Source: Rhodobacter sp. SY28-1 (GTDB taxonomy: Bacteria > Pseudomonadota > Alphaproteobacteria > Rhodobacterales > Rhodobacteraceae). From it: DNA of 64,000 nt. The notes under the pieces are model-generated. The model saw only the letters and a list, made by a program, of their open reading frames with translations. It was not told the origin of the DNA and made no database searches. Where the stretch lies: assembly GCF_005222785.1 (NCBI RefSeq), contig NZ_STGH01000001.1, forward strand, positions 496,001 to 560,000, given 5' to 3'. The translations under genes were made by a program, and so were the position numbers. Positions 1-64,000 of the stretch are shown one piece after another. Position 1 is the first letter of the stretch. Every line of letters begins with the position of its first letter.

Positions 1-95
1 CGCTGCCGCCGGGCAACCGTGGACAGGCTGCCCTGGTCTGCAATGTCCAGAAAGGCCCTGATGTGGCGCAGCTTGATCGCGGGATGCATAGCCAT
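1..95 (-). CDS. pcaQ: PcaQ LysR-type regulator, N-terminal fragment cut by the window edge
   Basis: Reading the minus strand from ATG at 95 gives MAMHPAIKLRHIRAFLDIAD and continues in frame to the window edge as QGSLSTVARR, the first turn of a LysR-family winged-helix DNA-binding domain. It is divergent from pcaD with a 77-bp gap, which is the standard pcaQ-pcaD arrangement in alphaproteobacteria. PcaQ activates the pca operon in response to beta-carboxymuconate or beta-ketoadipate-type inducers in characterised relatives. ATG at 89 is an alternative start. Only about 31 residues are visible, so the identification rests on the RHIRAFLD motif and the context. Confidence 0.75.
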   Translation of the reverse strand, partial: MAMHPAIKLRHIRAFLDIADQGSLSTVARRQ

Positions 96-172
96 ACGAT
101 TATGACCCTAAGCCACCTTTGCATTATCGCGCCGGGTTCAGCTGATTTAGGTTATGAACGGGAGGAGTCGCG
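96..172. promoter_or_regulatory. pcaQ-pcaD divergent control region
   Basis: The 77-bp gap between divergent pcaQ and pcaD must hold both promoters and the PcaQ operator. Visible elements are a perfect 8-bp palindrome TCAGCTGA at 138-145, an ATAACC half-site on the minus strand at 150-155, and a GGGAGGAG ribosome binding site at 160-167 ahead of pcaD. The published PcaQ box of Sinorhizobium contains an ATAACC half; the matching second half at the expected spacing is not clear here, so the exact operator is an inference. Confidence 0.4.
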
Positions 173-944
173 ATGCAAGCCTTATGTCGTCCGTTCGGAG
201 TGCTGCATGTGCAGGTCGACGGCCCTGAAGCCGCGCCTGCGGTGGTGTTTGCCAACTCGCTGGGCACCGATCTGCGACTGTGGGACAAGGTCTTGCCGCT
301 GTTGCCGCAGGGGCTTCGGTTGCTCCGATATGACAAGCGCGGGCATGGGTTGTCGGGCTTGGGCGGCGGCGAGCGGCTGGACGATCATGCCGAGGACGCG
401 ATTGCGGTGATCGAGGCGGTGGCGCGTGGACCGGTGGTTTTCGTTGGCCTGTCCATCGGCGGCCTGATCGCGCAACGGGTGGCCGAGTTGCGCCCCGATC
501 TGGTGCGTGCGCTTGTCCTGTCCAACACCGCGGCGCGGCTGGGGACAGTGGAAAGCTGGCAGGCCCGGATCGACGCGATCCAGGCGGGCGGGCTGGAGAG
601 TATCGCCGATGCGGTGATGGAACGCTGGTTTGCGGCACCCTTCCGCGCGACGCCCGAGCTTGCGCTGTGGCGCACGATGCTGGCCCGGACCCCGGCAGAT
701 GGGTACATCGCAGCCTGCAAGGCGCTTGCCGGGGGAGACCAGACCGAAGCGACGCGGCGGCTGCGGGTGCCTGCGCTGGTGATCGCGGGGGAAGCGGACG
801 GGGCATCTTCTCCCGATCTGGTGCGGGCGACGGCGGGGTTGATCCCGGGTGCCGCCTTCCATGTCATTCCGGGTGCGGGGCATCTGCCGTGCGTCGAGGC
901 GCCCGAGGCCTGGGCCACACTGGTCGGCCCCTTTCTGAAAGCAC

Positions 945-958
<14 letters not shown>
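173..958 (+). CDS. pcaD: 3-oxoadipate enol-lactonase (PcaD)
   Basis: This 261-residue alpha/beta hydrolase hydrolyses 3-oxoadipate enol-lactone to 3-oxoadipate in the cytoplasmic protocatechuate branch of the beta-ketoadipate pathway. The nucleophile elbow is GLSIGG with Ser94; an acidic residue in GEADG and a late histidine in GAGHLPCVEAPE complete the expected triad. Length matches the family. The ATG at 173 is preceded by a strong GGGAGGAG site. It is the first gene of a tightly packed operon, and its 3' end overlaps pcaC by 14 bp, which suggests translational coupling. In some bacteria PcaD and PcaC are fused (PcaL); here they are separate. Confidence 0.92.
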
Positions 959-2056
<1,098 letters not shown>

Positions 2057-2058
2057 CC

Positions 2059-2670
2059 ATGCCGCAGCCGTTGGACTACCTGAAGGAAACCCCGTCGCAG
2101 ACGGCGGGACCCTATGTGCACATCGGGCTTGCGCCGGGGGCGGCCGGCTTTTCGATCTTCCGGCAGGAGCTGGGACAGGTCATCGCCGGGCCGGACACGA
2201 AGGGTGAGCGTATCCGGGTCGAAGGCGTGGTGCTGGACGGCACCGGCGCGCCGGTCAAGGACGTGCTCCTGGAGGTCTGGCAGGCCGACAGCGCCGGGAT
2301 CTATCCGCATCCCGAAGACCCGCGCCATGCCGAATGCTCGGCTGATTTCCGGGGCTGGGGGCGGATCATCACCGATTTCGACAGTGGTCAGTGGATGGTC
2401 GAGACGGTCAAGCCGGGTTCGGTCATGGGCCGGAACGGGCGTCGGATGGCGCCGCATCTGAACCTGTGGATCGTGGCGCGAGGGATCAACCTTGGCCTGC
2501 AGACACGGATGTATTTCGAGGACGAGGACAACGCCGCCGATCCGGTGCTGAACCTGATCGAACAGGTCGACCGGCGTCAGACCCTGCTGGCGCGCAAGCT
2601 GGCGCCCGGTCATTATCGCTTTGACATTCGCCTGCAGGGCGAAGGGGAAACTGTCTTTCTGGATGTGTGA
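2059..2670 (+). CDS. pcaG: Protocatechuate 3,4-dioxygenase alpha subunit (PcaG)
   Basis: The 203-residue protein starts at ATG 2059 (MPQPLDYLKETPSQTAGPYV); a longer reading frame runs upstream inside pcaH but is not credible. It has the intradiol-dioxygenase beta-sandwich signature VLLEVWQADSAGIYPHPED, but the region equivalent to the PcaH ligand loop reads RRMAPHLNLWIVARG, lacking the metal ligands, as expected for the structural alpha subunit. It pairs with PcaH. The next gene begins 3 bp after its stop. Confidence 0.95.
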   Translation: MPQPLDYLKETPSQTAGPYVHIGLAPGAAGFSIFRQELGQVIAGPDTKGERIRVEGVVLDGTGAPVKDVLLEVWQADSAGIYPHPEDPRHAECSADFRGWGRIITDFDSGQWMVETVKPGSVMGRNGRRMAPHLNLWIVARGINLGLQTRMYFEDEDNAADPVLNLIEQVDRRQTLLARKLAPGHYRFDIRLQGEGETVFLDV

Positions 2671-2673
2671 CCG

Positions 2674-3522
2674 ATGACCGAAGTTGCTGGCAAACCCTGC
2701 ATCATCTGCGTGGCGATCACCGGATCGCTGCCGCGCAAGGCCGACAATCCCGCGGTGCCGATCACGGTGTCCGAACAGATCGAAAGCACGCAGGAGGCGT
2801 TCGAGGCAGGCGCGACCATCGCGCATTGCCATGTGCGCAACGCGGACGAGACGCCGTCCTCGGACCCCGAGAAGTTTGCGGCGTTGAAGGAGGGGCTGGA
2901 GAAGCACTGCCCCGGGATGATCGTGCAACTGTCCACCGGCGGACGCTCGGGTGCGGGCCAGACCCGGGGCGGCATGCTGCCACTCCGGCCGGACATGGCC
3001 TCGCTTTCGGTCGGGTCGAACAACTTTCCGACGCGGGTCTACGAGAACCCGCCGGATCTGGTCGACTGGCTGGCGGCCGAGATGGTCACCTATGGCGTGA
3101 AGCCCGAGATTGAGGCGTTCGACCTTAGCCATATCCTGAAAGCCAAGGAGATGTGGGACAAGGGCCAGATCGCCGACCGGCCCTATGTGCAGTTCGTGAT
3201 GGGCGTGAAGAACGCGATGCCCGCCGATCGCGAGGTGTTCGACTATTACATCAAGACGGTGCATCGGTTGTTTGGCGCGAATGCACAGTGGTGCGCCGCC
3301 GGGATCGGGCCAAGCCAGATCGTGCTGAACGACTGGGCGGTGTCGTCCGGCGGCCATGCGCGGACCGGGTTGGAGGATAACGTGCGGCTGGACAAGACGA
3401 CGCTTGCGCCTTCGAACGCGGCGCTGGTGCGGCGGGTTGTCGACCTGTGCGACAAGTACGAACGCCCCGTCGCCGACTGGCGCACGGCGCGGTCGATCCT
3501 TGGCCTGCGGATGCCGGGCTAG
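2674..3522 (+). CDS. BKACE (DUF849) beta-keto acid cleavage enzyme in the pca operon
   Basis: This 282-residue TIM-barrel protein belongs to the BKACE family (former DUF849; founding member 3-keto-5-aminohexanoate cleavage enzyme). Family members condense a beta-keto acid with acetyl-CoA to give acetoacetate and a new CoA ester. The N-terminal AHCHVRNADE motif carries the His51-x-His53 metal ligands, and LSTGGRSG and KPEIEAFD are family landmarks. It lies 3 bp after pcaG and 3 bp before pcaB. This placement suggests that the substrate is 3-oxoadipate, giving succinyl-CoA and acetoacetate, which would replace PcaIJ and PcaF; neither is in the window. Substrate assignment is inference. Confidence 0.85.
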   Translation: MTEVAGKPCIICVAITGSLPRKADNPAVPITVSEQIESTQEAFEAGATIAHCHVRNADETPSSDPEKFAALKEGLEKHCPGMIVQLSTGGRSGAGQTRGGMLPLRPDMASLSVGSNNFPTRVYENPPDLVDWLAAEMVTYGVKPEIEAFDLSHILKAKEMWDKGQIADRPYVQFVMGVKNAMPADREVFDYYIKTVHRLFGANAQWCAAGIGPSQIVLNDWAVSSGGHARTGLEDNVRLDKTTLAPSNAALVRRVVDLCDKYERPVADWRTARSILGLRMPG

Positions 3523-3525
3523 CCG

Positions 3526-4848
3526 ATGCCCGCAGCGCCGGCCGATTCCGCCCTCTATGGCTCGCTCTTCGGAGACCCGGACACCGCGCGGCTGTTTTCC
3601 GACACGGCGGAAATCCGCGCCATGCTGCTGGTCGAGGGCGCTTTGGCGCGTGTGCAGGGGGCGCTGGGCCTGATCCCGGCCGAGGCTGCGGCCTTCATCG
3701 ACCGGTCGTCGCAAGAGGTTCAGATTGACCCCTCTGCCCTGGCTGCGGAAACCGGGCGGAACGGGGTGCCGGTCCCGGGTCTGCTCGCCGCCTTCCGCAA
3801 GGCAGCCGGTGCGCCCGAGCCGATGCAATACCTGCACTGGGGCGCGACCAGTCAGGACATCATGGACACCGGGCTGGCCCTCCGGCTGCGCCCGATGCTG
3901 GCGCTGTGGGACGGGCGGCTGGGCGCGCTGTTGGCCCGCTTGGCCGATCTGGCCGAGGCGCATGCCGCGCAACCGATGGCCGCGCGCACTTACGGCCAGT
4001 TCGCGACACCGACCAGCTTTGGCGCGGTGGTCGCAGGGTGGGGCTGGCCGCTTCTGGACTGGAAATCGCGGATTGGACCGCTGCGGACTGCGGTCCTGAC
4101 GGTGTCGCTATCGGGCGCGGCGGGCACCTTGTCGGCGATGGGTCCGTTGGGGCCGCGGGTCAGGGCAGACCTTGCCGCAGCGCTGGGTCTGGCCGATCCG
4201 GGGCACAGCTGGCACAGCGACCGGTCGTCGGTGGCAGAGCTGGCCGGGTTTGCCGCCGGGCTGGCCGGATCGCTGGGCAAGCTGGGTGAGGATGTCCTGG
4301 CGCTGTCGCAGTCTGGCCTGTCCGAGGTCAGTTCCGGTGGCGGCGGGTCCTCGACCATGCCGCAAAAGCAGAACCCGGTGGCGGCCTCGGCCCTGGTGGC
4401 GCTGGCGCGGCATGTGATCGGGCTGGCAGGTCTGGTGCAGGGCAGCGCCCTGCATCGGCAGCAACGGGACGGGGCGGCCTGGTTCGGCGAATGGCTTGCG
4501 CTGCCGCAGTTGTGTCTTTCGACTGGGCGCATGCTGACACTGGCGGCTGAGGTGGTCGAAAGCCTGCGCCCCGATCCCGACGCAATGGCTCAGCTTCTGG
4601 AGGACGGGCAGGGCCTGATCCACGCCGAAGCCCTGACCTTCGCTCTGGCCGAGACCTTGCCGCGCCCGGAGGCGGCAGCGCGGGTCACGGCGTTGTGTGA
4701 CGAAGCGAGGGCGACCGGCACTGACCTGACTGCCCTTGCAGCGCGTGACTTTCCCGGCACCGACTGGGCAGCGGCGCTGGCCGCGCGCGGGATGGGGACG
4801 GCCGAGGCCGAGGCCCGGGATTTCGCAGCGCGGGTGCGGGGCAGCTGA
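3526..4848 (+). CDS. pcaB: 3-carboxy-cis,cis-muconate cycloisomerase (PcaB)
   Basis: The 440-residue enzyme of the fumarase/aspartase superfamily lactonises 3-carboxymuconate, the PcaGH product, to 4-carboxymuconolactone for PcaC. The superfamily signature SSGGGGSSTMPQKQNP lies around residue 270, and LHWGATSQDIMDT is the conserved N-terminal substrate-binding segment. Length is slightly shorter than typical (about 450), within family range. It is the last gene of the operon and faces hpaH tail to tail with a 12-bp gap, so there is no room for a separate terminator. Confidence 0.93.
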   Translation: MPAAPADSALYGSLFGDPDTARLFSDTAEIRAMLLVEGALARVQGALGLIPAEAAAFIDRSSQEVQIDPSALAAETGRNGVPVPGLLAAFRKAAGAPEPMQYLHWGATSQDIMDTGLALRLRPMLALWDGRLGALLARLADLAEAHAAQPMAARTYGQFATPTSFGAVVAGWGWPLLDWKSRIGPLRTAVLTVSLSGAAGTLSAMGPLGPRVRADLAAALGLADPGHSWHSDRSSVAELAGFAAGLAGSLGKLGEDVLALSQSGLSEVSSGGGGSSTMPQKQNPVAASALVALARHVIGLAGLVQGSALHRQQRDGAAWFGEWLALPQLCLSTGRMLTLAAEVVESLRPDPDAMAQLLEDGQGLIHAEALTFALAETLPRPEAAARVTALCDEARATGTDLTALAARDFPGTDWAAALAARGMGTAEAEARDFAARVRGS

Positions 4849-4860
4849 CGCAGGCGGGCG

Positions 4861-5661
4861 TCAGGCGAAGGTCAGCGAGACCGTGCCGAACGGGCCGAAG
4901 TCGGCGTGAAAGCGGCTGCCGGGGGGCGCCTCAATCGGGCGGATGAAGCTGCCCGAAAGCAGAACCTCGCCTGCCGCGATGCCCATTCCGTAGTCCGCCA
5001 GCCGGTGCACCAGCCACAGGATGCCGGTCACCGGGTCGTTCAGGACACCAGCGCCAAGGCCCGTCTCTTCGACCACGCCGTCGCGGGTCACGATGGCGCC
5101 GACCCAACGCAGGTCGAAGGCATTCACCGCGTGACGCTGGGCACCCAGCACGATCCCGGCATTTGCGGCGTTGTCGCTGATCGTGTCGGTGATGATCCGT
5201 GCGCGGCCCGTTGCCGGGTCGGCCCGGAGGATGCGGGTGTCGAGGATTTCAAGGCCGGGGGCGACGTAGTCGATGGCTGCAAGCACCTCGTCGCGGGTGA
5301 TCTGGCGGCCCTGCAAGGGCGCCTTCAGCACAAAGGCGATCTCGGCTTCGATCCTTGGCTGGATGAAGCGGCCTTTGGGCACTTTGGCTCCGTCGGGGAA
5401 GAGCATGTCGTCCAGAAGGACGCCCGAGTCCGGGGTGGTGATATTCAGCGCCTGTTGCATGGCGCGGCTGGTCAGGCCGATCTTCCAGCCGATGCCCTGT
5501 GCGCCGTTTGCCCGTTTGCGGGCGACAAGCGCTGCCTGCACGGCATAGGCGTCGTCGAGCGTCATCTCGGGATGTATCAGGGACAGAAGCCCGCATTGCA
5601 CGCCCGTCCGTTCGGCCTGAAAAAGCATTTCAGCGGCGGCGGTGATCTGGTCGGGGGTCAT
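4861..5661 (-). CDS. hpaH: 2-oxo-hept-4-ene-1,7-dioate hydratase (HpaH)
   Basis: The 266-residue protein of the fumarylacetoacetase-like hydratase fold adds water to 2-oxohept-4-ene-1,7-dioate in homoprotocatechuate degradation. Recognisable HpaH segments are GIGWKIGLTSRAMQQALNI, the metal-binding PRIEAEIAFVLK and the GAGVLNDPVTGILWLVHRL stretch. It is the last gene of a five-gene minus-strand operon and overlaps the preceding FAH-family gene by 4 bp. The next pathway step, the HpaI aldolase, is not encoded here. Confidence 0.88.
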   Translation of the reverse strand: MTPDQITAAAEMLFQAERTGVQCGLLSLIHPEMTLDDAYAVQAALVARKRANGAQGIGWKIGLTSRAMQQALNITTPDSGVLLDDMLFPDGAKVPKGRFIQPRIEAEIAFVLKAPLQGRQITRDEVLAAIDYVAPGLEILDTRILRADPATGRARIITDTISDNAANAGIVLGAQRHAVNAFDLRWVGAIVTRDGVVEETGLGAGVLNDPVTGILWLVHRLADYGMGIAAGEVLLSGSFIRPIEAPPGSRFHADFGPFGTVSLTFA

Positions 5662-6512
5662 TCGTCCGCCACCCCGTTCCGCAGCGTGCCGATGCCTTCG
5701 GCGCTGACTTCGATGACGTCTCCGGGTTTCAGCCAGATCGGCGGATCGAACCGCGCACCTGCTCCGGTGGGGGTGCCGGTGACGATGATGTCGCCGGGGA
5801 CGAGCGTGGTGAAGGTCGAGATATAGGCGATTTGCCGCGCCACGGGGAACAGCATCCGGCCGGTGCGGTCGCTTTGGCGAAGCTCTCCGTTCACGCGGGT
5901 TTCCAGCGCGACGTCGGTGATCTGCGCGGGATCGGTAAAGGGCACGGCCCAGGGGCCCATCGCGCCGGAGCGGTCCCAGTTCTTGCCTTGCGTGACGTTG
6001 AACTTGGCGTGGCGCACCCAGTCGCGGATCGTGCCTTCGTTGCAGAGCGTCAGGGCGGCGATGTGGGAATGGGCGTCAGCCTCCGGGATGCGGCGGCCGC
6101 CCTTGCCGATGATGATGGCGATCTCGCCTTCGTAGTCCAGCTGATGCGACTCGGGTGGCCGGATCAGTGGTGCCCCGTGGCCAGTGAAGCTGCGCGCAAA
6201 GCGGGGGAACAGGGACATGAAGGGTGGTGCGTCCTGGCCATCCTTGTATTCGGCATTGCGGTCGGGGAAGTTCACGCCGACGCAGATGATCTTTTCCGGG
6301 TCGGGGATCGGGATGTCATGGGTGAATGTGCCGTCCGGGTGACTGGCTGTGCGGCCCCGCCACGCCGCAAGGACCTGCGGGATCGCCCCGGCCTCGATCA
6401 CATTGCGCAGGGTGCGCCACTGCGGAAACTCGCCAGACAGCGCCAGAACACCCCCCGAAGCGGTGACGCCCCAGTGCTGACGGCCCGCGGCGGTGAAGGT
6501 GACAAGGTTCAT
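5658..6512 (-). CDS. Fumarylacetoacetate hydrolase family protein (HpaG-like decarboxylase/isomerase)
   Basis: Starting at ATG 6512 (MNLVTFTAAGRQHWG) gives 284 residues; an in-frame extension upstream lies inside hpaD and is rejected. The C-terminal FAH catalytic domain shows ICVGVNFPDRNAEY, YEGEIAIIIGKGGRRI and DIIVTGTPTGAGARF, with the acidic metal ligands expected for the family. In this operon the likely job is decarboxylation of 5-carboxymethyl-2-oxo-hex-3-ene-dioate and/or isomerisation of 2-hydroxyhepta-2,4-diene-dioate, the HpaG reactions. Enteric HpaG is a two-domain duplication; this is one catalytic domain with a short N-terminal piece. Sequences of this type are also annotated as ureidoglycolate lyase, so the assignment rests on context. 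Confidence 0.8.
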   Translation of the reverse strand: MNLVTFTAAGRQHWGVTASGGVLALSGEFPQWRTLRNVIEAGAIPQVLAAWRGRTASHPDGTFTHDIPIPDPEKIICVGVNFPDRNAEYKDGQDAPPFMSLFPRFARSFTGHGAPLIRPPESHQLDYEGEIAIIIGKGGRRIPEADAHSHIAALTLCNEGTIRDWVRHAKFNVTQGKNWDRSGAMGPWAVPFTDPAQITDVALETRVNGELRQSDRTGRMLFPVARQIAYISTFTTLVPGDIIVTGTPTGAGARFDPPIWLKPGDVIEVSAEGIGTLRNGVADE

Positions 6513-7489
6513 GGCGCGATGATCGGGGTTGCTTTCAGGTCGCTGTCGGCCAGAGCGGCACCGTCGAAGGTCGAGCCCAGTTCGAACCAGCTGCGCGGGG
6601 CGGGCGAACCCCATAGGGTCTGGCGTTGCGGGTCCTTTAGGTCCCACTTGATCGGCTCAAGATCCGGGTCGCAGGTCTGGTAGTCGGAACAATAGATCTC
6701 GGTCCGGTGGCCGTCCTGATCGCGGATATACAGGAAGAAGGCGTTGGAAATCCCGTGGCGGCCGGGGCCGCGTTCGATGTTGGCCAAGTACCCGGTGGTC
6801 GACATCAGGTCGAGAAGGTCGATGATGTTCAGGGGTGTTGGTACCCAGAAGGCCGTGTGGTGCAGGCGCGGGCCGGTGCCGTTGGTGAAGGCGATGTCGT
6901 GGACGCCGCCCTTCCTATGCATCCAGGCGGCCCAGGTGCGGCCGGTTTCCTCATCGGCGGTGTATTCCGTCACGCGGAAGCCCATGTCGCCGTAGAACTC
7001 CACCGCCCGGTCCACGTTGGACGAGAACAGGTTGAAGTGGTCGATCCGCAGCGGCTTGACCCCCCGGTACAGCTTGTACTGCTGGTGGATCGGGGCCAGG
7101 CGGTCCATCTGCGCGTAGAACTCCAACGGCACGCCCCAGGGATCGCGGGTGGCCAGAACGCGGCCCATGAAGCGGCGTTCGATCCACGCGACCGGCAACC
7201 CGCGCGAGGTGAACCATTGCGCGGCGCGGTCAAGGTCGTTTTCCGACCAGACCTTGAAGCCCAAGACACCCACCGAAGGCTCGGCTGACTGGCGCAGGAT
7301 CATGCAATGGTGCCCGCGTTCTTCCATCGCGCGCAGGTAGATGCAGGTCGCGTCTTCATGCGTCACCTGCAGGCCCAGCGTGTCGACGTAGTAGGCGCGC
7401 GACCAGGCGAGGTCGGTGACCTTCAGCTCGACATGAGACAGGCGGACGATGTTGAAGGGCGGGTTCAGGTTCGGGGCGGGGATGGGCAT
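6509..7489 (-). CDS. hpaD: 3,4-dihydroxyphenylacetate 2,3-dioxygenase (HpaD)
   Basis: The 326-residue vicinal-oxygen-chelate protein is an extradiol ring-cleavage dioxygenase. Two VOC modules are visible: the first from RLSHVELKVTDLAWSRAYYV, the second from LRIDHFNLFSSNVDRAVEFY. The expected 2-His-1-Glu iron ligands can be placed at the DHFN histidine, the HHTAFWV histidine and the glutamate of HRTEIY. It converts homoprotocatechuate to 5-carboxymethyl-2-hydroxymuconate semialdehyde for HpaE. It overlaps the FAH gene by 4 bp and follows hpaE after 2 bp. Confidence 0.88.
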   Translation of the reverse strand: MPIPAPNLNPPFNIVRLSHVELKVTDLAWSRAYYVDTLGLQVTHEDATCIYLRAMEERGHHCMILRQSAEPSVGVLGFKVWSENDLDRAAQWFTSRGLPVAWIERRFMGRVLATRDPWGVPLEFYAQMDRLAPIHQQYKLYRGVKPLRIDHFNLFSSNVDRAVEFYGDMGFRVTEYTADEETGRTWAAWMHRKGGVHDIAFTNGTGPRLHHTAFWVPTPLNIIDLLDLMSTTGYLANIERGPGRHGISNAFFLYIRDQDGHRTEIYCSDYQTCDPDLEPIKWDLKDPQRQTLWGSPAPRSWFELGSTFDGAALADSDLKATPIIAP

Positions 7490-7491
7490 CG

Positions 7492-8993
<1,502 letters not shown>

Positions 8994-8997
<4 letters not shown>

Positions 8998-9386
8998 TGG
9001 GCGTCTCCCGGCAGGTAGCGGCGGATGGAGGAGGTCTTGGGCGACAGGTCAGGGTCGATGTCGCGCATTTCGAAGGACAGCATGAAGGACGAGGTGTCGA
9101 GCACCTCGGCGCAATAGGCCTCGGCCGTGGCGAAGATCCGGGCGGTGGCATCGGCCTTGGCCTTGTCGCTGCGACCGCCGCGCAGGCGCAGCGAGATGTC
9201 GAGGAAGGCATGGTCCGGGTTGCCGTCGGCAATCACGACATGGGTGCAGGCCGTGGCTCGTACCCTGATGCCAGCCAGTGGCAGGATCCCCGTCGCCACG
9301 GCGGCATCGCGCAGGGTGCGGCAGAGACCCGCGATGTCCAGCCGCGCTTCCAGATTGGAGGAATAGTCGATCTGGATATGCGGCAC
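8994..9386 (-). CDS. hpaF: 5-carboxymethyl-2-hydroxymuconate delta-isomerase (HpaF)
   Basis: The 130-residue protein is a CHMI-family member of the tautomerase superfamily. It starts Met-Pro (MPHIQIDYSSNLEARLDI), and the catalytic base is the N-terminal proline exposed after Met removal. TACTHVVIADGNPDHAFLDI is the other conserved stretch. It is the first gene of the hpaF-E-D-FAH-hpaH operon, with a GAGAGGAGG ribosome binding site directly ahead. The upstream gap (9387-9552) contains a short AT-rich stretch around 9400-9420 that is the best place for the promoter. No hpaR-type repressor gene is adjacent. Confidence 0.88.
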
Positions 9387-9552
9387 GGCATCCTCCTCTC
9401 TTACTTGCTTTGTTAAATATCTGGCCCGGCGCTGTCAACCATGCTGTCGCAAGAGAGTGTGGTCGTGCGGGGCAGCAACCGTCAATCGGTGTTGCCCGCG
9501 TTTCGTCGGCCTTGATCACAAGAGAAGGCGGGCCCGGCACCCTGACGGGTGG

Positions 9553-10293
9553 TCAACCTTTGGGCGGGAAGACGCGGTAGTACAGCCAGTCCGGCAGGAA
9601 GTTGCCGCCGCGGAACAGCCAGCTGAACACCGTCGGGAAGCTGATCTTGAAGCCGCCGCTTTGCATGTGCCGGAACATGATTGCCGCGGCGGCTTCCGGC
9701 TCCATAATGAAGGGCATGGTGAAATCGTTTTTCGCCGTCAGCCGGGTGCGGATGAAGCCTGGGTTCGCAAGCTGCACCGTAACGCCCGTCTTGCGCAGGT
9801 CGGCATAGAGCGATTCCGCCAGCACCATGGTTCCGGCCTTGGCGGCGGCATAGCCGATCGCGCCGGGCAGGCCGCGGAAACCGGAGAGAGAGCCGGTGAT
9901 GACGATGTGGCCCTTGTTCTTCGCGACCATGGGCGGAAGCGCTGCGCCGACGATACGCATGCAGCCGGTGAAGTTGATGTTGGCCATCGCTTCCGCCTGT
10001 TCGGCGTTCCAGTCCTGCGCGCGCATCGGCCAGTAGACGCCCGCAAGGAAGACCATGCCATCAAGGTCGGGGAGTTCGGCTGCGGCGGCTTGAACGCTGT
10101 CGCTGGAACTGACGTCAACAGGCAGGATGGTTGTTGGACCGGGCAGGGTGGCGGCGGCCTTCTGAAGGGTCTCGGCGTTCCTGGCGGAAAGGATCAGCTC
10201 AGCCCCGGCGGCACTGAGTTTCTGGGCAAGGGCAAGGCCCAGACCTTCCGATGCGCCGACCAGCCAGTAGCGCTTGCCCTTGAAGTCCCTCAT
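9553..10293 (-). CDS. SDR family oxidoreductase, last gene of the sigma-E-type operon
   Basis: The 246-residue short-chain dehydrogenase has the N-terminal nucleotide-binding VGASEGLGLALAQ, an ITGSLSGFRGLPGAIGYAAA stretch with the catalytic Ser and Tyr, and the Lys four residues on (YAAAK). Substrate cannot be read from sequence. Its order (FAD enzyme, DUF1365, MFS, DUF3833, SDR) matches the R. sphaeroides RSP_1091-1087 operon transcribed by sigma E. The start overlaps the DUF3833 gene by 4 bp. A lipid-related oxidoreduction during singlet-oxygen stress is a plausible role but is inference. Confidence 0.85.
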   Translation of the reverse strand: MRDFKGKRYWLVGASEGLGLALAQKLSAAGAELILSARNAETLQKAAATLPGPTTILPVDVSSSDSVQAAAAELPDLDGMVFLAGVYWPMRAQDWNAEQAEAMANINFTGCMRIVGAALPPMVAKNKGHIVITGSLSGFRGLPGAIGYAAAKAGTMVLAESLYADLRKTGVTVQLANPGFIRTRLTAKNDFTMPFIMEPEAAAAIMFRHMQSGGFKISFPTVFSWLFRGGNFLPDWLYYRVFPPKG

Positions 10294-10877
10294 TCCGCGG
10301 CGGCCAGTTGGAGGGCCTGCGCCTCTACCGGACGGATGGTGGCGACCAACTCGGCCACTTTAATCCCGAACTTGCGGAACTGCGACCGGTTTATGATAGA
10401 CCCGTTGTCGAGGAGATACATCCAGTCGGTCACGTCGAGGACATGGCCGCCGGCTTCGGGCGTCAGGCGGATGCGATACCGGAGAAGGACGCCAGGGCCC
10501 TCGACGCGACCCTGACCCTTGCCCTCGACGTCGGGGGCAGTTGCGGTGATCTGACCGTCCTGCCCAAGCACCAAGGTCCAGGCGCGGTGCTGCACGGTGC
10601 CGCTGTCATAGCGGAAGACCTCGGCCAGGGTGCCGGTGGTGCCATCCCAGGTTCCGGTCATGTCGGCGACAAAGCGCGAGGTGACGCGGCCAGTCGGGCC
10701 GAAGATAACGCCTTCGCAGGTGAGGGGGCCGGAGAGGTGGCGACGCAAGTCGAAGGCGGGACCCTTTCCCGCATAGTCCGAGGGCGCCTGAGCCACGAAG
10801 GAGGCATAGCGGGCGCGGAGCGCGATCAGGGCAACGACGATCAGCGCGCCAAGGAGGGCGGAGAGGATCGTGGTCAT
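10290..10877 (-). CDS. DUF3833 protein, envelope-associated, unknown function
   Basis: From ATG 10877 the product is 195 residues; the frame stays open further upstream inside the MFS gene, but the 4-bp ATGA overlap with the MFS stop fixes the start. A single N-terminal hydrophobic segment (LSALLGALIVVALIALR) looks like a signal anchor. The remainder is a beta-rich domain with FDLRRHLSGPLTCEGVIFGP and DVTDWMYLLDNGSIINRS, which I recognise as DUF3833. Members are lipocalin-like and often sit with SDR and DUF1365 genes, suggesting lipid handling at the inner membrane. No enzymatic residues are identifiable. Confidence 0.75.
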   Translation of the reverse strand: MTTILSALLGALIVVALIALRARYASFVAQAPSDYAGKGPAFDLRRHLSGPLTCEGVIFGPTGRVTSRFVADMTGTWDGTTGTLAEVFRYDSGTVQHRAWTLVLGQDGQITATAPDVEGKGQGRVEGPGVLLRYRIRLTPEAGGHVLDVTDWMYLLDNGSIINRSQFRKFGIKVAELVATIRPVEAQALQLAAAE

Positions 10878-12124
10878 CGTGGGGCGTCCTTGAAGGGCAT
10901 GTCTAGGGTCGTCCGGGCCAGAAGTGCGATTGCTATGACCTTCAATACGCAAGGCAGGCCCGCGTAGATCAATGTGAGCGTTCCCAGTGCCGATTCCGTG
11001 TTCTGCGTGCCCGGCTGGAAGCCTGCAGCCTGCAGCGCGGGGAGGATCGTCAGGGCGGCCAGCGCGAGGGAAAGCTTCGAGACAAAGTTCCACAACCCGA
11101 AGGCCGCCGCCTCGGGTGTGCCGGTCTGGGCAAGGCGCTGGGCGAAGATGGCAGGGAGGAGGGTGAGGTCCGCGCCCAAGGCAGCCCCGGAGGCGGCGCA
11201 GATCAGGGCGAAGGGGATCAGGTCCTCGGCGCCGAGGGTGAGAGTCCAGAGGAAGCTGGCGATGGCGAGGACCATGGCGGCGAGGAGGGTGGGTTTCGGG
11301 GCATGGCGGCGGGCGAGAAGGCTCCAGACCGGGGTCGAGGCTGCGGCGGCGAGGAAGAAGAGGAGGAGGAGGGGGCCTTCGGAGCCGGGGAGTTGGAGGC
11401 GGGATTCCACGAAGAAAAGGAAGAGGGTGGAGGTCACGGCGACGGGGGCGGCGTTGAGGAGCGCGATGAGGAGGAGGCGGCGGGCGAGTGGGTCGGCAAG
11501 CGCGGGGCGGAAGAGGTCCCAGGGGTGGGCGACTTGTTCCCCCGAGGTGCCTTGCCATTCGCGGCGCATGGCGAGGGTGGCGGCAAGGGCTACGGCGGCG
11601 AAGATCAGGGCGAAGGCGGTGAATGGGGTGTCGGTCAGGGGAGCGAGGGCCACGGGGGCGGTCGCGGCAAGGCAGACGCCGAGAAGCGAGCCGCCCTCAC
11701 GCCAACCCGCCAGGCGGATGTGGCCCTGGGGGCCGAGGGTCTGCGCCTTGGTCACGCCCTCGGCGTAGAAGCAGATGGTCAGGTAGGAGAAGGCGGAAAA
11801 GAGGACGGTTAGGGTAAGGGCGAACCAGAGGAGCGGCTGGGTCGGGGGCGTGATGGCGAAAAGCGCGTAAAGTGCTGCGGACATCAGCATGGTGGCGATG
11901 GCGATGGTCAGGCGGCGGCGGGGCCGCGTCGCCTCGGCCAGCCAGCCCAGGAGGGGGTCCTGGACGACATCGACCAGTCGGAGCGCGGCCAGCGTCAGGC
12001 CCATCGCAGCGAGGGAGGTGCCGTAGCTGTCGACGTAGAACTTCGGCGCATGAATGTAGATCGGCAGGCCCGCCATCGCGATCAGGGCGGCAAAAAGCGA
12101 CCAGGCGGGGAGGCGGTTGGTCAT
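10874..12124 (-). CDS. MFS transporter of the GPH (MelB-like) type
   Basis: The 416-residue polytopic protein has about 11-12 hydrophobic segments and begins LFAALIAMAGLPIYIHAPKF. The N-terminal PKFY..YG..L region and the cytoplasmic DPLLGWLAEATRPRRR loop resemble glycoside-pentoside-hexuronide/MFS_2 carriers. The cargo is unknown; its position in a stress operon with lipid-modifying enzymes argues against a sugar and for a lysolipid or fatty-acid-type substrate, by inference. The gap of 145 bp to the preceding DUF1365 gene is the only long spacer in this operon. Confidence 0.82.
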   Translation of the reverse strand: MTNRLPAWSLFAALIAMAGLPIYIHAPKFYVDSYGTSLAAMGLTLAALRLVDVVQDPLLGWLAEATRPRRRLTIAIATMLMSAALYALFAITPPTQPLLWFALTLTVLFSAFSYLTICFYAEGVTKAQTLGPQGHIRLAGWREGGSLLGVCLAATAPVALAPLTDTPFTAFALIFAAVALAATLAMRREWQGTSGEQVAHPWDLFRPALADPLARRLLLIALLNAAPVAVTSTLFLFFVESRLQLPGSEGPLLLLFFLAAAASTPVWSLLARRHAPKPTLLAAMVLAIASFLWTLTLGAEDLIPFALICAASGAALGADLTLLPAIFAQRLAQTGTPEAAAFGLWNFVSKLSLALAALTILPALQAAGFQPGTQNTESALGTLTLIYAGLPCVLKVIAIALLARTTLDMPFKDAPR

Positions 12125-12142
12125 CGGCGGTTACGAAATCGA

Positions 12143-12194
12143 GCGCCTTGCGGCGCAAGCCTCTTGTCTCGCCTCTGCGCGCGAAGAGCGCGCA
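12143..12194. other. Two small hairpins in the only long intercistronic gap of the operon
   Basis: Between the DUF1365 stop and the MFS start lie GCGCC-TTGC-GGCGC (12143-12156) and a perfect 7-bp stem TGCGCGC-GAAGA-GCGCGCA (12176-12194). Neither is followed by a T-run on the minus strand, so they are more likely to influence mRNA processing or partial termination than to be intrinsic terminators. Confidence 0.4.
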
Positions 12195-12269
12195 ACCGGC
12201 TCGGATGAAGGGCCTCGGGCGGGGCTATTTGGCGAAGGGAAAGACGCAAGGTCACCCCGAAGCGGTGGG

Positions 12270-13019
12270 TCATCGGGAGATGTCTTCGGCGGGGGGCGTG
12301 GGGCGGTGGTTGAACTTGACGCGCTTGAGCCACAGCTTCAGCGCCTGCCAGTGGATCAGTGCCAGCACCCGGCGCGAGCCGAAGGGGCGGCGGAGGGCGG
12401 AGGCGAGGATGCCGGCGTTGGTCAGCTTTTGGCGTGGGCCGATCAGGTTGGTGAACAGGCCGCCGCCCGGAGTGGTGTAGTCGATCCAGATGCCGATGCG
12501 GTCTGGCCGGATGTCGAAGCGGAAGGTGTAAGTGCCAGCGACGGGCTGGAAGGGCGAGACGTGGAAGATCTTCTGCGCCTGGATCGTGTCCTCGCGCGTG
12601 ATGGGCGCGCGGTCCTCGCGATGGCAGAGGTAGGAATGCCGGTCGCCATAGGTGTTCGTCACCTCGGCGATGACAGCGCGGAGGTGGCCGAGGTGGTCAT
12701 AGGCCAGCCAGAAGGCGACCGGGTTGAAGACATGACCCAGAAGGCGCGGCTGGGCAAGGAGGAGGACGCGGTCGGCGGCCAGGCCGTGCTGCGTCAACTG
12801 CTCGCGCGCCCATTGCACGCCGGTCCCCTGCCCCGGCGCGCCGCCGTGGTCGGCGTCGTGGACCGACATCAGGTTGCCCTGGTTCCGGGAGAACAGGGCG
12901 GGTCCCCTGGCCTTCACGGGGTCCAGCAGAAGGTAGTCCACAGAGTAACGGAAGGCATTCTTCACTGCGCCCTTGCGCCCGTGGAAGGTCTCGGCCGGGA
13001 TGCGCTGCACGTCCGTCAT
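12270..13019 (-). CDS. ufaO: DUF1365 protein, UfaO-like furan fatty acid oxygenation factor
   Basis: The 249-residue DUF1365 protein carries family landmarks: VKNAFRYSVDYLLLD near the N terminus, VFNPVAFWLAYD, VTNTYGDRHSYL and KIFHVSPFQPV. Its start overlaps the FAD enzyme stop by 4 bp. In R. sphaeroides the equivalent gene beside the sigma-E-controlled desaturase has been linked to oxygen insertion in methylated furan fatty acid synthesis (UfaO). I assign the symbol from family plus neighbourhood; the chemistry has not been shown for this sequence. No cofactor motif is obvious. Confidence 0.72.
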   Translation of the reverse strand: MTDVQRIPAETFHGRKGAVKNAFRYSVDYLLLDPVKARGPALFSRNQGNLMSVHDADHGGAPGQGTGVQWAREQLTQHGLAADRVLLLAQPRLLGHVFNPVAFWLAYDHLGHLRAVIAEVTNTYGDRHSYLCHREDRAPITREDTIQAQKIFHVSPFQPVAGTYTFRFDIRPDRIGIWIDYTTPGGGLFTNLIGPRQKLTNAGILASALRRPFGSRRVLALIHWQALKLWLKRVKFNHRPTPPAEDISR

Positions 13020-14311
13020 GCGACCAGCCGGAAGGCCTGACGCTCGGCCATCGCCTGCACCACGTCGACAGCCGAGGCGAAGCCGTCTTCGTGGAAGCCG
13101 TTCCGCATCCAGGCCCCACAGAACCAGGTGTTCCGGGTGCCGTTCATCGTGCGGAGCCGTTCCTGCGCGGCAAAGGCGGCGACGTCGAACACCGGGTGGT
13201 GGAAGGTGTTCACGTCGTGGATCAGCTCATCCCGGATCGGCCGCGTCGTGTTCAGCGTGACGAACAGCGGGTCGTCCTGCGGGATCGGTTGCAGTGAGTT
13301 CATCCAGTAGGTCAGGTCGATGCGGTCGCCCGGGCCGGACTTGGGCTCGACATAGGACCAGGAGGACCAGACCTTGCGTGACCGCGGCATCAGCGCGGCG
13401 TCGGAATGCAGGACCGCCTCGTTCGGCTGATAGCGGATCGCCGCCAGCGCGCCGGTTTCTTCGGGCGTGCCGTCGGACAGGAGCTTCAGGGTGATGTCGG
13501 AATGGGTCGCGAAGACCACGTCATCGAAAAGCTCTGGTTCGCCGCCCACCGAGCGGACGAAGACCGATCCGGCCTCGCGCCGGACCGATGCGACGGGGGT
13601 CGCCGTGCGGATGTCCACGCCCTGGGCTGTCATGGCGGATTGCAGGCGGCGGACATATTCGACGGAGCCGCCCTTGACGGTATACCACTGGTGCTGGCCA
13701 TCGAAATCCATCAGCGCATGGTTGCGGAAGAAGCGCACCAGCGCCTGGGCCGGGAAGTCGAGGATGCCCGCGGTGGGCGTGGACCAGATCGCGCCCGAAA
13801 ACGGAGTGATGTAGTGGTCCCGGAAGTAGTCGCCGGTGCCCAGGCGGCCCAGAAGCTCGCCGATGCTCATCGTGGGATCGTTTGCCACCGCTTCGGCATT
13901 GCGGTTGAAGTGCAGGATGTCGGTCAGCATCCGCAGGAACCGCGGGTTCAGGGCGTTGCGGCGCTGGGCGAAGATCGTGTCCATCGAGGCCAGACCGTAT
14001 TCGATGGCCCCACCCCGGATCGAGGCGCCGAAGGACATGCTGCTTTCGCAGGTCGGAACGCCAAGTTTGTCGAAGAGCCGCACCAGATGCGGGTAGTTCA
14101 CATGGTTGAAGACAATGAACCCTGTATCGACCGGCTGATCCTTGCGCTTGCCCGCGATCACGGTCCGCGCATGGCCGCCCAGACGCGGCTCGGCTTCGAA
14201 CAGGACGACAGAGTTCCGGTCGGCAAGGAGATGGGCGGCGGCCATGCCGGAAATCCCCCCCCCGATCACGGCGACGCGACGGGGGGCCTGACCAAACTGT
14301 TCGAACGGCAT
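13016..14311 (-). CDS. ufaD: FAD-dependent amine-oxidase-family enzyme, UfaD-like fatty acid dehydrogenase
   Basis: The 431-residue flavoprotein has an N-terminal Rossmann dinucleotide site (RRVAVIGGGISGMAAAHLL) and FEAEPRLGGHARTV, typical of NAD(P)-binding amine oxidases. It is the first gene after the sigma-E-type promoter. The R. sphaeroides counterpart (RSP_1091, UfaD) dehydrogenates an 11-methyl fatty acyl chain to the diene precursor of furan fatty acids. The start at 14311 sits 30 bp below the -10 element, giving a short leader. The methyltransferase UfaM is not in the window. Assignment is family plus operon context. Confidence 0.75.
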   Translation of the reverse strand: MPFEQFGQAPRRVAVIGGGISGMAAAHLLADRNSVVLFEAEPRLGGHARTVIAGKRKDQPVDTGFIVFNHVNYPHLVRLFDKLGVPTCESSMSFGASIRGGAIEYGLASMDTIFAQRRNALNPRFLRMLTDILHFNRNAEAVANDPTMSIGELLGRLGTGDYFRDHYITPFSGAIWSTPTAGILDFPAQALVRFFRNHALMDFDGQHQWYTVKGGSVEYVRRLQSAMTAQGVDIRTATPVASVRREAGSVFVRSVGGEPELFDDVVFATHSDITLKLLSDGTPEETGALAAIRYQPNEAVLHSDAALMPRSRKVWSSWSYVEPKSGPGDRIDLTYWMNSLQPIPQDDPLFVTLNTTRPIRDELIHDVNTFHHPVFDVAAFAAQERLRTMNGTRNTWFCGAWMRNGFHEDGFASAVDVVQAMAERQAFRLVA

Positions 14312-14340
14312 TCCGGGACTTCCCTTGATTTGCTTTTAGG

Positions 14341-14370
14341 TGCTTACGCAACGGGTGCCCGATCGGATCA
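14341..14370 (-). promoter_or_regulatory. Sigma-E (RpoE/ChrR) type promoter for the ufaD operon
   Basis: On the minus strand TGATCC (14370-14365), an 18-nt spacer and TAAGCA (14346-14341) match the R. sphaeroides sigma-E consensus (TGATC, then TAAG/TAG). Transcription would start near 14335, about 25 nt ahead of the ATG at 14311. The -35 and spacer length are identical to the rpoE promoter on the other strand. Confidence 0.78.
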
Positions 14371-14509
14371 CCCTTCGATGCACCTACCGGGCCGCAGCGA
14401 AGAAAGTTTCGTGTCAGGTTCCCTATACGCACCTAATGCGAAAAATCTGTCAAACGAAGTTGACAGGAAGTCTTGACTTGTGGCCCGCACGCTCCAGTTC
14501 GCTGAAAAA

Positions 14510-14539
14510 TGATCCGACTGCGTGTTACCGGCGTAGAAG
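14510..14539 (+). promoter_or_regulatory. Sigma-E type autoregulatory promoter of rpoE-chrR
   Basis: TGATCC (14510-14515), an 18-nt spacer and TAGAAG (14534-14539) form a sigma-E promoter reading into rpoE, implying autoregulation as in R. sphaeroides. The expected transcription start near 14546 falls past the first two ATG codons (14544 and 14547), favouring translation from 14571. Confidence 0.75.
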
Positions 14540-14570
14540 CAACATGATGCTAGACGCCACGAGAGCCGCT

Positions 14571-15191
14571 ATGACGGAGCAGGCCTTGTCGCCGCTGCCT
14601 TCGGGCGTGGGTGCAGGTGCCGGTTCGCGCCAGAAAAGGGTTGGGTCGTTGGCGACGACGGACGATACAGACTGGGCCGCCCTTCTGGTGAAGGTGCGCG
14701 ACCATCAGGACCGGGCGGCCTTCGCGGCCTTGTTCCGGCACTTTGCCCCAAGGGTGAAGGCCTTCCTGATGAAGTCGGGCGCAGGGGCCGCGCTGGCCGA
14801 GGAATGCGCTCAGGACGTCATGGCGACGCTCTGGCAGAAGGCGCATCTCTTCGACCCCACGCGGGCTTCCGTGGCGACCTGGGTCTATACCATCGCCCGC
14901 AACCGGCGGATCGACGCGCTGCGCAAGGCGCGCCGGGCAGAGCCGGAGGAACTGGATTGGGGACCCGAGCCCGAGCCTGACCAGGCCGAGGTGATGGAGG
15001 CCCAGCAAGAGACGGAACGGTTGGGACGCGCCCTTGCGGCGTTGCCTGCACCGCAAAGGACACTGATCGAACGCGCCTTCTACGGCGATCTCTCGCACTC
15101 AGAGATCGCAGCCGAGACGGGGCTTCCCCTGGGGACGATCAAATCGCGGATACGGCTGGCGCTGGAGAAACTGCGCCATCAGATGGGTTAA
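14571..15191 (+). CDS. rpoE: ECF sigma factor RpoE (group-IV, ChrR-controlled)
   Basis: The 206-residue sigma factor directs the singlet-oxygen response in purple bacteria. Region 2 runs through FAALFRHFAPRVKAFLMKSG to WVYTIARNRRIDALRK; region 4 contains LSHSEIAAETGLPLGTIKSR, a helix-turn-helix. The reading frame is open from 14340, but ATG 14571 (MTEQALSPLPS) is preferred because the sigma-E promoter ends at 14539. ATG 14547 would leave essentially no leader. chrR follows after 30 bp. The pair is the textbook RpoE-ChrR arrangement, in which ChrR holds RpoE inactive until singlet oxygen triggers its degradation. Confidence 0.9.
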   Translation: MTEQALSPLPSGVGAGAGSRQKRVGSLATTDDTDWAALLVKVRDHQDRAAFAALFRHFAPRVKAFLMKSGAGAALAEECAQDVMATLWQKAHLFDPTRASVATWVYTIARNRRIDALRKARRAEPEELDWGPEPEPDQAEVMEAQQETERLGRALAALPAPQRTLIERAFYGDLSHSEIAAETGLPLGTIKSRIRLALEKLRHQMG

Positions 15192-15221
15192 GGGCCAAGC
15201 GGCTAAGGGACTGAGACGGAC

Positions 15222-15869
15222 ATGACGACGATACGCCACCATCTTTCGGATCAGCTGCTGATGGCCTATGCGGCCGGTCAGTTGCCCGAGGCTTTCAACC
15301 TGGTCGTGGCGACGCATGTGTCGCTGTGCGATGAATGCAGGGCGCGGGCAGGCAGCTTCGACGCAGTCGGGGGCACGCTTCTGGAAGAGGCCGATGAAAT
15401 TGCGATGGGCGAGGATGCCCTGGCAAAGGCGCTGGAGCGGATCGAGGGCCTTGCCCAGGCCACCCGGTCTGAACCGCTGAAACCGGCGGGCATCTTCCCG
15501 GCGCCGCTGGCGGATTACATTGGCGGCGACCTGTCGGCGGTGCGCTGGCGCAAGGTCGGCGGCGGGGTGAAGCAGGCCATCCTGCCCACGGCCAAGGATG
15601 CCTCCGTCCGGCTTCTGTACATCCCGGCGGGGACGGCGGTGCCGGACCATGGCCACCGGGGGATGGAGCTGACGCTGGTCCTGCAGGGTGCCTTCGCCGA
15701 CGAGAACGACCGTTTCGGTCGCGGCGACATCGAAATTGCCGACGAAGAGATGGAGCATACCCCGGTCGCCTTGGCCGGGGAGGATTGCATCTGTCTGGCG
15801 GCGACGGATGCGCCCTTGCGGTTCCGGGGGCTGATCCCGCGGCTGGCGCAGCCATTGCTGCGGATCTGA
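15222..15869 (+). CDS. chrR: Zinc-dependent anti-sigma factor ChrR
   Basis: The 215-residue protein has the two ChrR domains. The N-terminal anti-sigma domain carries the ZAS zinc ligands His6/His7 and His32-x3-Cys36-x2-Cys39. The C-terminal cupin holds the metal-site residues His143, His145, Glu149 and His179, each offset by +2 from the R. sphaeroides ligands. ZAS binds RpoE; the cupin is required for the singlet-oxygen signal. It is co-transcribed with rpoE. All residues known to matter are present, so the switch should be functional. Confidence 0.93.
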   Translation: MTTIRHHLSDQLLMAYAAGQLPEAFNLVVATHVSLCDECRARAGSFDAVGGTLLEEADEIAMGEDALAKALERIEGLAQATRSEPLKPAGIFPAPLADYIGGDLSAVRWRKVGGGVKQAILPTAKDASVRLLYIPAGTAVPDHGHRGMELTLVLQGAFADENDRFGRGDIEIADEEMEHTPVALAGEDCICLAATDAPLRFRGLIPRLAQPLLRI

Positions 15870-15893
15870 CGCGGTACCGGTCTGAAGCCCGGC

Positions 15894-16421
15894 TTACAGC
15901 CCACCGAGCCTGACAGCGATGACCGGCCAGTCTCCCTGCAGGCGGGCGGGGCCTTCAGTCAGGATCATATCGTCGCGATTGACGGCATGCCCGTTCACCA
16001 GGCACGGACCAAGCGCATAGAGTGCCAGGGTTCCGCCCGAGGTCAGGCTGTCGTTCTGAGCGACGAAAACTTGCGGTTTCGGCAGGCTGCGCGCCGTCAT
16101 CACGTTGAAATCGTCGGACTGCTGACCGTTGGTTTCGGTAGCTGTCACTTCGACGTCGCCGGGGAAAGCCACGGGAACCAAGGGCTCGCAACGCAGGTCC
16201 AGGTTGGGGCCTGTCAGCCGGAAGCCGGGGCCTGAGAGTACGGTCAGGTTCCGCTCGATGCCCGGAAACAGCGAGAACGGACCGTCCTCTACCACCGCCG
16301 CCTTCGACAGGCGCACCAGAAGCTGTCCATCGCGCTCCAGTCGCCAAAGCTCTGTGGTGGTTCCGCGCCCGTTCTTCCACGGCTGGCGTGTGTAGTCTGC
16401 GGGGGTGAGGTGGCGCATCAT
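15894..16421 (-). CDS. HutD/Ves family cupin protein
   Basis: The 175-residue protein begins MMRHLTPADYTRQPWKNGRG, the HutD/Ves signature (PWKNG.G.T.E), and continues through a beta-barrel with FSLFPGIERNLTVLSGPGF. HutD occurs with histidine utilisation genes elsewhere and its biochemical role is unsettled; no hut gene lies nearby. The start overlaps rmuC by 4 bp, so it is probably the last gene of a mutL-rmuC-hutD unit. Confidence 0.8.
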   Translation of the reverse strand: MMRHLTPADYTRQPWKNGRGTTTELWRLERDGQLLVRLSKAAVVEDGPFSLFPGIERNLTVLSGPGFRLTGPNLDLRCEPLVPVAFPGDVEVTATETNGQQSDDFNVMTARSLPKPQVFVAQNDSLTSGGTLALYALGPCLVNGHAVNRDDMILTEGPARLQGDWPVIAVRLGGL

Positions 16422-17578
16422 TCGGCGGCAGTCGGGCCGATGACCTTGACCGGATCGTCGGGGGCCAGTTCCTCGAAATCGAAGTTGTCCAGCCTGCGCG
16501 CCCGCTTGGTGGCCTTGTCAGAGGAGATCTTGATCTCCTCGATGTCCTTCGCGGCCTGGCCGAAATGGCGATCCAGGTTTTCCACCCGCGCGCCAAGGCG
16601 TTCGACGTCGGAATAGAGAAGCGAGAGTTCGCGCCGGATCGCGCCCGCCTGTTCGCGCATCCGTGCGTCCTTCAGCACGGCCCGCATCGTGTTCAGCGTT
16701 GCCATGCAGGTGGTAGGCGACACGATCCAGACCTTAGCCGTGAACCCTTCGCGGACGAGGTCGGGGAAGTTGGCGTGCAGCTCGGCATAGACCGCTTCCG
16801 AGGGCAGGAACATCAGCGCGCCGTCGGCGGTCTCGCCCTCCAGGATGTATTTCTCGCTGATCGCACGGATATGGGCGCGGACGGCGGTGCGCATCAGTTG
16901 CGCGGCTTCCTGTTGCAGGCGGGGTGTATCGGCGCGGCGCAGCGCCTCGTAGGCCTCCAGCGGGAACTTGGCATCGATGACGATGGGGCCGGGGGGATTG
17001 GGCAGGTGGATCAGGCAGTCGGCGCGGCGGCCGTTCGACAGCGTGGCCTGCATCGAATAGGCGTCCTTGGGCAGGGCCTTCTGCACGATGTCGTTGAGCT
17101 GGATTTCCCCAAACGCCCCGCGCGTCTGCTTGTTCGACAGGATGTCCTGCAGCGACAGGACGTTTCCCGACAGTTTCTCGATATTGGCCTGGGCCTTGTC
17201 GATGGTCTCCAGCCGGGTCTGCAACTCGCCCAAGGATCGCGCCGTACGGGTCGAGGTCCCGTGCAGCGCTTCAGTCATATGCCTCTGCACTTCGGCGAGG
17301 CGCTGTTCCATCACCTGCAGCATCGCGGTCTGGCTGACGGCCTGGGTTTCCGAGACGTGGTGCAAGCCTCCGGCCAGCCGCTCTTGGCCGTCACCCAACT
17401 GCTGAATGCGGGAGGAAAGCCAGCCGATTTCCCGCATAAGAGGTTCCGCCGCTGTCGCCGACCGGCTCACGCTGCGCAGGATGAGGAGGAGAAGCGCGAG
17501 AAGCGCCAGGGCAACCCCGCCGAGAAGCAGGATCTCGGGGTCGTTCCACGCATAGGTCTGGCCGAAGAGCGTAATCAT
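16418..17578 (-). CDS. rmuC: DNA recombination protein RmuC
   Basis: The 386-residue RmuC family protein has an N-terminal membrane segment (ILLLGGVALALLALLLLI), a long heptad-rich central coiled coil, and the PD-(D/E)XK-like core: KQTRGAFGEIQLNDIV, IVIDAKFPLEAYEAL and ALMFLPSEAVYAELH. RmuC limits inversions at short inverted repeats in E. coli. The start overlaps the mutL stop by 4 bp, coupling it to mismatch repair. Confidence 0.9.
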   Translation of the reverse strand: MITLFGQTYAWNDPEILLLGGVALALLALLLLILRSVSRSATAAEPLMREIGWLSSRIQQLGDGQERLAGGLHHVSETQAVSQTAMLQVMEQRLAEVQRHMTEALHGTSTRTARSLGELQTRLETIDKAQANIEKLSGNVLSLQDILSNKQTRGAFGEIQLNDIVQKALPKDAYSMQATLSNGRRADCLIHLPNPPGPIVIDAKFPLEAYEALRRADTPRLQQEAAQLMRTAVRAHIRAISEKYILEGETADGALMFLPSEAVYAELHANFPDLVREGFTAKVWIVSPTTCMATLNTMRAVLKDARMREQAGAIRRELSLLYSDVERLGARVENLDRHFGQAAKDIEEIKISSDKATKRARRLDNFDFEELAPDDPVKVIGPTAAE

Positions 17579-19395
17579 CGGCGGCCGAACAGGCGTTCAA
17601 CGTCGTGGAGCGACAGTTCCACATAGGTCGGCCGCCCGTGGTTGCACTGGCCCGAAAGCGGCGTCGCCTCCATCTCGCGCAGAAGGGCGTTCATCTCCTC
17701 GGGTCGCATCTGGCGCCCAGAGCGGACCGAGCCGTGGCAGGCCATACGGGAAAGGATCGCGTCGATCCTGGCGCGGACCAGCTGGCTGTCGCCTTTGTCG
17801 GCCAGTTCGTCGAGAATGTCCCAGATCAGCGCAGCGCCGTTGACGGGGCCAAGGACGGCGGGGGTTTCGCGGATGGCCACGGCATTGCCGCCGAAGGGCT
17901 CGATCACCAGCCCGACCTCGGCCAGCGCTGGGGCGGCGTCGAGAAGGCGGGCGGCGTCGGTCGGCGAAAGGTCCACGATTTCCGGAATCAGGAGCGCCTG
18001 GGCGCGAATGCCGGTCTCGGCCAGCTGGCGCTTCAGGCGTTCGTAGACCAGCCGTTCATGGGCCGCGTGCTGGTCGACGATGACGATGCCTTTGGCGGTC
18101 TGGGCGACGATGTAGTTCTCGTGCAACTGCGCGCGGGCGGCGCCCAGGGGATGCTCCTCGTGCGGCTGCGCCTCCTCCTCGCTGGGCGGCGCAAAGGCGG
18201 GGGCCTGGGGGGCTTCGGCAAAGCCGGGGGACTGGAAGGCAAAGGCGCGGGCAATGGCCGGTTGGCTGGAGCGGTCCATCTGGTAGACGCGCGGTTCAGG
18301 CCGGAAGGCGTCGAGCGTGGCCGCGCCAACGGTGGACGACGCGCGGTGGCCTGCCCCGGTCAGCGCCGACTTCAGCGCGGTGATGATGAGCGACCGCGCC
18401 GCGTCGGGTTCACGGAAGCGGACTTCGGCCTTTGCAGGGTGGACGTTGACGTCAACGCGCTGTGGGTCGGCGATCAGGTTCAGCACAGCGGCGGGGTGGC
18501 GGTCGCGGGAGAGAACGTCGAAGTAAGCCGCCCGCAGCGCGCCGTAGAGCATCCGGTCCAGCACCGGGCGGCCGTTGACAAACAGGTACTGCTGCGCCGA
18601 GGAGCCCCGCGAATAGGTTGGCAGCGCGGCGTAGCCTTGCAGGCGCAGGCCTTCGCGTTCGGCGTCGATGCGCAGCGCGTTGTCAGTGAAGTCGCGGCCG
18701 ATCACGCTCGCCAGACGCGACCCAAGCGCGTCGAACAGGTCACCATTGGCCGGGTCGGCGCGGAACAGGATGCGCGCCTCGCCCCCTGTCACGTCGCGCA
18801 GGGTGAGGCCCACTTGGGGTTCAGCCATCGCCAGACGGCGGACCACCTCGGTCACCGCCTGCAGTTCGGCGCGGTCGGACCGGAGAAATTTCAGCCGCGC
18901 CGGCGTGGCGAAGAACAGGTCGCGCAGTTCCACCACGGTCCCGCGGGTCAGGGCGGCAGGACGGACCGGGGACAGGCGGCTGGCTTCACAGGCGATCTGC
19001 GCGGCGTCCCCCTCGGCGCGGGAGGTGATGGTCAGCCGGCCCACCGCGCCCAGGGACGGCAAAGCCTCACCCCGGAAGCCAAAGCTGCGGATGTCCAGCA
19101 GGTCCGACCCGTCGATCTTCGACGTGGCATGGCGCGACAGGGCCAGCGGCAGATCCTCGGCCGTCATGCCGCAGCCGTCGTCCGTCACCCGGATCAGCGT
19201 CTTGCCGCCATCGGCGATGTCGACCTGTATGCGGCTGGCGCCCGCATCCAGCGCGTTTTCCACCAGTTCCTTAACGGCGCTGGCGGGGCGTTCCACCACC
19301 TCACCCGCCGCAATGCGGTTGATCGCGGCTTCGTCCAGTTGCCGGATCACCGGACGGCCTTGTGCGCCCGTTATCTTGGGGGTGTGAAGGGTCAT
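17575..19395 (-). CDS. mutL: DNA mismatch repair protein MutL with endonuclease motifs
   Basis: From ATG 19395 (MTLHTPKITGAQGRP) the protein has 606 residues; an upstream in-frame start at 19458 adds a non-conserved tail. The N-terminal GHKL ATPase shows INRIAAGEVVERPASAVKEL, DDGCGM and SFGFRGEALPSLGAV. The C-terminal domain keeps the MutL nuclease motifs DQHAAHERLVYE (DQHA-x2-E-x4-E), ACHGSVRSG, CNHGRPT and the terminal FGR, so it should nick DNA itself, consistent with alphaproteobacteria lacking MutH. It leads the mutL-rmuC-hutD unit. Confidence 0.95.
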   Translation of the reverse strand: MTLHTPKITGAQGRPVIRQLDEAAINRIAAGEVVERPASAVKELVENALDAGASRIQVDIADGGKTLIRVTDDGCGMTAEDLPLALSRHATSKIDGSDLLDIRSFGFRGEALPSLGAVGRLTITSRAEGDAAQIACEASRLSPVRPAALTRGTVVELRDLFFATPARLKFLRSDRAELQAVTEVVRRLAMAEPQVGLTLRDVTGGEARILFRADPANGDLFDALGSRLASVIGRDFTDNALRIDAEREGLRLQGYAALPTYSRGSSAQQYLFVNGRPVLDRMLYGALRAAYFDVLSRDRHPAAVLNLIADPQRVDVNVHPAKAEVRFREPDAARSLIITALKSALTGAGHRASSTVGAATLDAFRPEPRVYQMDRSSQPAIARAFAFQSPGFAEAPQAPAFAPPSEEEAQPHEEHPLGAARAQLHENYIVAQTAKGIVIVDQHAAHERLVYERLKRQLAETGIRAQALLIPEIVDLSPTDAARLLDAAPALAEVGLVIEPFGGNAVAIRETPAVLGPVNGAALIWDILDELADKGDSQLVRARIDAILSRMACHGSVRSGRQMRPEEMNALLREMEATPLSGQCNHGRPTYVELSLHDVERLFGRR

Positions 19396-19626
19396 GCCCC
19401 CATCTGTAGCAGGCGGCTCCGAGTCGGGGAAGAACGAAACAAGACTTATCCCGGGCATGGAGCGCTGCCTTCTTCCCTTTTTCGTGTCGCCCGAAAAACG
19501 GGCTGTCCGATCAAATCTTGGGCGGCGTTGTGCGTCACTGTCGGTTCACCCGACCCGGAAAACGCTTCTGCCTTTCGTCGACCTGCGTTCCCTCACCAAC
19601 TCGGTCGACCCAAGTGACCGGCTGCC

Positions 19627-20208
19627 ATGAAACCACTTGCCATCATCGTCGTCGAACCGGACCGCGAGCGCGCCCTGCGCATCGTGGACGGCCTGCGCGC
19701 CTCGGGCGATCACGAAATAACGGTGATTTCAGAAGCGACCGGCCTGGCACGGCGCATTGCCGAGCACAACCCCGACATCGTGCTGATCGACGTGGCCGAC
19801 CCGTCGCGCGATGTGCTGGAGGACCTGGCGCTGGTGTCCGGCCCGATGGAGCGGCCCGTCGCGATGTTCGTCGACCGGTCGGATGAGCAGATGACCCGGG
19901 CGGCGATCGAGGCCGGGGTGTCGGCCTATGTCGTGGATGGGCTGCAGCCGGACCGGATCAAGCCGATCCTCGACGCGGCGATTGCCCGGTTTCACATGTT
20001 CCACAAGATGCGGGCCGAGCTGGCGGCGACCAAGGCCGCGCTGGAGGAACGCAAGATCATCGACCGGGCCAAGGCGATCCTGATGAAGGCGCGGGGGATT
20101 GACGAAGAGGCGGCCTATGCGCTGCTGCGCAAGACGGCGATGGACCAGAACCGCCGGATGGCCGACATTGCGCAACAGCTGGTGATGGCGGCGGGGCTTT
20201 TGACATGA
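19627..20208 (+). CDS. nasT: ANTAR-domain antiterminator NasT
   Basis: The 193-residue protein has a receiver-like N-terminal domain with Asp55 (IVLIDVAD) but no T-K-P motif (the region reads VDGLQ), so phosphorylation is not expected to be the main signal. A coiled-coil linker leads to the ANTAR RNA-binding domain (EERKIIDRAKAILMKARGID through ADIAQQLVMAAGLL). NasT binds paired hexaloop hairpins and prevents terminator folding in nitrate assimilation leaders; NasS holds it inactive without nitrate or nitrite. nasS overlaps by 4 bp. The 231 bp upstream (19396-19626) hold a GCCCG-AAAAA-CGGGC hairpin and no gene. Confidence 0.9.
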   Translation: MKPLAIIVVEPDRERALRIVDGLRASGDHEITVISEATGLARRIAEHNPDIVLIDVADPSRDVLEDLALVSGPMERPVAMFVDRSDEQMTRAAIEAGVSAYVVDGLQPDRIKPILDAAIARFHMFHKMRAELAATKAALEERKIIDRAKAILMKARGIDEEAAYALLRKTAMDQNRRMADIAQQLVMAAGLLT

Positions 20209-21380
20209 GCTTGACGCCGCTTCGCCTGGGCTATGTGCCGCTGACCGATGCCGCCCCGCTGATCGTGGCGGCCGAACTGGGCTTTGCGGCCGAGGAAGGT
20301 CTGTCGCTGGACCTGATCCGCCTACAAAGCTGGGCGCAAAGCCGCGACATGCTAGGCTTGGGCGCGATCGACGCGGCGCATATGTTGGTGCCGTTGCCGA
20401 TTGCGCAGGCTTTGAGGTTGGGCCCGGACTACCCGCGGTTCGAGCTTGTGATGGTGCTGTCGGTCGGCGGTCAGGCCATCGCAGTCAGCGCGGCGCTGGC
20501 CGAGGCGATGCGGGCCGGGGGGCACGGGTTCGGCTTTGGCGACCCGGTTGCGGCGCGGCAGGCGCTTGCGGCGGTGGTGCCCGGCATGTTGCGCGTCGGT
20601 GTTCCCTTCCCGTTTTCGACGCAGGCCGAGTTGGTGCGGCGCTGGCTGGCGGGCAGCGATCTGGACCGGCGCTTTTCAATACATACGGTGCCGCCGCCCT
20701 TGATGGCCGATGCACTGGCGACAGGCGAGGTCGATGCCTTCTGCGTGGGTGAGCCGTGGGCGTCCTATGCCGTGGAACGAGGTGTGGGGGCGCTGGTGCT
20801 GGCGGGGCGGTCAATCTGGGCCTCGCCGCCGGAAAAGGGGCTGGTCCTGACCCGTGACTTTGCCGAAGGCCGACCCGAGGAGACCGGGCGGTTGATGCGC
20901 GCGGTCTGGCGGGCCTGCCGCTGGCTGGATGTGCCAGAGAATAGGACAACGGCGGCGGAAATCCTGTCGCGGGCGGAGTATCTGAACTTGCCACCGGAAC
21001 TGAGCGAGCGCGGCTTGATGGACCGCCTGCATGTCAGCGCGCAGGGCGAGGTGCGGCAATATCCCGGATTCATCCGGTTTCATGCGGGGGCGGCGAATTT
21101 CCCATGGCGCAGTCTGGCGGCGCTGTACGCGCGCCGGATTGCTGGGTTGCACGGGCTGGACGAGGCAACGGCGATGGAAGCGGCGATGGCCTGTTTCCGG
21201 ACCGATCTTTACCGCCAGCATCTGCGGTCGGCGGGGGCGGATTTGCCCGGAGCCTCGGCCAAGATCGAGGGGGCGATGGCGCATCCGACCGCCGTTGCCT
21301 CGGAAAAAGGGCAGATGATTCTGGGGTCGGATGCGTTCTTCGACGGCGAGACGTTCGAGCCGCCGTTTGTCGGGCGCTGA
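20205..21380 (+). CDS. nasS: Nitrate/nitrite sensor NasS (NrtA-like, cytoplasmic)
   Basis: The 391-residue protein has the NrtA/CmpA periplasmic-binding fold (LGYVPLTDAAPLIVAAELGF, VGEPWASYAVERGVG) but no signal peptide, so it stays in the cytoplasm. It is translationally coupled to nasT. In Paracoccus and Azotobacter NasS binds nitrate or nitrite and then frees NasT. Similarity in layout to NrtA at 21652 indicates a duplication in which one copy became a sensor. Confidence 0.88.
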   Translation: MSLTPLRLGYVPLTDAAPLIVAAELGFAAEEGLSLDLIRLQSWAQSRDMLGLGAIDAAHMLVPLPIAQALRLGPDYPRFELVMVLSVGGQAIAVSAALAEAMRAGGHGFGFGDPVAARQALAAVVPGMLRVGVPFPFSTQAELVRRWLAGSDLDRRFSIHTVPPPLMADALATGEVDAFCVGEPWASYAVERGVGALVLAGRSIWASPPEKGLVLTRDFAEGRPEETGRLMRAVWRACRWLDVPENRTTAAEILSRAEYLNLPPELSERGLMDRLHVSAQGEVRQYPGFIRFHAGAANFPWRSLAALYARRIAGLHGLDEATAMEAAMACFRTDLYRQHLRSAGADLPGASAKIEGAMAHPTAVASEKGQMILGSDAFFDGETFEPPFVGR

Positions 21381-21488
21381 AGTTTTGGGCGGCGGCGGTC
21401 CGAACTGCGGAAATCTGATGCTGCAACTGCGATACTGCATTGCAGCGCTTGACGGGGCGCGGTGCGGGACGGCACTCTGAACCCAAGC

Positions 21489-21534
21489 GAAGGGCAACGA
21501 GGTCCTTCCGTGCCGATCACCGCAAGGATGCGGT
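21489..21534 (+). promoter_or_regulatory. NasT (ANTAR) target: paired hexaloop hairpins P1 and P2
   Basis: P1 (21489-21508) is a 7-bp stem GAAGGGC/GUCCUUC (one G-U pair) closing hexaloop AACGAG. A 10-nt linker precedes P2 (21519-21534), a 5-bp stem ACCGC/GCGGU closing hexaloop AAGGAU. Both loops have A at position 1 and G at position 4, the known ANTAR recognition pattern. The left arm of P2 (CACCGCAA, 21518-21525) is fully complementary to TTGCGGTG at 21581-21588, so P2 and the terminator exclude one another. Confidence 0.85.
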
Positions 21535-21553
21535 TCCCCGCTATGGCAACGAC

Positions 21554-21595
21554 GCCACCGATCCCGACACCTGTCGGCGATTGCGGTGGCTTTTT
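21554..21595 (+). terminator. Leader terminator controlled by NasT, upstream of nrtA
   Basis: An outer stem GCCACCG (21554-21560) with CGGTGGC (21584-21590) encloses an inner CCGAC/GTCGG hairpin and is followed by five T residues (21591-21595). It lies 56 bp before nrtA, so termination here would stop the whole nrtABD-nirBD-nasA operon unless NasT stabilises P1-P2. Confidence 0.82.
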
Positions 21596-21651
21596 GCCGT
21601 TCAACCCAGCCGTCTCCCCCTTTTGCCGGGGCTTGCCAGAGGACCTGATCG

Positions 21652-22941
21652 ATGACCCTGACCCTTCCCTCACGCCGCACCTTCCTGAAATCCGCCGCCA
21701 ATCTGGCCGCCACTGTCGCCGCCGCAAAACTCGCCTTGCCGGGCGGCGCCTGGGCGGCAACGGCCACGCCCGAAGTGACCGGCTGCAAGCTGGGCTACAT
21801 CGCCCTGACCGACAGCGCGCCTCTGATCATCGCGTCAGAGAAGGGCCTGTTCGCCAAGCACGGCATGCCGGATGTGCTGGTGGAAAAGCAGGCCAGCTGG
21901 GGGGCCACGCGCGACAACATGGCGCTGGGCGCGGCCAATGGCGGGATCGACGGCGGGCATATCCTGCGGCCCAAGGTGCATCTTTATGCGACCGGCAGCG
22001 TGATGCAGAACAACCAGCCCTTGCCGATGTACACGCTGTTGAACCTGAACGAGGATTGTCAGGGTCTGTCGGTCGCGCAGGCCCATGCCGAGACCGGGGT
22101 GGGGCTGGACAGCTCGCCCCTGAAAGAGGTGTTTGCGGCCAAGAAAGCTGCGGGTGCCGAAGTGCCGGTGGCGATGACCTTCCCGGGCGGCACGCATGAT
22201 CTGTGGATGCGCTACTGGCTGGCGGCGGGCGGGATCGACCCGACCAAGGATGTCGACCTGATCGTGGTGCCTCCGCCGCAGATGGTGGCCAACATGAAGG
22301 TCGGCAACATGGAGGCCTTCTGTGTCGGCGAGCCGTGGAACGAGCAGCTGGTCAACCAGGGCATCGGGTTCACCGCAGCGACGACGGGTGAGCTGTGGAA
22401 GCTGCATCCGGAAAAGGTGCTGGGGATGCGGGCGGACTGGGTGGATGCGAACCCCAATGCGACCGTCGCGCTGATGATGGCGGTGATGGAGGCGCAGATC
22501 TGGTGCGATGACGCGGCAAACAAGGACGAGATGGCCGAAATCGTCGGGCGGCGTCAGTGGTACAACGTGCCGGTCGCCGACATCATCGGGCGGATCAAGG
22601 GCGACATCAACTATGGCAACGGGCGCATGGTGTCGGACCCGTCGCTGGCGATGAAGTTCTGGCGGGGCGGGGCGACCTCGTTCCCGTGGAAGTCGCTGGA
22701 CAGCTGGTTCATCACCGAGAACAAGCGCTGGGGGTATCTGCCGGGCGATCTGGACACCAAGGCTTTGGTCGACGCGACGAACCGCAGCGATCTGTGGCTG
22801 CTGGCGGCGGCTGGGTTGGGGATCGACACGGCGGGGTTTGGGGACAGCCGGGGGGTAGAGACCTTCTTCGACGGCAAGAGTTTCGATCCGGCGAACCCCG
22901 ATGCCTACCTCGACAGCCTGTCGATCAAGGCAATGGCATAA
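21652..22941 (+). CDS. nrtA: Nitrate ABC transporter substrate-binding protein (NrtA)
   Basis: The 429-residue CmpA/NrtA family protein carries a Tat signal peptide: SRRTFLKSA at residues 7-15, a hydrophobic stretch and GGAWAATA. The mature part opens CKLGYIALTDSAPLIIASEK and holds the family features WGATRDNMALG, DGGHILRP and VGEPWNEQLVNQG. It delivers nitrate to NrtB in the periplasm. It is the first gene after the NasT-controlled leader. Confidence 0.9.
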   Translation: MTLTLPSRRTFLKSAANLAATVAAAKLALPGGAWAATATPEVTGCKLGYIALTDSAPLIIASEKGLFAKHGMPDVLVEKQASWGATRDNMALGAANGGIDGGHILRPKVHLYATGSVMQNNQPLPMYTLLNLNEDCQGLSVAQAHAETGVGLDSSPLKEVFAAKKAAGAEVPVAMTFPGGTHDLWMRYWLAAGGIDPTKDVDLIVVPPPQMVANMKVGNMEAFCVGEPWNEQLVNQGIGFTAATTGELWKLHPEKVLGMRADWVDANPNATVALMMAVMEAQIWCDDAANKDEMAEIVGRRQWYNVPVADIIGRIKGDINYGNGRMVSDPSLAMKFWRGGATSFPWKSLDSWFITENKRWGYLPGDLDTKALVDATNRSDLWLLAAAGLGIDTAGFGDSRGVETFFDGKSFDPANPDAYLDSLSIKAMA

Positions 22942-22953
22942 GGGGGCGGGGCG

Positions 22954-23838
22954 ATGTCTGTGACTGCGCTGAAACCCCGCGAGGTTCCTACTGCGCCATC
23001 GGCGGGACAGGTCCTGCCCCTGCCCGTGGTCGCCCGGCCAAAGCTGCGGCTGGCCGGTCTGGGCCGCCTCCTTGCGGAACGGGTCGCCCCGCCGGTGGTG
23101 GTGATGACCCTGCTTCTGGTGATCTGGCAGGTCGCCTTTTCAGGTGGAGGTTCGGGTCTCCCTGCCCCCACCGATGTATGGGAGCAGAGCCGCGAGCTTA
23201 TCCTCGACCCGTTCTTCGTCTACGGGTCCCAGGACATAGGCCTGGGCTGGCGGGTGCTGACCTCGCTGGAACGGGTGGCGTACGGGTTTGGGCTGGCGGC
23301 GGTGGTCGGCGTGCTGGTCGGTGCGGTGCTGGGTCAGTCGGCGCTGATGATGCGGGGGTTCGACCCGATCTTCCAGGTCCTGCGCACGGTGCCGCCCCTG
23401 GCCTGGTTGCCAATCAGCCTGGCGGCGTTCATGGACAGCCGCCCCTCGGCGATCTTCGTGATCTTCATCACCGCGATCTGGCCGATCATCATCAACACCG
23501 CCGCCGGGGTGCGCGCCATTCCGCAGGATTACCGGAACGTGGCCGCTGTCCTCCGGCTGAACCAGATCGAGTTCTTCTGGAAGATCATGGTCCCCTCGGC
23601 CGCGCCTTACATCTTTTCGGGGCTGCGCATCGGGGTCGGCCTCTCCTGGCTTGCCATCGTCGCGGCAGAAATGCTGACCGGCGGCGTCGGCATCGGGTTC
23701 TTCATCTGGGACGCGTGGAACTCCAGCCGCCTGACCGACATCATCGTCGCACTGGTCTACATCGGGGTGACCGGGTTCATCCTGGACCGGCTGGTCGGCT
23801 GGATCGGGCGCGTCGTGTCGCGCGGAACGGCGGAGTAG
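22954..23838 (+). CDS. nrtB: Nitrate ABC transporter permease (NrtB)
   Basis: The 294-residue inner-membrane protein has about six transmembrane segments, a cytoplasmic N-terminal tail of roughly 45 residues, and the BPD_transp_1 core. The EAA-type coupling loop lies around AVLRLNQIEFFWKIMVPSAA and contacts the ATPase. It sits 12 bp after nrtA and 5 bp before nrtD. It forms the nitrate channel with NrtA and NrtD. Confidence 0.9.
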   Translation: MSVTALKPREVPTAPSAGQVLPLPVVARPKLRLAGLGRLLAERVAPPVVVMTLLLVIWQVAFSGGGSGLPAPTDVWEQSRELILDPFFVYGSQDIGLGWRVLTSLERVAYGFGLAAVVGVLVGAVLGQSALMMRGFDPIFQVLRTVPPLAWLPISLAAFMDSRPSAIFVIFITAIWPIIINTAAGVRAIPQDYRNVAAVLRLNQIEFFWKIMVPSAAPYIFSGLRIGVGLSWLAIVAAEMLTGGVGIGFFIWDAWNSSRLTDIIVALVYIGVTGFILDRLVGWIGRVVSRGTAE

Positions 23839-23843
23839 GGGCC

Positions 23844-24644
23844 ATGGATCAAAGCTATCTCAAGATCGACCGCGTCTTCAAAAGCTTCTCGAAGGGCGCG
23901 AAGACGACCGAGGTTCTGGCCGATATCCGGCTGACCATCGACAAGGGTGAGTTCGTGTCGATCATCGGCCATTCCGGCTGCGGCAAGTCCACGCTTTTGA
24001 ACCTGGTCGCCGGGCTGACCGACGTCACCACGGGCGCGATCAAGCTGGAAGGGCGGGAAGTCAATGCTCCTGGCCCCGACCGCGCGGTAGTGTTCCAGAA
24101 CCATAGTCTGCTGCCCTGGCTGTCGGTCTATGACAACGTCAAGCTGGCGGTGACCAAGGTCTTTGGCGCGACGAAGACCAAGGCGGAACGGCACGACTGG
24201 ATCATGCAGAACCTGGACCTGGTGCAGATGACCCATGCCGCCGACAAGCGGCCCGGCGAAATCTCGGGCGGGATGCGGCAGCGGGTGGGCATCGCCCGCG
24301 CGCTGGCGATGGAACCGAAGATCCTCTTGTTGGACGAACCCTTCGGCGCACTGGATGCCTTGACCCGGGCGCATCTGCAGGACGCGGTGATGGATATCCA
24401 TGCTCGGCTGAAGAACACGATGATCATGATCACCCATGACGTTGACGAAGCCGTGCTTCTGGCCGACCGCATCGTGATGATGACCAACGGACCCGCCGCA
24501 TCCATCGGAGAGGTGCTCCCCGTCGCCATCCCCCGCCCGCGCGACCGGATCGCCTTGGCCAGCCACCCCGACTACGTCCGCGCCCGCGAGGCGGTGCTGC
24601 GGTTCCTGTACGAACGTCACCGTTTCGTCGAAGCGGCGGAGTAA
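23844..24644 (+). CDS. nrtD: Nitrate ABC transporter ATP-binding protein (NrtD)
   Basis: Starting at ATG 23844 (MDQSYLKIDRVFKSF), the protein has 266 residues; a far longer upstream frame inside nrtAB is spurious. It has Walker A GHSGCGKST, Q-loop VVFQNHSLLPW, the ABC signature ISGGMRQRVGIARAL, Walker B ILLLDEPFGALD and the switch His in MIMITHDVDEAVLLADR. No second ATPase or NrtC-type fusion is present, so NrtD probably works as a homodimer. Confidence 0.9.
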   Translation: MDQSYLKIDRVFKSFSKGAKTTEVLADIRLTIDKGEFVSIIGHSGCGKSTLLNLVAGLTDVTTGAIKLEGREVNAPGPDRAVVFQNHSLLPWLSVYDNVKLAVTKVFGATKTKAERHDWIMQNLDLVQMTHAADKRPGEISGGMRQRVGIARALAMEPKILLLDEPFGALDALTRAHLQDAVMDIHARLKNTMIMITHDVDEAVLLADRIVMMTNGPAASIGEVLPVAIPRPRDRIALASHPDYVRAREAVLRFLYERHRFVEAAE

Positions 24645-24649
24645 GTGAT

Positions 24650-27076
24650 ATGAAACAGAGACTTGTGGTGATCGGCGCGGGCATGGCCTCGGGCAGGATG
24701 CTGGAGCAGATCTTTGACGCGGGCGGCGATTTTGATGTCACCCTGTTCAACGCCGAACCGCGCGGCAACTACAACCGGCTGATGCTGTCGCCGGTGTTGT
24801 CGGGCGAAAAGACCTATGAGCAGATCGTCACCCATGACGCGGCATGGTACGAAAGCCACGGCGTCGACTGCCGCTTTGGCGAGTCGGTGGTCAAGATCGA
24901 CCGGGAAAACCGGGTGGTCTATTCGGCTGAAGGTGGAGTCCCCTACGACGCGCTGGTCATCGCCACGGGCTCGGCCCCGTTCATCATCCCGGTGCCGGGG
25001 AAAGACCTGAAAGGCGTCTGCACCTACCGCGACCTGGAAGACACCAACGCGATGATCGCGGCCAGCCGTCCGGGTGCCAAGGCCGTGGTGATCGGCGGCG
25101 GCCTTCTGGGGCTGGAAGCCGCGGCGGGCATGGCGGCGCGCGGGGCAGAGGTCACAGTGATCCACCTGATGGGCCATCTGATGGAACGTCAACTGGACCC
25201 GGCGGCTGGGTATCTCTTGCAGAAGGACCTGGAGGCGCGGGGCATCCGTGTCCATTGCAAGGGCGCGACCAAGGCGATCCTTGGCAAGGATCACGTCGAG
25301 GCGGTGCTGCTGGAGGACGGGACGGTCTACGACGCCGACCTCGTCTGCATGGCCGTCGGCATCCGGCCCGAAGTGCGCCTTGCCAATGACGCGCATCTGG
25401 AGGTCGGGCGTGGCATCACGGTGGACGAGCAGCTGCGCACGTCTGACCCGGCGATCTTCGCGCTGGGCGAATGTGTCGAACATGACAAGCAGCTCTTCGG
25501 CCTCGTCGCCCCCCTCTACGATCAGGCCAAGGTCCTGGCCGCGACCCTTTTGGGGCAAGAGACTGCGTTCAAGCCGGTGCAGACCGCGACCAAGCTGAAG
25601 GTCACCGGCGTCGACCTGTTCAGCGCGGGCGACTTTGCCGAAGGCCCGGGGCGCGAGGACATCGTGTTCCGCGATCCGGGGCGCGGGGTCTACAAGCGGC
25701 TGATCCTGGAAGGCGAGCATCTGATCGGCGCTGTCATGTACGGCGACACCGCCGACGGGTCGTGGTTCTTTGACCTGATCAAGCAGAAGAAGGATGTGTC
25801 TGACATCCGCGACACGCTGATCTTCGGCCCTGCCTTTGCCGGGGGGGCATCCGCAAACCCTTTGGCAGCCGTTGCAGCCTTGCCGCCTGAGGCGGAAATC
25901 TGTGGCTGCAACGGCGTCTGCAAGGGCAAGATCGTCAATGCCATCGAGGGCGGGGCTGTGACGCTGGATCTGGTGCGGGCGCAGACCAAGGCCAGTGCCT
26001 CGTGCGGCACCTGCACCGGGCTGGTGGAGCAGGTCATGGCGCTGACTCTGGGCGACGGGTTCACTGCCAATGCCAATCCGCCGATGTGCAAATGCACCGA
26101 CCACACGCATGAGGACGTGCGGCGGCTGATCAAGTCGCAGGGGTTGAAGTCGATCCCCGCGGTGATGCAGGAGCTGGGCTGGAAGACGGTGGGCGGCTGC
26201 GCCTCGTGCCGTCCCGCGCTGAACTATTACCTGCTGTCCGACTGGCCCTTGGAGTACCGCGACGACCGCCAGTCGCGGTTCGTCAACGAACGCAACCACG
26301 CCAACATCCAGAAGGACGGGACCTATTCGGTCGTACCCCGGATGTGGGGGGGTGTCACGACCGCCGCCGAACTGCGGGCGATTGCCGATGCGGCGGACCG
26401 CTATGCGGTGCCGATGATCAAGGTCACCGGGGGGCAGCGGATCGACCTGCTGGGCGTGCGGAAAGAGGACCTTCCGGCGATCTGGTCCGACTTCAACGCA
26501 GTGGGGATGGTGTCGGGTCATGCCTATGCCAAGGGTCTGCGGACAGTGAAGACCTGCGTGGGATCGGAGTTCTGCCGCTTTGGCACGCAGGATTCGACGG
26601 GGCTGGGCATCCAGCTGGAGAAGCTTCTGTGGGGCTCATGGACTCCGGCCAAGGTGAAGCTGGGGGTGTCGGGCTGTCCGAGGAACTGCGCCGAGGCGAC
26701 CTGCAAGGACATCGGGGTGGTCTGTGTGGACAGCGGCTATGAGATCAGCGTGGCGGGGGCGGCGGGCATGGACGTGAAGGAGACCGAGTTCCTGCGCAAG
26801 GCCTCGACCGAGGCCGAGGTGCTGGAAGTGGTGGCGGCGTTCACTCAACTGTACCGTGAGAACGCGCGCTACCTGCACCGGATCTACAAATGGGTGGCGA
26901 AGGTCGGGCTGGATTGGTGCCAGGAGCAGGTCGCTGACCCGGTGACGCGGCGCGCCTTGTACGACCGCTTCATACTCAGCCAGTCCGTCTACCAGACCGA
27001 CCCCTGGGCCGAACATGCCGCCACCCCGGCGGATTGGGCTCCGATTGCAGACCTGACCTTGAGGGCCGCCGAATGA
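24650..27076 (+). CDS. nirB: Assimilatory nitrite reductase large subunit (NirB/NasB)
   Basis: The 808-residue enzyme reduces nitrite to ammonium with NAD(P)H. Domains in order: FAD/NAD(P) pyridine nucleotide oxidoreductase (VVIGAGMASGRMLEQ; VVIGGGLLGLEAA), two BFD-like [2Fe-2S] segments (CGCNGVCKGKIV; CKCTDHTHEDV) and a C-terminal sirohaem-[4Fe-4S] reductase. Cluster cysteines lie near residues 637, 643, 677 and 681 (TCVGSEFCRFG and SGCPRNCAEATC). Length is typical. The stop overlaps the nirD start. Confidence 0.95.
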   Translation: MKQRLVVIGAGMASGRMLEQIFDAGGDFDVTLFNAEPRGNYNRLMLSPVLSGEKTYEQIVTHDAAWYESHGVDCRFGESVVKIDRENRVVYSAEGGVPYDALVIATGSAPFIIPVPGKDLKGVCTYRDLEDTNAMIAASRPGAKAVVIGGGLLGLEAAAGMAARGAEVTVIHLMGHLMERQLDPAAGYLLQKDLEARGIRVHCKGATKAILGKDHVEAVLLEDGTVYDADLVCMAVGIRPEVRLANDAHLEVGRGITVDEQLRTSDPAIFALGECVEHDKQLFGLVAPLYDQAKVLAATLLGQETAFKPVQTATKLKVTGVDLFSAGDFAEGPGREDIVFRDPGRGVYKRLILEGEHLIGAVMYGDTADGSWFFDLIKQKKDVSDIRDTLIFGPAFAGGASANPLAAVAALPPEAEICGCNGVCKGKIVNAIEGGAVTLDLVRAQTKASASCGTCTGLVEQVMALTLGDGFTANANPPMCKCTDHTHEDVRRLIKSQGLKSIPAVMQELGWKTVGGCASCRPALNYYLLSDWPLEYRDDRQSRFVNERNHANIQKDGTYSVVPRMWGGVTTAAELRAIADAADRYAVPMIKVTGGQRIDLLGVRKEDLPAIWSDFNAVGMVSGHAYAKGLRTVKTCVGSEFCRFGTQDSTGLGIQLEKLLWGSWTPAKVKLGVSGCPRNCAEATCKDIGVVCVDSGYEISVAGAAGMDVKETEFLRKASTEAEVLEVVAAFTQLYRENARYLHRIYKWVAKVGLDWCQEQVADPVTRRALYDRFILSQSVYQTDPWAEHAATPADWAPIADLTLRAAE

Positions 27077-27402
27077 GCCACTTCATCGACATCGCAGCCC
27101 TCGACGACATCCCCCGCCAAGGCGCGCGGGTGGTGAAAACCCAAGGTGGCTGTATCGCGGTCTTTCGCACCGCCGATGATCAGGTTTTTGCCATCGACGA
27201 CCGCTGCCCCCACAAAGGCGGCCCGCTGTCCGAGGGGATCGTGCATGGCACCTCCGTCACCTGCCCTTTGCATGCAGCGGTGTTTGATCTCACGACCGGG
27301 CAAGGCACGGACGACTGGCAGGTGAAAACCCATGCAGTGCGGGTGGAAGGCGGGCGGGTATTGCTGGACGCGGCTTTCCTTGCCCGGCGGTCGGCTGCAT
27401 GA
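27073..27402 (+). CDS. nirD: Nitrite reductase small subunit, Rieske type (NirD)
   Basis: The ATG at 27073 overlaps the nirB stop (ATGA) and gives 109 residues beginning MSHFIDIAALDDIPRQG. The Rieske [2Fe-2S] ligands are C-P-H and C-P-L-H in CPHKGGPLSEG and VTCPLHAAVFD. NirD partners NirB in electron transfer to the sirohaem site. A longer start at 27034 inside nirB is unlikely. The stop overlaps nasA by 4 bp. Confidence 0.92.
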   Translation: MSHFIDIAALDDIPRQGARVVKTQGGCIAVFRTADDQVFAIDDRCPHKGGPLSEGIVHGTSVTCPLHAAVFDLTTGQGTDDWQVKTHAVRVEGGRVLLDAAFLARRSAA

Positions 27403-29996
27403 CCGCTGCCGTCCGCACCACCTGTCCCTATTGCGGTGTCGGCTGCGGAGTGCTGGCCTCGCGGGATGCTGCGGGCCGGGTGCACATTGCGGGCGATCCG
27501 GACCATCCGGCGAACCGGGGGCGGCTGTGTGTGAAGGGTGCGGCGCTGGGGGAGACACTGGGGAATGATGGTCGTTTGCTTGCGCCTCGGGTCGGGGGGC
27601 GTGAGGTCAGTTGGGACCGCGCGCTAGACCTGATCGCCGCGCGGTTTTCGGAAACCATCGCGGCGCATGGGCCGGACTCCGTGGCGCTCTATGTATCGGG
27701 TCAGCTGCTGACCGAGGACTACTACGTCGCCAACAAACTGATGAAGGGCTTCATCGGCAGCGCGAATATCGACACCAATTCAAGGCTCTGCATGGCGTCC
27801 AGCGTGGCGGGGCATCGGCGGGCCTTTGGGTCGGACACGGTGCCGGGTCAGTATGAGGACCTGGAAGAGGCCGACCTTGTGGTGCTGGTCGGCAGCAACC
27901 TCGCCTGGTGCCATCCGGTCCTGCACCAGCGCCTTCTGGCGGCAAAGGCGGCGCGGGGGACGAAGATAGTCGTCATCGACCCGCGCCGGACCGCGACCTG
28001 CGAAGGGGCGGACCTGCATCTGGCGCTGGCCCCGGGGGCGGATGGGCATCTGTTCAACCTTCTTCTGTGCCACCTGTTCGACCATGGCCGCTTCAGCGCG
28101 GAGTTCCTGCCGCGCCTGACCGGGGCCGATGCCGCTGTCGCCGCTGCCCGGACCAGCCGAGCCGAAGACACCGGGCTATCCCCCGCCGATCTGGACCGTT
28201 TCCTGGAGCTCTGGGCCGGGACCCAGAAGGTCGTCACCGTCTATTCCCAGGGCATCAACCAGTCCGACACCGGCACCGACAAGGTCAACGCGATCCTCAA
28301 CTGCCATCTGGCGACCGGTCGGATCGGGCGGCCGGGGATGGGGCCGTTCTCGGTCACCGGCCAGCCCAACGCGATGGGCGGGCGCGAGGTTGGCGGTCTG
28401 GTCAACATGCTCGCCTGCCATCTGGAGCTGGAGAACCCCGGCCATCGCGCGGCTGTGCAGGGCTTCTGGGCCTCGCCTCGGATGGCCGACAGGCCGGGCC
28501 TCAAGGCGGTCGACATGTTCCGCGCGGTGGAAGAGGGGCGGATCAAGGCGCTGTGGATATTGCACACGAACCCTGCCGTCACCATGCCCGAAGCGGACCG
28601 AGTGGCCCGTGCCATCGCCGCCTGCGACTTCGTGGCGGCCAGCGACATCTGGCCCGACACCGATACGGCGCGGCTGGCGCATGTCCTGCTCCCGGCCACT
28701 GGCTGGGGCGAAAAAGACGGCACCGTCACCAATTCCGAACGGATGATAAGCCGCCAGCGCGCCTTCCTGCCAGCGCCGGGGCTGGCGCGGCCCGACTGGT
28801 GGCAACTGGCACAGGTCGCGCAGCGGATGGGGTTCCAGGGGTTCGACTGGGCGGGGCCAGGTGAGATTTTTGACGAGTATGCGCGGCTCTCTGCCGTTGC
28901 CGCCGAGCAGGGCAGCGATTTCGACATTTCTGGGCTTGCGGGGGCGGAGTATGACACGCTTCCGCCAGTGACCTGGCCGCACGGGCGCAGCACGCGGCGC
29001 CGGTTCTTCGGGGATGGCCGCTTTCACACCCCGGATGGAAGGGGCCGGATGATCCCAATCTCGGCCCGCCTGCCCGCCCACGCGACCGAGGCCCATCCCT
29101 TCCGCCTGAACACCGGCCGCATCCGCGACCAGTGGCACACGATGACCCGCACCGGCCTTGCCCCCCGGCTGTCGCAGCACCTTGCCGAACCCTATCTGGA
29201 ACTCCATCCCAAGGACGCCCAGCGCCTGGGCCTTGCCTCCGCAACCCTGGCCGAGGTGGAAAGCCCGCAGGGTCGCGCCATCCTGCGGGTTCTGGTGAGC
29301 GACCGTGTTGCCCCCGGCCATCCCTTCGCGCCGATGCATTGGACCGGGCAGACCGCGCCCACCGGCCGGATCGACGCGCTGGTGCCGGGGCTGTGCGATC
29401 CGGTCTCGGGCCAGCCCGCCAGCAAGTCCGCCGCCGTGGCAATTCGCCCCTTTCCCGCGCGCTGGTACGGTTTTGCCGTGGCGCGGGAGGATCTGACCCC
29501 GGACTGCGACTATTGGGCCAAGGGTCGGGTTGCGGGCGGCCTGCAGGTGGAACTCGCCGGGTCCAGCCTGCCCGAGGATTGGTCCGCCTGGGCCAGCGCC
29601 CTGTTCGGCGGCACCGCCCCCGCGATGGCACTGTCCGACCCTGCGCGCGGCGTCCACCGCTTTGCCTTCACCGAGGGCGGCCAGCTGACCGGGGCGCTGT
29701 TCGTCTCGCCCGACCCGGTGCGACTGTCCCGCGGCCACCTGGCCGATCTGCTGGGCCGTGGCGCGGCGGATGCTCTGGCGGGTAGGCCCGGAGCCGACCG
29801 TCCCGACCCCGGCCCGACCGTCTGCGCCTGCCTGAACGTCGGGTTGAACACCATCCTGGACGCAATCCACAACCGTGGCATCCTGAGCGTAGAGGCCCTC
29901 GGCACTGCTCTTGGCGCAGGGGCCAACTGCGGGTCCTGCCGCCCGGAGCTGGCGGCGCTGTTGCAGGGACAGGGGCGGAGAGAGGCGGCGGAGTAG
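27399..29996 (+). CDS. nasA: Assimilatory nitrate reductase catalytic subunit (NasA/NasC)
   Basis: The 865-residue molybdopterin enzyme reduces nitrate to nitrite in the cytoplasm. The N-terminal [4Fe-4S] site is TCPYCGVGCGVLA with a later Cys in GRLCVKG. The bis-MGD core includes SRLCMASSV and the C-terminal dinucleotide-binding domain around FRLNTGRIRDQWHTMTRTG. A BFD-type [2Fe-2S] domain ends the protein (VCACLNVGLNTIL and CGSCRPEL), as in NasA-type enzymes that receive electrons from a separate diaphorase. It is the last gene of the operon, followed by a palindromic repeat. Confidence 0.94.
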   Translation: MTAAVRTTCPYCGVGCGVLASRDAAGRVHIAGDPDHPANRGRLCVKGAALGETLGNDGRLLAPRVGGREVSWDRALDLIAARFSETIAAHGPDSVALYVSGQLLTEDYYVANKLMKGFIGSANIDTNSRLCMASSVAGHRRAFGSDTVPGQYEDLEEADLVVLVGSNLAWCHPVLHQRLLAAKAARGTKIVVIDPRRTATCEGADLHLALAPGADGHLFNLLLCHLFDHGRFSAEFLPRLTGADAAVAAARTSRAEDTGLSPADLDRFLELWAGTQKVVTVYSQGINQSDTGTDKVNAILNCHLATGRIGRPGMGPFSVTGQPNAMGGREVGGLVNMLACHLELENPGHRAAVQGFWASPRMADRPGLKAVDMFRAVEEGRIKALWILHTNPAVTMPEADRVARAIAACDFVAASDIWPDTDTARLAHVLLPATGWGEKDGTVTNSERMISRQRAFLPAPGLARPDWWQLAQVAQRMGFQGFDWAGPGEIFDEYARLSAVAAEQGSDFDISGLAGAEYDTLPPVTWPHGRSTRRRFFGDGRFHTPDGRGRMIPISARLPAHATEAHPFRLNTGRIRDQWHTMTRTGLAPRLSQHLAEPYLELHPKDAQRLGLASATLAEVESPQGRAILRVLVSDRVAPGHPFAPMHWTGQTAPTGRIDALVPGLCDPVSGQPASKSAAVAIRPFPARWYGFAVAREDLTPDCDYWAKGRVAGGLQVELAGSSLPEDWSAWASALFGGTAPAMALSDPARGVHRFAFTEGGQLTGALFVSPDPVRLSRGHLADLLGRGAADALAGRPGADRPDPGPTVCACLNVGLNTILDAIHNRGILSVEALGTALGAGANCGSCRPELAALLQGQGRREAAE

Positions 29997-30020
29997 GCGG
30001 CGACCAACTCGCTTGGGATG

Positions 30021-30082
30021 CTCGTCGATGACCTCGTCTCTCCTCGCCGGGGTCAACCGACGAGGAGACGAAGTCGAACGAG
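30021..30082. repeat. Palindromic repeat, copy 1, between convergent nasA and patD
   Basis: Arm 1 (30021-30046, CTCGTCGATGACCTCGTCTC and on) and arm 2 (30058-30082, starting CGACGAGGAGACG) form a long imperfect hairpin with small bulges. Arm 2 is identical over 25 nt to that of the copy at 61253-61316; arm 1 matches at 24 of 26 positions; the loops differ. Both copies lie a few bp after a plus-strand stop and just before a minus-strand stop. It could act as a bidirectional terminator or be a REP-like mobile palindrome. Confidence 0.85.
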
Positions 30083-30088
30083 AAGGCG

Positions 30089-31531
30089 TCAGCCGTGCTT
30101 GACCATCACATGGCGGACCACAGTGTAGTCCTCCAGCGCATAGGCGCTCATGTCTTTGCCGTAGCCGCTCTGCTTCAACCCGCCGTGCGGCATTTCGTTG
30201 GTCAGCATGAAGTGCGTGTTGATCCAGGTGCAGCCGTACCGCAGTCGCGCCGCCGTCGCCATTGCCCGGCCCACGTCGCGGGTCCAGACCGATGAGGCAA
30301 GGCCGTAGTCGCTGTCGTTGGCCCAGCTGACCGCCTCGTCCACATCCGTGAACGGGGTGACGGAGACAACCGGCCCGAAGACCTCGCGGCGGACGATTTC
30401 GTCGTCCTGCTTGGCCCCGGCGACGACGGTGGGCTTGTAGTAGAAGCCCTGGTCCATCGCCTCGCCGCCCGTCGTCACCTGCACATGGTTCAGCTCCCGC
30501 GCGCGGTTGACGAAGCTGGCGACCCGGTCGCGCTGGCGCTGGCTGATCAGGGGGCCGATTTCGTTGGCGGTGTCGTCCTCGGCGGCCAAGGTGATCGAGG
30601 CAGCGGCGGAGGTCAGGTCCGCGACGAGGTTGTCGTAGATCTTCTTTCCGGCATAGACCCGACAGGCGGCGGTGCAGTCCTGACCGGCGTTGTAGAAGGA
30701 AAACGCGCGCAGGCCTTCGACGACTTCCGAGATGTCGGCATCGTCGAACACGATCACCGGGGCCTTGCCGCCAAGTTCGAGGTGCGTCCGCTTTACCGTC
30801 TTTGCGGCGGCATCCAGCATCTTCTTGCCGGTCGCGACATCCCCGGTCAGCGAGATCATGTCGACCTGCGGGTGGTTGATTAGGTAGCTGCCGACCGTCT
30901 GGCCGCGGCCCGCGATGACGTTTACCACGCCTTCGGGCAGGACATCGGCCAGGATATGCGCCAGTTTCAGCGCGGTCAGCGGGGTCTGCTCACTGGGCTT
31001 GAACACCACGGTGTTCCCGCCCCCGATGGCGGGGCCAAGCTTCCAGGCCATCATCATCAGGGGATAGTTCCACGGCGCGATGGAGGCGACGACGCCCACA
31101 GGATCGCGGCGGATCATGCTGGTGTGGCCGGAGAGGTATTCGCCTGCGACAGTGCCGGTCATGCAGCGGACGGCGCCCGCGAAGTAGCGGAAGCAGTCGA
31201 CGATGGCGGGGATTTCGTCGTTCCTTGCGGCGTTGATCGGCTTGCCGCAATTCAGGGCTTCCAGCCGTGCAAAAGCGTCGGCTTCGGCTTCGATCCGGTC
31301 CGCAATGGTCAGAAGCGCAGCCGAACGTTCGGCGGGGGTGGTGCGGGACCAGCCCTCGAACGCCTTGCGGGCGGCGGCGACGGCGCGGTCGACCTGGGCG
31401 GTGGAGGCCTCGGGGACCTCAAGGATCAGCCCGCCGGTGCGGGGGTTCAGGATGGCTTCCTTCGTTTCCTGGCCGGCCTCGAAGGCGGACCCGATAAGAA
31501 GTGCGGTGTCGATGCTGGAAAGTGTGTCCAT
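30089..31531 (-). CDS. patD: Gamma-aminobutyraldehyde dehydrogenase (PatD/YdcW type)
   Basis: The 480-residue NAD-dependent aldehyde dehydrogenase closely resembles E. coli Ydc[38 protein letters not shown], and the catalytic cysteine in [15 protein letters not shown]. It oxidises 4-aminobutyraldehyde, derived from putrescine, to GABA. It is encoded 10 bp downstream of a polyamine-type ABC transporter, the same partnership as in ydcSTUVW. The cognate putrescine aminotransferase is not in this window. Confidence 0.85.
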
Positions 31532-31541
31532 GGGGGTCTCC

Positions 31542-32360
31542 CTATTTGCCCATGCCGGCGGTCTCGGACCCGCCGCGGGTGAGGTAGTAGGCTGCGAGAA
31601 TGGGAAGTAACGTGGCCGCGAAGACGACGATGGCGACGACGTTGGTGACGGGGCGCTGACGCGGACGGATCAACTCGTCAAGCATCCAGATCGGAAGGGT
31701 CTTCGACTCAGTGCCCGAGCCTGCGGTGAAGATGGTGACGATGACCTCGTCGAAGCTGAGCGCAAAGGCGAGCATTCCCCCGGCGAGAAGGGCGGAGCCC
31801 ATGTTGGGCAGCAGGACGTGGCGGAAGGTCTGGAAAGCGTTGGCGCCAAGGTCGGCCGACGCCTCCATGATCCCGCCGGACAGGCGGCGCAGGCGGGCGA
31901 CGGCGTTGTTGTAGACGATGACAATGCAGAAGGTCGCGTGGCCCAGGACGATGGTCCAGACGCTGAAGGGAATGTCCATGACCCCGAAGGCGGACCGCAG
32001 CGCCATGCCGGTGATCACTCCGGGCAGGGCGATGGGCAGCAGGATCAAGAGGCTGATCTGGTCGCGCCCGAAAAACGCCGTGCGGGTCATCGCGGCGGCG
32101 ACAAGCGTACCGAGGACCAAAGCGATTGCGGTGGCGATGGTGGCGACCTTCAGCGACAGCCACAGGGGCGGCCAGATGTCGGGCCGGTCGTTCCAGGCGA
32201 CGCCGAACCATTGGGTCGTCAGGCCGGGGGGCGGGAACTGAAAGCTGCGTTCCTCGGTCGTGAAGGCGTAGAGGAAGATCAAAAGGATCGGCAGATGGAG
32301 GAACAGAAGGCCTCCGATCGCTGCAGCGCGAAGAGAGAGGGGCGAGCGGTCAGAGAGCAT
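31542..32360 (-). CDS. Putrescine/spermidine-type ABC permease (YdcV/PotC-like)
   Basis: The 272-residue permease has six predicted transmembrane helices, the first near [19 protein letters not shown], and a PotC-type coupling loop at [20 protein letters not shown]. The start overlaps the upstream permease gene by 11 bp. Together the two permeases form a heterodimer typical of polyamine importers. Confidence 0.85.
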
Positions 32361-33291
32361 CGAAAGCCCCCATGCGGCGCGCGATGGCGAGGTAGATCAG
32401 CATGATGAGGATCGGCACCACGGCAAAGGCGGCGGCCAACGGGATGTTCCCGGCGGTCCCTTGCAATTGGTAGACGGCCATGCCGATGAAATTGGCCGAA
32501 TTGCCGATGATTTGCGGGATGATGTAGTCGCCCAGGGTCAGCGAGAAGGTGAAGATCGACCCCGCGATCACCCCCGGCAGGGCCAATGGCAGGATGACGG
32601 TGCGGAACGTCTGTCCCCTGCTGGCACCAAGGTCGGCCGATGCCTCGAGCATCGAGTTCGGCACCCTTTCCAGCGAGGCCTGCATCGGCAGGATCATATA
32701 GGGCAGCCAGATGTAGACGAAGACCATGAATGTCCCGAGGGGCGAGGTGGACAGCGATGACCCTTCCATCCCGGGGATCGACAGCAGCCCGTCGATGATC
32801 CAGGAGGTATGCGTCTGCTCAGCCGCCCAGCCGATGATGCCCTCTTTCGCAAGGATCAGCTTCCAGGCGTAGACCTTGACCAGGTAGCTGGACCACAGGG
32901 GCAGCATGACGCCAAGGTAGAAGGCGGCCTTCCAGTGCCCCTTGGCATAGCGGGCGGCATAATAGGCGATGGGGAAGGCCAGCGCCGCGCAGGCCAGGGT
33001 CACGGCGGCAGCCATCAGGACCGTGCGCAGCAGGATGTCGAAGTTCGACGGGCGCAAGAGCTCGGCATAGGTCTTGAGGGTGAACTCTTCCTTCACCACC
33101 CCGGAGAATTCGTCGATCGAGTAGAACGACTGCAGAAGAAGCGCTGCAAGAGAGCCGAGGTAGACGACGCCCAGCCACAGGAGCGGCGGCGTGAGGAGAA
33201 TAGCCAGAAGCACCCGTGGGTGCCGCCAGAACAGGGCGGTCAGCCGGTCGGCAGGGCCCTTGGCGGGCAGTATCGCGGGCGACGAGCTCAC
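32350..33291 (-). CDS. Putrescine/spermidine-type ABC permease (YdcU/PotB-like)
   Basis: The 313-residue inner-membrane protein has an extended cytoplasmic N terminus, a first helix at [20 protein letters not shown] and the EAA loop [20 protein letters not shown], typical of PotB-type permeases. It overlaps the ATPase gene by 4 bp. Confidence 0.85.
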
Positions 33292-34274
33292 TTCGTCCCC
33301 ATCAGGTGAAGGGCCGAAGGCTCAAACGCAAAGGCGGTGGTCGTGCCTTCCGCCGGAACCGGCTGGCCCGCCGGGACAAGGGCGGCGATCTCGGTTCCGT
33401 GCGCGTCGATCACCACGCGGGTGCCCGAACCGAGGTAGCGCAGCGCCTTGACCGGTCCGCTGACCGGGCCAGTGGCCGAAAGGCGGGTAGCCTCGGGGCG
33501 GAGAGACGCCCATTCCGCCGGGCCGCCGAGGGCGCGGGTCAGATCGGGGGGGAGGACATTCGACGATCCGACGAAATCCGCCACGAAGCGGGTTGCCGGG
33601 CGGTCGTAGATGTCTTGCGGGGTGCCGATCTGGGCGATCTTTCCCTCGTTGAACACCGCCAGACTGTCGGCCATCGACAGCGCCTCGTGCTGGTCGTGGG
33701 TGACGAAGACGAAGGTCAGGCCAAGACGCTTTTGCAAGGCCTTCAGCTCGTCCTGCATCGCCTCGCGCAGTTTCAGGTCCAGCGCGCCGAGGGGCTCGTC
33801 CAGCAGCAGCACGCGGGGTTCGTTCACCAGAGCGCGGGCAAGGGCGACCCGCTGGCGCTGCCCGCCAGAGAGTTGCGCAGGCTTGCGGTCCCCGTAGGCG
33901 TCCAGTTTGACCAGCGCCAGCATCTCTTCCGCTTTCGCATGGCGCTGGGCGCGGCCCATGCCCTTGACCATCAACCCGTAGGCCACATTGTCGCGCACGT
34001 TCATGTGCGGGAACAGCGCGTAGTCCTGAAAGACGGTGTTCACGTTGCGCAGGTGTGGCGGGGTGTTCGAGACATCCTCGCCGAAGATCCGGATCGTGCC
34101 GCCCGTTGGCTTTTCAAACCCCGAGATCAGCCGCAGACAGGTGGTCTTGCCCGAGCCGGACGGCCCGAGCATGGCGAAGAACGAGCCCTCGGCGATGGTC
34201 AGGTCGACGCCATCGACGGCTTTCACCGGGCCGAAATGGCGGGACACGGATAGGAATTCGACGGCAGCGGTCAT
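33288..34274 (-). CDS. Polyamine ABC transporter ATP-binding protein (PotA/YdcT-like)
   Basis: The 328-residue ATPase has Walker [13 protein letters not shown] signature [15 protein letters not shown], Walker [16 protein letters not shown] and a switch His in [14 protein letters not shown]-terminal TOBE-like regulatory domain occupies about the last 90 residues. A hairpin cluster separates it from the upstream substrate-binding protein gene, a common way to keep the binding protein in excess. Confidence 0.88.
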
Positions 34275-34287
34275 GACACATCCGTAG

Positions 34288-34373
34288 GGTGGGGTTTCAC
34301 CCCACCGTTTGCGCAGAAGGTGGGGTCGAACCCCACCATAGAAAGGAAGATGCCCCCGCCGCGAAGCGGGGGC
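34288..34373 (-). promoter_or_regulatory. Three hairpins between the binding-protein and ATPase genes
   Basis: Two near-identical hairpins, GGTGGGGT-TTC-ACCCCACC (34288-34306) and GGTGGGGT-CGA-ACCCCACC (34319-34337), and a third, GCCCCCGC-CGCGAA-GCGGGGGC (34352-34373), fill the gap. Reading the operon on the minus strand the GC-rich hairpin comes first, 13 bp after the binding-protein stop. Attenuation or 3'-end protection is the likely effect. Confidence 0.65.
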
Positions 34374-34386
34374 CTTTTACGGGCGA

Positions 34387-35544
34387 TTACCGCCCGCCGA
34401 TCACGCCGATGTAGTCGGACACCCAGCGGTAGTAGGGCACACAAGCTCCTTCGCCCTGGCTGCAGTTCGACACCGGCGTGGTCCAGAACCGGATCTTCTC
34501 GAAATCGTCCAGCCCGTTCGCCGTGCAGCTTTCCGCCGTGGCCATCCCGCGGCCATCGGTGCAGGCTGCCGGGACCGACGGGTTCGCGCCGAACCAGACC
34601 GACAGGTCAGCCTGCAGGTTCGAGGCCAGCGAATGTTCCATCCACAGGTAGGCGCAGTTCGGGTTTGCCGCATCGACATGCATCATCGTCGTGTCGGCCC
34701 AGCCGGTGGCACCCTCCTGCGGGATCGTGGACGCGATCGGCAGGCCTTCAGCTTTCAGCAGGTTCACCTGGAACGGCCAGGACCCCGAGGCGACGACACC
34801 TTCGTTCTTGAAGTCATCCATCTGGATGAACGCGTCGTGCCAGTAGCGGCTGGTCAGCTCACGCTGCTGGCGCAGAAGGTCCAGCGCGGCCTTGTACTGG
34901 TCTTCGTTCAGCTCGTAGGGCGAGGTGATGCCCAGCTCCGGCTTGTGGAACATCAGGTACTGCGCCGCATCGGCGACGTGGATCGGGCCGTCATAGGCCT
35001 GCACCCGGCCCTTGTTCGACTGACCGTCGGGCAGGGTCATTTCCTCGAACACCACGTTCCATGAGGTCGGCGGTTCCTTGAAAACCTCCGTGTTGTACAT
35101 CAGCACGTTCGGCCCCCACATGTAGGGCACGCCGTAGTGCACACCGTCGACCGTGTGCCAGGGGGCATCCTTCAGACGGTCATCGACCGTGGACCAGGAC
35201 GGGATCAGGTCGATGTTGATCGGCTGGACCCGGTCGCCAGCGACCAGACGCAGGCTGGCGTCGCCCGACGCAGTGACAAGGTCGAAGCCGCCTTCGTTCA
35301 TCAGGGCGACCATTTCATCCGAGGTGTTCGCTGTTTTGACGTTGACCTTGCAGCCCGAGGCGGCCTCGAACTTGGTGACCCAGTCAAAGGCCTTGTCCGT
35401 CTCGCCGCGCTCGATATAGCCCGGCCAGGCGACGATGTTCACCTGTCCCTCGGGCGCACCGATTTCGGTGACCTGGGCCAGGACCGGGGACAGTCCGGTC
35501 ATAAGCGCAAGGGTCGTTGTTCCCATCAGTCTGAGGTGTTTCAT
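34387..35544 (-). CDS. Polyamine-type ABC transporter substrate-binding protein (YdcS/PotD-like)
   Basis: From ATG 35544 (MKHLRLMGTTTLALMTGLSP) the product is 385 residues with a Sec signal peptide ending near VLAQ; an upstream in-frame start at 35622 lacks a ribosome site, whereas GGGAGCC precedes 35544. The mature protein is a PotD/YdcS-like periplasmic binding protein: NIVAWPGYIERGETD, DLVTASGDASLRL, PYMWGPNVLMYN. Two late cysteines (GRGMATAESC and SNCSQGEGACV) may form a disulphide. It is first in the operon; the promoter should lie in 35545-35756. Confidence 0.87.
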   Translation of the reverse strand: MKHLRLMGTTTLALMTGLSPVLAQVTEIGAPEGQVNIVAWPGYIERGETDKAFDWVTKFEAASGCKVNVKTANTSDEMVALMNEGGFDLVTASGDASLRLVAGDRVQPINIDLIPSWSTVDDRLKDAPWHTVDGVHYGVPYMWGPNVLMYNTEVFKEPPTSWNVVFEEMTLPDGQSNKGRVQAYDGPIHVADAAQYLMFHKPELGITSPYELNEDQYKAALDLLRQQRELTSRYWHDAFIQMDDFKNEGVVASGSWPFQVNLLKAEGLPIASTIPQEGATGWADTTMMHVDAANPNCAYLWMEHSLASNLQADLSVWFGANPSVPAACTDGRGMATAESCTANGLDDFEKIRFWTTPVSNCSQGEGACVPYYRWVSDYIGVIGGR

Positions 35545-35756
35545 GTCAGGCTCCCGTTGGTGTGTCTCTTGCATGCGCAGAGAGTCCGTTCTCGCGGACT
35601 TGAAAAAACCGTAAGTCGCCACGAAACTTTCACAATAACAAAAAACTGAAGCCAGATATCGGCATTACCGATGTGTGGTTCCGAGTCGGGATTGTTTCGA
35701 GATTTCTTGCTTGTGCGGGCTGGAACGCTGCTTAGTTACTTGGAAGATCCTGTAGA

Positions 35757-36962
35757 ATGTGGATGGCCAGCATGTTGATGATCGCGCCCGCGCCGGTGAT
35801 CGAAACCGGCAACAGGCTGCGTCTGGACGTAAAGTTCGTCGAAGGCATGCGTGTCCAGCAGGCTCTTTGGTCAACCCGCATCACCGTCGCCCTGCGGCGC
35901 GGTGCGCCAGCGATCCCGTTCGGGCGCGACTATGACCGAAGCGAGTTGCCGTTCGACCTGGTTCTTCTCGACCCCGACGAAGAACTGACCGCCCGGCATA
36001 TGGAGGGGTTCGACCTGATTTATGCGGGCGGGGACGACTTCCGCTGCCTCGGCCTGACGGATCACCTGAAGCCCGGCCAGAAGATCGTCTATGTCATCGA
36101 ATACACATTCGAAACCCGGATGCAGATCCTTGGCCTGGACCGCAGTCGCGGGATGCTCGGGCGGCTGAAGGGTGGGCTTTGGCTGCGGCAGCAGGAAAAG
36201 CGGCGCGAACGGGCGTTCCGGGCGGCTGTTGCCCTGCAAGCAAACGGCTATCCGGCCTATGACACTTATGCGCCGATGTGCCCGGACACGCTGCTATATC
36301 TTGACGGGCGCATGACGCCCGAGCTTTTCGCGACCGAAGCCGAAATGACCGCGCGTGAGGCATGGCGTGCCGCTGACGGGCCGTTGCGGCTGATCTTCTC
36401 GGGCCGGCTGGAGCCGATGAAGGGCGCGCAGGACCTGCTGCCGGTGGCGCGGCGGCTGATCGAGCGGGGCGTGGACTTCACCCTGGACGTCTTCGGCACC
36501 GGTGCGTTGCAGGGCGAGATCGCGGCAGGCATCCAGCGGCTGAAGGAGCCGGGCCGCGTCCGGCTGCACGGAGCCATCGACTTTGAAACCGAACTGGTCC
36601 CTTTCACCCGCACTCAGGCGGACATCTTCGTCGGTTGTCACCGGCAGTCCGACCCGTCCTGCACCTATATCGAGGCGATGGGCTGCGGGGTGGCAGTTGT
36701 CAGCTATGACAACCGGATGTGGGAACGACTGAACGGTGAAGCCAAGGCCGGCTGGGGCACCCCGCTGGGCGATCCGAAGGCACTGGCGGACCGCATCGCC
36801 GATCTGGCGCGCGATCCGGCGGCCATCATTGCAGCCAGCCGCAATGCGCTGGTTTTTTCGCGCGCCCATGGCTTCTTGCCGGAATTCCAACGCCGGATGG
36901 AGCATCTTGCCCGAATCGCGGGCCGACCATTACCGTCGAAGGGGCTGGCTGCGTCTGGGTAG
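35757..36962 (+). CDS. Family 4-type glycosyltransferase
   Basis: The 401-residue protein has a GT-B layout. The C-terminal half shows the GT4 donor site: LIFSGRLEPMKGAQDLLPVA, VDFTLDVFGTGALQGEI and the EX7E-like segment DPSCTYIEAMGCGVAVVSYD. No transmembrane segment is evident, so it is cytoplasmic or peripheral. Several in-frame ATGs (35757, 35763, 35772, 35778) occur; the first is taken by default. Acceptor unknown; it stands alone apart from the secreted-protein gene 55 bp downstream. Confidence 0.8.
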   Translation: MWMASMLMIAPAPVIETGNRLRLDVKFVEGMRVQQALWSTRITVALRRGAPAIPFGRDYDRSELPFDLVLLDPDEELTARHMEGFDLIYAGGDDFRCLGLTDHLKPGQKIVYVIEYTFETRMQILGLDRSRGMLGRLKGGLWLRQQEKRRERAFRAAVALQANGYPAYDTYAPMCPDTLLYLDGRMTPELFATEAEMTAREAWRAADGPLRLIFSGRLEPMKGAQDLLPVARRLIERGVDFTLDVFGTGALQGEIAAGIQRLKEPGRVRLHGAIDFETELVPFTRTQADIFVGCHRQSDPSCTYIEAMGCGVAVVSYDNRMWERLNGEAKAGWGTPLGDPKALADRIADLARDPAAIIAASRNALVFSRAHGFLPEFQRRMEHLARIAGRPLPSKGLAASG

Positions 36963-37017
36963 GTCGGTTTCGGACGCCGGACGCCTGTCAGTGTCGCCCT
37001 TGCGGGAGGACTGAGTG

Positions 37018-37743
37018 ATGCGCGTTATGCTTGTCCTCCTGATGCTGGCAGCGGGCGCGGCCCGGGCCGAGGATTGCAAGGAACCAACGGTCGAAAACAA
37101 AGTGCCGAAGGGGCTGGTTGCCTTTGCGGAATGTGTCAACAAGCGGCTGGCAGGGCTTGAGAAGGAAAAAGCCCAGCTGCAGGACCGGATCGACAGTCTG
37201 GAAAAGCTGATCTCCGGCCTTCCGGGCGAGATGACCGACACTAACGGCCGGGTCACGCGATCGGGCAGTGGCGCCTTGGTGCGGGCTGTCATTTCACTTG
37301 ATGCGCGGTCACGGCAGGCAGCGATGGAAAAACGCATAGACCAGAAGGCGCTGGAACAGTTGTGTAGCGAAGGCTGCAACGTCACACTTTCCCTCACGGC
37401 CGTCGGCCTGCGGGAAGGCGATCCGACACCGATCTTCGCCACCGGGCCATGCGGTTTTCTGTACAAGGCGAAAAGTGGGGGCTGGACGCTGGGCCAGGGC
37501 TGCGGCACGCCGGTCTCTGGGGTCGACGGCGATGGAACGCTGTCGGATGTGCCGGGCGGCGACACCATCGTGACGGTGGGACAGGCCTGCCTCTTTGCCG
37601 ACAGCGGCCCGCGACGCAATGTCGATCCCGAAGACCAGCCCCTGTCCCCCGACCGCGACAAGGGCCTGTTCCTGATTGCAGATCCGGCGCTTTGGACCGG
37701 CACCGAGCAACGCTTTCGCTGCGATCTCCGGATCACCAAGTAG
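37018..37743 (+). CDS. Secreted cysteine-rich protein of unknown function
   Basis: The 241-residue protein starts at ATG 37018 (GTG 37015 is possible) behind a GGGAGGA site. An N-terminal signal peptide (RVMLVLLMLAAGAARA) is followed by DCKEPTVENK, then a short coiled coil (KRLAGLEKEKAQLQDRIDSLEKL) and a globular part with eight cysteines in the mature chain, consistent with disulphides in the periplasm. I do not recognise the family. It may be co-transcribed with the glycosyltransferase. Confidence 0.7.
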   Translation: MRVMLVLLMLAAGAARAEDCKEPTVENKVPKGLVAFAECVNKRLAGLEKEKAQLQDRIDSLEKLISGLPGEMTDTNGRVTRSGSGALVRAVISLDARSRQAAMEKRIDQKALEQLCSEGCNVTLSLTAVGLREGDPTPIFATGPCGFLYKAKSGGWTLGQGCGTPVSGVDGDGTLSDVPGGDTIVTVGQACLFADSGPRRNVDPEDQPLSPDRDKGLFLIADPALWTGTEQRFRCDLRITK

Positions 37744-37745
37744 CC

Positions 37746-38654
37746 TTACCCCGGCCGCACCACCGCGGTGCTTTGCGCCGACCGGATGAAGTTCGACGCC
37801 GGCACGGTCAGTGGCGCCCCTTTGCGCCAGGCCAGACCCACCTGCACCGACGGCAGATCGCCCGAGACATCCCGGATCTCGATCCGGTCGCCTTCAAGGC
37901 TCCAGGGCCGGTAGACGAGGCTGGGCAGGATCGCTAGCCCCGCGCCGGTCGCCACCAGCGACCGCACCGCCTCGACGCTGCGGGTCCGGAAGGCGATCTG
38001 CGGCTTCACCGGCAGGGCCGCGGTCAGGCGGCGGGTGGATTCCTCGATCTCGTCCACCATCAGCTGGATCATCGGCGACCCTGCAAGTTCTTCCAGCGCA
38101 ATGCTTTCCTGCTGCGCGAGCGGATGGCCAAGGGGAAGCCACAGCCGGTAAGGCGATACCAGCAGGGTTTCCACGTTGAGCGCCATCCGGTCGTGGACCG
38201 ATGAGGTCAGCAGGACCGCCACGTCCAGCTCTCCACCGATCAGCAGATGCTGCAGATAGTCGCCGCTGTCCTCGATCACGGTCAATTCGACCTGGGGATA
38301 GGCGCGGCGATAGCGTTGCAGGATGTCCGACAGCACATATCCCGCGACAAGGCTGGTCACCCCCAGCGACAGGCGGCCCTTTGCGGTTTCGGCCTCGGTC
38401 TGGAACGTGGTGCGCGCCGTGGCCACATCGGCCAGGATCTGCCGGGCATGGCGCAGGAAGGCTGACCCCTTGTGCGTCAGCATGATGCCCCGCGCCTGCC
38501 GGTCGAACAGGACCACGCCCAGATCGTCCTCCAGCCCGCGAATCGCCTCGGTCACCGAGGACTGGCTGATCGACAGGGCCCGCGCGGCCCCCGACACCGA
38601 CCCGGCCTCGGCGGCGCCGACGAAGAATTGAAGCTGGCGCAGAGTGAATGCCAT
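37746..38654 (-). CDS. LysR-family transcriptional regulator
   Basis: The start at ATG 38654 (MAFTLRQLQFFVGAAEAGSV) gives 302 residues; a longer frame to 38705 lacks family similarity. The N-terminal winged helix-turn-helix (ARALSISQSSVTEAIRGLED) is followed by a LysR substrate domain (RLSLGVTSLVAGYVLSDILQ). It is divergent from a DUF606 transporter; three GATAG/CTATC half-sites sit between them, suggesting that it controls that gene and itself. Ligand unknown. Confidence 0.87.
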   Translation of the reverse strand: MAFTLRQLQFFVGAAEAGSVSGAARALSISQSSVTEAIRGLEDDLGVVLFDRQARGIMLTHKGSAFLRHARQILADVATARTTFQTEAETAKGRLSLGVTSLVAGYVLSDILQRYRRAYPQVELTVIEDSGDYLQHLLIGGELDVAVLLTSSVHDRMALNVETLLVSPYRLWLPLGHPLAQQESIALEELAGSPMIQLMVDEIEESTRRLTAALPVKPQIAFRTRSVEAVRSLVATGAGLAILPSLVYRPWSLEGDRIEIRDVSGDLPSVQVGLAWRKGAPLTVPASNFIRSAQSTAVVRPG

Positions 38655-38664
38655 CGGAAACCAC

Positions 38665-38695
38665 GATAGGATCAAGGATACTATCTGACCGATAG
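38665..38695. promoter_or_regulatory. Candidate LysR operator: three GATAG/CTATC half-sites
   Basis: GATAG (38665-38669), CTATC (38681-38685) and GATAG (38691-38695) give two inverted pairs, with spacers of 11 and 5 nt. They lie 11-41 bp from the regulator start, where LysR-type recognition and activation sites are usually found. Confidence 0.5.
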
Positions 38696-38767
38696 ATGGA
38701 TACATGGCAAGGGTTGCGGTGTCCTTCCCGCTGTGGCTTTGTGGCGAAAAACGAAACGGAGGCGGGG

Positions 38768-39202
38768 ATGTTCTGGGTATTGTTGGCAGTTGTGCTGGGT
38801 GGCGTGGCCATTGCCTTGCAGGCGCCGGTCAATGCTGCGCTGGCGCGCGAACTCGGCGGCCCGGTCCCTGCTGCAGCCGTGTCCTTTGGCGTGGGGTTCG
38901 TCGTCCTTTTCGTGATCGCGATGGCACAAGGGCAGGGTGCGACCTTCCTGAAACTGCCGCAGGTCCCGGCATGGACGCTGATCGGCGGCTGCTTCGGTGC
39001 CTGGTATGTCCTGAGCGCAGTCTGGGGCGTTTCGCAGCTTGGCGTGCTGACAATGGTCGCGGCGCTGATCCTAGGCCAGATGACCGCGGCGATGGTGATC
39101 GACGCGACCGGCGCGCTTGGCGTCACCGCGCGCGAGATCACGCCGACCCGGATCGCCGCTGCCGGGCTGGTGATGGCCGGGCTGATTCTGTCGTGGGCCT
39201 AG
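38768..39202 (+). CDS. DUF606 (YdcZ-type) small DMT transporter
   Basis: From ATG 38768 (MFWVLLAVVLGGVAIALQAP) the protein has 144 residues and five hydrophobic helices, with the DUF606 features APVNAALARELGGPV and VLTMVAALILGQMTAA. A GGAGG site precedes this start; the upstream in-frame start at 38696 would put the LysR half-site region inside the gene. Such proteins may work as dimers; the substrate is unknown. It overlaps the next, convergent gene by 4 bp. Confidence 0.8.
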   Translation: MFWVLLAVVLGGVAIALQAPVNAALARELGGPVPAAAVSFGVGFVVLFVIAMAQGQGATFLKLPQVPAWTLIGGCFGAWYVLSAVWGVSQLGVLTMVAALILGQMTAAMVIDATGALGVTAREITPTRIAAAGLVMAGLILSWA

Positions 39203-39522
39203 GCGGCCAGCCAGCGCCCCTCCGCCTCGACCCTCCACGGCGCGGCAATCGGCGGCGGCGGCGCACCGTCTTGCCAGAAGCACAGCCGCAGGTGCTCGAC
39301 AGCCTCACCCTCGGCGACGAGCGTCCAGTCCATGTGGAACCCGTCGATCAACAGTCCCTCGGCGTAGAACACGATCTCTTCGGCCTCCAGCGCCTCGGAC
39401 GGAGAGGAGTCCCAGCCGTCCACCCCGCCCCAGAACACCAGGGCCTCAACGTCGCGATGCTTGCGGATGATCTTCGCCAGCGGGGCAAGGAAGGCCTCGA
39501 CCGGGGTCATTTCCTTCGCCAT
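39199..39522 (-). CDS. Conserved-looking hypothetical protein, 107 aa
   Basis: The acidic, Trp-rich protein begins MAKEMTPVEAFLAPLAKIIR and has VFWGGVDGWDSSPSE and an alternating strand pattern. No signal peptide or membrane segment. I do not recognise a family. Its start overlaps the stop of the GAF gene by one base, so the two probably form a unit. Confidence 0.6.
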   Translation of the reverse strand: MAKEMTPVEAFLAPLAKIIRKHRDVEALVFWGGVDGWDSSPSEALEAEEIVFYAEGLLIDGFHMDWTLVAEGEAVEHLRLCFWQDGAPPPPIAAPWRVEAEGRWLAA

Positions 39523-39944
39523 CAGCGCAACTCGGCCGCCAGCGCCGGTGCGGCGGCGGCCACCAGTGCCTCATAGGCGGCAAGCTTCTCGGGCGTGAAA
39601 TGACCGGCTTCGGCCAGGATGTTCACGGTTCCCAGCACCCGGTCCCCATCCACTACCGGCACGTTGATGCAGGAGCCAAGGCCAAGGGAGACGATCAGCG
39701 CGTGATCGAAGAAATACTTGGCGAATTCCGGCGGGGTATTCGCGACAAAGGTCCGCCGTCCGGCAATGGTGGTGTCGTACCAGCCATCCTTTTCCATCGG
39801 CTTGGTCCCCGACACCGGGTATTCCTTCGGATGCGAGGTGAAGACCCGCGCGAACAGCGCCTTCTCCTCCTCCAGCCTGGTCACGGTGAACAGCCGGGTG
39901 CCCAACGCGGCGCAGCGGGCGTGAAGGTCGGTGATTGCGGTCAA
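39522..39944 (-). CDS. GAF-domain protein
   Basis: The 140-residue protein is essentially one GAF domain: TRLFTVTRLEEEKALFARVF at the start and the core SLGLGSCINVPVVDGDRVLG with its following TVNILAEAGHFTPEK. There is no output domain, so it is a stand-alone sensor or a degenerate enzyme. Ligand unknown. Confidence 0.75.
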   Translation of the reverse strand: MTAITDLHARCAALGTRLFTVTRLEEEKALFARVFTSHPKEYPVSGTKPMEKDGWYDTTIAGRRTFVANTPPEFAKYFFDHALIVSLGLGSCINVPVVDGDRVLGTVNILAEAGHFTPEKLAAYEALVAAAAPALAAELR

Positions 39945-40036
39945 GGCCCGGCTCCGGAATTGCGCCTGATCAAGGCGGGTGAAATGCGTGCGGGTATTCT
40001 CGGTTCAAGTCAGGCAGTGTCAATGCGGGGGACGTC

Positions 40037-40435
40037 TTGCAATACGAAGTCAGCGCACGGCGGGTAGATGCGACGGGGAGTCTGGCCACCAGCCACGGCG
40101 CCGAGGTTTCGTTGGCGACCGACCTGGAAGGCCGCAAGGACGCGCTGAACCCGGTGGAGCTTTTGCTCTCGGCGCTGGCCGCCTGCATGATCAAGGGGGC
40201 GGAGCGGGTGCTGCCGACGCTGAAGTTCCAGCTGAACGGGATGCGCGTGGCCTTGCAGGCCGACCGGCAGGATGCGCCGCCAAAGCTGACGGCGATTCGG
40301 TATGAGATTACGGTCGACACGCCCGAAAGCGATGCGCGGCTTGACCTTCTGCATCGCAACATCCTGAAATACGGGACAATCTCGAACACTCTATCCGCCG
40401 CCGTCCCCTTGACCGGGACCATCCGCCGGGCGTGA
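40037..40435 (+). CDS. OsmC family protein
   Basis: The 132-residue protein has the OsmC/Ohr fold: KDALNPVELLLSALAACMIK with one central cysteine, and a C-terminal LLHRNILKYGTISNTLS. OsmC relatives reduce organic hydroperoxides with two cysteines; here only the AACM cysteine is visible, so a peroxidase role is doubtful. TTG at 40037 is used as start behind GGGGGA; no in-frame ATG is near. Confidence 0.75.
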   Translation: MQYEVSARRVDATGSLATSHGAEVSLATDLEGRKDALNPVELLLSALAACMIKGAERVLPTLKFQLNGMRVALQADRQDAPPKLTAIRYEITVDTPESDARLDLLHRNILKYGTISNTLSAAVPLTGTIRRA

Positions 40436-40464
40436 GGCGCCGATTTCTTCGAAGAAATCGGGGC

Positions 40465-41478
40465 CTAGCGCCGGGTCATCGCGATGCGGATCAGCGCGCG
40501 TTCCATAACGGCCATACCGGGTGCCTTGCTGGTAGAGCGCAGCATCAGGTCGGTCTCGACCAGCACCGCCACGGCAGATTCCAGCGCGCGGGTGCCCCAT
40601 TGTCCGGCCTGCCGACCCATCGCGTCCTTCTGCTTGAAGTTCACGCGGGCCTTCTGGATGCCGACACCCGGCCCCTGCGGGTCGGTTGCGGCGGCGTGCA
40701 GGATGCGGAAATGCCGCAGCGCGCCGATGCAGATGGTGACCGGCAGCACGCCCTGACCCTCCAGCCGCCGGAACAAGGGGCCAATGGCGGCGCTGCGGGC
40801 CTCGGCCACGGCGTCGATCAGGTCGTCGACCTCGGCCTCGATCGTCGCCGGGGCCATGGCGGCAACGTCGGCGGGGGTCAGGGGCGTGGGGTCGCCCCAC
40901 TTGTACAGCGCGATCTTCTCCAGCGTCTGGCGGAAGTCACCGGGGTCAAGTGCCCGCGCGAGGGTGTTCAGATCGTTCATCGCTTCGCGGTCAATGTCGC
41001 GCAGACCCGCCTTCCTCAGCGCCTCCTCGATCTCTTCCCGGCTGGGCGGATCGTCGTAAAGCCCGATGCTGACCGCATTCGGGTGCTTTTCGAACAGCGT
41101 CTTCAGCGCGGATTTGCCGGTCAGACCCCCTGCCGTGATGACGATCACCGCATCGCCCGGTTTCCATTCCTTCAGCGCGGTGGCGATGGTGTCAGAGAGA
41201 CCGTCCGTCGCATCCTCGACAAAGGCCACGCGCGGGCCGGGGAAGAAGCCCACGGCCTTGATTGCATCCAGGAGGAGGCTTGCGTCCTTGCGCAGATCAC
41301 CCCCGGACATCCGGGTCAGGCGCATTTCGGCCTCGCCCTCCGGCCCGACCAGCGCGGCAATGGCGTCCTGCCGTTTCAGCGCCACCCGCATGGCATCGGC
41401 CCCGAAGATCAGCAGCCCGGCGCGGCCTGGATCGGGCTTTGCGCAATACCGGGCGGCCTCGACCCCCTTCAGGATCAT
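40465..41478 (-). CDS. holA: DNA polymerase III delta subunit (HolA)
   Basis: The 337-residue clamp-loader delta subunit opens the beta clamp. Landmarks are LLIFGADAMRVALKRQDAI at the N-terminal wrench domain, VIVITAGGLTGKSALKTLFE and the C-terminal collar helices (ATIEAEVDDLIDAVAEARS). It overlaps lptE by 4 bp, giving the leuS-lptE-holA order common in alphaproteobacteria. Confidence 0.88.
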   Translation of the reverse strand: MILKGVEAARYCAKPDPGRAGLLIFGADAMRVALKRQDAIAALVGPEGEAEMRLTRMSGGDLRKDASLLLDAIKAVGFFPGPRVAFVEDATDGLSDTIATALKEWKPGDAVIVITAGGLTGKSALKTLFEKHPNAVSIGLYDDPPSREEIEEALRKAGLRDIDREAMNDLNTLARALDPGDFRQTLEKIALYKWGDPTPLTPADVAAMAPATIEAEVDDLIDAVAEARSAAIGPLFRRLEGQGVLPVTICIGALRHFRILHAAATDPQGPGVGIQKARVNFKQKDAMGRQAGQWGTRALESAVAVLVETDLMLRSTSKAPGMAVMERALIRIAMTRR

Positions 41479-41951
41479 GGCAGGCTGGCGGAAGCGGCGA
41501 TCAGCCGAGCAACGATCTGGTCAGCCAGGATGCGCATCAGCCGGTAAGCGGCGTCTTCCTCGGCGGCAAGCCCGGCAACGGTGGACCCGGTGGCGGAATA
41601 GGCGGTGAAGCTTTGGACTCGTCCGCCGGTCACCCGGGTGCCCGACGTGCGGTCGGTCAGAGCATAATCGACGACGCCTTTCACATTGTAGCGCGTGATC
41701 TTGTTGTCGGCGGTGATGCCGACGCCCACGGTTTCCGTGGTGATGGTATAGGCGAGATCGTACTTCGGGTTCTCCGGGCGGCCGAGCCGTTCTTCCAGCC
41801 GTTCGACCAGGTCAAAGCCGTTCTTGTCGGACGGGTCCTGGACATAGACGGTTTCCAGAAGGGCCGTCGCCGGGCCGTTCGGTGCCAGTGCCGGGGTAAA
41901 GCCGCAGGCGGCAAGGGCCAGCGGGGCAAGGACGACGAACCGACGGCTCAC
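41475..41951 (-). CDS. lptE: LPS-assembly lipoprotein LptE
   Basis: From GTG 41951 (VSRRFVVLAPLALAACGFTP) the protein has 158 residues with a lipobox LAAC, so it is an outer-membrane lipoprotein that plugs LptD. An ATG at 42011 in frame would overlap leuS and add a charged tail before the signal peptide; AGGAACGGG ahead of 41951 supports the shorter start. TGSTVAGLAAEEDAAYRLMR is typical of the family. It sits between leuS and holA. Confidence 0.85.
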   Translation of the reverse strand: MSRRFVVLAPLALAACGFTPALAPNGPATALLETVYVQDPSDKNGFDLVERLEERLGRPENPKYDLAYTITTETVGVGITADNKITRYNVKGVVDYALTDRTSGTRVTGGRVQSFTAYSATGSTVAGLAAEEDAAYRLMRILADQIVARLIAASASLP

Positions 41952-41997
41952 CGCCCGTTCCTGGGCAGGGAAGCGATCGGTGATGCGGTCTTTTCGA

Positions 41998-44625
41998 TCA
42001 GACGACGACATTGATGATGCGGCCCGGCACGACGATGATCTTCTTCACCGGCTGACCGGCAAGGAACCTGACCACATCCTCATCCGCCAGCGCCAGCTTT
42101 TCAACCTCTGCCGCGGGCATATCCTTCGGCACGCTGATTTCCGCCCGGCGCTTGCCGTTGATCTGGATCGGCAGGATCACGGTGTCATCGACCAGCAAAG
42201 CCGGGTCCGCTTTGGGCCAGGCGGCTTGCGCGCACAGGCCCGCACCACCTTGCAGCACCCAGATTTCCTCGGACAGATGCGGTGTCATCGGCGACATCAG
42301 CCGGGCCAGCGTCCGGATCGCCTCGCGCATCACCGGCGTCGAGGCATTTGCCTTCGCGATGGTGTTGGTGAACCCATACAGAGCGGCGATGGCCTTGTTG
42401 AAGGCAAAGCCCTCGATTCCCTTCGTGACTTCGTCGATCGCCTTGGCCGTGGCCTTTACTAGTGCTGCGTCCCCTTCGCCCTGATGGTCGGCGGGCATCT
42501 GGCTAATGCGGTCGCACAGGCCCCAGACCCGGGAAAGGTGCTTGAACGCGGCCTCGGCCCCGGCGGAGGTCCATTCCACGTCGCGTTCGGGGGGGGAATC
42601 CGACATCACGAACCAGCGCGCGGTGTCCGCGCCGAACTGGGCGATGATGTTCATCGGGTCGACGACATTCTTCTTCGATTTCGACATCTTGGCCGAGGGG
42701 ATGACCTCGACCAGAATTCCCTCGTCGCTCAGGGCGCGGATGAAGGCGTCGACGTCGTCGATCATGTCCACCGGCGGCGGCACATCGCCCAGCACGACGA
42801 TCCGGCGGTCAGCCACGGTGAAGACGGTCACGTCCTCGGGCAGGTGATAGACCGGGCGGCCCTGCGCGTCGGTGGTCTTGTAGATTTCGTGCGTCACCAT
42901 CCCTTGGGTGAACAGCGCGTTGAACGGCTCGATGGCCTTCTGCGGCAGATGCCCCGTCTTCTGCATCGCCCGGGCAAAGAACCGGGAATACAGCAGGTGC
43001 AGGATCGCATGCTCGATCCCGCCGATGTACTGGTCGACGTTCATCCAGTAATCGGCATCTTCCAGCACCGTGGGAGTCGTCGCGCGGGGCGCGGTAAAGC
43101 GGGCGTAGTACCAGGACGAATCGACGAAGGTGTCCATCGTGTCCGTCTCGCGCCGGGCCTTCGCGCCGCATTTCGGGCATGTGCAGTCGCGCCAGGTCGG
43201 GTGACGGTCCAAGGGGTTGCCGGGGACGTCAAAGCTGACGTCATAAGGCAGCTCGATGGGCAGGTTCTTCTTGTCTTCCGGCACCACGCCGCAGGTCGCA
43301 CAGTGGATCACCGGGATCGGGCAGCCCCAATAGCGCTGGCGGGAGACCCCCCAGTCGCGCAGGCGGAACTTGGTCACGCCCTTGCCATAGCCCTGCGTTT
43401 CGGCATGGGCGATGGCCGTGGCAACGCCCTCTTCGCCGGTCTGCACCTTCTCCCCGGCAAAGCCGCGAATGTAGTGGACCTTTTCCGACTTCATGGGCAC
43501 GAAGGCCTCGGCCAGCGCGGCATCGGAGCCATCGGCAGTGAACACCGGCTTGATCGGCAGGCGATACTTGGTCGCAAAGTCGAAGTCGCGCTGGTCGTGC
43601 GCCGGGCAGCCGAAAATCGCGCCGGTGCCATAGTCCATCAGGATGAAGTTGGCGATCCAGACTGGCAGTTCCCAAGCCGGATCAAGCGGATGCTTCACTC
43701 GGATGCCGGTGTCGTAACCGATCTTCTCGGCCGTCTCGATCTCCTCGGCGCTGGTGCCGCCCTTGCGGCAGAGCGCCACGAACTCGGCCACATTCGGATC
43801 GGACTCCAAAGCCTTGGCCAGCGGATGGTCCGGGCTGATCGCGGCAAATGACGCGCCCATCAGCGTGTCGGGGCGGGTCGTATAGACCTCCAGCTTTTCA
43901 AAGCCTTCCGGCGCGCCGACCGTTTCAAACGCAAACTGCAACCCGCGCGACTTTCCAATCCAGTTCGCCTGCATCAGGCGCACCTTCTCGGGCCAGTTGG
44001 TCAGCCCGTCCAGGGCCGACAGCAACTCCTCGGAGTAATCCGAGATCTTGAAGAACCACTGCGTGAGTTCCCGCCGTTCCACGGCAGCGCCCGACCGCCA
44101 GCCCTTGCCGTCGATCACCTGCTCGTTCGCCAGAACCGTCATGTCGACCGGGTCCCAGTTCACCACGGCGGCCTTCCGGTAGACCAGCCCGGCCTCCATC
44201 ATGTCGATGAACATCGCCTGCTGCTGGCCGTAATATTCCGGGTCGCAGGTCGCAAGCTCGCGCGACCAGTCGATGGACAGGCCCAGCGGCTTCATCTGGG
44301 CCTTCATGTCCGCGATGTTGCCGTAGGTCCAGTCCTTCGGATGGCCCCCCCGCTCCATCGCCGCGTTCTCGGCCGGCATCCCGAAGGCGTCCCAGCCCAT
44401 CGGATGCAGCACCGAATAGCCCTGCGCCGCCTTGGTCCGCGCCACGACGTCGCCCATCGTGTAGTTGCGCACATGCCCCATGTGGATGCGGCCCGAGGGA
44501 TAGGGAAACATCTCAAGCACATAGTACTTGGGCTTCAACGGGTCGCGCTTCGCCGTGAACGTCCCCGCCGCCTCCCAGGCAGCTTGCCATTTGGGTTCAA
44601 TCACCGAAGGGTCATAGCGGGACAT
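41998..44625 (-). CDS. leuS: Leucyl-tRNA synthetase (LeuS)
   Basis: The 875-residue class I synthetase charges tRNA-Leu. The HIGH-type motif is HMGH in [17 protein letters not shown] near residue 50; KMSKSKKN is the second catalytic motif. The CP1 editing domain lies in between, with the T-rich [19 protein letters not shown] segment. A C-terminal anticodon-binding domain ends the protein. Length is typical. It leads the leuS-lptE-holA operon. Confidence 0.97.
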
Positions 44626-44665
44626 CAGGGGCCTCGTGCGGATTTCCGCGCGGAATTACACATTT

Positions 44666-44696
44666 AAGCCGGGAAAGGTCCACCCCTTCCCGGCTT
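44666..44696. terminator. Hairpin between the DUF3576 and leuS genes
   Basis: A perfect 10-bp stem AAGCCGGGAA/TTCCCGGCTT with an 11-nt loop lies in the 101-bp gap downstream of the DUF3576 stop. No strong T-run follows, but the A/T-rich edges make it a plausible intrinsic terminator for the DUF3576 transcript. Confidence 0.55.
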
Positions 44697-44726
44697 GCGA
44701 TTGACTGGAAAAGGGACCGGGTGCCC

Positions 44727-45275
44727 TTAAAGCTTGCTGTCGCGGATGCGAAGCTGCCGGGCGCGGGTCAGGATCGCGTCCTCGATGGCCCGCACGGTTT
44801 CCGGCGCGACCGAACTGCCGCCCTGGCCCTGCACCGCAACCTTCAGGCTGCGGGCATCCAGCGCCGGGTCCTGCACATAGATCGTCGCGCGATAGGCCCG
44901 ACCGCCCCCCGGAGGCCGACCATAGCCGGTCACGATGACGCCGGTGAACGGGTCGACCGATTCGATGGGCAGGAAGTTCAGCACTTCCAGGCTGGCCTGC
45001 CAGATGTACTTGTTGACCTCGACCGTGGTGTTCGGGTTGTCGGACGCCGAGAACAGGTCCCAGATCGTCGACCCCTTCTCCTCGCGGTCGGGGTTCGCCG
45101 CCGCGTTGGCCGCGCGCTGGGCATCGGCACGTTCCTTGCGGGTCATCTGGTCTTCGGTCGGGATGGAACCGCGCTTGCCGAACAGGTTGCCGCTGCCAAT
45201 TCCGCCGCCACAGGCAGAGAGCGTGAAGGCGAGCCCTGTTACCAGCGCCGCTTTGCTGAGTTGATGCAAGATCAT
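44727..45275 (-). CDS. DUF3576 lipoprotein
   Basis: The 182-residue protein has a lipoprotein signal (ALVTGLAFTLSACGGG) and the DUF3576 domain (NKYIWQASLEVLNFLPIESV, PFTGVIVTGYGRPPGG). Members occur widely in alphaproteobacteria next to leuS-lptE-holA; the function is unknown, though the neighbourhood points to the outer membrane. Confidence 0.82.
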   Translation of the reverse strand: MILHQLSKAALVTGLAFTLSACGGGIGSGNLFGKRGSIPTEDQMTRKERADAQRAANAAANPDREEKGSTIWDLFSASDNPNTTVEVNKYIWQASLEVLNFLPIESVDPFTGVIVTGYGRPPGGGRAYRATIYVQDPALDARSLKVAVQGQGGSSVAPETVRAIEDAILTRARQLRIRDSKL

Positions 45276-45533
45276 CCGGCCATCCTTCGTACCCTTGCCT
45301 GCTGTCTAGCCGAGCCTCCGGGGCCTGCCAAGGCCTTTCGCGCCTGCCTTGCGCGTGTGCAGCGACCGTGGCGACAGGGGTTGTCCGGAACCTGTGGCAT
45401 AGCTGCACCAACTTTCCGGGGATTTCGCCCTTTCTGCTCCCAGTCGTTGCAATCGGGGGCGTCACGGTGGAAATACGATCCATTCCCCTGCGGATTCCCC
45501 TGCGGCGGGCTTACCTTGAAGAAAGAGGGAAAC

Positions 45534-46460
45534 ATGAAAAAGATTCTTCTCGCGACCAGCGCGTTCGCTCTGATGGCTGGCGCTGCCTCCGCGGAAATCG
45601 CCCTGTCGGGTTCGGCCCGCATGGGTCTGGTGTACTTCGATGATGGTGCCGACTCGTCCACCACGTTCAACTCGCGCGTTCGGATCGTGTTCACCGCTTC
45701 GGGCGAAACCGACACCGGTCTGTCGTTCGGCGCTTCGGTGCGTCATGACCAGGACGATGCTCCGTGCGACGGCTACTGCAACGGCGACAACACCGTGTTC
45801 ATCTCGGGCGCTTTCGGCAAGCTGACCATGGGCGACGTTTCGGGCGCTGCTGATGCTCTCGTTGGCCAAGTGTCGGGCGTCGGCTACGGCCCGCTGGATG
45901 CCGCTCAGGAGATCAACTTCATCGGCACCAACAAGACCGCAGTGTACTACGAGTACTCCTCGGGCGCGTTCACCTTCGGTCTGGGCGCTGGCCAGCAGGA
46001 AACCGCTCGTGACACGCTGAACGTTGGCGTGAAGTATGCTGCTGACGGCTACTCGGTTGCCCTGGCTTGGGAAAACGAAGATGACGGCGTGAACGACAAC
46101 GACATGGTGTCGCTGGGCGCTTCGGCGACCTTCGGCGCTGCTACGGTGAAAGCCCGCGTTTCTGATCTGGACGTCGCTGGCGCTGACACCGACGTGATGT
46201 ACGCTCTCTCGGTGGACTACACGGCCGGTGCGACGACCTTCACCGCCTTCTACACCGATTACGGCAACGTCGAGAACGTCACCACGTTCAACGCAAACGA
46301 CCTTGTCGACCCGGCTTCGACCGACACCCAGCACATCGGCATCGGTATTGCCTATGACCTGGGCGGCGGCGCTACCGTTGCTGGCTCGATCATCTCGCAG
46401 CAGAACGATGGCATCGACGACGCCATGGGTGCCGACCTCGGCCTGAAGTTCTCGTTCTAA
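45534..46460 (+). CDS. Outer-membrane porin, tandem copy 1
   Basis: The ATG at 45534 behind GAAAGAGGG gives 308 residues with a signal peptide (MKKILLATSAFALMAGAASA, cleaved before EIALSG). The mature chain is an alternating beta-strand porin ending GLKFSF, with the terminal Phe needed for outer-membrane assembly. The first 110 residues match copy 2 nearly word for word (RVRIVFTASGETDTGL, FGASVRHDQDDAP, VFISGAFGKLTMGDV). A Rho-independent terminator follows. A longer frame upstream from 44721 is spurious. Confidence 0.9.
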   Translation: MKKILLATSAFALMAGAASAEIALSGSARMGLVYFDDGADSSTTFNSRVRIVFTASGETDTGLSFGASVRHDQDDAPCDGYCNGDNTVFISGAFGKLTMGDVSGAADALVGQVSGVGYGPLDAAQEINFIGTNKTAVYYEYSSGAFTFGLGAGQQETARDTLNVGVKYAADGYSVALAWENEDDGVNDNDMVSLGASATFGAATVKARVSDLDVAGADTDVMYALSVDYTAGATTFTAFYTDYGNVENVTTFNANDLVDPASTDTQHIGIGIAYDLGGGATVAGSIISQQNDGIDDAMGADLGLKFSF

Positions 46461-46483
46461 TCCTTCGGGATCAGACGATACGG

Positions 46484-46514
46484 AAAGAGCGGGCATTGCC
46501 CGCTCTTTTCTTTT
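46484..46514 (+). terminator. Rho-independent terminator of porin 1
   Basis: An 11-bp stem AAAGAGCGGGC/GCCCGCTCTTT with a 3-nt loop is followed by TCTTTT. The 43 nt from 46472 to 46514 differ at one position from the block after porin 2. Confidence 0.93.
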
Positions 46515-46640
46515 CTGCAGCAGGGCTGTGGCGTCCGGAACACTGCTCCTGCCAATTGTGCAACACCGATGCGCGGATTCTTGCCAAGACCCGCCGGTTC
46601 TGGTGCTGTCACAATCAGGTTTGCAACAGGAAAAACCAAA

Positions 46641-47657
46641 ATGAAGCAGCTCCTTGCATCTACCGCGATCCTCGCATTCTGCGCAGGCGCAGCCTCGGCC
46701 GAGATCGCTCTCTCCGGTTCGGCCCGGATGGGTATCGTCAGTGACTTCGGCGATACCGACGCACAATTCTCCAGCCGTGTCCGCATCGTGTTCACCGCTT
46801 CCGGCGAAACCGATACCGGCCTGGCCTTCGGCGCTTCGGTGCGTCACGACCAGGACGATGCTCCGGGCGACGGCTACCTGAACGGCGACAACACCGTCTT
46901 CATCTCGGGCGCGTTCGGCAAGCTGACCATGGGCGACGTCGACGGCGCCGCAGCGGCAGCGGTCGGCCAGGTTGACGGCGTCGGCTACACCGGCCTGTCC
47001 GACCACAACGAGATCACCTACATCGCCACCGGCGGGGTGAACTTCAACGGCCCGCTGCCTCCGTTCCCGAGCGTGGACTACTCGACCGACACCTCGGTCC
47101 TGTACGAATACTCCACCGGTCCGGTCTCGATCTACGCCTCGTCGACGCAGCTTGACTATGTCGCGCCGCTTGGTGGTGGCTTTGACGCACAGGCCTACTC
47201 GGTCGCTGGCGCCTACACGATCGACACCTACAAGTTCTCGCTCGGCTATGAAAAGCTGGACTTCGATGCTGTTGGCGGCGGGCCGCTGTTCATCGACGCC
47301 AAGAACTGGGTTGTCGGTGCGGACGCGGGCTTCGGTGCCGTCACCGTCAAGGCGCGCTATTCGCAAGCTGACCTGAACGACAGCAACGTGCTCGCCTACG
47401 AACTTGACCAGTGGGCGCTGTCCGGCACCTACACGGCAGATGCCCTCTCGCTTACGGCCTATGCCTCGTCCAAGGATGGCTCGCTTGACGGCACCGGGAA
47501 CGTCTACTCGGTCGATGCGCTCGGCCTGGGCGCGTCCTATGACCTGGGCGGCGGTGCTGCAGTCTCGGGCGGTGTTGTTCGCCTGGATGAAACCATCGGC
47601 GCGGCCGCTTCTGTGGAAGACACGGCCTACGATCTGGGTCTGACCTTCTCGTTCTGA
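46641..47657 (+). CDS. Outer-membrane porin, tandem copy 2
   Basis: The 338-residue porin starts at ATG 46641 with a signal peptide (MKQLLASTAILAFCAGAASA) and ends GLTFSF. It shares the N-terminal strands and constriction-type acidic motif RHDQDDAPGDGYLNGDNT with copy 1 but then diverges and is 30 residues longer, suggesting different pore loops. Its upstream region shares GTCCGGAAC with the region before porin 1. A strong terminator with nearly the same sequence follows. Confidence 0.9.
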   Translation: MKQLLASTAILAFCAGAASAEIALSGSARMGIVSDFGDTDAQFSSRVRIVFTASGETDTGLAFGASVRHDQDDAPGDGYLNGDNTVFISGAFGKLTMGDVDGAAAAAVGQVDGVGYTGLSDHNEITYIATGGVNFNGPLPPFPSVDYSTDTSVLYEYSTGPVSIYASSTQLDYVAPLGGGFDAQAYSVAGAYTIDTYKFSLGYEKLDFDAVGGGPLFIDAKNWVVGADAGFGAVTVKARYSQADLNDSNVLAYELDQWALSGTYTADALSLTAYASSKDGSLDGTGNVYSVDALGLGASYDLGGGAAVSGGVVRLDETIGAAASVEDTAYDLGLTFSF

Positions 47658-47679
47658 TCCAATCGGACAGACGATACGG

Positions 47680-47710
47680 AAAGAGCGGGCACTGCCCGCT
47701 CTTTTCTTTT
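47680..47710 (+). terminator. Rho-independent terminator of porin 2
   Basis: The stem AAAGAGCGGGC/GCCCGCTCTTT, loop ACT and TCTTTT repeat the porin 1 terminator with a single base change in 43 nt (47668-47710). Confidence 0.93.
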
Positions 47711-47750
47711 CGCCCCACCCGGTTAGGTTGCCCTGCAAACGGGGGAAGTC

Positions 47751-48413
47751 ATGGGACTGGCAGACATCCAGGCGCGGGTGCGCGCGGCGGAACGTGCGGC
47801 GGGGCGGGCGGAAGGCTCGGTCCGGCTGATCGCCGTGTCCAAGGTGCAACCGCCTGAAAGGGTGGAGGCGGTGCTGGCCGAAGGGCACCGGGTCTTTGGC
47901 GAGAACTATGTGCAAGAGGCCGCCGGAAAATGGCCCGCCTGGCGCGAACGCTTCGGGCTGGTGGAATTGCACATGATCGGCCCCCTGCAGACCAACAAGG
48001 CCAAGCTGGCGGTCGATCTGTTCGATGCGATCCACACGCTGGACCGCCCCTCGCTGGCGCAGAAGCTGGCCAGTCTCGGGCAGGCCCGCGGGGCGCTGCC
48101 GCAGCTGTTCGTGCAGGTGAACACGGGGGAAGAGCCGCAGAAGGCGGGCGTCCTGCCTGCAGATCTTGCGGGGTTCCTGAAGGACTGCCGGGCGATGGAC
48201 CTGTCACCTGTGGGCCTGATGTGCATCCCGCCCGAGGATCAGGACGCCACCCCGCATTTCGCGATGCTGGCCCAGATGGCCGCGGACCACGGGCTCACGG
48301 GCCTGTCGATGGGAATGAGCAGCGATTTCGAGACCGCCATCGCCCACGGCGCGACCCATATCCGCGTCGGCAGCGCGATCTTCGGGGCCCGGAGCTACGC
48401 GCCCCGCGCGTGA
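47751..48413 (+). CDS. PLP homeostasis protein YggS/PLPBP
   Basis: The 220-residue protein is a single-domain alanine-racemase-like barrel. The PLP lysine is in LIAVSKVQPPERVE; FGENYVQEAAGKW, LHMIGPLQTNKAK and GLSMGMSSDFETAIAHGATH are diagnostic. It buffers cytoplasmic pyridoxal phosphate. The conserved HFIG segment reads HMIGPLQ here. It is monocistronic and convergent with the next cassette. Confidence 0.93.
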   Translation: MGLADIQARVRAAERAAGRAEGSVRLIAVSKVQPPERVEAVLAEGHRVFGENYVQEAAGKWPAWRERFGLVELHMIGPLQTNKAKLAVDLFDAIHTLDRPSLAQKLASLGQARGALPQLFVQVNTGEEPQKAGVLPADLAGFLKDCRAMDLSPVGLMCIPPEDQDATPHFAMLAQMAADHGLTGLSMGMSSDFETAIAHGATHIRVGSAIFGARSYAPRA

Positions 48414-48415
48414 GG

Positions 48416-48703
48416 TTACCCCTGTGGCAGGCAACCCTGCAAACCGGCCGGAAGCACCAGCGGCGCCCCAAGCCGGTACAGCTGCGCCGCAAGGTCACTC
48501 CCGCCGCTGACCGTCAGGCTGACCGGCCCCCGTCCGACCACGGCCACCCCGTCGGGCAAGGTGGCGATAAGGTTGTCGGGCGGGAACAGCACGAGAAGGG
48601 CAGGGGCCTCGCCCCCCAGCCAGGCCACCAGGGCCAGGACCACGACCCATCCTGCCAGCACCAGTGGCACGGCGATCAGCCAGCGGCCAAGGTCAGTAGT
48701 CAT
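48416..48703 (-). CDS. Small membrane protein, 95 aa, unknown
   Basis: The protein has one or two N-terminal hydrophobic helices (WLIAVPLVLAGWVVVLALVA) and a soluble tail with GPVSLTVSGGSDLAAQLY. I do not recognise it. The start overlaps the 348-residue gene by 11 bp, so it is the last gene of the FAD-oxidase cassette. Confidence 0.6.
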   Translation of the reverse strand: MTTDLGRWLIAVPLVLAGWVVVLALVAWLGGEAPALLVLFPPDNLIATLPDGVAVVGRGPVSLTVSGGSDLAAQLYRLGAPLVLPAGLQGCLPQG

Positions 48704-49739
48704 GGATATGTTCCAGAGCTTCCCGGGGCAGGTCGCGCAACACCGCGTCCAGGTCGGCCACCGGGACCAGCACCAGATGCCGGAAACCGGAATTGCCCTG
48801 TCGCGCGAAGGAATGGATCGCCCCGGGGAACGTGGCCTCGGGAGTGATGGCGGTAAAGAGGATGTCGTCGTTCCCGGCGATCTCGACGAAACTGCCGCCG
48901 TCCGCCACGATCTGTTCGGCCAGCCGGGTGAAGGCGCGATAGCGCGGGGCCTCGATCACCACGCCGTCGGGCAAGGTCTCGATCACCTGCACGTCGGGCA
49001 GGGCAGCCAGAGCCTCGGCCGACAGCCCGCCAACCACCGCCCGCAGCCGCAGCTGATCGGCACCGACGGCGGCCACGGCAGCCTCGATCACCTTGGCATA
49101 GGCCGCCTTCGCCCGGTATTCGAGGCCAAGTGCAAAGAGGCGTTCCCGGTCCCGCTGGGCGTCGGTTGCGGCGGCCGCAAGCGCCTCGGCATCGCGAGTA
49201 AAGTCCCATTTGTACCACGGCACCTGCTGCAGGAAGACCGCGTAGTCCGCCGCCTGCCGCGCCGACAGGTCGTCCAGTGGCGCACGATCTGCCCCACGCA
49301 GAGCGACGACAACACGCCCCACGGTTTCCTCATAGGCGGCTTTCGCCAGCAGTTCGGCAGTAAAACTGACGCCGATGGTATAGACCATTTGCTTGGTTTC
49401 CCACGGGAAGCCGCCATGCGGCCCCGACGCCTGCGACAGCGCGCAGGTCGAGGACCAGAAGCCGCCGATGGCCGACAGGAAGCCATAGCCATGTGGGTCG
49501 CCGGTGCGGATCACCTCGCCATAATCGCCATAGACATGCACGATGTGCCATTCCGGGTAAGTCAGCAACGTCCGCCCCTCGGGCCGCTGCCAGTCGGCCC
49601 CGACCAGCGGGTCATGCGCCACCAGCGCGCCTTCGGGCCGACACATGGTTTCGATGTAAGCCACGGGCAACAGAAGGCCCAGGACCACAACGACCAGCAG
49701 CAGGACCAGCCGCTTGAAAAGGCGGAAGAGGACCCTCAC
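48693..49739 (-). CDS. Membrane-anchored protein, 348 aa, unknown family
   Basis: Start chosen at GTG 49739, which overlaps the DUF4383 stop (GTGA); upstream residues in the longer frame are low-complexity and non-coding in appearance. A helix at LVLLLVVVVLGLLLPVAYI anchors a large domain with YPEWHIVHVYGDYGEVI and FPWETKQMVYTIGVSFTAEL. A Cys/His/Trp-rich region follows the anchor, but I find no known catalytic motif. It is probably periplasmic and acts with the FAD oxidase. Confidence 0.65.
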   Translation of the reverse strand: MRVLFRLFKRLVLLLVVVVLGLLLPVAYIETMCRPEGALVAHDPLVGADWQRPEGRTLLTYPEWHIVHVYGDYGEVIRTGDPHGYGFLSAIGGFWSSTCALSQASGPHGGFPWETKQMVYTIGVSFTAELLAKAAYEETVGRVVVALRGADRAPLDDLSARQAADYAVFLQQVPWYKWDFTRDAEALAAAATDAQRDRERLFALGLEYRAKAAYAKVIEAAVAAVGADQLRLRAVVGGLSAEALAALPDVQVIETLPDGVVIEAPRYRAFTRLAEQIVADGGSFVEIAGNDDILFTAITPEATFPGAIHSFARQGNSGFRHLVLVPVADLDAVLRDLPREALEHIHDY

Positions 49740-50134
49740 CGCCGCAACCCCACGGCAAGCGCGATCCCGCCCAGCACCAAATGCGGTACCGAAGACAGGA
49801 TTTTCAGCGTCACGGGAATGTCCAGCCAGCCCCAGGTGAAGATGCCAAGGTCCAGGAACCCCGACCCGGCAAAGCAACCGAGGATCCCGTCCAGGAAATA
49901 CAGCGTTCCGAACAGGATCAGGAACATCCGGCTGGCCCGGGCCGAGATCACCGCCGCCGCCAGCGCCCAAAGCGCCGAGGCAAGGTGCAGCGCATCGTCG
50001 AAAATATCCAGCGCGAAGATGCCGAAGGTCCGGCCCTCAGCGTCCACGATCCCGGGGATAGGGAGGTAGTTCAGACTGGCCACCAGCGCGAGGATCACCG
50101 CATAGGCAAAGGCCACTTTCCGTTGCAGCACCAT
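49736..50134 (-). CDS. DUF4383-like four-helix membrane protein
   Basis: From ATG 50134 (MVLQRKVAFAYAVILALVAS) the product is 132 residues with four hydrophobic helices and the DUF4383-like LDIFDDALHLASALWALAAA and FGTLYFLDGILGCF. The role is unknown. It starts 1 bp from the stop of the FAD oxidase and overlaps the next gene by 4 bp. Confidence 0.7.
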   Translation of the reverse strand: MVLQRKVAFAYAVILALVASLNYLPIPGIVDAEGRTFGIFALDIFDDALHLASALWALAAAVISARASRMFLILFGTLYFLDGILGCFAGSGFLDLGIFTWGWLDIPVTLKILSSVPHLVLGGIALAVGLRR

Positions 50135-50135
50135 C

Positions 50136-51611
50136 TCAGGCCTCCACCATGTACTTGTCCCAAAGGGCATTGCGCAGCCGCAGGCCAGGATCGACCTGCC
50201 GCTTCAGCGCGACGAATTCCGCCGACCGGGCAAAGCAGCGGCGGAACTGGTCCAGCGTCGCATGCGGCCGGTAGGGCAGATAGTAGCTGCCGCCAATGGC
50301 CAGCACCGCCTCGATCATCTCTTGCGTCATCCGGGCCATGTCAGCCTCGGCCCGCGCCGTCATCTCCTGGCTGAACAGCAGCACCGAGGCGATGCGCTGC
50401 CCTTGCGGGGCATAGGACAGCATAGCAGTCGGGTCCTGCGCCACCCAGCGCAGGGTGATGTTCAGAAGCTCCTGATAGCTGCCCGGGATGATCGCCTTGG
50501 CGGCAGCGATGAAATCGTTGAAGCGGTCCGGGGCCACGAAGTATTCGTGCAGGATGTCCGTCCGGGTCGGATCGCGGTCGTCCAGCGTGATCACCGGCTC
50601 GTTCATCAGGGACGACCGGCTGGAAGCCCCCGCCAGCATCGCGCCGACCCCAGTCTCGATCCCCCAGCGGCGGCGTTTCACCCATTCGTTGCCCGGCTGC
50701 GCCCGGAAGATCGCGCGGGAGGCCTTGGACAGGAACCCGGACCCGGCGGCAGGAGGAATCTCGCCCTCAACCGGCCGGTAAGTGACGAGGAGCGCGTCGT
50801 CGAAGAACCCTTCGCGGTCGATGTTCAACCGGCCATAGGCCATCGGCACGTCACCGCTGGCCGTGGCCACGAAAGCGGTGGCGAAATCGGTGGCGGGCAG
50901 GGTTTGGAAGGTGGGCTCCAGAAGCTGGTTCGGCACCGCCTCCACCTCCAGCTCGGTGATCAGGCCGATCAGGCCGTAGCCGCCCATCGCTGCCGCGAAC
51001 AGGTCGGCGTTTTCGCTGCGCGAGGCGGTCACCAGACTGCCATCCGCGAGCACCATCTTCACCGACCGCACCGTGGACCCCATCGGCCCAAAGGGCATCG
51101 GCCAACCATGCGCGCCGACAGAGAAGGTGGAAGCCACCCCGAAATCGGCGTTCGACTGCATGACCTTGGGCGACATCCCGAAGGGGTCCAGCGCCGAGAT
51201 CACCTGATGCCAGCGCGTCCCGGCCTGCACGGTATAGGTCTCGGCCCCCGGCTCGAAACTGACGAAGGGATAGTCGAAGGTTATCGCGTGACCATCGCGC
51301 GGGATCGCCTGCCCACCCATCGAATGTCGGGCGGCGGCCAGATTGACCGGGCGACCGGCGGCCTCGGCCTCTTTCAGCTCTGCCCGCAACGCGGCCACCA
51401 GCGCATCGCCGGGCGGCTCCTTCACGATGACATGCTTGAAGATCGGCGTTTCCGACAGCTGTGAGGCGTCGTTCAACATGGTCTCCCCGCCCACAGGCGA
51501 GATCACCGTCACCCCATCCAGCGAGGGCAGGGATGCCCCCATCCAACGGCCGCCCAAAGCGCCCACTGCAGCCCCCGCGCCGACCAGCGCGGCTCGTCTT
51601 GTCAGCGCCAT
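50136..51611 (-). CDS. Tat-exported FAD-linked oxidase (VAO/aldonolactone-oxidase-like)
   Basis: The ATG at 51611 gives 491 residues beginning MALTRRAALVGAGAAVGALG, a twin-arginine export signal. The FAD_binding_4 domain follows (VNLAAARHSMGGQAIPRDGH); the His in ARHSMGG is placed like the covalent flavin His of alditol and aldonolactone oxidases. VASTFSVGAHGWPMPFGPMG and GGYGLIGLITELEVEAV complete the FAD fold. The C-terminal substrate domain ends near LRNALWDKYMVEA, where some D-arabinono-lactone-type oxidases keep their catalytic His-Trp-Gly-Lys motif; that motif is not evident here. The substrate is unknown, and the small genes below are likely accessories. Confidence 0.8.
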   Translation of the reverse strand: MALTRRAALVGAGAAVGALGGRWMGASLPSLDGVTVISPVGGETMLNDASQLSETPIFKHVIVKEPPGDALVAALRAELKEAEAAGRPVNLAAARHSMGGQAIPRDGHAITFDYPFVSFEPGAETYTVQAGTRWHQVISALDPFGMSPKVMQSNADFGVASTFSVGAHGWPMPFGPMGSTVRSVKMVLADGSLVTASRSENADLFAAAMGGYGLIGLITELEVEAVPNQLLEPTFQTLPATDFATAFVATASGDVPMAYGRLNIDREGFFDDALLVTYRPVEGEIPPAAGSGFLSKASRAIFRAQPGNEWVKRRRWGIETGVGAMLAGASSRSSLMNEPVITLDDRDPTRTDILHEYFVAPDRFNDFIAAAKAIIPGSYQELLNITLRWVAQDPTAMLSYAPQGQRIASVLLFSQEMTARAEADMARMTQEMIEAVLAIGGSYYLPYRPHATLDQFRRCFARSAEFVALKRQVDPGLRLRNALWDKYMVEA

Positions 51612-51693
51612 ATGGCACCCTTCATTTGTCCCGCGCACAGAATGTTCCGTTCCCCGTGGCCGGTCCAGTCGGCTTTTCCGGACGCGGGGGGCG

Positions 51694-53553
51694 TCAGGTC
51701 AACCAGACCCTTGCATAGGGCGGCAGGGCGATCTGGCCGTGGTGCGCCTCGACATGGGCATCGGAAAGCTCGTCGTGGAATGCGCTGACCCCCAGCGAGC
51801 GGACGACGGCCTCGGGCAGGTGCTGCCAGTGTTCGGTAAAGTTGAACAGGCCCAGAAGCGTCCCGGTCGGCGCCAGCCGCTGGAAGGCCAGAACCGCGTC
51901 GTTTCCCGCGGCCACGACCCGCACCGGCACCGCAGCGTGCAGGGCCGGGGTCGCCGCGCGACGGGCCAGGATGGCCTTCGTCCCCCGGAACACCCGGGCC
52001 GCGGGCGTGTCGCCCTGATGTCGTGCATCTGCCAGCGCCCAGTCCATCCGGGGCCGGTGAATCCAGCGGCTGTCATGCGCGTGGTCGGGGTTCGCCAGAT
52101 AACCCTCGTCGTTCGGCAGGGCGAGTTCATCGCCCATGTAGATCAGCGGGATCCCGCCCCAGGCCGCGATCAGCGCGTGGCCCATAAGGATGCGCTGGAC
52201 GGCAAGCTCCGGGTCCTGCGCGATCCCGGCCAGAGAGGCGAAGCTGCCGGAAATCCGCTTGTCGCCAGTCAGCTCGTTGACCTGGAACAGCGCGCCTTTG
52301 GCAAAGGTTCCGGGGAAAGTCCCCTCATAGAAATCCGACAGGAAATTGCGGTGCGAGTGCCCCGACAGACCGACCGCCGCCGCGTCCTCATCCGTCACCG
52401 CCCAGCCGATGTCGTCATGGCAGCGGATGTAGTTGGCATAGGTCGCATTGGTCAGCCGGTCGGGGAAATGCGTGGCCAGCACATGGGTCATCAACCGGGT
52501 GTCGCGCGTCGCAAGTGCGGACCAGAACTGCACCATCAGGCTGTTGTGGTAGGCAAGGTTGCCCTCCTTGCCGTCATGCTTGCCCCGGCCAAGGTAGGGA
52601 AGCATCTCGGACGGCGAGACGATCGCCTCCTCCAAATGGATGACCGCAGCCGAGGCGATGCGCGAACAGGCCCGCAGCGCCTGCAGGATCATGTGGACCT
52701 CGGGTTCCGACTGGCAGCGCGTGCCAAGCCGCTTCCACATGAAGGCCACCGCATCCAGCCGCAGCACGTCGACGCCCTTGTTTGCAAGGAACAGCATGAC
52801 CTCGACGATTTCCAGGAACACCGCCGGATTGGCCCAGTTCAGGTCCCACTGGTGTTCGTTGAAGGTGGTCCAGACCCATTTTCCGATCTCGGGGTAATGG
52901 GTGAAGTTGCCAGGAGCATTGTCGGGGAAGACCTCGACCAGCGTCTGTTCATAAAGGCGCGGCATGTCGGGCGTGTCGAACATCAGGTAGTAGTCCTGAT
53001 AGGTCGCATCCCCCTTCGCCGCCTTCTTCGCCCAGGCATGCTCCTTCGCCGTGTGGTTCAGCACCAGGTCGACGCACAGCGACATCCCCCGGGTGCGCAG
53101 GGCGGCGCTGACCGCCTCAAACTCCGCCATCGTCCCGAAGGCCGGGTTGATCTGGCGGTAGTCCATCACCGAATAGCCGCCGTCACTGTCACCGGGGCGC
53201 GGCTTGAGGCAGGGCATCAGGTGGACATAGGTGATCCCCAGGTCTTCCAGATAGTCCAGCCGGTCCAGTACGCCCTCCAGCGTGCCGTTGAAGCGGTCGA
53301 TGTAGAAGACATAGCCCGCCATGCCGGGGCGCTGGAACCAGTCCGGCTCCAGATCGCGCTGCAGATCCAGCCGCTTCAGATCCTCTGGCCGGTCGCCCCA
53401 ACCCTTGCGCAGGGCTTTCACCAGCTTGTCGCGGAACACTGGATAGTCCGGCCGCGCGCCATACAGCGCCTCCAGCATCGGGAACAGGTCGGGTGCGGAC
53501 CGGGCCAGCCGCAATTCGAAAAGTTGATCGTCTGCGCTGGTCGTTCTGGCCAT
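51694..53553 (-). CDS. Amylosucrase-type GH13 enzyme
   Basis: The 619-residue GH13 subfamily 4 enzyme should transfer glucose from sucrose to alpha-glucan. The catalytic barrel shows DLVLNHTA, then DVLRLDAVAFMWKRLGT with nucleophile Asp267, HLEEAIVSPSEML with acid/base Glu309, and YIRCHDDIGW with the transition-state Asp. These match Neisseria amylosucrase Asp286, Glu328 and Asp393 in order and spacing. The N-terminal helical part and length agree. No signal peptide. No sucrose transporter or glycogen gene is adjacent. Sucrose hydrolase or phosphorylase activity cannot be excluded. Confidence 0.85.
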   Translation of the reverse strand: MARTTSADDQLFELRLARSAPDLFPMLEALYGARPDYPVFRDKLVKALRKGWGDRPEDLKRLDLQRDLEPDWFQRPGMAGYVFYIDRFNGTLEGVLDRLDYLEDLGITYVHLMPCLKPRPGDSDGGYSVMDYRQINPAFGTMAEFEAVSAALRTRGMSLCVDLVLNHTAKEHAWAKKAAKGDATYQDYYLMFDTPDMPRLYEQTLVEVFPDNAPGNFTHYPEIGKWVWTTFNEHQWDLNWANPAVFLEIVEVMLFLANKGVDVLRLDAVAFMWKRLGTRCQSEPEVHMILQALRACSRIASAAVIHLEEAIVSPSEMLPYLGRGKHDGKEGNLAYHNSLMVQFWSALATRDTRLMTHVLATHFPDRLTNATYANYIRCHDDIGWAVTDEDAAAVGLSGHSHRNFLSDFYEGTFPGTFAKGALFQVNELTGDKRISGSFASLAGIAQDPELAVQRILMGHALIAAWGGIPLIYMGDELALPNDEGYLANPDHAHDSRWIHRPRMDWALADARHQGDTPAARVFRGTKAILARRAATPALHAAVPVRVVAAGNDAVLAFQRLAPTGTLLGLFNFTEHWQHLPEAVVRSLGVSAFHDELSDAHVEAHHGQIALPPYARVWLT

Positions 53554-53608
53554 GGCTTCCCCCCAAACTTGCCGCAGTTTATGCAGGTCAAAGCGTTTTG
53601 GGAAGGGG

Positions 53609-54112
53609 TCAGCCCTGCACGATCAACCGCGTCTGATGCGTGATGCGCGGGGCGATCCAGTGCAGGTCGCGGCGCGACAGGCCGATGCAGCCCGCCGTCT
53701 GCGCGCCGGGCCTGCGCCACTGGTGGATGAAGATCGCCGAGCCCCGGCCCGGTTCAGCATAGGGCCAGTTCCAGTCGGTGATGATGACAAGGTCATACAT
53801 CGGATCAGCCCGCCGCAACCGTTCATGGCTGAACTGGTGCGGAGCGCGGACCATCAGGTTGTAGTCCTCGTCCTCCGGGTCATCCGACCACAAATCCAAA
53901 GGCCCGATCGGCAGCGCCCAGTCGGCGGGCCGGGTCAGCCGGTCGGGGCGATACAGCATCCCGACCAGCCTGTGTTTCCCCGCGGGCGTGGCCCCATCCC
54001 CCTCGCGCTTCAACGACGCGGGGACGATGCCACCACGCCCCACGCTGCAGGCAAAGCGGCGACCGCGAAACAGGGCGCCCATCGGCGTGATGACCAGGTC
54101 AAGCGATGTCAT
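53609..54112 (-). CDS. L,D-transpeptidase catalytic-domain protein
   Basis: The 167-residue YkuD-type protein carries the active-site region FIHQWRRPGAQTAGCIGLSR with His and the nucleophilic Cys. VGRGGIVPASLKREGDGATP is the family N-terminal strand. There is no signal peptide by eye, which is unusual for a peptidoglycan cross-linking enzyme, so export may use a non-classical route or the protein may have another role. Confidence 0.82.
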   Translation of the reverse strand: MTSLDLVITPMGALFRGRRFACSVGRGGIVPASLKREGDGATPAGKHRLVGMLYRPDRLTRPADWALPIGPLDLWSDDPEDEDYNLMVRAPHQFSHERLRRADPMYDLVIITDWNWPYAEPGRGSAIFIHQWRRPGAQTAGCIGLSRRDLHWIAPRITHQTRLIVQG

Positions 54113-54198
54113 GCCGGTGATCTATTCGAAACGGTGGTGCGGTCAATTGCTATCCCATAAGCTCGCTTCAACACGCCCGGGTTGCAGGAGGCAAGCGC

Positions 54199-54924
54199 AT
54201 GCGTCTGGACTGCTACATGGTGAAGCCTTCGCCACCACCGCTGGTGCCGGGGGTTCCCGATCGCGACTGGATGGATGCCTTCAACCAGCGGTTCCCCTAT
54301 CGCTGCCTGCCCTTGGCCATGGCCAACACCTCGGGCTGGGAAATCCGCTGCACCGCCGATTTTCAGGTCGAATGGGACGGAAGCCCCAGCATCGACGCGC
54401 TGAAGGTGTCAGAAGAGGCGCAAGGTCTGGCCCTGTCGCATTTCGGCGGCGGCGTCCTGACCTTTCACCCCGGCTACCTGTTCCGCACGCCCCCCGGCTG
54501 GGCGATCTGGGCCACAGGCGCGCCGAACCACGTCAAGGACGCCATCCAGCCGCTGACCGGCCTGATCGAGACCGACTGGCTCCCGTTTCCCTTCACGATG
54601 AACTGGCGGATGACGCGGCCCGGGCGCGCGCGGTTCAAGAAGGGCGAGCCGTTCTGCTTCATCACCCTGATCCAGCACTACGAACTTGATGCGGTCGAGC
54701 CGGTGATCCGCAAGCTGGAGGACGCCCCGGACCTGAAGGCCGAATACGACGCCTGGCGCGGGGCGCGCGATACGTTCCTGAAACTGCACGCCGAGAAGAA
54801 CCCCGAAACCCTGCGGCAGGGCTGGCAGAAGCACTATTTCAACGCTCGTCCGCCCCAAGGCGGCGGCACCGCGCCGGAAATCCATGTCCGCAAGCGCAGG
54901 CTGGAGGAGCCGCGGTTCGAATGA
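54199..54924 (+). CDS. DUF6065 family protein
   Basis: The 241-residue soluble protein has CLPLAMANTSGWEIRCTADF and LPFPFTMNWRMTRPGRARF, which resemble DUF6065. The domain is beta-rich, with no catalytic motif or membrane segment. Relatives sit near sulfotransferase or oxygenase genes in some genomes, but nothing here reveals a role. It faces ribA tail to tail with a one-base gap. Confidence 0.7.
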   Translation: MRLDCYMVKPSPPPLVPGVPDRDWMDAFNQRFPYRCLPLAMANTSGWEIRCTADFQVEWDGSPSIDALKVSEEAQGLALSHFGGGVLTFHPGYLFRTPPGWAIWATGAPNHVKDAIQPLTGLIETDWLPFPFTMNWRMTRPGRARFKKGEPFCFITLIQHYELDAVEPVIRKLEDAPDLKAEYDAWRGARDTFLKLHAEKNPETLRQGWQKHYFNARPPQGGGTAPEIHVRKRRLEEPRFE

Positions 54925-54925
54925 C

Positions 54926-56014
54926 CTACAGAAGGTGCCCGGACTTCGCGGCCTTGGTCGCAAGGTAGGCCCGGTTCTCGACCGTCTCGCCCACCCGCAG
55001 CGGCACACGCTCTGTCACCTGAAGGCCGCAGCCTTCCATCATCGCCAGCTTCTTCGGGTTGTTGGTCAACAGCCGCACGGACCGGAACCCCAGCTTGCGC
55101 AGGATTTCCGCCCCGATGCGGAAGTCACGCTCGTCGTCCTCGAACCCCAGGCGATGGTTCGCCTCGACCGTGTCAAAGCCCTGATCCTGCAGGGAATAGG
55201 CCCGCATCTTGTTCGCCAGACCGATCCCGCGGCCTTCCTGGTTCAGGTACAAAAGCACGCCCGCGCCCGCTTCGCCCATCTGCGCCAGTGCGGCGCGCAG
55301 TTGCGGCCCGCAATCGCATTTCAGCGACCCAAGGACATCGCCGGTAAAGCAGGCCGAATGCAGCCGCGCCAGCACCGGTTGGTCGCGATCCGGGCGGCCG
55401 ATCTCGATGGCGTAATGCTCCTCGCCGCCGTCATCGGGGCGGAACACATGCACCCGGCCCGCAGCCGCTGCCACCAGCGGCACCCGGGCCGAGACGACCT
55501 CTTCCATCGGCGGCAAAGCGGCCAAAGCGGGGGCAATCTCGTCCAGCGCCAACAGTGTCAGGCCATGTGACCCTGCCAGCGCCAGCGCGTTCTCGACCGG
55601 CACCATCAGGGCGGCTGGCAGAAGATGCGCCGACTTCGCCAGCCCCAGCGCAGCCCGCGCCAGATCGGCCTGGCCGTCACGCAGCGATTGCAGGGGGCCC
55701 TTCATCGGCATCCGCAGGTCATCCGCCGGGTCTGCCACCGACCGCAGCCAGCCAAGATCGGCGTCTGACGGAGGAACGATCCGTGCAAGGTCGCCGTCAT
55801 AGGCCCGCGCCTTCAGCGTCGTCGCGCGCCGTTCGGTGATCGCCAGAACGGGCGCGCCAAACCCGCGCAGGTCGGCCAGACGGGCGGCATCCAGCGTCTC
55901 GACAGCCGCCACCAGCACCGCCTCACCCGCCCCGCACAGCACCACGGGAACCCCCATGCGCAGATCGCCACGGGCGCGGGTCAGGCGTTCGGCAATGGTC
56001 AGGCCAAGGGACAT
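54926..56014 (-). CDS. ribA: GTP cyclohydrolase II with N-terminal extension (RibA)
   Basis: The C-terminal roughly 200 residues are a full GTP cyclohydrolase II: zinc ligands in [19 protein letters not shown], the catalytic [18 protein letters not shown] stretch and [17 protein letters not shown]. It opens GTP for riboflavin synthesis. The protein is 362 residues, about 150 more than a stand-alone RibA; the added N-terminal part resembles a worn DHBP-synthase-like domain but lacks its acidic active-site motif. No other rib gene is nearby. Confidence 0.88.
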
Positions 56015-56079
56015 GCCCCCTATCTAGGCCGCAAAGCCCCGGGGCGGAAGCCTTTGCGCGCCGCCGCCCGGGCAAATGG

Positions 56080-57093
56080 CTAAAGATCGGTCGGACAGGC
56101 GATTAGGATGTCGGTCGGATTGACTGCTGCATCAGGCGGGACCAGCCGATGAAAGCGCAGGAAATGCAGCGAGACCTGCCGCGCGTCCTGGCGAAAATCG
56201 TGGTGCAGGACCAGGGTCAGCTTGCCCTCGGCCAGAAGCTGGCGATTGGTCCGGTCAAGGTCGTGCGCGACAAAGACGTCGATCCCGCGCCCCGCCTCGG
56301 CAAAGGCGTCAAGTATGGCGCGGTTGCCGCCCCCGATGGAATAGACGCTGCCGATATCGGGATGCCGCCGCAGCGCCTCCAGCACCAACTGCCGCGTCGT
56401 GCGGTCCACCCCCAACCCTTCCGAGACCGTCAGCGTCGGCAGCACCGGGCCGTGGCGCGCCAGATGGTCAAGAAAACCGATCCGCCGTTCATCCTCGCCC
56501 CGGAACATCTGCGAGGACAGGGTGACCAGCACCCGCGCCCCTTCCTGCCGCTGCATCCGTTGCAGCAGATAGGCGGCCGTCGCCCCTGCACGGCGGTTCT
56601 CCATCCCCACATAGGCCAGCCGCAAGGGCGTGGCGATGTCGGTGACGTAGGTCACGACCGGGATGCCCCGCGCCTTGATTGCGGCCAGGCACGCCTCGAT
56701 TGCCGGTGTGGCAGGGACCTTCAGCACGATCCCGTGGCTGCCCCGCCGGGCTATGGCAGTCAGGCGCGCGACGATCTCGCGTTCCTCCATCACTTCGGCC
56801 AGGTGGAACCGCGCGCGAAAGGCCACGGGCCGGACCAGCGGTAGTTCCGCCTCGAAGGCCGCGCGGACGGCGGTGGAGAACCGGTCGGGCGACTGGATGA
56901 AGATGTCGATGGTGAACCGGCGGCCCTGCGCCAGGCTGGCGGCATGCTGGCTCTCCAGTTCGGCCAGCGCCGCCGCGACCCTTTCCCGCGTCAGGCTGCG
57001 GACATGGTCCCGACCGTGCAGCGCGCGGTCGACCGTCGCCGGGCTGAGGCCCGCCTGAAACGCGATTTCCTTGATGCCGAAGCGGCGGGTCAT
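56080..57093 (-). CDS. LacI-family regulator
   Basis: The ATG at 57093 gives 337 residues, starting MTRRFGIKEIAFQAGLSPAT, a LacI helix-turn-helix with hinge VAAALAELESQ. The rest is a periplasmic-binding-like sensor (VLKVPATPAIEACLAAIKAR, VYSIGGGNRAILDAFAEAG). Upstream in-frame codons (to 57165) cover the putative operator and are rejected. It is divergent from the PhyH gene, with an 11-bp-phased direct repeat in between. Confidence 0.87.
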   Translation of the reverse strand: MTRRFGIKEIAFQAGLSPATVDRALHGRDHVRSLTRERVAAALAELESQHAASLAQGRRFTIDIFIQSPDRFSTAVRAAFEAELPLVRPVAFRARFHLAEVMEEREIVARLTAIARRGSHGIVLKVPATPAIEACLAAIKARGIPVVTYVTDIATPLRLAYVGMENRRAGATAAYLLQRMQRQEGARVLVTLSSQMFRGEDERRIGFLDHLARHGPVLPTLTVSEGLGVDRTTRQLVLEALRRHPDIGSVYSIGGGNRAILDAFAEAGRGIDVFVAHDLDRTNRQLLAEGKLTLVLHHDFRQDARQVSLHFLRFHRLVPPDAAVNPTDILIACPTDL

Positions 57094-57101
57094 CCCTGCA
57101 G

Positions 57102-57121
57102 TTGAGGTGATTTTGAGGTGA
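57102..57121. promoter_or_regulatory. Phased direct repeat between the LacI and PhyH genes
   Basis: TTGAGGTGA occurs at 57102-57110 and again at 57113-57121, 11 bp apart, one helical turn. A CAGTTG/CAACTG inverted pair brackets them (57099-57104 and 57125-57130). Location in the 95-bp divergent gap suggests regulator binding. Confidence 0.5.
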
Positions 57122-57188
57122 ATCGCAACTGTGCGAAACATCCTGCGAAGGGCAGTGTGCTGCAAAGCCCCGACAAAGGACCGCAGCC

Positions 57189-58361
57189 ATGAACGCCCCC
57201 TCCCGCCCCGCCCGCCGCCCGGTCTGGATCAGCGCCGACAGCGGCGATTTCCACCAGTTCAAGGCCCAGGTCGCACAACGGACCGCGCCCGAAGATGTGC
57301 ACCAGGCCGCCGAGGTGGTGCAGAACATCCCGATCTACACCGGCGAAGCCGTCGCCAGCGCGGCCCGCGATCCGCAGGCCTGCCGCGCGCTGACCACCGA
57401 ATGGGCCTGGGCTTTCTCGGACGGCCCCGGCATCGTCGTGATCCGCGACGCTCTTCCCGATGCGGCCGTGGTCGACCGCGCCTCCGCGATCTTCGAGACG
57501 ATCATTGCCGAAGAAAAGGCCGCCAACCTCGGCGGCGGTGACCATTTCGCGAAACCCGGGGCGAACGACAGGATCTGGAACTCGCTGGAAAAGCACTGCC
57601 TGGCCGACCCCGCCAACTTTGCCGCCTACTACAGCGCCAATGCACTTGCGCTGGCGTCCGAGGCCTGGCTTGGCCCGGCGTACCAGATGACCGCACAGGT
57701 CAACCGGGTGAACCCCGGCGGCGCGGCGCAGGTCCCGCATCGCGACTACCACCTGGGCTTCATGTCGCCCGAACAGATGGCGCGATTCCCCGCCCATATC
57801 CATTCGATCTCGCCGGTCCTGACCCTGCAAGGGGCCGTGGCGCATTGCGACATGCCGGTGGAAACCGGGCCGACGATGCTGCTGCCGTTTTCGCAACAGT
57901 TCCACGAAGGCTACCTCGCCTTCTCGCGGCCCGAATTTCAGGACCACTTCGCAAAGCACCATGTCCAGCTGCCGCTGTCGAAAGGCGATGCCTTGTTCTT
58001 CAACCCGGCCGTCATGCACGGGGCAGGGACCAACCGCACGACGGACCGCTTCCGGATGGTCAACCTCCTCCAGGTTTCTTCGGCCTTCGGACGGGCGATG
58101 GAATCGGTTGACCGCGCCAGGATGAGCCGCGCCGTCTTCGCCGTCCTGCGCCAGGGCGGGAAGGGGATCGATGTCGCGAATGTCATCGCCGCCACAGCCG
58201 AGGGCTATCCCTTCCCGACCAACCTTGACCGCAACCCACCCATCGGCGGCCTTGCCCCCCGCACGATGGCCGATTTCCTGACCCAGGCGGTGTGCGAAGG
58301 CTGGACCGATGCGCAGCTTGATGCCGCCCTGTCGGACCTGGAACGGAAGAACGCAACATGA
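57189..58361 (+). CDS. PhyH/YbiU-like Fe(II)/2-oxoglutarate oxygenase
   Basis: The 390-residue protein has the 2-His-1-carboxylate triad: HRDYH near residue 182, MHGAGTN for the distal His, and the 2-oxoglutarate-binding Arg in RMVN. GIVVIRDALPDAAVVDR is typical of the phytanoyl-dioxygenase/YbiU group. Cytoplasmic. The substrate is not evident; control by the divergent LacI-type regulator suggests a small metabolite or sugar-derived inducer. Confidence 0.8.
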   Translation: MNAPSRPARRPVWISADSGDFHQFKAQVAQRTAPEDVHQAAEVVQNIPIYTGEAVASAARDPQACRALTTEWAWAFSDGPGIVVIRDALPDAAVVDRASAIFETIIAEEKAANLGGGDHFAKPGANDRIWNSLEKHCLADPANFAAYYSANALALASEAWLGPAYQMTAQVNRVNPGGAAQVPHRDYHLGFMSPEQMARFPAHIHSISPVLTLQGAVAHCDMPVETGPTMLLPFSQQFHEGYLAFSRPEFQDHFAKHHVQLPLSKGDALFFNPAVMHGAGTNRTTDRFRMVNLLQVSSAFGRAMESVDRARMSRAVFAVLRQGGKGIDVANVIAATAEGYPFPTNLDRNPPIGGLAPRTMADFLTQAVCEGWTDAQLDAALSDLERKNAT

Positions 58362-58474
58362 CAGGTCTGAAACAATTTCCGCACTGGCGACACGACCGCG
58401 TGAGGGATTTGTTGCAAACCTTGCGGCTTTCGTGATCGGCGCGCATCTCAAGCGCATCAGCAACGGAGGCTTCC

Positions 58475-59161
58475 ATGGCCGGACTGCGGAAAATCCTGCT
58501 CGTCGACGATGACGACGATCTGCGCGAAGCGCTCAGCGAGCAACTCGTGATGACCGAAGACTTCGACGTCTTCGAAGCCGGCACCGGTGCCGACGGCATG
58601 GAGAAGGTCAAGGCCGGTCTATTCGACCTGGTGATCCTTGACGTGGGCTTGCCCGATACCGACGGACGTGAGCTTTGCCGCCGGATGCGCAAGCAGGGCG
58701 TCAAATGCCCGATCCTGATGCTGACCGGGCATGACACCGACAGCGACACGATCCTGGGTCTGGACGCTGGTGCCAATGACTATGTGACCAAGCCCTTCAA
58801 GTTCCCGGTCCTTCTGGCCCGCATCCGCGCGCAGCTTCGGACCCACGAACAGTCCGAAGACGCGGTGTTCCAGCTTGGGCCCTATACCTTCAAGCCCGCC
58901 CAGAAGATGCTGGTGGATGAAAAGGACAAGAAGATCCGCCTGACGGAAAAGGAAACCAACATCCTGAAATACCTCTACCGCTCGACTGCGGGCGTGGTGG
59001 CGCGGGATGTCCTGCTGCACGAGGTCTGGGGCTACAACGCGGGTGTCACAACCCACACGCTGGAAACCCACATCTACCGTCTGCGCCAGAAGATCGAGCC
59101 CGATCCCTCGAACGCCCGGCTTCTGGTCACCGAAAGCGGCGGATACCGGCTGGTCGCCTGA
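58475..59161 (+). CDS. OmpR/PhoB-type response regulator
   Basis: The 228-residue regulator has a receiver with acidic pocket Asp11-Asp14, phospho-acceptor Asp56 (LVILDVGLPD) and Lys106 (TKPFKF), and a C-terminal winged helix (KIRLTEKETNILKYLYRSTA to THTLETHIYRLRQKIEPD). It resembles the essential alphaproteobacterial CenR type, but I do not assign the symbol. No kinase gene is adjacent. The stop is followed within 5 bp by a duplicated, terminator-bearing block. Confidence 0.88.
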   Translation: MAGLRKILLVDDDDDLREALSEQLVMTEDFDVFEAGTGADGMEKVKAGLFDLVILDVGLPDTDGRELCRRMRKQGVKCPILMLTGHDTDSDTILGLDAGANDYVTKPFKFPVLLARIRAQLRTHEQSEDAVFQLGPYTFKPAQKMLVDEKDKKIRLTEKETNILKYLYRSTAGVVARDVLLHEVWGYNAGVTTHTLETHIYRLRQKIEPDPSNARLLVTESGGYRLVA

Positions 59162-59165
59162 CTTG

Positions 59166-59251
59166 TTCCCCTGGCCGCGTCGGGGCAAAGGCGCGGTTCC
59201 CTCACTGTTGGACCTGGCCCGGGTCTTATTGATTTCGATCCGGGCTTTTTT
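59166..59251 (+). ncRNA. sRNA-like block copy A with intrinsic terminator (3' UTR of the regulator)
   Basis: A 54-nt segment (59166-59219) begins 5 nt after the regulator stop and matches copy B at 46 of 54 positions without gaps. It ends in a terminator: GCCCGG (59217-59222), a 17-nt loop, CCGGGC and six T (to 59251). It may be only a 3' UTR or a processed 3'-UTR-derived sRNA. It carries no plausible coding frame. The gene-free region 59162-59492 holds this block, a TTGTTGCA/TGCAACAA inverted pair at 59250-59293, and copy B. Confidence 0.55.
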
Positions 59252-59373
59252 GTTGCAGCGACGACACGGTTTATTGCGACCGCCTTGCAACAAACATGAA
59301 ATCTTGCCGCTTAGGGCTTATTGTTGCCGGATTTGATTGCTACTTTTTCCTCATGCACCGGTTGTGCAGCAAG

Positions 59374-59451
59374 TTCCCCTGGTCGCGTCGGGGTTATGGC
59401 GCGGCATCCTCCCTGTTGGACCTGGCCGGGCTTCTTGCCCGGCCTTTTTTT
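59374..59451 (+). ncRNA. sRNA-like block copy B with intrinsic terminator
   Basis: The second copy (59374-59427 homologous block) runs into an 8-bp stem GGCCGGGC-TTCTT-GCCCGGCC (59424-59444) and seven T, an excellent terminator. Because the copy A terminator lies 120 bp upstream, copy B needs its own promoter to be transcribed; TTATTG-N17-TACTTT around 59318-59346 is a weak candidate. Conservation of the block, and not just of the hairpin, suggests a functional RNA. Confidence 0.55.
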
Positions 59452-59492
59452 GCCCGATTGCCCGGGCGGCGGACCCCTGCTAGCCATGGGCG

Positions 59493-60449
59493 ATGCGCAA
59501 GCTTGGCATGTCGATCCTTTTTCTCCTCGGGCTGGTCATCGCCCTGCTGATCGGGCTGCGTCTGGCCGCTGCTTTCCGCGAAGACAGCGACACCCCACCG
59601 GCGGAAGGGCGGATCGTCGAGACCGCGCTTGGTCCGATCTATGTCGAGGAACTGGGGCCGCAGGACGGCCCAGCGATCCTTCTCATTCATGGATCGGTCG
59701 GCTGGTCGCGGATGTGGCAGCCGACGTCCCAGGCGCTGGCGGATGCGGGCTATCGCGCGATTGCCTTCGACATGCCGCCAATGGGCTGGTCCTTCCGCGA
59801 CCCACTGGGCGACTACAGCCGGACCACGCAGGCCAGCCGCGTGCTGGCGCTGGTAGACTCCCTGCGCATCCGCCCGATCCTCGTTGCACATTCCTTCGGC
59901 GCTGGCGCCGGGGCCGAGGCGGTGATGCAGCGCCCCGATGCCTTCGCCGGCCTGGTGGTCGTGTCGGGGGCCATCGTTCTTTACAGCCACACCAAACCCG
60001 CAACCTTGCCCTTGCCGCTTCGCACCCGCATCACCCGTGAACTGGCCGTCTCTGCCACCGTTACGAACCCGCCCGCCATGGGGCCGATGCTGCGGAAATT
60101 CCTGTATCGCAAGGATGCGGCGACCGGCGACATCGTCACCATGCTGAACCAGCCCGGCCGCCGCGCGGGCACCACTGCCGCGATTGCCGACTGGCTGCCC
60201 ACGCTTCTGGTCCCGCCGACCGACGCGCAATCCACCCGACCCGAGGCATGGCAAGCGCTGACCCTGCCAGTCGCCTTCCTCTGGGGCGACCGCGACACCA
60301 CCACCCCCCTGACCCAGGGCGAACGCCTGTCCGAATTGACCGGCGGGCCGCTTTCCATTCTGACCGAGGTTGGCCATATTCCCCACGTCGAAGCGCCGGC
60401 CGAATTCCAGGTCGCGCTGATCGCCACCTTGTCCGACCTTGCCGACTGA
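59493..60449 (+). CDS. Membrane-anchored alpha/beta hydrolase
   Basis: The 318-residue protein has an N-terminal anchor (MSILFLLGLVIALLIGLRLA) and an alpha/beta hydrolase domain: oxyanion HGSVGWSRMW, nucleophile elbow AHSFGAGAG, Asp in LWGDRDTTTPL and His in VGHIPHVEAP. The substrate is unknown. It starts 8 bp before xthA's upstream gap and is likely co-transcribed with it. Confidence 0.82.
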   Translation: MRKLGMSILFLLGLVIALLIGLRLAAAFREDSDTPPAEGRIVETALGPIYVEELGPQDGPAILLIHGSVGWSRMWQPTSQALADAGYRAIAFDMPPMGWSFRDPLGDYSRTTQASRVLALVDSLRIRPILVAHSFGAGAGAEAVMQRPDAFAGLVVVSGAIVLYSHTKPATLPLPLRTRITRELAVSATVTNPPAMGPMLRKFLYRKDAATGDIVTMLNQPGRRAGTTAAIADWLPTLLVPPTDAQSTRPEAWQALTLPVAFLWGDRDTTTPLTQGERLSELTGGPLSILTEVGHIPHVEAPAEFQVALIATLSDLAD

Positions 60450-60456
60450 GGACCCA

Positions 60457-61245
60457 ATGCCCTTCACCCTTGCCACCTGGAACATCAACTCGGTCCGCCT
60501 GCGCGAGGCGCTGGTCTCTCGCCTGTTGACCGAAGAGGCACCGGATGTGCTTTGCCTGCAGGAGTGCAAGTGCCCAGTCGAGCTTCTGCCGATGGAGGGC
60601 TTCCGCGCCCTTGGCTACACCCATGTCGTCGCGCGGGGACAGAAGGGCTACAACGGCGTCGCGATCCTGTCCAAACTGCCGATCGAGGATGTCGGCGGCC
60701 ACGACTTTGCCACGCTCGGCCATGCCCGGCATGTTGCGGCACGGCTGGAAAACGGCGTCACCATCCACAACTTCTATGTGCCCGCGGGCGGCGACATCCC
60801 AGATCGTGAGCAAAACCTCAAGTTTGGCCAGAAGCTCGACTTCCTGACCCACATGCGCGACCACTTCCGCGCCGACCGTCCGCACAAGGCGATCCTGGTC
60901 GGCGACCTGAACATCGCCCCGCGTGAGGATGACGTCTGGGACCACAAGGCGCTGCTGAAAATCGTCAGCCACACGCCCATCGAGGTCGCCCATCTGGGCG
61001 AGACGATGGCGGCAGGCCGCTGGCAGGACATCACCCGCCAAGACATCCCGCAAGGCCGCCTTTACAGCTGGTGGAGCTATCGCAGCCCCGACTGGGATGG
61101 CGCCGACAAGGGCCGCAGGCTGGACCACATCTGGGCCACCCCGGACATCTCTGGCGCCGCCTCTGGCAGCCGCATTCTGCGCCCGGTGCGGGGATGGGAG
61201 CAACCCAGCGACCACGTCCCGGTATTTGCGACGTTCGACCTCTAG
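60457..61245 (+). CDS. xthA: Exodeoxyribonuclease III (XthA)
   Basis: From ATG 60457 (MPFTLATWNINSVRLREALV) the protein has 262 residues and all AP-endonuclease motifs: LCLQECK (metal Glu), YNGVAILSK, VGDLNIAPREDDVWDHK, RLDHIWAT and SDHVPVFATF (catalytic His). It repairs abasic sites. It is 7 bp after the hydrolase gene. An alternative upstream start in that gene's end is unlikely. A palindromic repeat follows the stop. Confidence 0.95.
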   Translation: MPFTLATWNINSVRLREALVSRLLTEEAPDVLCLQECKCPVELLPMEGFRALGYTHVVARGQKGYNGVAILSKLPIEDVGGHDFATLGHARHVAARLENGVTIHNFYVPAGGDIPDREQNLKFGQKLDFLTHMRDHFRADRPHKAILVGDLNIAPREDDVWDHKALLKIVSHTPIEVAHLGETMAAGRWQDITRQDIPQGRLYSWWSYRSPDWDGADKGRRLDHIWATPDISGAASGSRILRPVRGWEQPSDHVPVFATFDL

Positions 61246-61252
61246 GGGTCCG

Positions 61253-61316
61253 CTCGTCGATGACTTCGTCACTCCTCGCTGAGGTCCCTCACGACGAGGA
61301 GACGAAGTCGAACGAG
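61253..61316. repeat. Palindromic repeat, copy 2, between convergent xthA and a TlpA-like gene
   Basis: Arms at 61253-61278 and 61292-61316 form the same bulged hairpin as at 30021-30082: the second arm is identical over 25 nt, the first has two changes in 26, and only the loop differs. It starts 8 bp after the xthA stop and ends 10 bp before the opposing stop. Confidence 0.85.
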
Positions 61317-61326
61317 GAGTATCTGG

Positions 61327-61866
61327 TCACTGACCCGCCACCAGCGCCCCCAGCACCGCCTTCGCGCTGTCGCTGTCCCATTCGGCGTCGCCGATCAGCC
61401 GGGCGACTTCCTGCCCCTCGGGGTTGATGATGACCGTAACCGGCAAGCCCATGACATGCATCGCCCGGGCAAGTTCCGACTGCGGATCGCGCCGGATGGG
61501 CAGGTTTGTCACCCCGGCCTCGTCGAAGAACCGCTTGATCCCTTCCACCGCGTTGCGCCCCGTGGCGACCGGGACCACCGCGATCTCCGGCATCGCCGCC
61601 TGCAGCCGGTCCAGCGACGGCATCTCCTGACGGCAAGGCGCGCACCAGGTCGCCCAGAAGTTCAGGACCACCCACTTGCCCTTGTAGTCGCCCAGCGCGT
61701 GCTCCGCATCGTCGGCGTCCAGCAGCACCGCCTCGGGCACCGCGATGGGCGCGCCCAGCAGCATCAGCTTCTTCATGTCGCCGTCGCGCAAGGCGGCCAC
61801 GTCGGCCAAGCCCGGGTTTGCACCAAGCATCAAGGCCGTATAAAGGACGACCAGCCATTTCCGCAC
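61327..61866 (-). CDS. TlpA/ResA-like thioredoxin-fold protein
   Basis: From GTG 61866 ([20 protein letters not shown]) the product is 179 residues with a signal peptide or anchor and a thioredoxin fold: [20 protein letters not shown] with the CxxC pair and cis-Pro in [12 protein letters not shown]. It is probably a periplasmic thiol reductase for cytochrome maturation. Starts further upstream (GTG 61875 or inside argH) are possible but weaker. It is divergent from argH with a 40-bp gap. Confidence 0.82.
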
Positions 61867-61906
61867 GTTTCCCACCCTGTCCGTTCCGCCCCAGAAAGCC
61901 CCGCTC

Positions 61907-63310
61907 ATGTCCGACCCCCGCGATCCCAAAGCCGCCAATACGATGTGGGGCGGGCGCTTTGCCGAAGGTCCAAGCGCGATCATGACGGCGATCAACGCCT
62001 CGATCGGGTTCGACCAGCGACTCTACGCCCAGGACATCGCGGGCAGCCGGGCCCATGCGGCGATGTTGGCCGCGCAGGGCATCATCACTGATATGGATGC
62101 CAAGGCGATTGGGGAAGGCCTGCTCGCGATCTTGTCAGAGATCGAGGCCGGAAAGTTCCCTTTCACCACCGACTTTGAAGACATCCACCTGAACATCGAG
62201 GCCCGGCTGACCGAGCGGATCGGCGAGGCCGGAAAGCGGCTGCACACCGGGCGGTCGCGGAATGACCAGGTCGCCGTCGATTTCCGCCTCTGGGTCCGCG
62301 ACCAGTGCGACCAGGCCATCGAGGGGCTCACGGGCCTGATGCAGGCCTTCCTGGCCCAGGCCGAGGCCGGGGCCGACTGGGTCATGCCCGGCTTCACCCA
62401 CCTGCAGACCGCCCAGCCCGTGACCTGGGGTCACCACATGATGGCCTATGTCGAGATGTTCGCCCGCGACCGCAGCCGCTTTGAAGACGCGCGCCGCCGG
62501 ATGAACGAGTGCCCCCTGGGCGCTGCGGCACTCGCCGGGACCAGCTTCCCCATCGACCGGCACGCCACGGCCAAGGCGCTTGGCTTCGACCGCCCGACGG
62601 CGAACAGCCTCGACAGCGTTTCCGACCGCGACTTCGCGCTCGAATTCCTCGCCGCCTCCTCGATCTGCGCCATGCATCTGTCGCGCTTTGCCGAAGAGCT
62701 GGTGATCTGGTCCTCGGCCCAGTTCCGCTTTGTCCGCCTGTCGGACCGCTGGACCACCGGCTCCAGCATCATGCCGCAGAAGAAGAACCCCGACGCGGCG
62801 GAACTGCTGCGGGCGAAACTCGGCCGCATCCTCGGCGCCACGGTCGCGCTGTTCACCATCATGAAGGGCCTGGCGCTGACCTATTCCAAGGACATGCAGG
62901 AAGACAAGGAACAGGTTTTCGACGCGGCAGACAGCCTGATGCTCGGCCTTGCCGCGATGACCGGGATGGTCAGCGACATGACTGCGAACCGCGACACCCT
63001 GAAGGCCGCCGCCGCCAGCGGCTTCTCCACCGCCACCGACCTGGCCGACTGGCTGGTCAAGACGCTGAACCTTCCGTTCCGCGAAGCGCACCACGTTACC
63101 GGCGCCCTCGTCGCAATGGCGGAAACCAAGGGCTGTGACCTGCCCGATCTGTCGCTGCAGGAAATGAACAGCGTCCATCCCGGCATCACGCAGGAAATCT
63201 ACTCCGTCCTCGGCGTCGAAAACTCGGTACGCAGCCGCTCCTCCTATGGCGGCACCGCACCGGATCAGGTCCGGGCGCAGGTCGCGCGCTGGAAACAGGC
63301 GTTGGGGTGA
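61907..63310 (+). CDS. argH: Argininosuccinate lyase (ArgH)
   Basis: The 467-residue fumarase-superfamily enzyme makes arginine and fumarate from argininosuccinate. Landmarks are [41 protein letters not shown] and the signature [16 protein letters not shown]. It is followed by two small lipoprotein genes and DUF2834, the usual lead-in to lysA in this family, which would lie past the window. Confidence 0.96.
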
Positions 63311-63360
63311 CGCCCGCGATGGTCGGTGCTAGTCTGCGGGCACCGATCAGGGAGACTGTG

Positions 63361-63513
63361 ATGAAACCGATCCTTCTTCTTGCGCTGCTTGCCCTGGCGG
63401 CCTGCCAGGACCCGATGCTAGGCACCAACATGACCTTCGGCCCCAACGGAGTGTCAGTGAATCCTGCCTTGTCCGGCAAGGTCGGGGATGTGAACGTGAC
63501 CCTGGAAAACTGA
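63361..63513 (+). CDS. Small lipoprotein, 50 aa
   Basis: The ATG at 63361 behind GGGAGA gives MKPILLLALLALAACQDPML, a lipoprotein signal with lipobox LAAC, then a 30-residue tail. The frame is open from 63307 but the signal peptide marks the start. I know of no assigned role; the location between argH and an LptM-like gene is conserved-looking. Confidence 0.7.
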   Translation: MKPILLLALLALAACQDPMLGTNMTFGPNGVSVNPALSGKVGDVNVTLEN

Positions 63514-63528
63514 CCACAGGACCCGCCC

Positions 63529-63654
63529 ATGCCCCGCCTAGCCCTGATCGCCTGCCTGATCCTTGCCGCCTGTGGGGCCGATGGCCCGCCCGAGCCGCCC
63601 ACCCGCGGGATGGACATCTCGGGTGAGGTGCAGATGGGCGTGGTCGTCCGATGA
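63529..63654 (+). CDS. LptM-like mini-lipoprotein, 41 aa
   Basis: A short frame from ATG 63529 encodes MPRLALIACLILAACGADGP and continues EPPTRGMDISGEVQMGVVVR to TGA. The lipobox LAAC followed by G-x-x-G-P-x-x-P resembles the LptM (YifL) N terminus, and its location before lysA or dapF is typical of that family. LptM stabilises LptDE assembly in E. coli. The stop overlaps the DUF2834 start by 4 bp (ATGA), which supports it as a real gene. Confidence 0.65.
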   Translation: MPRLALIACLILAACGADGPPEPPTRGMDISGEVQMGVVVR

Positions 63655-63971
63655 CCCCGCTGCGCCTGACCTATCTGGCCCTGGCCGCCTGGGGCGCCGT
63701 GCATCCGATGTACTGGTTCGTGACCTACATGCAGGAGACGGGCACTGGCCTTTCCGGCCTGATCGACGCCTGGTACGTCAACGCCTCGACCACCGGGCTC
63801 ACCTGGGACCTGACCATCGCCGCCATCGCGCTGACCGTCTGGGTGGTGGTCGAAACCGCCAGCCGCCGCACCTGGGCACATCTGGTGGCCATCCCCGCCA
63901 CCTTCTGCATCGGCGTCAGCTGCGGCCTGCCGCTGTATCTGTTCCTGCGCTCACGCCCGGGTGCGGCCTGA
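63651..63971 (+). CDS. DUF2834 membrane protein
   Basis: The 106-residue protein has three hydrophobic helices (LTYLALAAWGAVHPMYWFVT, TWDLTIAAIALTVWVVV, LVAIPATFCIGVSCGLPLYL) and the DUF2834 DAWYVNASTTGLTWDL motif. The function is unknown. It is coupled to the mini-lipoprotein gene by the ATGA overlap. After it, 63972-64000 holds no recognisable start. Confidence 0.8.
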   Translation: MTPLRLTYLALAAWGAVHPMYWFVTYMQETGTGLSGLIDAWYVNASTTGLTWDLTIAAIALTVWVVVETASRRTWAHLVAIPATFCIGVSCGLPLYLFLRSRPGAA

Positions 63972-64000
63972 CCTCACCGACCGGGCGTCGGTTCAACCAG

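Follow-up and report, generated by a model that had tools for sequence, protein, structure and literature searches.

A predicted NasT antiterminator leader with three serial hexaloop hairpins, the last overlapping the terminator, upstream of nrtA in Rhodobacter sp. SY28-1

How many hexaloops does the leader between nasS and nrtA offer to the ANTAR protein encoded next door, and which of its hairpins competes with the terminator? The window, by which we mean the whole 64-kb stretch of the 4.28-Mb genome that was analysed, carries on its plus strand, from position 19627, nasT, nasS, a 271-base leader, nrtA, nrtB, nrtD, nirB, nirD, and a nasA-like gene. In the accessible text of the published work, an ANTAR target is a dual hairpin with A1 and G4 in each hexaloop, linkers of 5-12 nt, and a second hairpin laid over the terminator (PMC3369931); the Enterococcus faecalis eut leaders, Klebsiella nasF, and Pseudomonas amiE are described as such RNAs (PMC3369931, PMC8934654). 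The preliminary description of this DNA read the leader as a target of this kind upstream of nrtABD-nirBD-nasA, with twin hexaloops of which the second would exclude the terminator. That the leader is a NasT target is supported by the gene families, by the A1 and G4 residues kept in relatives, and by the presence in the genome of one ANTAR protein and one strong match to a leader model. The number of loops and the identity of the switch turned out differently.

The Leader and Its Switch

The genes of the locus are as follows.

19627..20208, plus strand: nasT, receiver-like domain and C-terminal ANTAR RNA-binding domain (Pfam ANTAR, 6.5e-21)
20205..21380, plus strand: nasS, nitrate-sensor-like (Pfam NMT1_2, 1e-60)
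21652..22941, plus strand: nrtA, nitrate ABC transporter substrate-binding protein (NMT1_2, 5.4e-100; CmpA/NrtA family in annotated relatives)
22954..23838, plus strand: nrtB, permease (TIGR01183, 1.2e-91, above cut-off)
23844..24644, plus strand: nrtD, ATP-binding protein (TIGR01184, 1.1e-102, above cut-off)
24650..27076, plus strand: nirB, assimilatory nitrite reductase large subunit (TIGR02374, 3.2e-256, above cut-off)
27073..27402, plus strand: nirD, nitrite reductase small subunit (TIGR02378, 5.6e-26, above cut-off)
27399..29996, plus strand: nasA-like assimilatory nitrate reductase with a C-terminal BFD Fe-S domain (Pfam Molybdopterin, 2.3e-68; Fer2_BFD)

As had been stated, nasT and nasS are the two genes directly upstream of the leader, the one recognised by its ANTAR domain (6.5e-21) and the other by NMT1_2. 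They overlap by 4 bases, and the order nasT-nasS-leader-nrtA recurs in both annotated relatives that were fetched, a third relative carrying no annotation. The Response_reg match of NasT (1e-5) falls below the Pfam cut-off. The nasA-like protein matches NCBIfam Fdh-alpha (best) and NasC, both below their cut-offs, and it owes its name to the gene context.

Rfam returned no match to the leader at gathering score, and at E up to 10 the leader region drew only a chance-level match at 21692-21757 on the other strand. The sole Rfam gathering match in the window lies away from the leader and is SorX (singlet oxygen resistance RNA X) at 59376-59450 on the plus strand (74.8 bits; gathering 46.6). The same window encodes, at 14340-15869 on the plus strand, a sigma-70-family factor followed by a ChrR cupin-like domain protein, a gene pair that we take to resemble the RpoE-ChrR singlet-oxygen system.

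Within the leader, the following features were located.

21449..21478, plus strand: possible leader promoter, with a -35-like TTGACG (21449-21454) and a very weak -10-like CACTCT (21473-21478), by eye
21489..21508, plus strand: P1 hairpin GAAGGGC-AACGAG-GUCCUUC, 7 bp, A1 at 21496 and G4 at 21499
21519..21534, plus strand: P2 (middle) hairpin ACCGC-AAGGAU-GCGGU, 5 bp, A1 at 21524 and G4 at 21527
21544..21557, plus strand: P3 hairpin UGGC-AACGAC-GCCA, 4 bp, A1 at 21548 and G4 at 21551
21554..21595, plus strand: intrinsic terminator GCCACCG...CGGUGGC-UUUUU, -22.6 kcal/mol

The two hairpins of the preliminary description, P1 and P2, are present in the sequence with their A1/G4 hexaloops and 10-nt spacing, but "twin" undercounts them, since a third A1/G4 hexaloop hairpin, P3, stands 9 nt past P2 and 35 nt from P1. 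In all three, a stem of at least 3 bp closes a 6-nt loop with a C-G pair, A1, and G4, and both linkers (10 and 9 nt) lie within 5-12 nt. A search of the genome for ANTAR proteins gave a single match, NasT, encoded close by. Because there are three loops and not two, we regard the leader as a variant of the ANTAR dual-hexaloop RNA and not as a plain member of that class.

Short hexaloop hairpins arise readily in such DNA. With stems of at least 4 bp and gaps of 5-12 nt on both strands, the window contains four hexaloop pairs, three on the plus strand (P1-P2 and P2-P3 among them) and one on the other, where 60 dinucleotide shuffles of the window average 1.27; this is near chance, and we rejected two hexaloops alone as significant evidence. 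One hexaloop triple was seen vs 0.033 expected per window. What counts as evidence is this triple, with its place between nasS and nrtA and its continuation into a terminator; a pair alone would not.

P3 is the hairpin that overlaps the terminator. The four bases of its 3' arm, GCCA (21554-21557), also open the 5' arm of the terminator, GCCACCG (21554-21560), which pairs with CGGUGGC at 21584-21590 ahead of the UUUUU, so that the last hairpin and the terminator exclude each other. P2 shares no terminator bases, and the two coexist in the predicted minimum-energy structure of 21484-21598; the claim that P2 and the terminator are mutually exclusive thus falls. The predicted energies are -4.4 kcal/mol for P3 and -22.6 kcal/mol for the terminator. 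P3 has a predicted probability of 0.98 in the RNA 21484-21575 and also folds with the terminator 3' half omitted (21484-21562), and in 21484-21598 it drops to 0.0 with the terminator at 0.9999. Since the terminator is predicted to outcompete P3 in the complete RNA, an outside agent would have to hold P3, as ANTAR proteins do.

In the minimum-energy fold of the full 271-nt intergenic region, the terminator is present and P1, P2, and P3 are all absent. The TTGAC box suggests a transcription start near 21485, and, if so, that fold is irrelevant. Of 111 leaders, 41 have TTGAC in the 90 nt that precede the P1 loop, and 41 of the 42 such matches sit 43-49 nt upstream (47 nt in the window); transcription probably starts just upstream of P1. 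The possible leader promoter was not listed by a sigma-70 promoter scan of the window, and the promoter and terminator scan caught the terminator stem only in part.

The switch had been placed in an 8-bp complementarity between CACCGCAA (21518-21525), in the 5' arm of P2, and UUGCGGUG (21581-21588), in the 3' arm of the terminator. The complementarity exists, and P2 as the switch does not follow from it. Only 3 of the 23 aligned leaders, the window being among them, allow this pairing perfectly, and 65.2% of cells are paired vs 65.0% in shuffles, with 0 pairs changed on both sides; its predicted probability is 0.0 at four decimals. A competition of the P2 5' arm with the terminator 3' arm was therefore rejected as the switch. 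It would also point the wrong way, because P2 folding would free the terminator arm.

Conservation of the Hairpins in Relatives

The searches for relatives covered 61 genomes for NasS (17 with a match), 394 genomes of the family for NasT (160 matching at 1e-20), and 385 genomes of the class for NasT (61 matching at 1e-15, their loci scanned separately); NasT alignments to named genome contigs contributed the best 80 of 570. Loci accompanied 30 of the 160 NasT carriers, of which 29 were used (L038 was truncated), and 60 of the 130 others were fetched. From these overlapping sources, 181 segments downstream of nasT/nasS were cut. A scan for A..G.. hexaloops that continue, at their 3' half, into a terminator called P3 plus terminator in 142 of the 181 segments; 126 distinct P3 leaders stood above threshold, and the other segments lacked a call above it (38), were duplicates (15), or were too short (2). 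A separate scan of 29 class-search loci gave few leaders within 1500 bases of nasT, and from outside the family we report single cases. One of these (L014/L224, from G048, in another family of the class) shows A1/G4 hexaloops AAGGAA, AACGAG, and AACGAA and one more hairpin between the second and third of them, perhaps four hairpins in series.

P1 and P3 were first noticed in a search that required A1/G4, and tests that leave the loop free are fairer to them. Hexaloops of any sequence that run into the terminator, in the place of P3, carry A1/G4 in 106 of 123 cases. In the place of P1, hexaloops of any sequence on at least 5 bp carry A1/G4 in 73 of 77, a test that covers the 77 of 126 leaders with such a hairpin.

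For the window's own type, we aligned 23 leaders (alignment A2), the window and 22 relatives selected for the presence of P2 out of 23 tried, L080 having failed. In rows so chosen, each of the three loops has an invariant A1, G4, and C-G closing pair (23/23), and the P2 stem CCGC/GCGG is likewise invariant (23/23), which, because it never varies, allows no covariation test for P2. The P1 helix has 6 of 7 pairs changed on both sides in relatives; by eye, its stem has a bulge or internal loop in L006, L073, L074, L076, and L078. The outer U-A pair of P3 is absent in 11 of 23 rows. Taken as one structure, the three hairpins show 47 cells changed on both sides vs 23.0 in shuffles and 85.7% of cells paired vs 78.5% (0 of 500 shuffles as high in either measure), counts that kinship among these related rows can raise without structure; counted by pairs, 7 are changed on both sides vs 6.3 in shuffles, with 201 of 500 as high. 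The spacing is held as well: loops 1 and 2 are 20-24 nt apart and loops 2 and 3 are 17-22 nt apart across the 23 leaders, the P1-P2 gaps of relatives being 8-16 nt (partly beyond the 5-12 nt rule) and the P2-P3 gaps 8-12 nt. The terminator was recovered by RNAalifold; 88.2% of its cells are paired in the 23 leaders, barely above the 86.4% in shuffles. One leader from Rhodobacter capsulatus SP108 (L085:4510-4658) keeps three hexaloops and has a terminator 3' arm and U-tract that look decayed by eye, which makes it a useful natural variant.

A tree of 81 NasT rows places 19 leaders with P2 plus P3, the window included, in one 20-row group (support 88/86, below the tree tool's starred level), with two changes needed for the leader-type label; 26 of the 81 rows carry no middle type, many because a duplicate under another handle was retained. 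P2 and P3 are present in 19 of 19 determinable rows of this group, the contig of the 20th ending before the leader. A2 contains every one of the 19 (L063 through its copy L003), and each retains the P1 loop; P1 is no part of the tree pattern, which asks for P2 and P3. Among the members of the group are Pseudotabrizicola, Frigidibacter, Gemmobacter, several Paracoccus, and Rhodobacter capsulatus and viridis. The window NasT pairs on the tree with Paracoccus sanguinis (99/90) and by tree path is nearest to Frigidibacter albus, a Rhodobacter MAG, and Pseudotabrizicola. In a neighbouring 7-row group, the last hairpin has a G1 and G4 hexaloop in L079, L093, L114, and L135, and this loop is absent from L086, L090, and L112.

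A covariance model (R1) built from the 23 leaders of A2 gave one strong match in the window genome (1.5e-29; the next at 0.385), a result that, as for every A2 genome, arises by construction. In the genus, 8 of 32 genomes match at 0.01 (5 of them in the model), among them G017 with a weak match (0.0088) and no NasS match. In the family, 10 of 394 genomes match at 1e-6 (7 in the model), all 10 among the 160 NasT carriers; a match at this level need not be an exact triple, as G036, with the middle loop GAGGAT, illustrates. The nasTS genes are patchy in the genus and have differing leaders, with the window type in G000, G001, G014, G022, and G028 and other middle loops in the same-genus G003, G006, G008, G019, and G031, a pattern hinting at cluster exchange.

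Across the family, P1 and P3 are mostly 28-40 nt apart (about 30 nt) in 111 distinct leaders, a set that required P1 with A1/G4 at 18-50 nt and leaves out shorter-gap leaders by construction. A middle hairpin can be drawn in 110 of the 111 vs 99.5 of 111 shuffled linkers, and we rejected its presence as evidence; the loop letters alone count. The linkers fold only slightly better than shuffles (mean -7.6 vs -5.8 kcal/mol), and no more than 21 of the 111 rank with the best 2 of 30. Forty-four of the 110 middle loops are counted as 7-nt loops; for 27 of these, a loop drawn with 5 nt was enlarged by opening its closing pair. G4 occurs in 41 of these 44, vs a mean of 7.2 and a maximum of 11 in 40 dinucleotide shuffles of the linkers; when letters are shuffled within each 7-nt loop, 9.2 have G4, and 41 was never reached in 5000. 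Exact A1/G4 middle hexaloops number 18 of 110 (mean 2.0, maximum 6 in 40 dinucleotide linker shuffles), made up of 11 of 15 leaders with the CGC/GCG stem and 7 of 95 others; in 44 of the 95 leaders without that stem, the middle loop is neither 7-nt nor an exact hexaloop. Two further leaders have short linkers: L148 (G410, segment position about 361) has two hexaloops with a 9-nt P1-P3 linker and no middle hairpin, and L225 has a hexaloop pair with a 5-nt linker.

Proposed Mechanism and Competing Readings

We propose that the leader is a three-hexaloop ANTAR antiterminator in which NasT is predicted to capture the loops serially, hold P3, and thereby block the terminator, a reading to which we give a probability of about 80%. 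That it is a NasT-controlled antiterminator leader of the known kind is well supported; NasT binding, release by nitrate, and the direction of control are what established ANTAR and NasS-NasT biology would lead one to expect here. Without nitrate, NasS would hold NasT; without NasT, P3 would melt as the far stronger terminator forms, and transcription would end before nrtA. Nitrate or nitrite would cause NasS to free NasT, which would grip the A1/G4 loops of P1, P2, and P3 as each emerges and so keep P3 closed. With P3 held closed, the terminator 5' arm would be unavailable, and nrtABD-nirBD-nasA would be transcribed. The conservation and spacing of P2 suggest that it may act as a third binding site or a stepping stone. 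A stricter version is one that we advance tentatively: the middle loop would be a required stepping stone of a three-site relay and would make workable the family-wide P1-P3 distance of about 30 nt, which far exceeds the limit of the two-loop EutV system.

The competing readings differ in which loops they assign to NasT. A classical dual element of P2 and P3 could do everything, leaving P1 as an accessory or remnant hairpin. These two hairpins do obey the canonical rule, P3 overlaps the terminator, and their linker (9 nt in the window, 8-12 in relatives) stays within the 5-12 nt of the eut leaders as given in the available text (PMC3369931), which the P1-P2 gaps of 8-16 nt in part do not. P1, however, is the helix with covariation, hairpins scored in its place with the loop left free carry A1/G4 in 73 of 77 cases, and across 23 leaders its loop and that of P2 stay 20-24 nt apart; we therefore consider this reading rather unlikely. 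The sites could instead be P1 and P3, the middle hairpin serving only as a structural spacer to bring them closer together. The strictness of the P1 and P3 loops family-wide while the middle loop varies in size, the gap of mostly 28-40 nt between them, and the 9-nt P1-P3 linker of the leader that has no middle hairpin (L148) all speak for such a spacer. A pure spacer would have no need of G4, yet G4 is present in 41 of 44 seven-nt middle loops (expectation 7.2), and in the window's group the middle hairpin bears a perfect A1/G4 hexaloop closed by a C-G pair; we judge the spacer unlikely.

Two more readings fare much worse against the same data. Were P1 and P2 the pair, CACCGCAA/UUGCGGUG would be the means by which the P2 5' arm competes with the terminator; the window does contain the 8-bp complementarity, but it is perfect in only 3 of 23 leaders, shows no change on both sides, and has a predicted probability of 0.0, and an unfolded P2 that sequesters the terminator 3' arm would favour readthrough without NasT, which makes this arrangement very improbable. 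It is barely credible that the hairpins are chance and that the leader holds only a constitutive terminator or another attenuator: hexaloop pairs are common by chance here and shuffled linkers also give short hairpins, but the triple, its position, and the conservation of its loops argue against chance.

Comparison with Known ANTAR Systems

With an ANTAR domain and RNA-contact residues in NasT, an NMT1_2 protein as NasS, and the two genes adjacent, the locus has the makeup of a NasS-NasT system. Comparison with the structure database gave EutV (6wsh/6ww6, 4.1e-20), Rv1626, NasR, and AmiR as the best solved relatives of NasT. EutV and Rv1626 are the names given to these entries in the literature. 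Tyr164, Arg142, and Lys149 of EutV are named for contact with G4 in the accessible text (PMC8934654); their counterparts in NasT, provided that the chain numbering is shifted by 2, are Y164, R142, and K149, all three invariant in the 13 NasT of alignment A1.

Like the ANTAR dual-hexaloop RNAs, the window leader has A1/G4 hexaloops, stems of at least 3 bp, short linkers, a last hairpin that overlaps an intrinsic terminator, and an ANTAR protein encoded next door. Unlike them, it has three hexaloops in series with gaps of 10 and 9 nt, and its P1-P3 distance of 35 nt stands against the limits on linker length in the two-loop eut leaders, where, as far as the available text goes, a 14-nt linker drastically cut induction and a 20-nt extension abolished antitermination (PMC3369931, PMC8934654). 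In the excerpted accounts, one ANTAR dimer holds one hexaloop at a time and is proposed to cycle from the first to the second, with other models left open (PMC8934654); NasR needed two hairpins for full affinity and bound one weakly (PMC7496416); and actinobacterial dual loops have linkers of 2-25 nt (PMC8164766). PMC6759348 belongs to the same body of prior work. Antitermination by NasT is already known; the new elements here are a third, conserved loop and the identification of P3 as the probable switch. In the available text of the literature that we searched, from which most subscription papers are missing, we found no three-hexaloop cis leader.

A second known system is the NasS-NasT control of Paracoccus denitrificans, where nasT-nasS likewise lie directly upstream of a hairpin leader that is followed by nitrate assimilation genes. 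According to the sections available, nitrate or nitrite dissociates NasS-NasT there and frees NasT, NasT binds the nasA leader, and the oligomer is broadly consistent with a hexamer (PMC3795266). The leader is described with two hairpins, HI and HII (PMC3795266, PMC5424462), lying 137 and 91 bp upstream of nasA in PD1222; mutation of HI cripples expression and growth on nitrate, and mutation of HII is mild (PMC5424462). Three hexaloop hairpins likewise occur in the HAMBI_2443 leader (L245), with the loops AACGGC, AAUGAU, and GACGAU; they start 160 (P1), 134 (P2 counterpart), and 111 nt upstream of the first downstream gene, and a terminator-like hairpin starts at 83 nt. Given the positions of 137 bp for HI and 134 nt for the P2 counterpart, HI is probably the counterpart of P2. 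The HAMBI_2443 leader differs from the window in its third hexaloop, CCGC-GACGAU-GCGG (L245:5373-5440), which has G1/G4 where the window has A1, in a terminator-like hairpin that by eye has no U-tract, and in its first downstream ORF, which encodes a different protein, by eye a membrane transporter, and not nrtA.

A conserved three-loop target with natural 6-nt, 7-nt, or absent middle loops means that loop-by-loop mutation could separate hopping from several-dimer models. Our results also suggest that two-loop searches can misplace such targets, as P1-P2 pass the two-loop rule without overlapping the terminator. An extra loop is also described for the EutX and Rli55 sRNAs, which, in the text available, combine a dual hexaloop with one additional single hexaloop with G4; unlike the window leader, which is a cis leader with a P3/terminator switch, these sRNAs are proposed to sequester EutV (PMC8934654). 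In the window leader, the extra hairpin, kept in close relatives, offers a test of how ANTAR proteins act on RNA.
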